Assembly (NCBI GenBank): GCA_016839785.1
Contig: JAEOTQ010000140.1
Coordinates: 1 to 35,705 of the forward strand
Source of the DNA: Candidatus Hodarchaeota archaeon
GTDB lineage: Archaea > Asgardarchaeota > Heimdallarchaeia > Hodarchaeales > Hodarchaeaceae
Length of the DNA: 35,705 bases
Reading direction: 5' to 3'
Shown here: piece by piece, positions 1 through 35,705 of the stretch
Position numbering within the stretch: position 1 is the stretch's first letter
Layout of the letters: every line of letters begins with the position of its first letter
Position numbers and translations under genes: made by a program
Notes under the pieces: model-generated
Told to the model about the DNA's origin: nothing
The model's database searches: none
What the model saw: only the letters and a program-made list of their open reading frames with translations

Positions 1-1525
1 GAGAAGCTTTATACAAAAATAGGCCAGCCACAAGGAATGTCAGTAAGAGTAATACTGAAGGAATATCAAAACCAGAGTAGTGTTCATATGGAAAACGAAC
101 TCTGTACCAGCTTTCATATATTCCCCGATAAACCAAGTAAAGTGCAAAGGTTTGGTGATCTAGAGGTTCTCCATATTCATGAAGAACAAAACCGAAGGGG
201 ATGATATACTGGGTGACAATTCGACATACAACCCATCCAATAAATAATGCTCCTCCTTGCATGAATTGTTCTTTCACTTGTGTTGATAGAATTGAATAAA
301 AGAGGTATCCAATGCCTAATAATCCGAACCCTATTAAATCTAAATTGAATATACCAAAGGAAATGAGATTTAATTTGTTGAAAGAATCCATCCCTTTAAA
401 ATTGAATACAAATATCAATATTAATGTATTTTGTAGCACAAGAATTGCTAAACCGATTCTAATAAGTGTTATATAGACATTTCTGATCGTAGATTCATTT
501 GAAATTACTTGAGGTAAGTTTTTTGTAATTAATATACTTCCTAAGACTCCCAAAACGAGTATCATAACTGAAAAGGATATTAGCTCTATTAGATACATTT
601 TTGGAGGAGAATATTCATGTGGAGAAGTTTTTTGTGGGCTTAAATCTAGTACTTCAATTTTATTTGGACTATAATCTTCGTACCAAACTGTATAGTTTCC
701 TGTTCCTCCATAATCGGACCAATAGTTCTCGTTAAACATCCCCAGTAAGAAATGCTGGTAAGAAACATGTTGGATATCCCCATCAACAACGAAAATAGTT
801 CGATAAATCCATACTTGTTCTTTGTTGTGAATAAATGAATTTTCATTAATGTAATTATTCCCCCTACCTACATAGTAAAGTCCCCATCCTCTATTGTCTG
901 AAATTAAGTTTCCTACAATTGAACAGTTATCGATATAGAATACATAGATCCCAAAATGAAAATTCTGGCTACATGTATTATTTGCAATTATCGTATCGTA
1001 AGTTATAGCGGAAGTATCATTCGCATCATGATAATAGACTCCATAGTAAGCTATACCATATCCTCCATTGTATCGGACGGTGTTATTACAAATTTTCGTT
1101 GAATTAATATTCCTTACAACTATCCCCTTCCAACACCGTTCCACTACATTATCTTCTATCGTGATCGTTCCAGGAGATACTTTTTCTATTAAAATTCCAA
1201 TATCCACAAGTGAACTCTCTGCTTCAAGCCAACATTCTCGAATAATGAAGTGTTTAGTTGTTCCTTGAATATAGATCCCATATTTGTGATCCTTTGCATT
1301 TATTCTCCACTTCTCCAATATGTATGGATCTAGTTCACTTCCTGACCCTTTTACAGCATTCTCTGCTAGCTGTTCATCACTAGATATTTCAATTGGCTGA
1401 TGTAACTCATAAAAACTAGATTTAAATCCTTTTATGGTAACTTGTGGTTCCTCCACCAATATGATTACGAGTAACGTTAACACGCATGTAATTGTTACTA
1501 TTAACTTCCTCTTCTGTTTTAGCAG
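1..1525 (-). CDS. Exported right-handed beta-helix (NosD-like) protein with C-terminal membrane segments, partial
   Basis: An open frame with no stop runs from about 1585 leftward off the window edge, giving about 508 residues with the C-terminus missing. A basic stretch and hydrophobic anchor near the start (KQKRKLIVTITCVLTLLVIIL) look like a signal anchor. The middle has short repeats typical of parallel beta-helix NosD/pectate-lyase-like surface proteins, such as GIYVFYIDNCSIVGNLIS and NRGWGLYYV. At least five hydrophobic segments follow, beginning near 600 and continuing to the edge. The start is uncertain. There is no ATG, GTG or TTG in this frame upstream of the anchor. CTG at 1525, seven bases after GGTGG, is my best guess. 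The first GTG (1483) would cut the anchor. The substrate is unknown; a cell-surface protein is inferred. Confidence 0.7.
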   Translation of the reverse strand, partial: MLKQKRKLIVTITCVLTLLVIILVEEPQVTIKGFKSSFYELHQPIEISSDEQLAENAVKGSGSELDPYILEKWRINAKDHKYGIYIQGTTKHFIIRECWLEAESSLVDIGILIEKVSPGTITIEDNVVERCWKGIVVRNINSTKICNNTVRYNGGYGIAYYGVYYHDANDTSAITYDTIIANNTCSQNFHFGIYVFYIDNCSIVGNLISDNRGWGLYYVGRGNNYINENSFIHNKEQVWIYRTIFVVDGDIQHVSYQHFLLGMFNENYWSDYGGTGNYTVWYEDYSPNKIEVLDLSPQKTSPHEYSPPKMYLIELISFSVMILVLGVLGSILITKNLPQVISNESTIRNVYITLIRIGLAILVLQNTLILIFVFNFKGMDSFNKLNLISFGIFNLDLIGFGLLGIGYLFYSILSTQVKEQFMQGGALFIGWVVCRIVTQYIIPFGFVLHEYGEPLDHQTFALYLVYRGIYESWYRVRFPYEHYSGFDIPSVLLLLTFLVAGLFLYKAS

Positions 1526-1577
1526 GTCTATTCCACCCAGCTCATCATTATTTAATCGGGAATAGTGACAATTTATT

Positions 1578-1589
1578 GTTTATAAAATC
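1578..1589 (-). promoter_or_regulatory. Possible TATA box for the beta-helix gene
   Basis: On the minus strand this reads GATTTTATAAAC, a good match to an archaeal TATA element. It lies about 55 bases upstream of the proposed CTG start at 1525. No B-recognition element was clear. Position and sequence are seen; function is inferred. Confidence 0.35.
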
Positions 1590-1683
1590 AGGGAAAGGTG
1601 AAAAGAGGCGTTTAGTATCATTTCGAAATCTCTAGTTTATATACTATAAAATCTTATATAGGATTTGACCCCTGAATATAAAC

Positions 1684-1768
1684 TGGTATGCTAGGAACTT
1701 TTTAAAAAAGGTTTTCTTGGTCTTCTCTCAAGCTCTGCATCTTAGAATGCAGAATTCCTAGCATACCA
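1684..1768. repeat. Perfect 14-bp inverted repeat enclosing a second hairpin (candidate structured RNA)
   Basis: TGGTATGCTAGGAA (1684-1697) is exactly complementary to TTCCTAGCATACCA (1755-1768). Inside, TCTGCAT (1734-1740) pairs with ATGCAGA (1747-1753) around a six-base loop, and CTTG (1716-1719) can pair with CAAG (1729-1732). A further 9-bp inverted pair, AGTTTATAT (1634-1642) with ATATAAACT (1676-1684), abuts the left arm. The element lies between two minus-strand genes, 3' of the sirtuin. It is not a tRNA: it lacks a T-arm consensus and a recognisable anticodon arm. A small structured RNA, a 3' end processing element or a MITE-like remnant are all possible. A C/G-rich run (1769-1782) follows directly. 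Confidence 0.6.
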
Positions 1769-1806
1769 CTCCCTCCCCCCGCTTTTAGGGTCGAAAATAT
1801 CATCAT

Positions 1807-2538
1807 TTATTCTTTCCCTTTGTCTAAGGTTTCAGATACAAAAAGAGGGAGTGTTTTCTCAACAGGGCCAAGAATTGTCTTATCTGCGAGTGATGATAAT
1901 GGAGTTGGTTCCAAATTAAATTCATACACAATCAAGTTCTCATTCCCCTGTTTAGCAATATATGGAAAAGTTGCCACAGGATGAATAACACCAGAGGTTC
2001 CTATAATGAGTAATACATCAGTTACATGTAACCGATTATATGATCGTTGAATAATATCAGGATCTAGTGTTTCATGGAACCATACTACCCCGGGTCTAAT
2101 CATAGAATTACACTTAGGACATTTAGGAATGATAGGATTTTCATATGTCTCTGTTGATTTCCAATAAGTAATATCGTGACATTGAATACATCTACGTTGG
2201 AAGATTTCTCCGTGAAGGTGAATGACTTTACTTGAACCAGCACGTTCATGTAGATTATCAACATTCTGAGTAAGCACCATAATATCATATCCAGAGGATT
2301 CTAGTTTTTTTAGTGCTAGATGGGCGTTGTTAGGCTCTGTTTGAGAAACCAATCCCAAACGCCAGTAATACCATTCCCAAACTAATTTTGGATTACGAGC
2401 AAAAGCTTGAGGAGTTGCTAACTCCATAAAATTATATTTTTTCCATAGACCATCAGTACCCCTAAATGTGGGGACACCAGAAGCCTTAGAAATTCCTGAT
2501 CCTGAAATCACCGTTATTTTAGCATCAGTCGAGATCAT
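1807..2538 (-). CDS. Sir2 family NAD-dependent protein deacylase
   Basis: This is a 243-residue single-domain sirtuin that removes acyl groups from lysines using NAD+, releasing nicotinamide and O-acyl-ADP-ribose. The NAD-binding motif GSGISKASGVPTFRG (residues 13-27) is present; the usual first GAG is GSG here. TQNVDNLH (90-97), catalytic His109 in HLHG and the zinc ligands C117, C120, C140 and C143 are all in place, followed by a GTS motif. Y57-x-x-R60 in the small domain matches the tyrosine/arginine pair of class III sirtuins (SIRT5, bacterial CobB), which favours malonyl or succinyl lysine in that class. The length is normal for the family. It is transcribed divergently from the nucleotidyltransferase gene. 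Family assignment is firm; acyl preference is inferred. Confidence 0.93.
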   Translation of the reverse strand: MISTDAKITVISGSGISKASGVPTFRGTDGLWKKYNFMELATPQAFARNPKLVWEWYYWRLGLVSQTEPNNAHLALKKLESSGYDIMVLTQNVDNLHERAGSSKVIHLHGEIFQRRCIQCHDITYWKSTETYENPIIPKCPKCNSMIRPGVVWFHETLDPDIIQRSYNRLHVTDVLLIIGTSGVIHPVATFPYIAKQGNENLIVYEFNLEPTPLSSLADKTILGPVEKTLPLFVSETLDKGKE

Positions 2539-2560
2539 ACAAACACAATCGAAAACTCAA

Positions 2561-2585
2561 TCTATTATTATATTATTTTATTTAA
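2561..2585. promoter_or_regulatory. AT-rich core of a divergent promoter region
   Basis: The 135-base gap between the sirtuin start (2538) and the nucleotidyltransferase start (2674) holds a run of A and T with several TATA-like words on both strands (TATTATATTATTTTATTT). It is 23-47 bases upstream of the sirtuin start, a sensible place for its TATA box. It lies about 90-110 bases from the other gene, so a long leader would be needed if it served that gene too. Confidence 0.3.
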
Positions 2586-2673
2586 CACACCTATGATAGG
2601 TAGGAGCGAAAAAGTGAAATCCAATCCACAGATTACTGACTTCAAGAGAATGAATCCAGCGTGAGTTGACACC

Positions 2674-3831
2674 GTGCTCGATTTGAAACAAAAAGGAGAA
2701 GAATTCTCAACATTATTAGTACCTGCGTTAGTAAAGATTATAAAAATACTCCAACAGCATGGAAAAGAAGTGTTCATTATTGGCGGGGCGGTACGAGATT
2801 TTCTGTGTGGCCATCAGGTGAAAGATTTTGATGTTGCCACAAATGCAATTCCAGAGCAAATTATTAAGTGGTTAAAGGACGTTAATATAAAAACAAAACC
2901 TATTGGGGGGAAATATGGCACAGTTCTAGCTATTGAAGGAAAAAATGCGTTCGATATAAGTACATTCAGAAAAGAAACATTCCATACATATGGGCAACCA
3001 CCCAAGATAATCTTTGTAGAATCCTTGGATGATGATTTAATTAGACGTGATTTCAGAATTAATTCAATATTGTATGACCCTGAAAGACGAGAAATAGTTG
3101 ACAAATATGGAGGGTGGGATGATATTCAGAAGAATTCAATCAGTATGATTGGAGACCCAAATATTAGGTTAAAAGAGGATGGATTGAGAGTAATTCGTTT
3201 AGCTAGGTTCATATCCAAATTTGATTTTACTCCAGAGCCAGAGATACTATCTGCAGTACGTTCAATTGGTAAATCAGTAAAGTTTCGCAGTACCAAAGTA
3301 ATTCAGATTGAATTATTGAAATTTCTACGAGTTCAGAACATAAAAAGCGGATTGATGTTATTATTTGAAAATGAAATTCTGCATGGAATCTTCCCAGAAT
3401 TTCCATTCGAAACGAATTTTGCCCAAAATAACGTTTATCCCATCTTAATAGAAAAAATTTGCTCATTTTTAACAAATGATGAAATAACACGATTGTTTGG
3501 AATACTATTGTTATTTTCAGATGAAACTAACCTTAACGAATCCCATTTTGACGGAATCCAAGGAAATTTGGCCTTATCAGATCGTCAACAACGACTATTG
3601 CAACGTTTATACACTTCTTGGAAAAATTTCCCTAAGAATAAAGAAAAAACTGAGATTAAACGATGGGTTAGGGCAACAGGAATAAATACAAGTGAAATGG
3701 TGGCCAAGATCTACTTTCTGAGCTTACTAAAGGCCAATGATGATTTATACCACCAGGAGAACGAGTATCTACAAATAATACAAGAAATTGTTACTCGATT
3801 GAAAAATGGAAAAAGTGATATTGGTAAATAA
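2674..3831 (+). CDS. Class II CCA-adding enzyme / poly(A) polymerase-like tRNA nucleotidyltransferase
   Basis: This 385-residue protein has the class II nucleotidyltransferase head: IIGGAVRD (35-42), the metal-binding pair D51/D53 in KDFDVAT, RRDFRIN (124-130), DKYGGWDDI (143-151), and the EDGLRVIRLARF stretch (169-179) that forms the nucleotide-selecting and neck motifs. Such enzymes build or repair the CCA end of tRNA, or add poly(A) tails; motifs alone do not separate the two. The C-terminal half is helical and diverged. Archaea normally carry the unrelated class I CCA enzyme, so a bacterial/eukaryotic-type enzyme here is notable. The start is GTG; no in-frame ATG lies nearby upstream. The radical SAM gene begins two bases after its stop, so the two are probably co-transcribed. 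Confidence 0.88.
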   Translation: MLDLKQKGEEFSTLLVPALVKIIKILQQHGKEVFIIGGAVRDFLCGHQVKDFDVATNAIPEQIIKWLKDVNIKTKPIGGKYGTVLAIEGKNAFDISTFRKETFHTYGQPPKIIFVESLDDDLIRRDFRINSILYDPERREIVDKYGGWDDIQKNSISMIGDPNIRLKEDGLRVIRLARFISKFDFTPEPEILSAVRSIGKSVKFRSTKVIQIELLKFLRVQNIKSGLMLLFENEILHGIFPEFPFETNFAQNNVYPILIEKICSFLTNDEITRLFGILLLFSDETNLNESHFDGIQGNLALSDRQQRLLQRLYTSWKNFPKNKEKTEIKRWVRATGINTSEMVAKIYFLSLLKANDDLYHQENEYLQIIQEIVTRLKNGKSDIGK

Positions 3832-3833
3832 AA

Positions 3834-5087
3834 ATGCCAGTCCAATACCAAGAGGTCAGAACCTCTGGAAAAATCCTGAACGTGTATGAAAATCCAGATT
3901 CATGGTTTTGGGTAAGTGCATCATTAAATCCTTATCGTGGTTGCGAGCATAACTGTAGATATTGTGATGGAAAAGCAGAATGGTATAGAATCGATAATTT
4001 TGCTTCTCATATTCGAGTTAAGACTGATTCTCATAGAAAATTTGAAAAAGAGCTCTTATCTCTCGGGTATATTCCAAAAGAAAGACCTTCATTAGATAAT
4101 TTTTTACCAGGGTCGTCAGTTCAGGAGACACATCCTAGGAGAAATATAACTTTATTTGCTATTGGGGGAGGGGTATGTGATGTATATCAACAAGCAGAAG
4201 AACGGTATCGAATTACTCGAAAGCTTCTCCATGTTGCGAATAAATTCATGATTCCTATCTCAATACTTACTAAAAGCGACATGGTACTTCGTGACCTCAA
4301 AATTATACAAAAGATCAATACCAAATCTTATGCAAATGTTTCGATTTCTATCACCCAGATTGATGATGAGGTTCGAAAAATTTTCGAACCACGATCCTCC
4401 TCGATTGAAAAGCGATTTAACGCTCTTAAATTGTTAAGAAAGAATGATATTCCAGGAGGAATAATGCTTATGCCTATTTTACCAGGAATTGGGGATACAG
4501 AGGAAAATTTGAGAGATATTGTAAAAACAGGGAAGAAAATTGGAGTTAATTTCATCCTTCCTGCAGGACTAACGCTAAAGCCTGGAAGGAATAAAGATGA
4601 AATGCTAACTTCAATTCAGAAAAAATTTCCAGATTTGGTACCCCTTTACACGGATCTCTATTCCAATAATAATAAATATGGCATTCCGAGACATGATTCA
4701 AATTTTTCCCGTAATGGTGCTAAGATCGTTCACGAATTCTGTCATCGATATGGAATTCCTGATAGAATTCCACGGTATATTCCACCTAATGTTATGAAGA
4801 TAAATTATATCGTGAGTACGATTCTATTCAATCTTACCTATTATTATCAGTATGTAAGTGAGTACACTTGGCAAAAAATTAATGATTTTTCAAAAGCTGC
4901 ACGAAATATTGAACAATTATCGCAGTCTGTCGACTCGTTAGCTAAAAAAGATCTTAAAAGACTCATTTCAAACGAAACAATACTCGAAGTTGTACAAGAG
5001 ATATTGCAGACAGGAAATTCTACAGAACTTTCTCAATATCAAAAACTTGACCAAATTTTTGTAGGAAATCCCTCTATTGATAATTGA
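3834..5087 (+). CDS. SPL-like radical SAM protein
   Basis: This 417-residue protein carries the radical SAM cluster motif CX3CX2C (C37, C41, C44) in RGCEHNCRYC, followed by a TIM-barrel-like region. Landmarks such as LNPYRGC, SILTKSD, SISITQ, EPRSSSIEKR and MPILPGIGDT are shared with the broad spore photoproduct lyase-like (SplB-related) family. Most members are not true photolyases and have no known substrate. The last 100 residues have no recognised motif. It lies two bases behind the tRNA nucleotidyltransferase gene, which could point to RNA or DNA repair or modification, but that is only context. The gene ends in TGA and a hairpin follows. Family firm, function unknown. Confidence 0.85.
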   Translation: MPVQYQEVRTSGKILNVYENPDSWFWVSASLNPYRGCEHNCRYCDGKAEWYRIDNFASHIRVKTDSHRKFEKELLSLGYIPKERPSLDNFLPGSSVQETHPRRNITLFAIGGGVCDVYQQAEERYRITRKLLHVANKFMIPISILTKSDMVLRDLKIIQKINTKSYANVSISITQIDDEVRKIFEPRSSSIEKRFNALKLLRKNDIPGGIMLMPILPGIGDTEENLRDIVKTGKKIGVNFILPAGLTLKPGRNKDEMLTSIQKKFPDLVPLYTDLYSNNNKYGIPRHDSNFSRNGAKIVHEFCHRYGIPDRIPRYIPPNVMKINYIVSTILFNLTYYYQYVSEYTWQKINDFSKAARNIEQLSQSVDSLAKKDLKRLISNETILEVVQEILQTGNSTELSQYQKLDQIFVGNPSIDN

Positions 5088-5110
5088 TTTAATAAATTGG
5101 AATGTAATAA

Positions 5111-5154
5111 ATTATATGACCTCTCTGGGCTTCCTTGGCCATGTTTCATATAAT
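5111..5154. terminator. 9-bp inverted repeat after the radical SAM gene, possible 3' end hairpin
   Basis: ATTATATGA (5111-5119) is exactly complementary to TCATATAAT (5146-5154) with a 26-base loop. It begins 23 bases after the stop of the radical SAM gene and is followed by a pyrimidine-rich stretch (GCTTCCTCCTCCTTCG). A transcript-end element fits the position. An operator for the downstream ABC operon (5294) is an alternative, but it is 140 bases from that start. Confidence 0.4.
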
Positions 5155-5293
5155 AGCTTCCTCCTCCTTCGATTTCAAGTTATTCGTGCTACATCTTAGC
5201 TATGTTTTGGTGTATGTTTAATACCTAAATTTATTAATTTCCATCATACTGCAAAAAAGGTGTAGTAATTAAGTCAATACTAAGGGCAGTATT

Positions 5294-6007
5294 ATGAATT
5301 ACGATATAAGATTACAGAATGTCTCAAAGTTCTATCAAATGGGTAGTTCTAAAGTGAAAGCCCTTGAAAACTTTTCAGTAGAGATTAATCACGGAGAAAT
5401 CATTGTCGTTTTAGGTCCGTCTGGATCAGGAAAAACTACTCTATTGAATCTTGTAGGTGCTCTTGAAAATGCCTCTGATGGAACAATTACAATTGGAAAT
5501 AAGGAAATCACTCAAATAAAAAGACAACAACAATTTACCTATCGAAGAGAAACAATAGGATTTATTTTTCAAACTTTCAACCTATTTCCAACATTATCTG
5601 CATTAGAAAACGTCCAGTACGTCGCTGATCTAGCAAAATCAAGAAGAAGCAAACAGAAAGCGATTGAAGCATTGGAAACAGTCGGTTTGGGAGAACGAAT
5701 CCGTCATTTTCCTCACCAGCTCTCAGGAGGAGAACAACAAAGAGTTGCTATTGCTCGTGCATTAGTGAAGGATGCCCCTATAATATTAGCAGATGAACCC
5801 ACAGGTGAACTGGACTTTAAGACTGGTAGACAAATTTTAGCACTTCTTGTAGAACAGAAGCAGAAGAAAAAAACTGTACTTCTAGTTACACATAATCGTG
5901 AGATATCGAGATTAGCTCATCGAGTGATAGAGCTGCAAGCAGGTAAAATTGTCTCTGATGGTCCTCCAAAAGATGGAACAGTGAGTATTGAAAATCTTGA
6001 ATGGTGA
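5294..6007 (+). CDS. ABC transporter ATP-binding protein, MacB/LolD type
   Basis: This 237-residue ATPase has Walker A GPSGSGKTT (41-49), Q-loop FIFQTFN (90-96), ABC signature LSGGEQQR (143-150), Walker B IILADEPTGELD (163-174) and switch His200 in LLVTH. The LNLVGALENASDGTI and FNLFPTLSALENV stretches are typical of the subfamily that pairs with FtsX-like permeases in lipoprotein release, MacB-type efflux or envelope stress systems. The permease starts four bases after the stop, so the pair forms one operon. An AT-rich block with TATA-like words (AAATTTATTA, about 5226-5235) is the likely promoter area. Substrate cannot be told from sequence. Confidence 0.95.
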   Translation: MNYDIRLQNVSKFYQMGSSKVKALENFSVEINHGEIIVVLGPSGSGKTTLLNLVGALENASDGTITIGNKEITQIKRQQQFTYRRETIGFIFQTFNLFPTLSALENVQYVADLAKSRRSKQKAIEALETVGLGERIRHFPHQLSGGEQQRVAIARALVKDAPIILADEPTGELDFKTGRQILALLVEQKQKKKTVLLVTHNREISRLAHRVIELQAGKIVSDGPPKDGTVSIENLEW

Positions 6008-6011
6008 TTAA

Positions 6012-8486
6012 ATGACACAGCTCAGATTTTTGCTTCGCTGGTCGTTCCGAGATTTATGTGAACGGAAGTTTCAAGTAATTGCTCTGTCGTTAATCATTGG
6101 TTTAGGAACCGGTGCATATGTGGGTTTAAGTAGCACAACTCCCTGGAGACAGTACGCGTTTGATGAAAGTAATAATAACTTGAATATGTTCGATCTTAAG
6201 ATGGAACTAGCATTCGGAAGTTGGGTGAATCAAACTGATCTTAGTTCAACCTTGAAAAATATCCCTCATGCTTCTTGGATAGAAGCTTTAGAGCTACGAG
6301 TAGTTTTTCCAGTTTCTGTAAATACCTCAACTGAAAATCAAACCATTCTTGTGAATGGTAGAATTATTGGAATAAATGTCACCTCAGGATCACAAGGTTT
6401 GAAAGTGAATGGAATAGAAGTGATGGATGGGAGAGATATACTGTCCACTGAGACAAATGCTTCGGTGTGTATTGTTGAGTATAATTTTGCTCACTATTAT
6501 GATATACAGACCGAGAACCAAAATATTGTCCTCCCAGGAGGAATTAATCTTTCCTGTATAGGTACTGGCTTAAGTCCTGAATACTTTATGGTGATCGAAG
6601 GAAATGCTGTTAAAGCTGAGTCAGTGTTTAGTGCATTATTTGTTCCTATGGAAACAGCGCAGAGAATCTTGCAATACCAAGTTGGGTTACCCATAGGCCA
6701 TGTTAATGAAGCACTATTCCTTATATCATCAGAAGCCGATCTTAGTGTCTTACAAGATGAAATTACTATTGCTTTTAATCTAGATTTTCCTACTATTGAT
6801 GTAGATTTTACAAAAAAAGACGAATATCCATCATATAGAATCCAAAAAGAGGATATACCAAATGATCAACAGATGTATTTCATTATTTCATTTCTGATAC
6901 TTCTAGCGGCAGCTTTTGGGACATTCAATTTGGTTTCTCGAGTTATTAACTCTCATCGACGTCAGATTGGAATTAACATGGCCCTTGGTGTCCCTCCTCG
7001 ACAGTTGGCTATTCGGTATCTGATTTTCTCTTTTGAAATCGCGCTTGGTGGCGTTATTTGTGGCTTACTTCTCTCTCAATTTTTGGGAGAAAGACTGGGA
7101 TCTGTCTTAGCCGATGTAATCCCTTTCCCAGTTTGGGAAGAATGGTTAGTCGTTGATTTATTCATGCAAGGAGCGATTCTAGGGATACTGATACCCTTTT
7201 CGGCGACAATTATCCCAATATGGAGAGCTACACGAGTTCGACCCATCCAAGCAATACAAACGGGTTACACCCTTTCAACAGGGAAAGGGGCTGCTCCATT
7301 GCTCGAACGAATTCGTTTTCCTGGGTCAATATTTGTTCAACTTCCTTTCCGAAATTTTGCTCGAAATCCAAGACGAACTTTTTCGACAATCATGGGAGTT
7401 GCTCTTTCACTTTCTGTCCTTATAGCAATTTTAGCACTCCTTGATGGTGGGACTTATCTTTTAGACCGTGAGCAAGCTCTTATGGAAGGAAATTCTCCGA
7501 ATCGATTACACGTTGGTTTAAACGATTTTTATAACATTTCATCTGAGACGGTAAGAAATATGACTCAAAATTCTAAGGTGGAGAAGGCTGTTCCTGCTAT
7601 TGAAATTCCTGGAACAGTATTTGGAGCTAAAGAATCATTCTCTCTTAGTATTCACTTTTTTGACTTAGGTAATGAGATTTGGACTCCAGATTTGGGCGAA
7701 AAGGAAATAGGTACACCCTCTTCCCATCCTGGTATCATTATATCGAAGAAAACTGCTCGGGAACTCGATGTTGATGTAGGGGATACTCTTATACTTGAAC
7801 ATTTGTACCGTGAATCATCATATCAGTATTCTATTTTGAATACAACTGTGGAGATTATTGGAGTTTATGGTAGTCAAGTGAGATTTTGGGCATTTATGGA
7901 TTTGGCTGATAACAATATATTAAATTGTACAGGACTTATCAATTCTTTGATTCTACTTCCTAAACCAGGTGTTACAATTGAATCAATTCAATCAGATTTA
8001 TTCGAAATATCGGGATATAGCGGAGTCCAGACGATAATCAGACTTGTTGAAACCTATGAAGAATTGATTGAACTATTTACTTCAATTTTAACTGTAATTC
8101 AGTATGCTGTCATGGCACTTGCTCTTTTAATGGCATTCAATACCGCCACCATTAATTTTGATGAACGCTTACGAGAATTTGCTACAATGGGTGCTTTTGG
8201 GACACCAATTAGGACCTCAATATGGATGTTAATGGTAGAAAGCATTATTATCGGTGTATTCGGAACATTGCTCGGTTTTTATCCGCTTGGATTTATCGTA
8301 ATGGAGATTTTCCAAATCCAAATTCGCACTTCAATGCCAGAAGTTAGTATCGCAGCCTCCTTATTTTTTGATAGTGTAGCAATAATAATCTTTATCGGAG
8401 TAGTTCTTGTTGCTTTTACTCCTTTTCTTTCGATTCGAAAGTTGACTAAAATGGATCTTCCTTCAGCTCTTCGAGTGATTGAGTAG
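6012..8486 (+). CDS. FtsX-like ABC transporter permease with two FtsX domains
   Basis: This 824-residue membrane protein is built as two tandem FtsX units, so it resembles a fused permease dimer. An N-terminal helix (about 20-40) precedes a large extracellular domain. Helices follow at about 288-308, 335-355 and 383-403. The second unit starts with a helix near 458-478, has another outer domain, and ends with helices near 694-714, 739-760 and 785-805. Each unit closes with an RxxPxxAL/I-type tail (VRPIQAIQTG; LPSALRVIE). With the upstream ATPase it should form a mechanotransmission-type transporter acting on exported proteins, lipids or small molecules. The stop is TAG followed at once by TAA. 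Confidence 0.92.
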   Translation: MTQLRFLLRWSFRDLCERKFQVIALSLIIGLGTGAYVGLSSTTPWRQYAFDESNNNLNMFDLKMELAFGSWVNQTDLSSTLKNIPHASWIEALELRVVFPVSVNTSTENQTILVNGRIIGINVTSGSQGLKVNGIEVMDGRDILSTETNASVCIVEYNFAHYYDIQTENQNIVLPGGINLSCIGTGLSPEYFMVIEGNAVKAESVFSALFVPMETAQRILQYQVGLPIGHVNEALFLISSEADLSVLQDEITIAFNLDFPTIDVDFTKKDEYPSYRIQKEDIPNDQQMYFIISFLILLAAAFGTFNLVSRVINSHRRQIGINMALGVPPRQLAIRYLIFSFEIALGGVICGLLLSQFLGERLGSVLADVIPFPVWEEWLVVDLFMQGAILGILIPFSATIIPIWRATRVRPIQAIQTGYTLSTGKGAAPLLERIRFPGSIFVQLPFRNFARNPRRTFSTIMGVALSLSVLIAILALLDGGTYLLDREQALMEGNSPNRLHVGLNDFYNISSETVRNMTQNSKVEKAVPAIEIPGTVFGAKESFSLSIHFFDLGNEIWTPDLGEKEIGTPSSHPGIIISKKTARELDVDVGDTLILEHLYRESSYQYSILNTTVEIIGVYGSQVRFWAFMDLADNNILNCTGLINSLILLPKPGVTIESIQSDLFEISGYSGVQTIIRLVETYEELIELFTSILTVIQYAVMALALLMAFNTATINFDERLREFATMGAFGTPIRTSIWMLMVESIIIGVFGTLLGFYPLGFIVMEIFQIQIRTSMPEVSIAASLFFDSVAIIIFIGVVLVAFTPFLSIRKLTKMDLPSALRVIE

Positions 8487-8669
8487 TAAATGAATTTTCC
8501 AAGACTATTTGTTCTCGTTAATAATGTGTACTCTTTCTTTTCAATTTAAAGTCAACATAATTTTCACTCAGTAAGCGTCCCCCTCTCATAGATAATCAAA
8601 ATACTAAAATACTAAGAATTTAGATTCACACAGTAATCTCGAATAATAGACTTTTCTGGAAGAGAAATC

Positions 8670-9188
8670 ATGAGTTTTCTTCGTAGACGTAAATCAAAGG
8701 TAAAGAGTATCCGAAGTGATTCAAAGCTAGATTTTCAGAGAGGAATGGATGCTAGTAGGGAAGATCGTGAGAAAATTGGAGAAACCAGTACTCTACCTCG
8801 TGAACGCCCTAAATTAACACTGAAGGAAAAAATTACACGTCTTGAAGAGAGACTAAATACTGCAGAGACGAGAAGTAGTCCTCCCCAGCATATATCGGTG
8901 ATAAGGAATCTTGCTAAGGGTTACATGAAGCTTGGAGTTAAAGAAGATGCTGCTTATTATGTAAAAGCAGAGAATCTGTATAAACAATTTTCAGTATTAT
9001 ACCCATTACACATGGAGAAGATTGACTGGATTGCTTGGATTGAGGCAAGCGCCAAAGCTAGATTAATTCGTGAAGCAAGAAATCTTTTAGCAGAAGCTCG
9101 GCTACTTTTCCCAGGTGATGATGATCTAGATACAGTCGAGACGAATGTTCTTCATATAGATCATACAAAACTTGACGAAAGCGCCTAA
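8670..9188 (+). CDS. Small TPR-like helical protein of unknown function
   Basis: This 172-residue soluble protein has a very basic N-terminus (FLRRRKSKVKS) and a charged, probably disordered stretch to about residue 50. A short coiled-coil-like helix follows (LKEKITRLEERLNTAE). Helical pairs from about 75 to 155 resemble tetratricopeptide repeats, for example VIRNLAKGYMKLGVKEDAAY and SAKARLIREARNLLAEARL. TPR proteins act as scaffolds. There is no signal peptide. It stands alone after the ABC operon and convergent to an MFS gene, so context gives little. The repeat assignment is tentative. Confidence 0.7.
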   Translation: MSFLRRRKSKVKSIRSDSKLDFQRGMDASREDREKIGETSTLPRERPKLTLKEKITRLEERLNTAETRSSPPQHISVIRNLAKGYMKLGVKEDAAYYVKAENLYKQFSVLYPLHMEKIDWIAWIEASAKARLIREARNLLAEARLLFPGDDDLDTVETNVLHIDHTKLDESA

Positions 9189-9221
9189 TATTTGCTTATT
9201 TTGCAGATTCTTATTCTAATT

Positions 9222-10430
9222 TTAAGTCAATAAGGAGTTCTGTTCTATTTTCTCCTTGAAGAACAGAAGACCAGCCATAATACCCAGAAATGAAATTATA
9301 CCCGCAAGGAGGAAGTTATATCTAATAATTCCTGTATAATCTGCTATATATGCGCTAATTAATGTTCCTAATGCTTGACCACCAAAAGTAAAGGCCGAAT
9401 ATAATCCCATAGCTAATCCTCTCATCTCTGTGAATGTGTTCTCAGATATGACAACTGGTGCAACAACAAAAAATGTACTATAGGCTGGAATACAATATAA
9501 GGCTATTACAATGAAAGGATTATTGGCAAAGACAAAAGTAAGAGTAGGTAATACAAAATAAATCGTTAAACCAATTAGGATAACGCATTTTTTAGGAAAA
9601 CCTGCAGTTAATAGTTTCCCTACAATGACAGACACGCCCATCCCGATTATTGTAGCAATTGAATTTGCTACTGCAGCCAGGTTTACTGGTTGATTAAGCT
9701 CGGAATCAATAAAAATCGTGAAAAAACTGGAATAAAGAGCGACGGATGTTTGTGTGATAAGAACTAACAGTAGAAGGATTCCGATAGGCTTCAAGCTTTC
9801 AATAGAAGATATAGAACTTACATTTATTTTCTTTAGTATAGATTCATTTGAACTATTCTTTGCTGATATTTTTTTTTCGGAATCTAGTAAGAATACACCA
9901 CAAAGAGCAATAATCGAAAATATGGCAGCTGTTAAAAACAGAGGTTGAAAATCTTGACTTTCACTATTTAATAATAACGATGCGAGCACGCTACCTAAGA
10001 AAAAACCAAGACTTGCCCACATTGTAAGCCTACCAAAAACATTACCTTGCTTAGATTGGTTTGATGATTCAGTGGTGACTGATATGTATCGGTTATAAGC
10101 TGGACTAAAGGCGGATATTAATACATTGAATCCAATATAAGCAAGAAAAAAAACCCAAGGGGTAGAGATGTTATAGTATACAATGAACGATGTCGCCTGC
10201 ATGAAAAGGGCAAAAGATATCAGGTTTTTTGAACCGATAATATCACTTAGACGACCGAAAAAGGCTGTAGAAAATATAAAAGCGATATAAGGAATGCTAA
10301 TAATAAAACCTGCCCCTAAAAAATCTCCTCCAGATATATTATAAAAATACCAGCTGATAAACGGGGTACTAAGAGCAACAGGGAAATGATAGAGAAGATA
10401 CACAATTTCAGACTTATTAATGAGACCCAT
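9222..10430 (-). CDS. MFS transporter (12 membrane segments)
   Basis: This 402-residue protein is hydrophobic throughout with the layout of a major facilitator: six helices, a charged central loop (SEKKISAKNSSNESILKKIN, about 183-202), then six more. The loop after helix 2 carries a degenerate motif A (GRLSDIIGSKNL, about 58-69). Members move small solutes or drugs using ion gradients. There is no substrate clue and no linked metabolic gene. It starts at ATG 10430 and is divergent from the short reading frame and zinc-ribbon gene. It ends 33 bases from the convergent TPR-like gene; the gap between is T-rich without a hairpin. Confidence 0.88.
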   Translation of the reverse strand: MGLINKSEIVYLLYHFPVALSTPFISWYFYNISGGDFLGAGFIISIPYIAFIFSTAFFGRLSDIIGSKNLISFALFMQATSFIVYYNISTPWVFFLAYIGFNVLISAFSPAYNRYISVTTESSNQSKQGNVFGRLTMWASLGFFLGSVLASLLLNSESQDFQPLFLTAAIFSIIALCGVFLLDSEKKISAKNSSNESILKKINVSSISSIESLKPIGILLLLVLITQTSVALYSSFFTIFIDSELNQPVNLAAVANSIATIIGMGVSVIVGKLLTAGFPKKCVILIGLTIYFVLPTLTFVFANNPFIVIALYCIPAYSTFFVVAPVVISENTFTEMRGLAMGLYSAFTFGGQALGTLISAYIADYTGIIRYNFLLAGIISFLGIMAGLLFFKEKIEQNSLLT

Positions 10431-10482
10431 TCTAGAAAAACCAAGCTATTTTGCTAATTAACACTCTGTAGAAGGAGGAAAA

Positions 10483-10584
10483 ATGAAAGTTTTTATGTCC
10501 GCTTATTTATTGTCCATATCATCATCCCCAATAGTAATAATACTCCCCTCTACTCTCCTAGTTCCCCATTCAGATAGCTTATAA
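10483..10584 (+). CDS. Candidate small hydrophobic peptide (33 residues)
   Basis: An ATG follows a near-perfect Shine-Dalgarno sequence (GAAGGAGGAAAAATG, 10471-10485) and opens a 33-codon frame ending in TAA. The peptide begins MKVFMSAYLLS, has a hydrophobic centre (IVIILPSTLLV) and would be membrane-seeking. It lies in the 206-base gap between the MFS gene (minus) and the zinc-ribbon gene (plus, 52 bases downstream), so it could be a small protein or a leader peptide. The strong ribosome site is the only positive evidence. Chance is possible. Confidence 0.35.
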   Translation: MKVFMSAYLLSISSSPIVIILPSTLLVPHSDSL

Positions 10585-10636
10585 AGAAGATTTCAAGTAC
10601 GTAAATCGAAGCCTTTGAGAAAGAAGTTGTAAAATC

Positions 10637-10966
10637 ATGGTTTATTGTGAAACTTGTGGAAATGAAAATACTGAGAATGCCAAATTTTGCAAGAGTTGTG
10701 GTGCTAAAATGGGTGCAACTGCTACTGGAACCCAACCAGCTCAATATTCAAGTCCTGTACAATCTATAGGTTTTGGAGAGCGACGTACTGGCGAAAATCT
10801 TGTTTTAAGATGCACTCTATGCGGTGGCCAGGATTTTGCTAAGGATAAAGGGAGATTAGATTCTAAGTGGGGTTTTACAAGCTTTAAAGTTGTAATGATG
10901 AGCTGTCGACACTGTGGACATATAGAGCTCTTCAATCGAGGTAGAAGCATTTTCGATTTTGATTAA
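10637..10966 (+). CDS. Double zinc-ribbon protein
   Basis: This 109-residue protein has two zinc-binding knuckle pairs. The N-terminal ribbon, C4-x2-C7 with C18-x2-C21, is the common CxxCG...CxxCG type found at the front of many archaeal proteins. A Ser/Thr/Gln-rich linker follows (about 26-44). A second ribbon, C59-x2-C62 with C90-x2-C93, resembles the nucleic-acid-binding Zn-ribbon family whose members contain a CRxCGxxEL-like end. A role in binding nucleic acid or a partner protein is a family-level guess. A hairpin and T-rich tract follow the stop. Confidence 0.8.
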   Translation: MVYCETCGNENTENAKFCKSCGAKMGATATGTQPAQYSSPVQSIGFGERRTGENLVLRCTLCGGQDFAKDKGRLDSKWGFTSFKVVMMSCRHCGHIELFNRGRSIFDFD

Positions 10967-10969
10967 GGT

Positions 10970-11006
10970 AATTACTCCATCTTTTTTCGTGAGTAATTCT
11001 CTTTTT
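10970..11006. terminator. Hairpin plus T-tract between convergent genes
   Basis: AATTACTC (10970-10977) pairs perfectly with GAGTAATT (10991-10998) around a 13-base loop that itself contains six T residues, followed by CTCTTTTTCT. It begins four bases after the stop of the zinc-ribbon gene and matches a transcription end. Confidence 0.55.
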
Positions 11007-11133
11007 CTACTTATTCTGAACGACAAAGAGTATAAGATCTAGTTAATTTTCTTTTTTCCTGAAGCCTATGTTCGAAGTGAAATTCTTAGGACGAGGTGGA
11101 TATGGCTGTGTTTCCTCGGCACGAAGTTAAGGA

Positions 11134-12099
11134 TTATTTCCAAGTTTTACGAAAAATTCTATCAAAGTTACCTCCCATGATTTTTTCAATTTCCTTTTTG
11201 CTAAATCCTTCTTTTTCTAGTAATGGAACTAAATCTTTCATTTTCCTTGCATCCTCTAATCCTAGTGGAGTTGTTCCAATGCCGTCAAAATCAGAGCCAA
11301 GGCCAACATGTTCTGTACCGATTAGATCTGTTATATATTTGATATGCTTGATTACATCATCTATCGAAACTTTTTCAGGAGTTGTCGATAGAAATTTCGG
11401 ATAAAAATTCACTCCAACAACTCCATCTGCTGAAGCAATCATTTCTAATTGGTCATCAGTCAAATTTCTAGATACTGGACATATAGAGTGGGCATTAGAG
11501 TGAGAATCAATGAAAGGGCCTTCTGCATATTGCATGACATCCATATATCCCTCGTAATTTAAATGGGCTACATCAATTAACATCCCTAGCTTATCCATCT
11601 CCTCTAATAGTTGAATCCCATCTTTAGATAATCCCCTACCAGTTTTTTTCTCCGTAAAGCTGACTCCTTCTCCGAATAAGTTCTGTCTACTCCAAGTAAT
11701 CCCTATGTTCCTTACACCCAATTCATAGATTGACGGTAATATTTTTAGGTTCCTTTCTAGAGCTATAGCTCCTTCTATACTTAGAACCATTCCCGTAGTG
11801 AATTCTTTATTCTGAGAAACGTAATCAAGATCATTAGCTGATTTAACTAACGTGAAATTTTCATCTAAGGCCTTTTCTTTCGCTATTTGGATCATCTCAA
11901 GGGTAACTTCTAGTCCAATTTTTTCAAGCTTTGGAGGTACAAACATCGCAAAAACCTGAACATTGACCTTACCTTCTTCTAGAAACGCTTTTGTTATGTG
12001 CATTGGATCTTTCTCTTGCGATGAAAATCTCATAAGTGATCCGAAGTATAACTTCAATAGTGTATCTGCATGTGCATCAATTACTAAATTTTCTGTCAT
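11134..12099 (-). CDS. Membrane dipeptidase (peptidase family M19, renal dipeptidase-like)
   Basis: This 321-residue metallo-dipeptidase of the amidohydrolase superfamily hydrolyses dipeptides, often those containing a D-residue. The zinc-site residues are in place: H10-A-D12 near the start, E109 in LSIEG, H179 in DVAH and H200 in DSHSN. The conserved SRNLTD (210-215) and GLGSDFDG (266-273) motifs are also present. There is no signal peptide or lipobox, so it is probably cytoplasmic despite the family name. ATG lies four bases after the stop of nucS on the same strand, so the two are almost certainly co-transcribed, though no functional link is known. Confidence 0.93.
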   Translation of the reverse strand: MTENLVIDAHADTLLKLYFGSLMRFSSQEKDPMHITKAFLEEGKVNVQVFAMFVPPKLEKIGLEVTLEMIQIAKEKALDENFTLVKSANDLDYVSQNKEFTTGMVLSIEGAIALERNLKILPSIYELGVRNIGITWSRQNLFGEGVSFTEKKTGRGLSKDGIQLLEEMDKLGMLIDVAHLNYEGYMDVMQYAEGPFIDSHSNAHSICPVSRNLTDDQLEMIASADGVVGVNFYPKFLSTTPEKVSIDDVIKHIKYITDLIGTEHVGLGSDFDGIGTTPLGLEDARKMKDLVPLLEKEGFSKKEIEKIMGGNFDRIFRKTWK

Positions 12100-12103
12100 A
12101 TTT

Positions 12104-12889
12104 TCACTTCAAAAAATCATCTAACTGTTTTGTCTTAATAATATTCGAAGGACGCTTTACTGTAGGAAAAATCTCTTGCCAGGGTATACTTTGTGAATCC
12201 AGATTATGGGTTTTTAGATAGGTGAAAACTCTTTTTGGAATATGATTGGCTACAAGTAGACCACGAACAGATTCCCCTTTGTTCTGAAAGAATTCAATAT
12301 ATCGATGCAATTGATAGGCATCTGTTAGTGTAGCGGCTTGTTTCTTCACTTCAATAACGATATAATTTCCATCGGAATCTTGTGCAAATAAATCAATAAA
12401 CCCAAAGGCGATTTCCTTTTCACGCTCAATAATCTTGAGATTAGGTTCGATGAGGTCAGGATGAAGGACTAATTGATCAACGAAGTCCTTCTCATCACCA
12501 AAGGTCTGACCTCCTTTGGGTAATTTTTCCCTAATATGGAAGAAAGCTGCAAACGCAATATCGTAGAAAGTTATAAAGAATGATTCATCAGTTTTTGGTC
12601 GATAAGATTCCATAACAAGAATATTTTTTTCTACGTTGTGTTTGAAAACAATCTTTCCCGCTTTAGCTTTTTGCCACTGAACAGGACGTGTTCCAGTAAC
12701 ATTATGTAACAGAATACTCCCATCTTTCTTGATCATAAGAACACGTTCGCCTTTTTCGAGGGTGGACTTAATACGACCATCAAAAATAGAGTCACAAAAA
12801 CCCACTAGAAGAATAGTATCTTTGTCAATATGAGAAGGGAGGATCTCAACAAGCTTGGATAAATCATTTGGAAGTATATCCAATATCAA
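12104..12889 (-). CDS. nucS: Endonuclease NucS/EndoMS
   Basis: This 261-residue protein has the two-domain architecture of NucS: an N-terminal DNA-binding beta domain and a C-terminal RecB-like nuclease. Active-site residues are visible as D166 in GFIDLFA, E180 and K182 in IVIEVKK, and the following QAATLTDAYQLHRYIEFF helix. NucS cuts branched or flap DNA; EndoMS members make double-strand breaks at mismatches as a MutS-independent mismatch repair route. Starts are non-ATG: TTG at 12889, or more likely TTG at 12883, which sits six bases after GAGGG. It is the first gene of a pair with the M19 dipeptidase. The C-terminus (PSNIIKTKQLDDFLK) resembles a sliding-clamp-binding tail, which is common in the family. 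Confidence 0.93.
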   Translation of the reverse strand: MILDILPNDLSKLVEILPSHIDKDTILLVGFCDSIFDGRIKSTLEKGERVLMIKKDGSILLHNVTGTRPVQWQKAKAGKIVFKHNVEKNILVMESYRPKTDESFFITFYDIAFAAFFHIREKLPKGGQTFGDEKDFVDQLVLHPDLIEPNLKIIEREKEIAFGFIDLFAQDSDGNYIVIEVKKQAATLTDAYQLHRYIEFFQNKGESVRGLLVANHIPKRVFTYLKTHNLDSQSIPWQEIFPTVKRPSNIIKTKQLDDFLK

Positions 12890-12925
12890 CCCTCGGATAA
12901 TAAATTATCTGAAATTATACCTCTT

Positions 12926-13375
12926 TTACTCTAATTCTGTAAGTGCAGCATCAAGTAGACCTTTGGAGATATTCTGTTCAACCGAACGAGCAGTCTTCAA
13001 TAAATTGATCTGATCGCTGATTTCTACAGAATATTTTTTAATTGACCTCTTAATTGACTGAATATTCGCATTAGGGGAAATTACGCCAACTAAAATACAT
13101 TCCTCGCTTATTGATTGAAGAATAAGTTTACCTTCGCTAAATTCGGAAAAAACGAATCCTAGAGGGCCTAATTGTACTTCATTTCCTTGCTGTCGCATTC
13201 CGATAAATAGTGCCATAGATAACGCGCCGATTCCTTCCAATTCCAGCTTTGACGATGAACGTGTAACATTAGCTAAGGTGAGACCAGTATAGTCGGTAAG
13301 CATAGCGTGTTGAAGTCCAGGAGTATTTTTAAGAATTTTAACGAGAATATTGTGAATACTAAGTGAAATATCCAT
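12926..13375 (-). CDS. Roadblock/LC7 domain protein
   Basis: This protein of about 149 residues shows the Roadblock/longin-like pattern: an N-terminal helix (ILVKILKNTPGLQHAML), then TDYTGLTLANV, a helix EGIGALSMALFIGMRQ, strands LGPLGFVFSEF and GKLILQSISEECILVGVI, and a C-terminal helix. Such proteins form dimers that serve as platforms for small GTPases (MglB with MglA in bacteria, Ragulator with Rag in eukaryotes) and are expanded in Asgard archaea. No GTPase gene is adjacent, but a Rab-like one lies at 24503. ATG 13375 is preferred over the in-frame GTG at 13384 because AGGTGA sits five bases before it. Confidence 0.85.
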   Translation of the reverse strand: MDISLSIHNILVKILKNTPGLQHAMLTDYTGLTLANVTRSSSKLELEGIGALSMALFIGMRQQGNEVQLGPLGFVFSEFSEGKLILQSISEECILVGVISPNANIQSIKRSIKKYSVEISDQINLLKTARSVEQNISKGLLDAALTELE

Positions 13376-13430
13376 GTGTTTCACCTGATATGATCTTTAG
13401 AAATTGAGAAGGATCGTAAGATAGTCAAAA

Positions 13431-13439
13431 TGGTTTATA
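13431..13439 (-). promoter_or_regulatory. Possible TATA box for the Roadblock gene
   Basis: On the minus strand this reads GTATAAACC, about 56 bases upstream of the ATG at 13375. The remaining gap to the divergent MFS gene (13440-13646) is AT-rich with no clear structure. Confidence 0.35.
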
Positions 13440-13646
13440 CTAGCAGATTTTACAAATTTTCTTATTAATGATTTGCAGTCCTGTACGAAACTACCAATTC
13501 TTCACCATCATCGAAGTGATAGGGAATAGCACTAAGGAAAAAATCCCAAAATTCAATGTTATCGACAAAAGATTTTTTAATGAAATCTCCTCCCACACTC
13601 AAATTAAACTTGAATTTAATATTAGAATTGTTAAATGTGATGATAA

Positions 13647-14993
13647 ATGACAGAGACAGTTGATACAAACAAAATCCCTGTATTAATAGCAGGAGTAATT
13701 GGATGGGCTCATGATGGATTTGCTTTAGTCTTGGTATCTTTACTAGCAACGACAATTGCAGAAGAATTTGCCGTTTCTAAAGTTGAACTTGGTTTTGTCT
13801 TTTCTGCCCAGTACATTATGACGGTGTTTGGGGCTGCATTTTTCGGCTTAATGGCTGATAAATTTGGAAGGAAACAAGTTCTATTGTTATCGGTCTTGTG
13901 GGACTCTGTATTCACTGCTTTGTCTGCTTTTGCTCCAACATTTTTCATTTTTGCTATCTTACGCTTAATATCTGGACTAGGCGTGTCATGGGGTATTTCT
14001 TTTTCACTTCTTTCAGAAACTTTCTCTTCCGATAAAAGAGGAAAAGCAGGAGGGTTAGTCCACGCCACCTTTGTGGTAGGTTACATTGCAGCAGTCATTG
14101 TTACACTCATTTTTGGCGATATCGCTCCAGTTGTCATCGGTCCACTCGTTCTTGAAGGATGGAGAATTTGCTTCTTATCAGCACTATTCCCAATTCCATT
14201 TTTAATATACTTAGAGTATAAATTGGACGAATCAGAAGTATGGGCCAAACAAAAAGAGTCTTTTGAGCGAGATTCTAGCGAAATTAAGATCGTTGAAGAG
14301 AAAAAAGAGACAACGGGAATATCAGATATATTCCGAAGTCAATGGGTTAAATTCATGATACTCTTAACAGTCCTCTTCTGGTTGTCAGAATTTGCCTATC
14401 ACGCATTAGCTGATTGGGCACCTACATATTTCGAATATCTGTTCATTTATGAATTACAACAGAGCGGAGGAAATGTTGATTCAGCTCAAACCCTCGCGAG
14501 GGTGTTAATGCTAGGAATAATGGTTGTTGCTGGAGTAGCTCTCTTCTTGACTGGATGGGTAAGTGACTATATAGGTCGAAAAAAGGCTTTTTGGTATAGT
14601 TGTGTGATAGGTTTAGTAGGTGTAAGTCTTTTTGCTACTTTCAATTTTGTTACCTATATTTTCCCAGTCGTAATAGTTGGATGTCTAATATTAACCTTTT
14701 CATTTGGTATGCACGGAGTATTTGGTATTTGGAGTAGCGAAGTATTTCCTACAAGATTTCGAGCAACTGCAACCTCATTTATTTTTTCTGTAGCACGAGC
14801 GTTGGCCCTTGGGGCGTTCATAATTGGTATAATCACAACTGCACTAGAACCTGATGTACCATTACTATCCGATCCTCTTGGTTATGCACAGGCATTAGCA
14901 GTAGGGATGACTTTGTGTGTTTTCGCCTATATTGCCATGTTTTTCGTTTTACGTCTTATTCCTGAAACAAAAGGTAAGGATATCTCATTTTAA
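13647..14993 (+). CDS. MFS transporter, sugar/organic-acid porter type
   Basis: This 448-residue protein has 12 predicted helices. Motif A is clear twice, once per half: GLMADKFGRK after helix 2 and GWVSDYIGRK after helix 8. The sequence ends with PETKGKD, the signature of the sugar porter and aromatic/organic-acid:H+ symporter groups, and the fourth-helix region RLISGLGVSWGI fits as well. The substrate is probably a small organic acid or sugar. It sits convergent to the ThDP enzyme/SDR/3-hydroxyacyl-CoA dehydrogenase operon, so uptake of a substrate for that operon is an attractive but unproved idea. A strong hairpin terminator follows the stop. Confidence 0.9.
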   Translation: MTETVDTNKIPVLIAGVIGWAHDGFALVLVSLLATTIAEEFAVSKVELGFVFSAQYIMTVFGAAFFGLMADKFGRKQVLLLSVLWDSVFTALSAFAPTFFIFAILRLISGLGVSWGISFSLLSETFSSDKRGKAGGLVHATFVVGYIAAVIVTLIFGDIAPVVIGPLVLEGWRICFLSALFPIPFLIYLEYKLDESEVWAKQKESFERDSSEIKIVEEKKETTGISDIFRSQWVKFMILLTVLFWLSEFAYHALADWAPTYFEYLFIYELQQSGGNVDSAQTLARVLMLGIMVVAGVALFLTGWVSDYIGRKKAFWYSCVIGLVGVSLFATFNFVTYIFPVVIVGCLILTFSFGMHGVFGIWSSEVFPTRFRATATSFIFSVARALALGAFIIGIITTALEPDVPLLSDPLGYAQALAVGMTLCVFAYIAMFFVLRLIPETKGKDISF

Positions 14994-15006
14994 AGATATT
15001 ACCAAT

Positions 15007-15048
15007 GGGAGAATCGTGTGGTTCTCCCTCTCCACTTTTATTCTTCTT
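15007..15048. terminator. Hairpin plus T-rich tract between convergent genes
   Basis: GGGAGAA (15007-15013) pairs perfectly with TTCTCCC (15022-15028) across an eight-base loop and is followed by TCTCCACTTTTATTCTTCTT. It begins 14 bases after the MFS stop and lies just before the end of the opposing dehydrogenase gene. The stem and T-tract resemble a bacterial intrinsic terminator. Confidence 0.65.
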
Positions 15049-16011
15049 TTAATCATATTGCTGCATCATCATCAGTAATTGAAATGTAGCAGCTTCTTTT
15101 TCTTTCATTGATTCAGTCATATCCTTACTAGAATAGTCATGGAAACCAGCTCCGCTTTTAACACCCAGTGTACCCTTAGCAATCATATCTTTCAAAAATT
15201 CAGGAGGTTTTGTGGATCGGTCTAATGATGGATATAGATAAGAGAGAACATTGTTTATCGTATCCAATCCCATCAAATCTACCATCTCAAATACTTTCAT
15301 TACAGGTAGGCGTAGTCCTAATCCGTATCTTACAGTTGTTTCTAAATCATCAACTTCCATGATGTCGTTATCCACTAAATACATCAGTTCTCTGAATACT
15401 GCGGCTTGTAATCGATTATGAACATATCCAGGAACATCTTTCTTTACCAACACTGGACGTTTATTAACACTTGATAGCAAGTCAGTCATTACTGATACAG
15501 TATCATCAGAGGTCTTTTCACCTTTAACTATCTCGACTAATGGCATGAGAAGTGGAGGATTCATGAAATGTGTACCAATACATCGTTCAGGATTGCGAGT
15601 GACGTTGGCAATTTGCGTTATACTTAATCCAGAAGAATTTGTTGCTAGGATGGTATCGGGAGAAACAATATCCTCAATTTTTTTGAAGAAGTTTTGCTTG
15701 AGTTCAATCTTTTCAGGAATTACTTCAATAATTAGTTGCGAATCCTTAAGAGACTCTAATTCAGTAACATAATGGATTCGGTCTCTAGCACGTTGTAAAT
15801 CGTCATTGCTAAATATTCCGACACTTTCTACCTTCACGAAATCCTGTTCCATACGTTTTTTTGCGTTTTCAATTGCTTGGTCTGAAATATCAAACAAATT
15901 AATGTGAAAATCGAATGAGGATCCAAAAATTGCTAAAACTTCTGCTATTCCTGGTCCCATAACTCCCGCGCCTATGATTCCAATATTCTTAATTGATTCT
16001 AAGTTCATCAT
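15049..16011 (-). CDS. 3-hydroxyacyl-CoA dehydrogenase
   Basis: This protein of about 320 residues has an N-terminal Rossmann domain (IGIIGAGVMGPGIA) and a helical C-terminal dimer domain (VHNRLQAAVFRELMYLVDN ... GTLGVKSGAGFHDY). Active-site landmarks are the NSSG turn, H150 in GTHFMNPP and E162 in LVEIVKG, the His-Glu pair of the family (numbered from GTG 16017). It oxidises L-3-hydroxyacyl-CoA to 3-ketoacyl-CoA with NAD+, as in beta-oxidation or butyrate metabolism. ATG 16011 or 16008 is more likely than GTG 16017, because a GGTG ribosome site overlaps the latter. It is the last gene of a three-gene minus-strand operon, 27 bases after the SDR gene. No enoyl-CoA hydratase domain is fused. 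Confidence 0.92.
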   Translation of the reverse strand: MMNLESIKNIGIIGAGVMGPGIAEVLAIFGSSFDFHINLFDISDQAIENAKKRMEQDFVKVESVGIFSNDDLQRARDRIHYVTELESLKDSQLIIEVIPEKIELKQNFFKKIEDIVSPDTILATNSSGLSITQIANVTRNPERCIGTHFMNPPLLMPLVEIVKGEKTSDDTVSVMTDLLSSVNKRPVLVKKDVPGYVHNRLQAAVFRELMYLVDNDIMEVDDLETTVRYGLGLRLPVMKVFEMVDLMGLDTINNVLSYLYPSLDRSTKPPEFLKDMIAKGTLGVKSGAGFHDYSSKDMTESMKEKEAATFQLLMMMQQYD

Positions 16012-16038
16012 GATCACCGAGGTGAATTCAAACTTGAT

Positions 16039-16998
16039 CTATATTTTATATTCATCATTTGTACGAACTTCTGCAATAAAGTCTTTAACCATTTCTTCTG
16101 GAGTATACGACGGAGTATAGCCAAGGTCGTCCAAAATTGCATTACTTTCTCCTTTCATCATTGACCAACTGCGAAGCATAAAGGTCAATTCATCATCAGG
16201 GTCATACTCGATAAGAGCATCTGGTATTTCTTGCCTTACGAAAGATGCTAGTTCTTTTGCTTCTACCCATACTCCATCGATATTGTATGTGTGCTCAGGA
16301 ATATCTTCGTGGTTGTGGAGACCTACTAAGAACTTAATCGAATCTTTAATATAAATTAGAGGAACGGCAATATCTTCCTCGACATTGCATATTGCCTTTT
16401 CTCCCTGAGCGGGATATTGGATGATATTATTTGCAAAGATTGTCATCCCTTTTCCCGTCCTACCTGGGCCAATAAGTGCTGGGAAACGGATTGATGTAAA
16501 TTTCACTCCCTTTCTACGATGATAAAACGAACCTAATACTTCTGAACATACCTTTCCTACGCCATACATTGTCCATGGGTCGCGATATGAATGTTCTGTG
16601 ACTGGTAGTTCTACTTCTGGACCATAAATAGCTCCAGAGCTAGAATAAATGACTTGTGGGATATTAAACAGACGTGCGCATTCTAAGATGTTAAAAGTTC
16701 CTTGAATGTTAACATTGAAGGCATTAGTCAATTCAGATTCAGTCAATGGAGGCATTAAACTGCCAAAATGATAAATTGTTGCTATTTCATCAAATTTTTC
16801 AAATTGAGAGTTAACTTCAGCCCAATTTGAGACATCCCCCTTGATAATAATCACTCGGGGGTTATCTTTGATAGATGCGATTCTCTTCTCATTAATGATA
16901 AAATCATAGAGAATTACTTCTTCGGATGTTGAGTTAATTAATTCTTTCGCTAGAAATGAACCAATAAATCCAGTACCGCCAGTAACCATTATTACCAT
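16039..16998 (-). CDS. NAD-dependent epimerase/dehydratase family protein (extended SDR)
   Basis: This 319-residue extended short-chain dehydrogenase/reductase has the nucleotide-binding motif GGTGFIG (7-13), an acidic residue after strand 2 (YDF), GDV (54-56), SSSG (119-122) and catalytic Y145-x3-K149 in MYGVGKVCSE. Members use NAD(P) on nucleotide sugars, on 2-amino-3-ketobutyrate precursors (threonine dehydrogenase type) or on other hydroxy compounds. No sugar genes are near. It sits between a ThDP enzyme and a hydroxyacyl-CoA dehydrogenase with gaps of only 18 and 27 bases, so a catabolic dehydrogenase or epimerase role is plausible. GGAG lies eight bases before the ATG. Confidence 0.88.
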   Translation of the reverse strand: MVIMVTGGTGFIGSFLAKELINSTSEEVILYDFIINEKRIASIKDNPRVIIIKGDVSNWAEVNSQFEKFDEIATIYHFGSLMPPLTESELTNAFNVNIQGTFNILECARLFNIPQVIYSSSGAIYGPEVELPVTEHSYRDPWTMYGVGKVCSEVLGSFYHRRKGVKFTSIRFPALIGPGRTGKGMTIFANNIIQYPAQGEKAICNVEEDIAVPLIYIKDSIKFLVGLHNHEDIPEHTYNIDGVWVEAKELASFVRQEIPDALIEYDPDDELTFMLRSWSMMKGESNAILDDLGYTPSYTPEEMVKDFIAEVRTNDEYKI

Positions 16999-17016
16999 TT
17001 AGGTTTCTCCAAGAAA

Positions 17017-18771
17017 TCATTCCCAAAATGAGGGGTCGGCTTTTGCCGCCGCACTTTGATTTAAAATATTCGTAACTGACCCATCAACTCTTACATCGAC
17101 AACTGTTACCGTTCCACTATTTATCGCGCGTTTGATGGCAGATGGAACATCTTCTGGACGGGTAACTAATTCCCCTTGCCCTCCTAAGCTTTCTGCAAAC
17201 TTAACATAATCGATATGGTTCTTTTCGTCCAATGTTGTTCCAATACGTTCTCCCCAGGAAAGGTCTTGGTTATGTGCTATCATTCCCCACAATGAATCAT
17301 TTTCAATAATAATTGTAAGAGGTAGATCGTACCTTATCGCTGTATCAATCTCTGCTCCATTAAAAAGAAAAGATCCATCACCAGACAGAATCATGATATT
17401 TTTCTCAGGTTCAGCCAGTTTTGCAGCTATACCCATTGGTAAACCTGCGCCTAAATGTCCTGTTGGACCGTGTGACCCAATAATTTGACCTGGATACAAA
17501 GCTTTCAGAATTAAGTTAGCCCATACCGTCGTGTCACCCCCGTCCAAGAATAACCGTGTATCATTATCGAGAAATTCTTGAATATCCTTGGTAAGTTTTT
17601 GTGGTTTAATCGGTATCTCATCCGAGTCTACAGGCCCACTTATCATCTCTTCCAATTGGTTTCGATCGCCTTTGATTATCTTTGCCCATTCATTATGCAA
17701 TTTTACCTTTGGTTTTAGTATTTTCACAGCATTAAGTAGTTCCCCTAAGAATGGTTTAATCGAGCAGGCAATTCCTAATTCTAACGGTCTATTTTTCCCT
17801 ACTTCGGTGGCTTCGGGATCTACATGCACAAATTTAACATCTTCAGAATAAAAAGCAGGATTTGTTCCATACCCTTGATATTCACCAAAAATTACTCCAA
17901 GAGCAAGAATGAAGTCAGCTTGGTTGAGTAATATATTTTGTATTGCACTTCCAATGGCTAAAGGATGAAGTTCTGGAAGTGAACCCTTTCCTAAATCGTC
18001 ATATGCAACAGGAATTGATAAATATTCTGCTAAAGCTACAAGATTGTTTGATGCTCGTCCCCAATATACTCCACTTCCCGCAATTATAACTGGATTTTTT
18101 GCTTTTAATAAATGATCTGCAACCTGCTTTACAAGTAATGGATCAGGGTATCTATACCCCTTAGGTCGATATTGTTTTGGTTGCAGTCCAAAAAATGGTC
18201 TCGCAGCTTCAACATCCGATTCAAGCGTAAGAATATCAACAGGAATATCAAGTAAAACTGGACCCATATTTTCAGCTGTACATATTCTAAACGCTTCCTG
18301 CATATATTCAGGGATGCGGTGAGTATTGTACACCATACGTGCATATTTTGTTGTTGGAATAGCTAATGGTAAATGATCCACTTCTTGAGCTGCATGTTTA
18401 TTTAGATCTCTGAGAGCGGTATGACCTGTGATTGCAAACACTGGACTATGAGCATAATAAGCACTAATTAAAGCAGGAAGAACATTAGAAAAACCTGGAC
18501 CAGCAGTTACCAGGCAGACTCCGGGAGTTCTCGTAGTTTTAGCCCAGCCTTCTGCTGCATTTCCCGCTGCTTGTTCATGCCTAGTTGTAATAATTGGCAC
18601 TCCCTCTTCTATCAATCCTTTGTAAATAGGGTTGATATGTCCTCCTGATAATGTGAAGACATATTTTACATCCTCAAGCTTTAGACTTTTTGCTACGAAT
18701 GAGCCACCTGATATTCTTTCTGTCAAGATCTTACACCGAAAAAATTCCTTCCTGTTGAAATCTGCTTTCAT
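17017..18771 (-). CDS. ThDP-dependent enzyme, acetolactate synthase / 2-hydroxyacyl-CoA lyase-like
   Basis: This 584-residue protein has the three-domain fold of the acetohydroxyacid synthase superfamily. The catalytic glutamate for ThDP is E66 in RHEQAAGNAAEGWAK. The middle domain has a Rossmann-like start (NPVIIAGSGVYWGRAS). The ThDP-Mg motif is GDGSFLFNGAEID ending with IENDSLWGM. Relatives include acetolactate synthase, oxalyl-CoA decarboxylase and the HACL2/ILVBL-type 2-hydroxyacyl-CoA lyase. No ilvN regulatory subunit or other branched-chain amino acid gene is adjacent, so biosynthetic acetolactate synthase seems less likely. It heads an operon with an SDR and a hydroxyacyl-CoA dehydrogenase, divergent from an AOR. 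TTG 18726, eight bases after GGTG, is an alternative start close to the conserved domain. Confidence 0.87.
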   Translation of the reverse strand: MKADFNRKEFFRCKILTERISGGSFVAKSLKLEDVKYVFTLSGGHINPIYKGLIEEGVPIITTRHEQAAGNAAEGWAKTTRTPGVCLVTAGPGFSNVLPALISAYYAHSPVFAITGHTALRDLNKHAAQEVDHLPLAIPTTKYARMVYNTHRIPEYMQEAFRICTAENMGPVLLDIPVDILTLESDVEAARPFFGLQPKQYRPKGYRYPDPLLVKQVADHLLKAKNPVIIAGSGVYWGRASNNLVALAEYLSIPVAYDDLGKGSLPELHPLAIGSAIQNILLNQADFILALGVIFGEYQGYGTNPAFYSEDVKFVHVDPEATEVGKNRPLELGIACSIKPFLGELLNAVKILKPKVKLHNEWAKIIKGDRNQLEEMISGPVDSDEIPIKPQKLTKDIQEFLDNDTRLFLDGGDTTVWANLILKALYPGQIIGSHGPTGHLGAGLPMGIAAKLAEPEKNIMILSGDGSFLFNGAEIDTAIRYDLPLTIIIENDSLWGMIAHNQDLSWGERIGTTLDEKNHIDYVKFAESLGGQGELVTRPEDVPSAIKRAINSGTVTVVDVRVDGSVTNILNQSAAAKADPSFWE

Positions 18772-18847
18772 TCAAACAGAGGGAGTACTGCCTTATTTTT
18801 GGGTGAGATTTTTATTGATTTCGTAACAATTCAATTCTGGGATTAGC

Positions 18848-20689
18848 ATGGCCAATGGGTTTCATAATCGTATGATACGGATAAATCTCTCCACAAACCG
18901 AATAAAAGAAGAAATTTTACCAGTAAATGCAGTGGAAAATTTCATGGGAGGGAAAGGGCTGGGTGCATTCATTTTAACAAACGAACTTAAGTCAGGAATT
19001 GATCCTCTAGGGCCTGAAAATAAGATAATAGTATCCACTGGACCACTCCAAGGGTCAACTGTACCAATCTGTGGTCGTTATTGTATAGTCACAAAATCTC
19101 CTCTTACTGGATTATTTTTAGATTCACATGCTGGAGGTTATATAGGTCCGGAATTGAAGTTTACTGGCTACGATGCAATTGTTATTGAAGGAGTAGCTAA
19201 ATCACCTTGCTTTATCTCGATTATAGATGATGATATTCGAGTCAACGATGCAGAATCGTTCAAAGGATTGACCACCCTTGAGAAAGAAGATCGGATCAAA
19301 AAGCTATTAAATGAACCTAAAGCGAAAATAATGTCCATTGGCCCAGCAGGGGAAAATTTAGTATTGTTCGCGTGTATTACAAGTGATAGTTTTCGAAATA
19401 CAGGACGTGGTGGAGTTGGAGCAGTGTTTGGAAGTAAAAATCTGCTAGGGATTGCAATTAAAGGTACTAGAAAAGATATCCCTATATATAATCTGGCCAA
19501 ATTAAAACAAAAAGCGTTAGATCTACGTGAACGTGCATCGAATGGAAAAAAAATTGATCATTGGATCTATAAAGTAGGTACACCGGCCCTTTTCAATGTT
19601 TCCTCGGAACGTGATCAATTACCAGTTCGTAACTTTCAGTATGGAACTCTGGAAGAGAAAGCATCGACTCTTGGCGAGGAGGCGTTGTTAGAGTATAATA
19701 CAAAGAAGAAACCTTGCTATAAGTGTGTAATTCAGTGTGCTCATGTTTTTGAGGAAAATTTCAAATTTAAAGATAAGGGTAACCATATAGTAGCTGTACC
19801 TGAGTATGAAACCTTGGGTTTAATAGGATCTAGTTGTGCAGTTAATTATGAAACAGTTGTAGAAGCTAACTACCTTTTAAATAAGTATGGTCTTGATTCG
19901 ATTAGTACAGGTAGTACAATTGCCTTCTTTATGGAGTGTAGCGAAAAACAATTAGTTCCAGAAAAATTCCAGAATGAACAAGTGAAATTCGGTGATGATG
20001 AGGGTTTATTAGATTTAATCACCAAAATCGCATATAAACAAGGAGTTGGTAAAATCCTTGCTGAAGGAACCATGCGAGTTTCTAGGCTTTTTGGAAACGA
20101 AACAGAAAAGTTTGCTATTCATGTAAAAGGGTTGGAAATGGCCGCTTGGGATCCTAGGGGTCGTCTTGCATTAGGATTGAGCTATGCAACCGCTGCTGTT
20201 GGGGCTTCTCATCTTCGAGGATGGCCTGCGACAACAAAGCTTCCTAAAGATGAACTTGTTTCTTCGGAAGTAGTAAAAACATTGATTTCTGAACAAGATC
20301 TCAAACTAATCAAGGATTCTTTGATAATCTGTCATTTCACTCATTCTATTATTCCAGCTTTAAATCTCCATGATGTGCAAGAACTGTATGAAGCATCTAT
20401 GGGTGGATCTAATAGTATTCGAGACATAGCTCAAAATATTTGGAGCTTAACACGATATTTCAATATGCGTGAATTTCAAAACACACCTGCTGGAATGCAT
20501 GATACCTTACCATACCGACTTTTACATGAGCCTTTACCCACAGGAATGGCTAAAGGTTCGAAAGCTTTTATATCGGGAGACGACTTCAAACAGGGGTTGA
20601 GGTATCTCTATCAAATGCGACATTGTAAAGACGATGGGGATCTAACAGATCAGGAAATAACAAGAATAGAAAAACTTGTTGGAATTTAA
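18848..20689 (+). CDS. Tungsten-dependent aldehyde:ferredoxin oxidoreductase (AOR family)
   Basis: This 613-residue protein is full length for the family. The [4Fe-4S] cysteines C290-x2-C293-x3-C297 and C495 fall almost exactly where Pyrococcus furiosus AOR has them. The N-terminus (NRMIRINLSTNRI, GGKGLGAFIL), STGPLQGS and RGGVGAVFGSKNL belong to the tungstopterin-binding part. AOR oxidises aldehydes to carboxylic acids and passes electrons to ferredoxin in the cytoplasm; family members vary in substrate. It is divergent from the ThDP lyase/synthase operon with only 76 bases between starts, so shared regulation is likely. An aldehyde made by a ThDP lyase would be a natural substrate. The methyltransferase gene starts two bases after the stop. 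Confidence 0.94.
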   Translation: MANGFHNRMIRINLSTNRIKEEILPVNAVENFMGGKGLGAFILTNELKSGIDPLGPENKIIVSTGPLQGSTVPICGRYCIVTKSPLTGLFLDSHAGGYIGPELKFTGYDAIVIEGVAKSPCFISIIDDDIRVNDAESFKGLTTLEKEDRIKKLLNEPKAKIMSIGPAGENLVLFACITSDSFRNTGRGGVGAVFGSKNLLGIAIKGTRKDIPIYNLAKLKQKALDLRERASNGKKIDHWIYKVGTPALFNVSSERDQLPVRNFQYGTLEEKASTLGEEALLEYNTKKKPCYKCVIQCAHVFEENFKFKDKGNHIVAVPEYETLGLIGSSCAVNYETVVEANYLLNKYGLDSISTGSTIAFFMECSEKQLVPEKFQNEQVKFGDDEGLLDLITKIAYKQGVGKILAEGTMRVSRLFGNETEKFAIHVKGLEMAAWDPRGRLALGLSYATAAVGASHLRGWPATTKLPKDELVSSEVVKTLISEQDLKLIKDSLIICHFTHSIIPALNLHDVQELYEASMGGSNSIRDIAQNIWSLTRYFNMREFQNTPAGMHDTLPYRLLHEPLPTGMAKGSKAFISGDDFKQGLRYLYQMRHCKDDGDLTDQEITRIEKLVGI

Positions 20690-20691
20690 TA

Positions 20692-23073
20692 TTGAAAGTC
20701 GAGCAATCTATTCCGAGTGATTTAGAAAAATTATTTCTTGATAAAGGATTAAAATTAATATCTAATCAGGATGATCAGAAAGAAGTCCTTTTAGAAAAAG
20801 CGATTGCATATGTAATCTGTTTGACACTTCTATCAGAACAACTTTTTACTGATTTTAACTCTCATGATTTTTTTCAGAAATTGCCTTCAGAAATTCGGAC
20901 TGGAAAATTTGTCAATGTAATTCTTAAAGACTCTAAGATTTTTAATTCACATGAAGAAATTGCAAATCGAATAATCCAGCTTATTAAGCCAGAAAAACGA
21001 ATTTACAATATAAAAATCGATAGAGAATTATTTCTTGATCTCTACACTCAATTTCCTTTTACCATCAAATTTGGTTCGGACCTGTTATCTCTTGTAGTTG
21101 AGAATCTATCGGTTTCTTTCCTAATGAAGAAAAAGCGTGGAGCATATTACACACTTCCTACAGATGCAGAATTTATTTCTCTGGTCTCTAGTTTTCGATT
21201 TTTCCAACAGTTTACTGGAAAAAACCCTGATGAGAGTTTATTAAGTATTCTTCTATCAAAATCCACGAAAAAAGAAAATTTAACCATTTTTTCAGCATTT
21301 CCTTCTGAAATAAACATTCTTGATCCTGCATGTGGATCAGGAATATTCTTAGTGCAAATTACACGATTGCTCGCACACTTAGGTACAATGCATGGTAAGA
21401 AATTGGGTATATCCTTATGGGGAATGGATCTTGATCCAATGGCATTGTTTGTAAGTCAATTACGATTATTATTCCTAGAACTATCCCTGGATATGGAATA
21501 TCCAGCAAATTTGATTCAAATTAAAGCATCGTTGTCGTGTGGAGACTTTTTACTTAAAAATTATAATAGAAAATTTGATTTGATAATTGGTAACCCTCCT
21601 TATATACGTCATGAAGATATTGGGATACAACACTCTACAGAATATAAAAAAAGACTTCACAAAGATTTATCTAGCTTTTTGGAACCAGACGTCATATTAG
21701 ATCGTAAAAGTGATTATTTAATATATTTTTGTGTGAAAAGCTTAAATCTCCTGGATTCTAATGGAGTTCTAGCGTTTCTAACTTCAAACGCGTGGTTAGA
21801 GGTGAAGTACGGAACCACTTTACAAGATCATTTAATGTCGTTATTAATAAGAGGTAGCTTATCAATTTGCGAAATTATACATCAATCAGGTTCAAGATTA
21901 TGGAAACAGATCGGAATAAATTCAATTATCTTTCTAGCCTCGAAAACTGTTAAGAAAAGTATCTTAAACGGTAATATATATTTTACAGAGTCAGTGAAAG
22001 ATTTAAATGAGATACCGAAATCCAATTTGAAAAAAGGGGTTCTATTTTGTAAAGAATTCACTTCTGAGGATTATCGAACTGAAGCTATCCCAATAGAAGA
22101 ATTGAAAGCTACTCATAAATGGGCTGGTAGTTTTTTAAGGTCATCTAAAGAAGAAAGAAATGTTTTGAATAAAATCAGAGCGCAAGGATCCCCTCTCTCA
22201 AGTATAGCGAGTGTACAGTTTGGAATTAAAACAGGTGCAAATGATTTCTTTCACGTTTCGGTTGTAAAACCAAGTAAAGCTGGAGGGTTCGTGGAAATAA
22301 GCAATGGACAGAACTATAGAGGGAAGATGGAATCAGAGTTTCTTTCACCTCTAATTAAAAGTCCTATTGAATGCAATGGGTATGTAATCCCCGAAGATTT
22401 TTCCCCTCAAATAATGCTTTTTAATTGTCGAAAGATGCTTAATCAATTAATCAACACACACGCTCTTGATTATATTCAATGGGGGGAAAATAAATCAGTA
22501 TCAATAAAACAAGGAAGGAGAATGGGCACTAAGGTAAAAGGTTTTCATTTATTGAAAAGTTTAAGTCAAAGAGATCCATGGTATCGTTTGCCCACTTTTT
22601 CCATACCAAATTTACTTTGGACGAAAAGTTATCATGATAAACCAGGGTGTTTATTAAATCAAGCAAAAATTTTGCCTGATCAGCGGTTTTATGGTATATG
22701 TGTAAATGATTCTGAGGATATCCCGATAATCTTCGTTTTTTTGAATAGTAGTTTTGCTTGGGCGCAAATGGAACAAGCTGGCAATACTAACATGGGATTC
22801 GGTGTCTTAGATACGAATGTCTATTGGCTGAAGGCAGTAAGGATTCCAACAAACCTAACATTGAAACAAAAAAAGAATTTAGAATCCATTTATAATGAAT
22901 TAAGAAGTGAAAAATCTAGAACAGCGATCACCACAGAATCTCACATACGTATGAAAATCGATAAATTCATTACCGAGGTATTTGGACTAACGAAAGAGGA
23001 ATTTGTCAATATTTCCCAGTTTATTAAGAAAAGTGTGCGTAATCGTCTAAATGGGAATACGAAAGATAATTAA
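20692..23073 (+). CDS. Eco57I/TaqI-like N6-adenine DNA methyltransferase
   Basis: This 793-residue protein has a helical N-terminal region (1-150), then GAYYT (about 155-159), S-adenosylmethionine motif I LDPACGSGIF (210-219), and catalytic motif IV NPPY (301-304). A long C-terminal half resembles a TaqI-type target recognition domain. It should methylate the N6 of adenine in a specific DNA site. Fused type IIG enzymes carry a nuclease, usually N-terminal with a PD-ExK motif; I see none here, so it is either a stand-alone methylase or depends on a partner. The start is TTG two bases after the AOR stop, an unlikely functional pairing. An unknown gene follows 47 bases downstream and could be its partner. 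Confidence 0.88.
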   Translation: MKVEQSIPSDLEKLFLDKGLKLISNQDDQKEVLLEKAIAYVICLTLLSEQLFTDFNSHDFFQKLPSEIRTGKFVNVILKDSKIFNSHEEIANRIIQLIKPEKRIYNIKIDRELFLDLYTQFPFTIKFGSDLLSLVVENLSVSFLMKKKRGAYYTLPTDAEFISLVSSFRFFQQFTGKNPDESLLSILLSKSTKKENLTIFSAFPSEINILDPACGSGIFLVQITRLLAHLGTMHGKKLGISLWGMDLDPMALFVSQLRLLFLELSLDMEYPANLIQIKASLSCGDFLLKNYNRKFDLIIGNPPYIRHEDIGIQHSTEYKKRLHKDLSSFLEPDVILDRKSDYLIYFCVKSLNLLDSNGVLAFLTSNAWLEVKYGTTLQDHLMSLLIRGSLSICEIIHQSGSRLWKQIGINSIIFLASKTVKKSILNGNIYFTESVKDLNEIPKSNLKKGVLFCKEFTSEDYRTEAIPIEELKATHKWAGSFLRSSKEERNVLNKIRAQGSPLSSIASVQFGIKTGANDFFHVSVVKPSKAGGFVEISNGQNYRGKMESEFLSPLIKSPIECNGYVIPEDFSPQIMLFNCRKMLNQLINTHALDYIQWGENKSVSIKQGRRMGTKVKGFHLLKSLSQRDPWYRLPTFSIPNLLWTKSYHDKPGCLLNQAKILPDQRFYGICVNDSEDIPIIFVFLNSSFAWAQMEQAGNTNMGFGVLDTNVYWLKAVRIPTNLTLKQKKNLESIYNELRSEKSRTAITTESHIRMKIDKFITEVFGLTKEEFVNISQFIKKSVRNRLNGNTKDN

Positions 23074-23120
23074 ATACTCTTCTCAGGCAGAATCATGCCA
23101 AGTAAGGGTGAATTCTACTC

Positions 23121-23771
23121 GTGACTGTAACAACTTTATCTTTTAGAGAAGTGATTGATCAGCTGGTTCGTCAGCAGTTCTTTATTGCACCAAATATAAT
23201 TACAGATCGGACTTACTCGCTACAGTTCGAGGTAGAAGGGTCAGATTTAATTTTAAATCATTTTGCTGATTTTCTGTTCGATCATAGTAAAGACCTGTAT
23301 GGTACAGATCCTTCCCATTATTTAGCTGTATTACTCCGGACAGGAAAGAAATTATCAATCAATCCATTGGAGAAACTCAAGATACGCTTTAACGAAAAAA
23401 TCGGTAGTTTCATTGAGGAGGGTCTAGCAACCGAGACGATATTATTTATATCAACGATTTCTTCCATCTTGGAAGTACTCGATTATTCTCATTATCAAAC
23501 TTTACTAAAAGAATTGTCATCTCTATATTATCATCAATGCATCAGTTTATTGGCAACTCAAGAGTATGAAGATCAAGCAAAAAACTTGGATGATGGGATT
23601 AAGAGACTAAGCGAGGCCGCTGAACCTAAGCTCTCATTGATTCAGAATGTTATTAAATTAAAGAGTTTAGCGTCAATTTTTGATATCGCAGACCTTATCA
23701 GTTACGACAAGCGACAACTTATGGATATCCAATCGGACATTATTAGAAAAGTAATTACCGGGAGTTATTGA
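23121..23771 (+). CDS. Unknown 216-residue protein downstream of the DNA methyltransferase
   Basis: I do not recognise this protein. It is soluble, mostly helical, with no signal peptide, no zinc motif and no PD-ExK or HNH nuclease pattern that I can see. It begins at GTG with LSFREVIDQLVRQQFF and has a helical stretch from about 90 to 200. It follows the methyltransferase by 47 bases on the same strand and probably shares its transcript. A role with the methyltransferase (specificity, nuclease or regulator) is possible but rests only on position. The next gene has its own TATA box, so the transcription unit probably ends here. Confidence 0.7.
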   Translation: MTVTTLSFREVIDQLVRQQFFIAPNIITDRTYSLQFEVEGSDLILNHFADFLFDHSKDLYGTDPSHYLAVLLRTGKKLSINPLEKLKIRFNEKIGSFIEEGLATETILFISTISSILEVLDYSHYQTLLKELSSLYYHQCISLLATQEYEDQAKNLDDGIKRLSEAAEPKLSLIQNVIKLKSLASIFDIADLISYDKRQLMDIQSDIIRKVITGSY

Positions 23772-23810
23772 CCTCTCCCATTCTTCAAAAAGGTTAAAAA
23801 CTTGATAATT

Positions 23811-23820
23811 GTATTTAAAC
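23811..23820 (+). promoter_or_regulatory. TATA box for the membrane protein gene at 23855
   Basis: GTATTTAAAC is a good archaeal TATA element. Placing transcription start about 25 bases downstream gives a leader of only about 10-15 bases before the ATG at 23855. Confidence 0.5.
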
Positions 23821-23854
23821 TAAGTTTATAGACAAATATCTAAGGGTTTTAAAC

Positions 23855-24463
23855 ATGTTAGAAATTGTAGTGGATTTACTAGGGATAATAGTTCTTGTAG
23901 CTGGCCTAATTGGCGTCGCTTACGGAATCAATAAATTCATGAAGTCGAAACGTCATGAATCTGGTTTTTTAAAATTTATAGCTTTAGCTACCTCGATTGT
24001 CATTGGAATTGTAAACATAATAGCGATTTATGAAGGTTACGTTGATACGGTTGCTCCTGATGTCGTTGTGCATTGGTTAACAATCGTACTCATTTTCTTA
24101 GCGGGAATGTCGATGCTTGCTGATCCATTAAAAGAAACTCCATTGGCTGCAATGATATCTATGATTACTTTAGGAGCATTAGCAGGTCTATTGTTGCTAT
24201 TTGCTGAATTAGAAGGTGGATTAAGTAATATAGATCTTTTCGGGATAACTATCCCACTATGGTTGTTAATACTTGGGATAGTAGTTATTGTTGGAATTGT
24301 CTTCGTTGCGAGTTTCTTCACGGAATTTACTGTTGATAGAATCCTGCAACTTATTAGCTGGAGTCCAATAATAATAGTATTTAGTGCCCTCCTCCTTCTC
24401 CAAGGATTATTAATGTTAATCTTAGGAGAACCTGCGGGAATTTGGCATCTCGTAAATCCATAA
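23855..24463 (+). CDS. Integral membrane protein, about six segments, unknown function
   Basis: This 202-residue protein is almost entirely hydrophobic. Segments are at about 5-27 (IVVDLLGIIVLVAGLIGVAY), 40-62, 70-88, 95-118, 128-155 and 165-192. A short basic loop (KFMKSKRHES) after the first segment suggests that this end is cytoplasmic. There are no conserved charged motifs inside the membrane and no recognised family. It has its own TATA box and is followed by a strong bidirectional hairpin terminator, so it is a single-gene unit. Function cannot be inferred from context. Confidence 0.75.
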   Translation: MLEIVVDLLGIIVLVAGLIGVAYGINKFMKSKRHESGFLKFIALATSIVIGIVNIIAIYEGYVDTVAPDVVVHWLTIVLIFLAGMSMLADPLKETPLAAMISMITLGALAGLLLLFAELEGGLSNIDLFGITIPLWLLILGIVVIVGIVFVASFFTEFTVDRILQLISWSPIIIVFSALLLLQGLLMLILGEPAGIWHLVNP

Positions 24464-24478
24464 ACTTGGATTTCTCAT

Positions 24479-24511
24479 GCGGAAATATTCCGCTTTCCTT
24501 TTTTATTTTTT
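24479..24511. terminator. Bidirectional hairpin terminator between convergent genes
   Basis: GCGGAAATATTCCGC (24479-24493) is a perfect stem of six pairs around ATA, followed by TTTCCTTTTTTATTTTTT on the plus strand. It begins 16 bases after the membrane protein stop and overlaps the last codons and stop of the GTPase gene. On the minus strand the T-tract is missing, so it mainly serves the plus-strand gene. Confidence 0.7.
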
Positions 24512-25057
24512 AAAATTCGTTTTTAACATGATACTCCGAGCTAACGTAGTAAAAGCTTCTTCAATCGCCTCACCAGTCTTTGCTGATGTTTCTACAAATC
24601 CAGCATCCAAGGATTTAGCTTTAACAAAACCTTGGATCGTTTTGAGACTATTGGGTATTTCATCGCGTAAATCAATTTTATTCCCAACAAGTACCACAGG
24701 GAGTCCGATAGAATCATTGTATGTTTCTGCCCGTTCTCTGACTTCTTCAACCCACGTATCAAGAGATTCTAAGGATTTTGGTTGTGTTACGTCATAAACG
24801 GCTAATGCTCCCATTGCACCCTTGTAATATGACTTCATAACATTCCTAAAAGCAGGTTGTCCTGCTAAATCCCAAATTTGAAACTCTACATTGATTTCAT
24901 CTATCTTAGTCTTTAAAAAGGCGAAATCAGCTCCCATTGTTGCAAGAAAATCCGCCTTGAATCCTTCTCCCATGTAACGACGCCGTATGGATGTTTTCCC
25001 AACAGCTCCATCACCGAGAAGTATGATCTTGAATAGTAGTGTTGGCATCGTGAACAT
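24503..25057 (-). CDS. Rab/Ras-like small GTPase
   Basis: This 184-residue GTPase is of Ras-superfamily size with all five G motifs: G1 GDGAVGKT (15-22), G2 Thr40, G3 DLAGQ (63-67), G4 NKID (126-129) and G5 ETSAK (156-160). WDLAGQ and YYKGAMGALAVYDVT resemble Rab proteins. The C-terminus (LARSIMLKTNFKK) is basic and lacks the prenylation cysteines of eukaryotic Rabs, as is common in Asgard homologues, so membrane attachment would need another route. Gln67 is the usual hydrolysis residue. I place the start at ATG 25057, six bases after GGTGAG; a longer frame from 25102 exists but its extra 15 codons cover the ribosome site. It is divergent from the PhnN-like gene. Confidence 0.93.
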   Translation of the reverse strand: MFTMPTLLFKIILLGDGAVGKTSIRRRYMGEGFKADFLATMGADFAFLKTKIDEINVEFQIWDLAGQPAFRNVMKSYYKGAMGALAVYDVTQPKSLESLDTWVEEVRERAETYNDSIGLPVVLVGNKIDLRDEIPNSLKTIQGFVKAKSLDAGFVETSAKTGEAIEEAFTTLARSIMLKTNFKK

Positions 25058-25125
25058 TTTCATCTCACCTCTTGATTTTTTAAGCCCTTTCGAATGAAGC
25101 ATTTCAATTCTCTAGAGATGGTGGA

Positions 25126-25713
25126 ATGAACTCTCAGATTATTATTGACACGGATCTGTTAGTATTTGTCGTTGGAACTTCAGGAAGCGGAAAAGATAGC
25201 GTTATGCGAGAAGCAGTATCTTATTTAAATTCTCAGAGCATACCTGCTTCAACATTGAAGCGAGTTATTACGAGAACACCAGATAAGAATGAAGACTCAA
25301 TATTTATGACAGTTGATGACTTTTTAAACCGCAAAAAAAATAATGAGTTTGCTCTTTCTTGGCACATTTACGATAATTGGTATGGATGTGGGTGGCCTCC
25401 CATTAAGAATGCTATAAATCAAAGGCAAATTTTATTAATCAATGTATCAAGAAGCATCATGTTTAAGGCACGAAAGGTCTTCCCTAATTGTTTGATTATA
25501 CTAGTGACGGTTCCAGTCGAAATTGCCGAATCTCGAATTAAAAGAAGAGGAAGAGAGGATGAGAAAGAACTACAAACTCGTATGTCGCGAATGAAAAGCA
25601 AAATTGAGATTCCCTCTCCAAATCTAACATTAAAAAACACAGGAAATCTGAACAAAACCGTTGAAGAACTCGGAAATTTCTTAAAAAACCATTATTTATC
25701 CAGATGGGGTTAA
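25126..25713 (+). CDS. phnN: PhnN-like ribose 1,5-bisphosphate phosphokinase (guanylate kinase fold)
   Basis: This 195-residue P-loop kinase has Walker A GTSGSGKDS (17-25), RVITRTP (46-52), FALSWHIYDNWYGCG (75-89), LLINVSRSIMFKARKVFP (103-120) and RRGRED (140-145). This order matches PhnN, which makes PRPP from ribose 1,5-bisphosphate and ATP. The SGKDS P-loop and the Trp-His stretch distinguish PhnN from guanylate kinase. No phosphonate-lyase gene is near, so the role may be PRPP supply or handling of ribose 1,5-bisphosphate from archaeal nucleotide salvage. A membrane protein gene starts seven bases after the stop and is probably co-transcribed. Confidence 0.82.
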   Translation: MNSQIIIDTDLLVFVVGTSGSGKDSVMREAVSYLNSQSIPASTLKRVITRTPDKNEDSIFMTVDDFLNRKKNNEFALSWHIYDNWYGCGWPPIKNAINQRQILLINVSRSIMFKARKVFPNCLIILVTVPVEIAESRIKRRGREDEKELQTRMSRMKSKIEIPSPNLTLKNTGNLNKTVEELGNFLKNHYLSRWG

Positions 25714-25719
25714 AAGACC

Positions 25720-26271
25720 ATGTCAGTAGTTATCCAAACAATGAAAGATTATTCTGAAACAAAAATCATTGCTGTTGTTACTACATTAGCAATAATATTT
25801 ACCGCTATCGTTTTTTTCTTAATGAGACCAATTGAACAAGAATTAACAACTCAAAGTGTCTATGGAGTGATTGATCTAGAATTTGCGTGGAATGTACTAC
25901 AAATGGAACAAATTCTAGCCTCTTGGGGTGATGATTTAATCGCCATGGAAATTAATGCAGTTCTACTCGATTTTGGATTCCTTATTGGCTATTCTCTTTC
26001 ACTCGCAGGTATAACATTACTCATTACACAATCAGGGATTCTAAGATCTTGGACAAACTTAGGGTATTACTTCACAGTGATTCCATTTATAGCAGCAGCT
26101 TTCGATGTGATTGAGAATATAAATTTACTCTTGATCTTGAGTTCCCCCTCCTCATTCCCTACATTTGCCCCATTCGTAGCTTCGGTATGTGCTAGCATTA
26201 AATTCGGTTTAATTATTGCAACAGCGTTATTTTGGTTACTGGGGGTATCGTCCTATGTTATCAGAAGATAA
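25720..26271 (+). CDS. Four-segment membrane protein, unknown function
   Basis: This 183-residue protein has hydrophobic segments at about 17-36, 84-104, 116-135 and 155-178. A loop of about 45 residues separates the first and second (ending SWGDDLIAMEIN). That loop, with conserved-looking acidic and Trp residues, probably faces outside. The charged FDVIENINLLL stretch follows the third segment. I do not recognise a named family with certainty. It starts seven bases after the PhnN-like gene, implying an operon. It ends 24 bases from a convergent GNAT gene without a clear hairpin between them. Confidence 0.72.
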   Translation: MSVVIQTMKDYSETKIIAVVTTLAIIFTAIVFFLMRPIEQELTTQSVYGVIDLEFAWNVLQMEQILASWGDDLIAMEINAVLLDFGFLIGYSLSLAGITLLITQSGILRSWTNLGYYFTVIPFIAAAFDVIENINLLLILSSPSSFPTFAPFVASVCASIKFGLIIATALFWLLGVSSYVIRR

Positions 26272-26295
26272 TTTTGAAAAGACCATAATGGTATC

Positions 26296-26853
26296 TCATT
26301 GAAGGTCAATAAACTTTGATAAAATATACCAAGTAGTTTGGAACGCATCATTTTCTAGTGTTGCCTCTATTACAAATCCATTCTTTTGATAAAATTCAAT
26401 GTTATCGTGTTTTTTACTCGTACTTAGACGAATTTTATGCCAATTATTTTTACGAGCGAAATCTTCCAATTGCTGTAGAATAAAAGTACCAATCCCATAA
26501 GATTCCCGGTATTCCTCTATTACTAAAAGCTGTGAGACACGAAGTGTATGGCCCATAATTATACATCGGGCTGCACCTAGTAATTGCTGGGGAGAAGATT
26601 TATTATATACAGTTACTGTTAGTGGTTGATTGATTTCATCAGAGATATCTCGACCGAAGTGAACAAGATTTGCAGAAAACCATTCCTTCTTTAAAAAAGA
26701 TTTAATGTCATTATTTGCATCATCGAAGGAAAAGTGTATATTAAATTCCATTTTTTTCTCTATAAAGAAGGACTTGACAGGATTTAAGGAATTTTTCTCA
26801 AGAATGGAAGATAAGATTCGTAAAATTCTCTTCTCTCGAGTGCCAAATCTCAA
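26296..26853 (-). CDS. GNAT family N-acetyltransferase
   Basis: The C-terminal two thirds show the GNAT acyl-CoA fold: a beta strand LRVSQLLVIEEY, the pyrophosphate-binding loop YGIGTFILQQL, a helix DFARKNNWHKIRLST, and the closing IEFYQKNGFVIEAT motif typical of small acetyltransferases. Family members acetylate amines, antibiotics, peptides or protein N-termini; the target is unknown. Length is 185 residues from TTG 26853, or 151 from ATG 26751. The shorter form already contains the whole domain, and neither start has a clear ribosome site, so the start is uncertain. It is codirectional with the deaminase-like gene, with an 80-base gap. Confidence 0.82.
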   Translation of the reverse strand: MRFGTREKRILRILSSILEKNSLNPVKSFFIEKKMEFNIHFSFDDANNDIKSFLKKEWFSANLVHFGRDISDEINQPLTVTVYNKSSPQQLLGAARCIIMGHTLRVSQLLVIEEYRESYGIGTFILQQLEDFARKNNWHKIRLSTSKKHDNIEFYQKNGFVIEATLENDAFQTTWYILSKFIDLQ

Positions 26854-26933
26854 TCATACGAAAATTGGTATGCTACCCAGAGATCATTTTGTATCTTAGA
26901 TGGTTATTTCTTTTTCTTGTGACCTTTTGAAGG

Positions 26934-28184
26934 TTAATAAAATCGAGAATACTCAAACTTGGTTTGTGAAATAACCTTTCCATTTTTAATTGTAGTTCTC
27001 GCAGGTGGAGTTGTTCGTATTGCCTCATGGACATTCTTAACACCATGTAAAATCACTATATCAGCAGGGGCTCCAACACTTAAATAGTGCGTAACATCCA
27101 TTACTTTAGCCGCATTTTTCGTTATAGTATCATATAAAATATCGATTTCAGCCATAGTTGTCATTTTCGCAGCATGACCAAGTAAATTTGCCACTTCAAG
27201 CATATCTCCATTACCAAAGGGATAATAAGGATCATGCACGCAATCTTGGCCTATAGTAACATTTACTCCTGCAGCTAGTAATTCTTTAACTCTGGTTATC
27301 CCTACTCTTTGAGCTCCGGTATCCAATCTTCCCTGTAGAACCATATTCGTAGGGGGATTTGTTACGACATTAATTCTAGCTTTTTTCACAAGCTCAATTA
27401 CGCGAGCAGCATGATAATTATCATAGGAGGATAAAGCACAGATATGATCAACTGTTATCTTGTGTTGGAAATCCTCTTCAATTGCCCTTGCAGCAAGAAA
27501 TTGAAGAGTGCGTGAATTAGGATCATCTGTTTCATCAGTATGACTGTCAATTGGGACGTTGTACTTTTTAGCTAATGTAAGAAGGATATTCACATGTTTT
27601 TTGGAATTATCGTCATTCAACTCGTTATGGGGCATCCCACCCAAAATTATGTCCTTTCCTCCCAATTCGAGCGCTTTTTCTAGCAACTCTTCCGTTCCAT
27701 CATCCTTTAATATACCCTCTTGCGGGAATGCAACAATTTGAAGATCAACAACGTCCTTAAAATCTTCTTTAGTCGCTAATAACCCTTTTAATGGCATTAG
27801 TCCTCCAATTGAGTCAACATCGACATGTGTACGTATATGGGTTACACCAAATTTGATTTGATTATTTATAACCTCTGAAGCTCGTTTTTTGATATTATTC
27901 ACGGAATAATTCCGTTTTACTTCCCAAGTTTTTTGGATGGCTTCCCAGAGGGTTCCTGATTGGTTTGGTTCAATTATATCCCCTATAAGAACTTTATCAA
28001 GATGAATATGAGGAGAAATTAAGCTTTCAGTTACCAGAGACTGTTTTGCATCAATTATCGTTCCAAATTCAGTTTCATTAATCTTTTTGTCTGCTTTAGT
28101 AATATCTGTTATGATTCGTTCCTTAACAGCAATGGTGACTAAGTCTCCGTTCCTTGTGAGAGCATTTTTGATAACTAAACTCAT
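26934..28184 (-). CDS. Cytosine deaminase-like amidohydrolase
   Basis: This protein of about 416 residues is close in length and motif order to E. coli CodA. Metal ligands H62-I-H64 in HIHLDK, H218 in DSHTDE and D317 in GQDCVHDP are present, together with E221, H250, LQIVAFPQEG (with Q158) and LQGRLDT (numbered from TTG 28193). It should deaminate cytosine or a related ring such as isoguanine, creatinine or a triazine. The E. coli GHDDVFDP segment has two aspartates, and the second, which contacts the pyrimidine, is Cys318 here, so the substrate may differ. ATG 28184, six bases after AGGTTG, is preferred to TTG 28193. A divergent AT-rich gap of 240 bases follows upstream with no structure I could identify. 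Confidence 0.86.
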   Translation of the reverse strand: MSLVIKNALTRNGDLVTIAVKERIITDITKADKKINETEFGTIIDAKQSLVTESLISPHIHLDKVLIGDIIEPNQSGTLWEAIQKTWEVKRNYSVNNIKKRASEVINNQIKFGVTHIRTHVDVDSIGGLMPLKGLLATKEDFKDVVDLQIVAFPQEGILKDDGTEELLEKALELGGKDIILGGMPHNELNDDNSKKHVNILLTLAKKYNVPIDSHTDETDDPNSRTLQFLAARAIEEDFQHKITVDHICALSSYDNYHAARVIELVKKARINVVTNPPTNMVLQGRLDTGAQRVGITRVKELLAAGVNVTIGQDCVHDPYYPFGNGDMLEVANLLGHAAKMTTMAEIDILYDTITKNAAKVMDVTHYLSVGAPADIVILHGVKNVHEAIRTTPPARTTIKNGKVISQTKFEYSRFY

Positions 28185-28432
28185 TTCTTTCAACCTGTCT
28201 TATCTAATCAGTGTGAGAATAACTAAAATTAGGATTATTCGATTTTTTCATATTGTTTTTCATTATCTATTATGGGGCGATGACTTGTTTCATGATTGTG
28301 TACGATCAAAAGTTAACAAAAAACACTCACATAAAGTATCTTTGTTATTTATGAACATCACAATTTGAATTATATGTTCTAGCAATTATAAATCAAAATT
28401 TGGTTGGTTAGATTGCGATATTTGCAGTTTAT

Positions 28433-29323
28433 TTATGAAAAAGGCTTTCTTTTCTGACCTCGGATCGTTAAACCAAGAATGATCACAAGCATTAATAGAA
28501 GAATGAAACCACCAATAACATTCAAAGGTTTTTTATTGGGAATCCTCACGTTGTTGTAATCTGCTATTATTTCTTCGACAGTCAACACTCGATTGTACAT
28601 ACGAATTTCATCCATACGACCGTTAAAATTACTATTACCCTCATAGTGATTCCCAATTACCACAGGTGCAGATGTTTTGCGAACAGGAATTGAAACTTGA
28701 GAAGCCGCTACTCCCACACCGTTTATGTAAAGCCTTATATGAGAGCCATCATAAGTTCCAGTAACAAAAGTCCAGGTATTAAATTCGATTCTTTCTGAAG
28801 CAAAACACGCAACCCAATGGGGCTCTCCATCTTGGCTTAAAGTTAACACTAGCCTTTGAGAATCTGTCTAAAGCTCCAGTATATATGCATCATCTAACAA
28901 CTGATTCCTTGTACGGTATTTTGATAAAATTTGATGCCAGCTACCAGTAGTTCCATAAATGTATATCCAAGCTTCAATGGTAAAAATTTCTACATTAAAA
29001 TTTGTGTCGTTTCCACAATTAACCCAATTTCCTTGTTCAAATTCAAGAGCGGTCCCTTTAATACCCTCTATCCAACTAGAGTCATAAATTATTCCATCAT
29101 TTCCTTTGTCAGAATGATCGTAAACAATATTCCCAAATCCCTCGTCAAATGTAAGATGAAGGATAAGTTCTTCAGATGAATTACCTAAGGAAAGAGATCT
29201 ATTACTAGAATTTCTAAAAATTGAAGAGTTAATGTACGTTGAGATGAAGGTTATAGATATTATAATGAGTATTGTCGCGTTAAGGGAAAAGCTTTTGGCT
29301 CGTGTCTTGGCCAAATAATTCAC
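28433..29323 (-). pseudogene. LamG/concanavalin-like surface protein interrupted by one in-frame TAG
   Basis: Two same-frame pieces make one laminin G-like domain. Piece one (29323-28868) has a hydrophobic N-terminal anchor (NATILIIISITFISTYI) and the first half of LamG (LILHLTFDEGFGNIVYDHS, FTIEAWIYI). TAG at 28870-28868 follows AYILEL. After six more sense codons piece two (28849-28433) continues with LTLSQDGE, WTFVTGTYDGSHIRLYINGV and FNGRMDEIRMYNRVLTVEEI, then a membrane helix (FILLLMLVIILGLTI) and a basic tail. Without the stop it is a complete 296-residue membrane-anchored binding protein. Mutation, sequencing error or UAG read-through are all possible. TTG 29314, preceded by AGGTGA, is an alternative start. 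The gene lies 21 bases after kynureninase. Confidence 0.8.
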
Positions 29324-29344
29324 CTAGTATCCCATATAAGGGCT

Positions 29345-30622
29345 CTACTCAAATTTTTCATATTCGTTCTCATCAATAATCTGTTTTAAACACTGGACAA
29401 CATACCATATCTCGTGATATTTATTATATAAGGCAATAGGAGCTAATCTAATGACATTTGGGTAACGGAAGTCACTGATAACATTATAATTAATCCTTAA
29501 ACAATCACTAATGCGTCTCGCTTCCGTATCATGCTCAATGGCTACATGTCCTGATCGTTTTTCAGGATTTCGCGGGGTACCAACGTTGAAATTGTATGGT
29601 TCTCTTGAAAGTAGCTTATCAACTAGATATATTAGATAATCTGTTTGTTTAGTTGATTTTCGTCTAATATTGTGAATTCCAGCTTTTAAAGTAAGGTTTA
29701 ATGCTCCCTCAATCGGTGCTGAACAAAGAATATTAGAGCTAGAAATTTGCCATCCCCCAGCTGATTTTGCGTGATTGAAATCCAAGGACATATCAAATTG
29801 TTTTGCCTTTTCATACCCAAACCAGCCTGCTAATCCAGGTTCTTTGTCGAAATGCTTTTTATTTAGATAAAGAAATCCTGTTCCTCCTGGACCAGAATTT
29901 AAATATTTATAACTGCACCAAAACGCAAAATCCACACCCCAGTCGTTGAATTTATGAGGAATAACACCTACTGAATGGCAACAGTCCCAACCAATAGGAA
30001 TTTTCAGATCGTTTGCAGCATGTGTAATTCGTTCCATGTCAAATAGTTGTCCACTTCTGTACAAAACCGATGGTAGTAGAATTAATGCAACATCGTCATC
30101 CATACGCTTGATAATTCTTTCATCATCTATTGTACGACCGTCGTCGCTAGGTATCAGTATAAGATGCTCCTTCGGATCTAAACCTTTTAGTTTGATCTGG
30201 CTCTTCAATGCATAAATATCCGTGGGAAAGTCCAATTCATCCGCAATTATCTTAGTCCGTTTTCCTTGTTCGGGGTGATAGAAAGTACTGACAAGTGAAT
30301 GCAAGTTTATGGTTGTAGTTCCTGTTGCTACAACTTCATTTGGCTCTGCTCCAACTAGTGGAGCAGCTGCTGCTCCAAGATCTTCTCCAATATGAAACCA
30401 AGATTTATCTTGCTTAAACCAACCAAGAATGCCTAGTTCTTTCCATTCATCTATAACCCTATGAAGAGATTGTTCAGCTTCTCTAGAGAGTAAGCCTAAA
30501 GAGTTACCATCTAAATAGATAGTATTTTTCGGTATATAAAAGTGATTACGATATTCTGAAAGAGGATCGTCTGAATCCAACTGATGAGCATAGCTTTCTG
30601 AATCTTCAAATTGTTCTTTCAC
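29345..30622 (-). CDS. kynU: Kynureninase
   Basis: This 425-residue fold-type I PLP enzyme cleaves kynurenine or 3-hydroxykynurenine to anthranilate or 3-hydroxyanthranilate plus alanine. Motifs match KynU closely: YLDGNSLGLL (36-45), the PLP ring-binding D213 in GWDCCHSVG, the Schiff-base K239 in WCSYKYLNSGPGG, and a C-terminal domain with NVIRLAPIALYNKYHEIW. No other kynurenine-pathway gene (tryptophan dioxygenase, formamidase) lies in the window. It starts at GTG with GAGGA eight bases upstream. The stop is TAG, with a second in-frame TAG seven codons on, immediately before the LamG gene. It is divergent from the GNAT-like/thiolase operon. Confidence 0.94.
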   Translation of the reverse strand: MKEQFEDSESYAHQLDSDDPLSEYRNHFYIPKNTIYLDGNSLGLLSREAEQSLHRVIDEWKELGILGWFKQDKSWFHIGEDLGAAAAPLVGAEPNEVVATGTTTINLHSLVSTFYHPEQGKRTKIIADELDFPTDIYALKSQIKLKGLDPKEHLILIPSDDGRTIDDERIIKRMDDDVALILLPSVLYRSGQLFDMERITHAANDLKIPIGWDCCHSVGVIPHKFNDWGVDFAFWCSYKYLNSGPGGTGFLYLNKKHFDKEPGLAGWFGYEKAKQFDMSLDFNHAKSAGGWQISSSNILCSAPIEGALNLTLKAGIHNIRRKSTKQTDYLIYLVDKLLSREPYNFNVGTPRNPEKRSGHVAIEHDTEARRISDCLRINYNVISDFRYPNVIRLAPIALYNKYHEIWYVVQCLKQIIDENEYEKFE

Positions 30623-30837
30623 GAGTTTTTCCTCATTTGTCTTCTCTACAGTGAAAAATCGAGACAGATAGATAGCAATTAAAGATTTCGCGAGAGAATT
30701 GAATAACCACTAGTTACAAAATAGGATGAAGTCCTTTTTCTATCGAACTAGATAGCTTTTTGGATCTACAAGAAAGAATTTTTAATATACATTCAGACAC
30801 CTTTAATACCAGATTAAATGTTGAATTATAAATTAAA

Positions 30838-30848
30838 GTTTATAAAAA
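30838..30848 (+). promoter_or_regulatory. TATA box for the GNAT-like/thiolase/DUF35 operon
   Basis: GTTTATAAAAA is a good TATA match about 30-38 bases before the ATG at 30877, giving a very short or absent leader. The upstream 30623-30837 stretch also holds AT-rich words and must contain the kynureninase promoter, which I could not place. Confidence 0.5.
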
Positions 30849-30867
30849 TTCGATTAAAGGTATAAAG

Positions 30868-31605
30868 TTGATAATTATGTCAGCAGATGAAGATATTTTA
30901 AGACCAAAGCCAAATAAAATAAATCCTGAGAATACCCCATATCCAGCTAAATTTATTAATTTAGTAGACGGCTCCAAGATGGTTGTTCGTCAGATTACAC
31001 GAGAAGAAACTAAAAAAGTTATTCCACTATTCTATGATATAGTAAAAATCAATAAAGATTTTTACGATCTCGTAAGTGCAAGGATTCTCGGGGAATTGCT
31101 TGCATATGTACAATATCGAGTACAGGACGAATATGTCCTACTAGGCCAGATTCATGATACAGGTGAAGTCTTGGGATTAGTAAATGGCTACTTAAGCTTT
31201 AATGATCCCAAGATTGGCATCAGCTATCATACGATGACCTTCAAACGAGGTTTACGAGTTGGAGCTCATCTTTTTGTCGCTAAGATGGAACATCATCTAG
31301 ATTATCTCCAAAATGATGAAGTAAAAATTGTTGCTGAGTCACACATCGGGTTTAGAAGGTGGATGGATGAATTACGTCTGGAAGAGAATTTCGACTTCGA
31401 ACATCCAATTGGAGGGGTTCCAAGTTACTATCTTACTCGGAAGAATTGGGAATCCTACGTTAAACCTGAACGATGTTTTGGAACAGAAAATCGACCTGTC
31501 CCTGAAGAATACATGAAAATGGTCACTGAAAATATTCTGTTACCAAAGGATGTTACCTTCCAAATCACTGGTACTCCAAAAGAAGAATTCTTGAAGGGAC
31601 TATAA
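30868..31605 (+). CDS. GNAT-like protein of a thiolase/DUF35 operon
   Basis: This 245-residue soluble protein opens with a short polar tail, then GSKMVVRQITREETKKVIPLF, which looks like the first strand and helix of a GNAT acyltransferase. The domain continues through GEVLGLVNGYLSF, the strand ISYHTMTFKRGLRVGAHLF in place of a classic acetyl-CoA loop, and a helix-strand pair (VKIVAESHIGFRRWM). The last 70 residues (IGGVPSYYLTRKNWESY onward) lack a known motif. Its stop overlaps the thiolase ATG by one base (TAATG), so it is translationally coupled to the thiolase and probably acts on the same acyl-CoA route. ATG 30877 is a better start than TTG 30868. GNAT assignment is tentative. Confidence 0.75.
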   Translation: MIIMSADEDILRPKPNKINPENTPYPAKFINLVDGSKMVVRQITREETKKVIPLFYDIVKINKDFYDLVSARILGELLAYVQYRVQDEYVLLGQIHDTGEVLGLVNGYLSFNDPKIGISYHTMTFKRGLRVGAHLFVAKMEHHLDYLQNDEVKIVAESHIGFRRWMDELRLEENFDFEHPIGGVPSYYLTRKNWESYVKPERCFGTENRPVPEEYMKMVTENILLPKDVTFQITGTPKEEFLKGL

Positions 31606-32792
31606 TGCGTGATGTTGCCATAATTGGCGTTGGAATGGGAAGCAGGTGGGGAAAATACAACGGGTCTCTCATTGAAATGATGGCGGAAGCATCTTTATCT
31701 GCGATTGATGATGCAGGAACGGATAATATCGATGCAGTCTTTGTTGCGAATATGGGAGCTGGGAGAATCAACAATCAGACAGCATTAGGTTCCGCATTAA
31801 TTGATTATCTCAATCTTTTTCCTGCAGTGGGAGCTTCTATTGAAAATGGACCCGCTTCTGGTGCTACTGCTGCACGCATTGGCTATATGGCAATTACTTC
31901 TGGATTACATGATGTTGTAATGATTACTGGTGGCGAAAAGATGCGTGTCGCCCCAGGACCCGTAGTAACTGACTTTGTTGCTACCATGGCTCATCCAGAA
32001 GCAGAGTATATCCATGGTATTACTTTTCCAAGTCTAGGTGCATTTCTTGCGCGACTATACTTCGAAAAATATGGTGTAACCTCTGAGGATCTAGCTAGGA
32101 TTGCTATTAAAAACCATCAGAATGGTTTAAAGAATCCTCACGCGCATATCCAACAAAATATCACAATGGAGGGAATCTTAACCAGTCGGGAGGCCGCATT
32201 AAACAATCCTATGATAGCGGATCCATTGCATTTGTATGATATGTGCCCCGTGACTGATGGTGCAGCATCACTTATTATGTGCTCTATGGATAAAGTTCAA
32301 GAATTTTCTAATAGTCGCTTTGTTAAATTTGCAGGAACAGGGCAAGGGATGGATACAATGGCAGTTCATGAGCGAGAAGATCCTACGTTTCTAAAAGCAG
32401 TTGATATTGCGTCAAATCAGGCGTTCAAGATGGCTGGATTGACACGCAAGGATATTGATTTTGCAGAAATCCATGATGCGTTTGAAATATTAGAACTTGC
32501 CGAATTAGAGTCCGCAGGATTTTTTGAGCGTGGAAAAGCGCATTTAGCCGTTCGAGAAGGGGAAACAGAGCTAACTGGAACTTTTCCTGTCAATACTTCT
32601 GGCGGATTAAAAGCAAGAGGTCATCCTGTTGGTGCAACTGGTGTAGCTCAATTATGCGAACTCGTATGGCAACTACGAGGAGAAGCAGGTGAAAGACAAG
32701 TACTAAATAAGCCTAAACATGGTTATGCTGTAAATTTTGGTGGATTTGGAAATAATGTGGTATCTACAATACTTTCACGAGTTGAGGAGTAA
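31605..32792 (+). CDS. Thiolase-family protein lacking the catalytic cysteine
   Basis: This 395-residue protein has the thiolase fold of the archaeal/SCP2 branch: IGVGMGSRWGK at the start, VVMITGGEKM (104-113), CPVTDGAASLIM (214-225), EIHDAFEILEL (288-298) and GHPVGATG (339-346). Ordinary thiolases carry a nucleophilic cysteine in a CASG motif. Here the segment is IENGPASG, so P83 sits at the cysteine position. The second catalytic cysteine is also absent (AVNFGGFG). Cys-less thiolase relatives that pair with DUF35 proteins include the steroid side-chain aldolase Ltp2 with ChsH2, so a retro-aldol or other C-C reaction on acyl-CoA is possible. It overlaps the upstream gene by one base and is six bases before the DUF35 gene. 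Confidence 0.9.
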   Translation: MRDVAIIGVGMGSRWGKYNGSLIEMMAEASLSAIDDAGTDNIDAVFVANMGAGRINNQTALGSALIDYLNLFPAVGASIENGPASGATAARIGYMAITSGLHDVVMITGGEKMRVAPGPVVTDFVATMAHPEAEYIHGITFPSLGAFLARLYFEKYGVTSEDLARIAIKNHQNGLKNPHAHIQQNITMEGILTSREAALNNPMIADPLHLYDMCPVTDGAASLIMCSMDKVQEFSNSRFVKFAGTGQGMDTMAVHEREDPTFLKAVDIASNQAFKMAGLTRKDIDFAEIHDAFEILELAELESAGFFERGKAHLAVREGETELTGTFPVNTSGGLKARGHPVGATGVAQLCELVWQLRGEAGERQVLNKPKHGYAVNFGGFGNNVVSTILSRVEE

Positions 32793-32798
32793 AATACA

Positions 32799-33146
32799 AT
32801 GACTGAACATACACCTATTGGGTATAAATGCTTGAAATGTGGTAAGATCCATTATCCTCGGCATGGTCGTTGCTTACAATGCAAAAACCGAGAATTTGAA
32901 GAAGTAGCAGTTCCCACCAAGGGGAAATTAGTAACATTCACCAAGCTCAAAGCTCCTCCTTCAGGAATTGCATCCCGTTCATTGTTTTTAGGGATAATAG
33001 ATCTTGGTGAGGTAGGATATACCGGTCAACTTGATGTGGAGAATATTGATGATCTTCAGGTTGGAATGGAACTTGAAGCAACTTGGAAACAAGTCCGTAT
33101 TATCGACAATCGTGCCATTCATGGATTTGTCTGGGGGCTTCCCTAG
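32799..33146 (+). CDS. DUF35 zinc-ribbon/OB-fold protein, thiolase partner
   Basis: This 115-residue protein has a rubredoxin-like zinc ribbon (C11-x2-C14 and C25-x2-C28 in YKCLKCGKIHYPRHGRCLQC) followed by an OB-fold (GKLVTFTKLKAPPSG, LFLGIIDLGEVGYTGQLD, VGMELEATWKQVR). In archaea these proteins bind thiolases and bridge them to HMG-CoA synthase; in actinobacteria they partner with steroid aldolases. The thiolase gene ends six bases upstream, so the two form a complex with high likelihood. No HMG-CoA synthase gene is in the window. The stop is TAG, and it falls at the normal end of the family. It ends five bases from a convergent gene. Confidence 0.92.
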   Translation: MTEHTPIGYKCLKCGKIHYPRHGRCLQCKNREFEEVAVPTKGKLVTFTKLKAPPSGIASRSLFLGIIDLGEVGYTGQLDVENIDDLQVGMELEATWKQVRIIDNRAIHGFVWGLP

Positions 33147-33151
33147 ATAAA

Positions 33152-33844
33152 TCAGTCTTTTTCTTCCTCTCCATAGTTAATAATGGTGTCTACATCAAAT
33201 CGACTCGTTGTTGGAAAACGGGGAATGACATATCGGAAGAAAGTGAAATTTAACATTATAAGTGATAGTATTATTAACCAAGGGGCGATTGGAGCTAAAA
33301 AAGATGCGAAGGCAGGGAAAACAAATGCAATAAGGCTTGTAGAACAACATACTACACCACTGGCTATGGCTGAAGTACCAGCAATCGCTGTGGAAACTGA
33401 AGAGACGGCAGATTGCTGTTTTGTTTTAGTATGAGCATTTTCTCTATTTGGATTATCATGAATTTTACAGTACGGCTTTGTCGTAAACAATCCTCCATAT
33501 ACAATACCTGAAAGCAGTGAAACAGCAAATAGGCTTACACCAGGATCAAAAGGAATGAATATCTTAAGGTGGGCTGTCACATTCCATGTTAATGAGCGCT
33601 TGTCAAGAAAAAACCCCTCTTGAAGTAGAAAATTTGAAGTAATACCTCCTGTTAAGTAGATCAATGCAAGAAAGATGAGCAGACCAAGCAGACCACTAAT
33701 AAGGTAAAATTTTCCCCAAAAGCCTCTATCTAGATCAAATTCTCTTTCCTTACGTCGATGTTTAATATTAATGAGGAGGAGTGGTAATAATAGAAAAAAG
33801 ACAGAAGGAAGGGATTTTTCAATTAGGAATTTCCAATCAATCAT
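33152..33844 (-). CDS. Membrane protein with a CC motif, unknown function
   Basis: This 230-residue protein has about five hydrophobic segments: 9-27, 46-66, 103-121, 160-182 and 184-204. The fourth starts with SGVVCCSTSLIAFVFPAFASF, where C166-C167 lie at the membrane boundary, reminiscent of MerT-type metal transporters and other CC-containing helices. A polar loop (about 123-150, with C126 and several His and Lys) precedes it. I know of no exact family. It begins four bases after the DUF3179 stop on the same strand, so the two make an operon and it may handle the same metal or redox substrate. The tail is acidic (YGEEEKD). Confidence 0.75.
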   Translation of the reverse strand: MIDWKFLIEKSLPSVFFLLLPLLLINIKHRRKEREFDLDRGFWGKFYLISGLLGLLIFLALIYLTGGITSNFLLQEGFFLDKRSLTWNVTAHLKIFIPFDPGVSLFAVSLLSGIVYGGLFTTKPYCKIHDNPNRENAHTKTKQQSAVSSVSTAIAGTSAIASGVVCCSTSLIAFVFPAFASFLAPIAPWLIILSLIMLNFTFFRYVIPRFPTTSRFDVDTIINYGEEEKD

Positions 33845-33848
33845 GAAT

Positions 33849-35126
33849 TCACTTCATTCTCCTTATTGGCAATCTCTTTATCAAGCGATAAACCACTACT
33901 AATCCGAGAGAGAGGAGGATCATATCTAATACCAAAAAACTTGGTACTGATGATGTTGGATCATCTGAGGGTACAAAAGTAGAGAGGTAAGATACTGACG
34001 AGTTTCCAGTAAAAACTTCAAGTGTAGGATACAGAGCTGTTGCTGCAAACCAGAACGCGTTGTAAGAAGGTAGTTGCTGTAGGGTAGATCCTGCGAATGG
34101 ACCGTCAATCGCCTTTCCAAGAAAATTCCAAATTGTTCCAGTTTGATCTTGGAATACAGGAAATCCTAAAGTTTCTGATTCCGGTAAATCTACTTCTATT
34201 TGAGTAAAGTGAAGAGTAGTGTTACCATCTAACTGGTTTGGACTACTGGAGTTGTAAGCAAGAACCAATTCATTTGTAGCGTCAAAAATAAGGAATATTG
34301 ATTGATTTGAATGAATATCATTCAGTACAGGTGTCTTTTCGAGTTCTTCAAAGGGGTACAATCGGACGTTATCGTCTATCTCAAGGACAAGAGTGAGTGC
34401 TTTAACATCATACATATTGTAGGGGGCTTGATCACGCTTGAACGATGTTCGAAACCAAATATCGATCCTGTCCCGATACCCAGGATAAGGATTTGAATTG
34501 TAAGTCTCGTCTGCGTACTTACCAGAGTCTCTATCCAGGATTACCGTATCTGGGTGTAAGGTTTTCCATGCTTGCTAGGTCGTTTCAGTGATTGGTTGTA
34601 TCGGGAGTTTTTCGCCGATTCTATCTCCCTTGAGGCCAACTCCTAGCATCTGACTCCATAAACTGCCAGAGGTACGATCGTAAAACACTAAATTGTTTTC
34701 ATAAAGCTTGCCTGATGTACCCAGAGTACTGCCTCCAATGCTCGAGCTGTTATAAAGGATACCAGTTCCTGTCAAGGGACAGAAAGTAATACATACATGC
34801 TCACCGTTAAATTCATCATTGATAATTTCATGCCAGTTAAGCATATCTCGAGGATATGCCCTTGCTTCTCCATTGATGACAACTCCGAGGACATATAGAC
34901 TATCTAGATCACCAGTATATTCTGTTTCGAATTCCGTGATTTCTAGGAAACTAGGATTCTCCACCGCAGGAATGCCGTCAGGTGGAGGACCACCCCCAAC
35001 TATTTCATCACAGGGAACTAGACAATCCTCTGCTTTCGCCATCGTGATCAAAGAGACTGTTAGGATAAGTAGAGAAGTTATCACTAGGATTTTTGTATAA
35101 AAAATTGGTTTTTTTTGGTTTCTCAT
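33849..35126 (-). pseudogene. DUF3179 exported protein interrupted by one in-frame TAG
   Basis: An N-terminal signal segment (ILVITSLLILTVSLITMAKA) leads into a DUF3179 domain: DGIPAVENPSF, VVINGEARAYPRDMLNWHEI, CITFCPLTGTGILY and FYDRTSGSLWSQM. Codon 184 is TAG (34577-34575), after ITETT. The frame continues without other stops: QAWKTLHPDTVILDRDSGKY, NPYPGYRDRI, then 34415-33849 to a C-terminal helix and basic end (KRLPIRRMK). In the family the residue after TT is usually Trp (TTWxxW), so TGG to TAG is the simplest change. Intact it would be 425 residues, membrane-anchored and outside the cell, with Cys and His possibly binding metal; the function of DUF3179 is not established. A second ORF-level product would start at ATG 34415. 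Confidence 0.82.
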
Positions 35127-35175
35127 ATCTATAACGACTTTTTAGGGATTTCTACAGGATGTTCTAACATTCAAA

Positions 35176-35185
35176 GTTTTATATG
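35176..35185 (-). promoter_or_regulatory. TATA box for the DUF3179 operon
   Basis: On the minus strand this reads CATATAAAAC, a good archaeal TATA element about 50 bases upstream of the ATG at 35126. The rest of the 225-base gap up to 35351 shows only a weak GGTAA/TTACC pair and nothing else I can support. Confidence 0.5.
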
Positions 35186-35351
35186 CCTCCCTGAAAGATA
35201 TTCGCAATTATTTGACTTCCATTACCCATGTCAGAAGAATGTATTAGTTAATCGTAAATTCGAAAGCAGTAGAATTTCCGATCAGTGAAATTAGAGGGTA
35301 ATATCCTATCCCTATTCTATCTTACCATATGAATTTTCGATGCGTTGTTCA

Positions 35352-35705
35352 TCAAAATTGAGGGAGGTATTTCTTATGAGCACTAAGGTAATCATCTAGC
35401 ATCTTTTCTGCAAGCGATAAATCTGGATACATTAGTGCAAAAGCTTGAAGTGCTGCTACTCTATCTCCCGTGATAGAGGCTCTAGTGATTAATTTGGCTA
35501 TTGAAATCTCCCTTTGACACAGGGTCGCAATGCCTTCAGGGAGCTTACCTACTTTCATACCTGAAACTCCAAATGAGTTTATAAGAGCAGGAACCTCTAC
35601 AATGGCATCATCAGGAAGATTAGAAATTGCACCATTATTCGGAATATTAACTGCCTGTTCGTAGGTATTGGAATTGGTGAGTAGTTCCCCGATAACAGCA
35701 TCTGC
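35352..35705 (-). CDS. Glycoside hydrolase family 4 enzyme, C-terminal part (partial)
   Basis: The frame is open from the right window edge and ends in TGA, giving the last 117 residues. The sequence AVNIPNNGAISNLPDDAIVE, then VPALINSFGVSGMKVGKLPEGIATL and a helical tail ending in YLSAHKKYLPQF, is the characteristic C-terminus of GH4 enzymes (alpha-galactosidase, alpha-galacturonidase, 6-phospho-glucosidase). These use NAD+ and a divalent metal for an unusual redox-assisted hydrolysis. The NAD-binding N-terminus and the specificity residues lie outside the window, so the substrate is undetermined. Confidence 0.85.
   Translation of the reverse strand, partial: ADAVIGELLTNSNTYEQAVNIPNNGAISNLPDDAIVEVPALINSFGVSGMKVGKLPEGIATLCQREISIAKLITRASITGDRVAALQAFALMYPDLSLAEKMLDDYLSAHKKYLPQF

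Follow-up and report, generated by a model that had tools for sequence, protein, structure and literature searches.

A probably recent nonsense codon at a conserved tryptophan position of a DUF3179 gene in a Hodarchaeota archaeon

The window analysed here is a stretch of 35,705 nucleotides, contig C100 of a draft Candidatus Hodarchaeota genome (4.04 Mb in 248 contigs, 84.5% complete, 3.4% contamination), whose nearest named relative found was Candidatus Heimdallarchaeota archaeon B3_Heim (~80% identity in the best segment). It encodes a small GTPase at 25102-24503, which fits an Asgard archaeon, and, near its end, a minus-strand frame of the DUF3179 family (PF11376; 33849..35126 (-)). Translation of positions 35126-33849 (-) gave a single product of 425 codons followed by a TGA stop codon, and its sole internal stop is the in-frame TAG at codon 184 (34575..34577 (-); ...ACGACC TAG CAAGCATGG...) to which an earlier note had drawn attention; a recount of the distance from this TAG to the next ATG gave the same 53 codons as the note. 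The read-through translation matched PF11376 with 242.6 bits (cut-off 27; E-value 7.8e-72) over profile positions 2-291 of 292, spanning the TAG, and the two halves matched separately and in register (2-133 at 4.6e-44; 136-291 at 4.9e-21), as expected from the note's statement that DUF3179 sequence stands on either side. Since the profile covers the read-through product and the halves are contiguous, we conclude that the frame is one gene and not two. Both halves of one domain lie in the same frame and a coding signal is present on either side of the TAG (frame-comparison scores of 9.2 and 6.6), which is beyond chance. Read off the translation, the protein has an N-terminal hydrophobic, signal-like stretch and a hydrophobic segment near its C-terminus with basic residues after it; no relatives of it were found in the PDB. 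Standard termination would leave an N-terminal piece of 183 amino acids (34578..35126 (-)) without the domain's second half or the hydrophobic segment near the C-terminus; the longest ATG-started downstream open reading frame (ORF) (33849..34415 (-), 188 amino acids) starts inside the domain.

The earlier note expected a tryptophan at this codon from knowledge of the family, and pointed out that TGG to TAG is one base change. Alignment with orthologues bore this out: codon 184 is TGG (Trp) in 12 of 16 aligned homologues, among them the closest relatives and all ten class-level homologues with a tblastn E-value < 1e-38, and Leu, Phe or Val is found only in weak or distant homologues, namely in four of the five weakest matches. 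The class-level homologues have an open frame. The copy in a genome of the same genus (G001; locus L009), ~80% identical here, has TGG at codon 184 within the motif TTWQAW, and comparison of the two copies gave dN/dS values of 0.085 and 0.103 on the two sides of the TAG, with synonymous sites near saturation. Because dN/dS is low on both sides, the stop appears to be recent relative to the split between the two species, and the absence of decay that the note had observed in the rest of the frame is upheld. The gene is held patchily: any DUF3179 match was obtained in 13 of the 97 genomes searched and, at the level of the genus, in only 3 of 12 (this genome, G001 and G009), the match in G009 covering 35 residues where the examined stretch ends. 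The G001 copy is split after codon 135 by an insert of ~460 bp (L009:430-891, contig C64) and also runs off the end of its contig. By eye, this insert shows no clear target duplication, and it matched no Rfam or Pfam family, leaving its interpretation as a transposon remnant unsupported.

We next consider how UAG is used in this genome, for which the stop analysis sampled 1.70 Mb (the window and stretches of 140 other contigs). TAG terminates 233 of the 1141 ORFs of at least 150 amino acids (20%). Whichever of the three stops ends the ORF, a further in-frame stop follows at a median of 9 codons. The tails also have similar coding scores in all three classes, and the sequence past TAG looks non-coding. 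UAG is a working stop in this archaeon, since terminal TAG is frequent and the tails behind it resemble those of the other two stops, and on the same terminal usage and tail scores a genome-wide reassignment of UAG was rejected.

Decoding of UAG as pyrrolysine, which the earlier note had listed among its options, would place this amino acid at codon 184. Some Asgard archaea have pyrrolysine (Sifarchaeia; PMC9723677), and PylS exceeded its cut-off in two of the 97 genomes (G081:C7, L151; G094:C65, L152), which belong to one genus of the same phylum outside the class. However, a search of the present genome for the pyl genes, as the note had proposed, placed all three proteins sought below their cut-offs. 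PylS (TIGR02367) reached 25.1 bits (cut-off 178), a level that ordinary synthetases reach and that control genomes match similarly, and none of 58 class relatives had a PylS match over the cut-off; PylD reached 21.6 bits (cut-off 150), and neither this genome nor any of 56 class relatives matched it at an E-value of 1e-20; and PylB reached 27.4 bits (cut-off 348). Moreover, pyrrolysine recoding in Asgard archaea has been reported solely in Sifarchaeia (PMC9723677), and the residue in DUF3179 relatives is tryptophan. With these negative searches and the Trp in relatives, pyrrolysine decoding is effectively refuted. The note's wider suggestion of UAG decoding is not supported either, given that TAG is a frequent true stop and that conserved genes are interrupted by TAA and by TGA at about the same rate, as described below.

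A coding-signal scan of the 1.70 Mb returned 26 interrupted frames (TAA 11, TGA 9, TAG 6), in which the share of TAG compares with its terminal use at a Fisher p of 0.81; Pfam showed many of these candidates to be adjoining genes that share one frame. Interruptions that span a Pfam domain or a homologous alignment numbered five for TAG, four for TGA and four for TAA, with no significant excess of TAG (p 0.11-0.32; p 0.16 against terminal use). Two of the five TAGs lie in this window and were found because attention was already there. Neither the coding-signal nor the homology count in the 1.70 Mb thus revealed an excess of in-frame TAG over TAA and TGA within conserved genes. Besides DUF3179, the TAG cases are a LamG frame in the window (Laminin_G_3, PF13385; 28436..29323 (-), one TAG read through), an FMN reductase-like gene (TAG at L108:9357-9359 (-), contig C86), a NUDIX protein (L060) and an ABC ATPase (L045). 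TGA interrupts an FAD-binding subunit (L112), a PALP enzyme (L084), a UbiA enzyme (L180) and a repeat protein (L172), and TAA a glyoxalase (L076) and three self-homology cases (L045, L040 and L103). The LamG frame is the second interrupted frame of the window, and a window as long as this one is expected to include another broken gene in 24-42% of cases. For six interrupted genes (TAG 2, TGA 3, TAA 1) the orthologues tested in the same genus have no internal stop; private breaks by all three stops are thus a general feature of this assembly.

That several otherwise undecayed genes are each broken by one stop of any type, in a draft of 248 contigs with 3.4% contamination, raises the question of whether the base is real. 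If the base came from a sequencing or consensus error, or if the assembler picked it from a minority strain, the organism's gene would be intact with TGG at codon 184, and the lack of decay on either side of the DUF3179 TAG agrees with this. However, substitution errors in a short-read consensus are usually rare, and real loss suits a gene that few genomes of the genus have and that was broken separately in G001. We consider such an error possible, albeit rather unlikely. More probably, one private base substitution has turned a conserved TGG (Trp) codon into TAG and rendered the DUF3179 gene inactive in this genome or strain. With UAG as an ordinary stop, the product would end at residue 183, part-way through the domain and short of the C-terminal hydrophobic segment. 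The change would be recent, given that no decay is seen elsewhere in the frame, an undecayed frame being equally compatible with read-through. We infer here that the organism's own DNA truly has this base, as opposed to its having arisen in the consensus, and that the organism can do without the gene. Taken together, the most likely reading is that a gene of patchy occurrence carries a recent nonsense codon private to this genome, either real or introduced by the assembly, with a consensus error the less likely of the two.

The read-through that an undecayed frame would also allow could come from an amber suppressor or near-cognate tRNA that partly decodes UAG as tryptophan and thereby yields full-length protein. 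Three of the five homology-spanning TAGs do lie at Trp positions of relatives: besides DUF3179, residue 152 of the LamG frame (28868..28870 (-)) is TGG (Trp) in both close relatives from G011, and the FMN reductase TAG corresponds to Trp in two distant bacterial homologues (motif GCFxCW), the orthologue in the same-genus G001 being open. Three of five is slightly above expectation, with a p of 0.01-0.26 depending on the assumed transition bias; TGG to TAG is one transition, and conserved Trp positions are easy to assign. The 18 tRNA genes found in this draft genome (RF00005) form a clearly incomplete set from which tRNA-Trp is missing too, which leaves room for a suppressor, as does the undecayed DUF3179 sequence past the stop. 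On the other hand, no CUA anticodon is present among these 18 tRNAs, the TAGs of the NUDIX and ABC ATPase genes are off Trp positions whereas the TGA of the repeat protein L172 sits on one, TAG is the normal terminator of 20% of long ORFs, and DUF3179 relatives use TGG. The sequence 3' of the DUF3179 TAG has no unusual or stable fold (z -0.29), and a structured read-through element was rejected. A Trp-inserting suppressor is unlikely, and we regard partial reading of this UAG as tryptophan as very improbable. Still more doubtful is the broader proposal that the lineage carries a tRNA-Trp-derived amber suppressor, or a tRNA-Trp that decodes UAG inefficiently, by which rare TGG to TAG changes would be tolerated and UAG would act elsewhere as a stop. 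If several Trp-position TAGs proved to be translated, this would be natural amber suppression as Trp, a truly surprising finding for an Asgard archaeon. Of the explanations listed in the earlier note, a recent nonsense mutation, strain variation and a base-calling error remain good, whereas read-through and UAG decoding are unsupported. The combination by which the note proposed to exclude recoding, frequent terminal TAG without pyl or suppressor genes, was largely what we found, the suppressor part being read from an incomplete tRNA set. Separately, a match to the aRF1 family in this genome (C235:15258-15848) is a 210-residue N-terminal open frame only, which covers model positions 2-194 of 403 and is below the cut-off.

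Most likely, the DUF3179 TAG involves no new reading of the code. It resembles nonsense-type pseudogenes of prokaryotic genomes and draft metagenome-assembled genomes in that the frame is conserved apart from a single private stop, further genes of the genome are broken by any of the three stops and the gene is patchy among relatives, and it differs from them in nothing essential; intact orthologues are provided by the class-level homologues, and the copy from the same genus, though split by its insert, has TGG. With pyrrolysine decoding in Methanosarcinales and Asgard Sifarchaeia it shares an in-frame UAG in an archaeal gene and, with the latter, UAG as the end of ~20% of genes (PMC9723677), but here PylS, PylB and PylD are all below cut-off, relatives have Trp and the gene is not a methylamine methyltransferase. 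The same Pfam family, pfam11376, is listed as a selenoprotein family with a UxxC/T motif (PMC9312934), but the stop here is TAG and not TGA, and selenocysteine has been reported lost in Heimdallarchaeia, the class of the host (PMC9723677). The significance of the TAG is limited to annotation, where the DUF3179 gene calls for a flag as a probable pseudogene or as containing a suspect base. A membrane protein gene (33152-33844 (-)), which has no Pfam match, begins 4 bases past the DUF3179 stop, and its orthologue also lies behind the DUF3179 tail in G001 (L021), making the two genes a syntenic pair.
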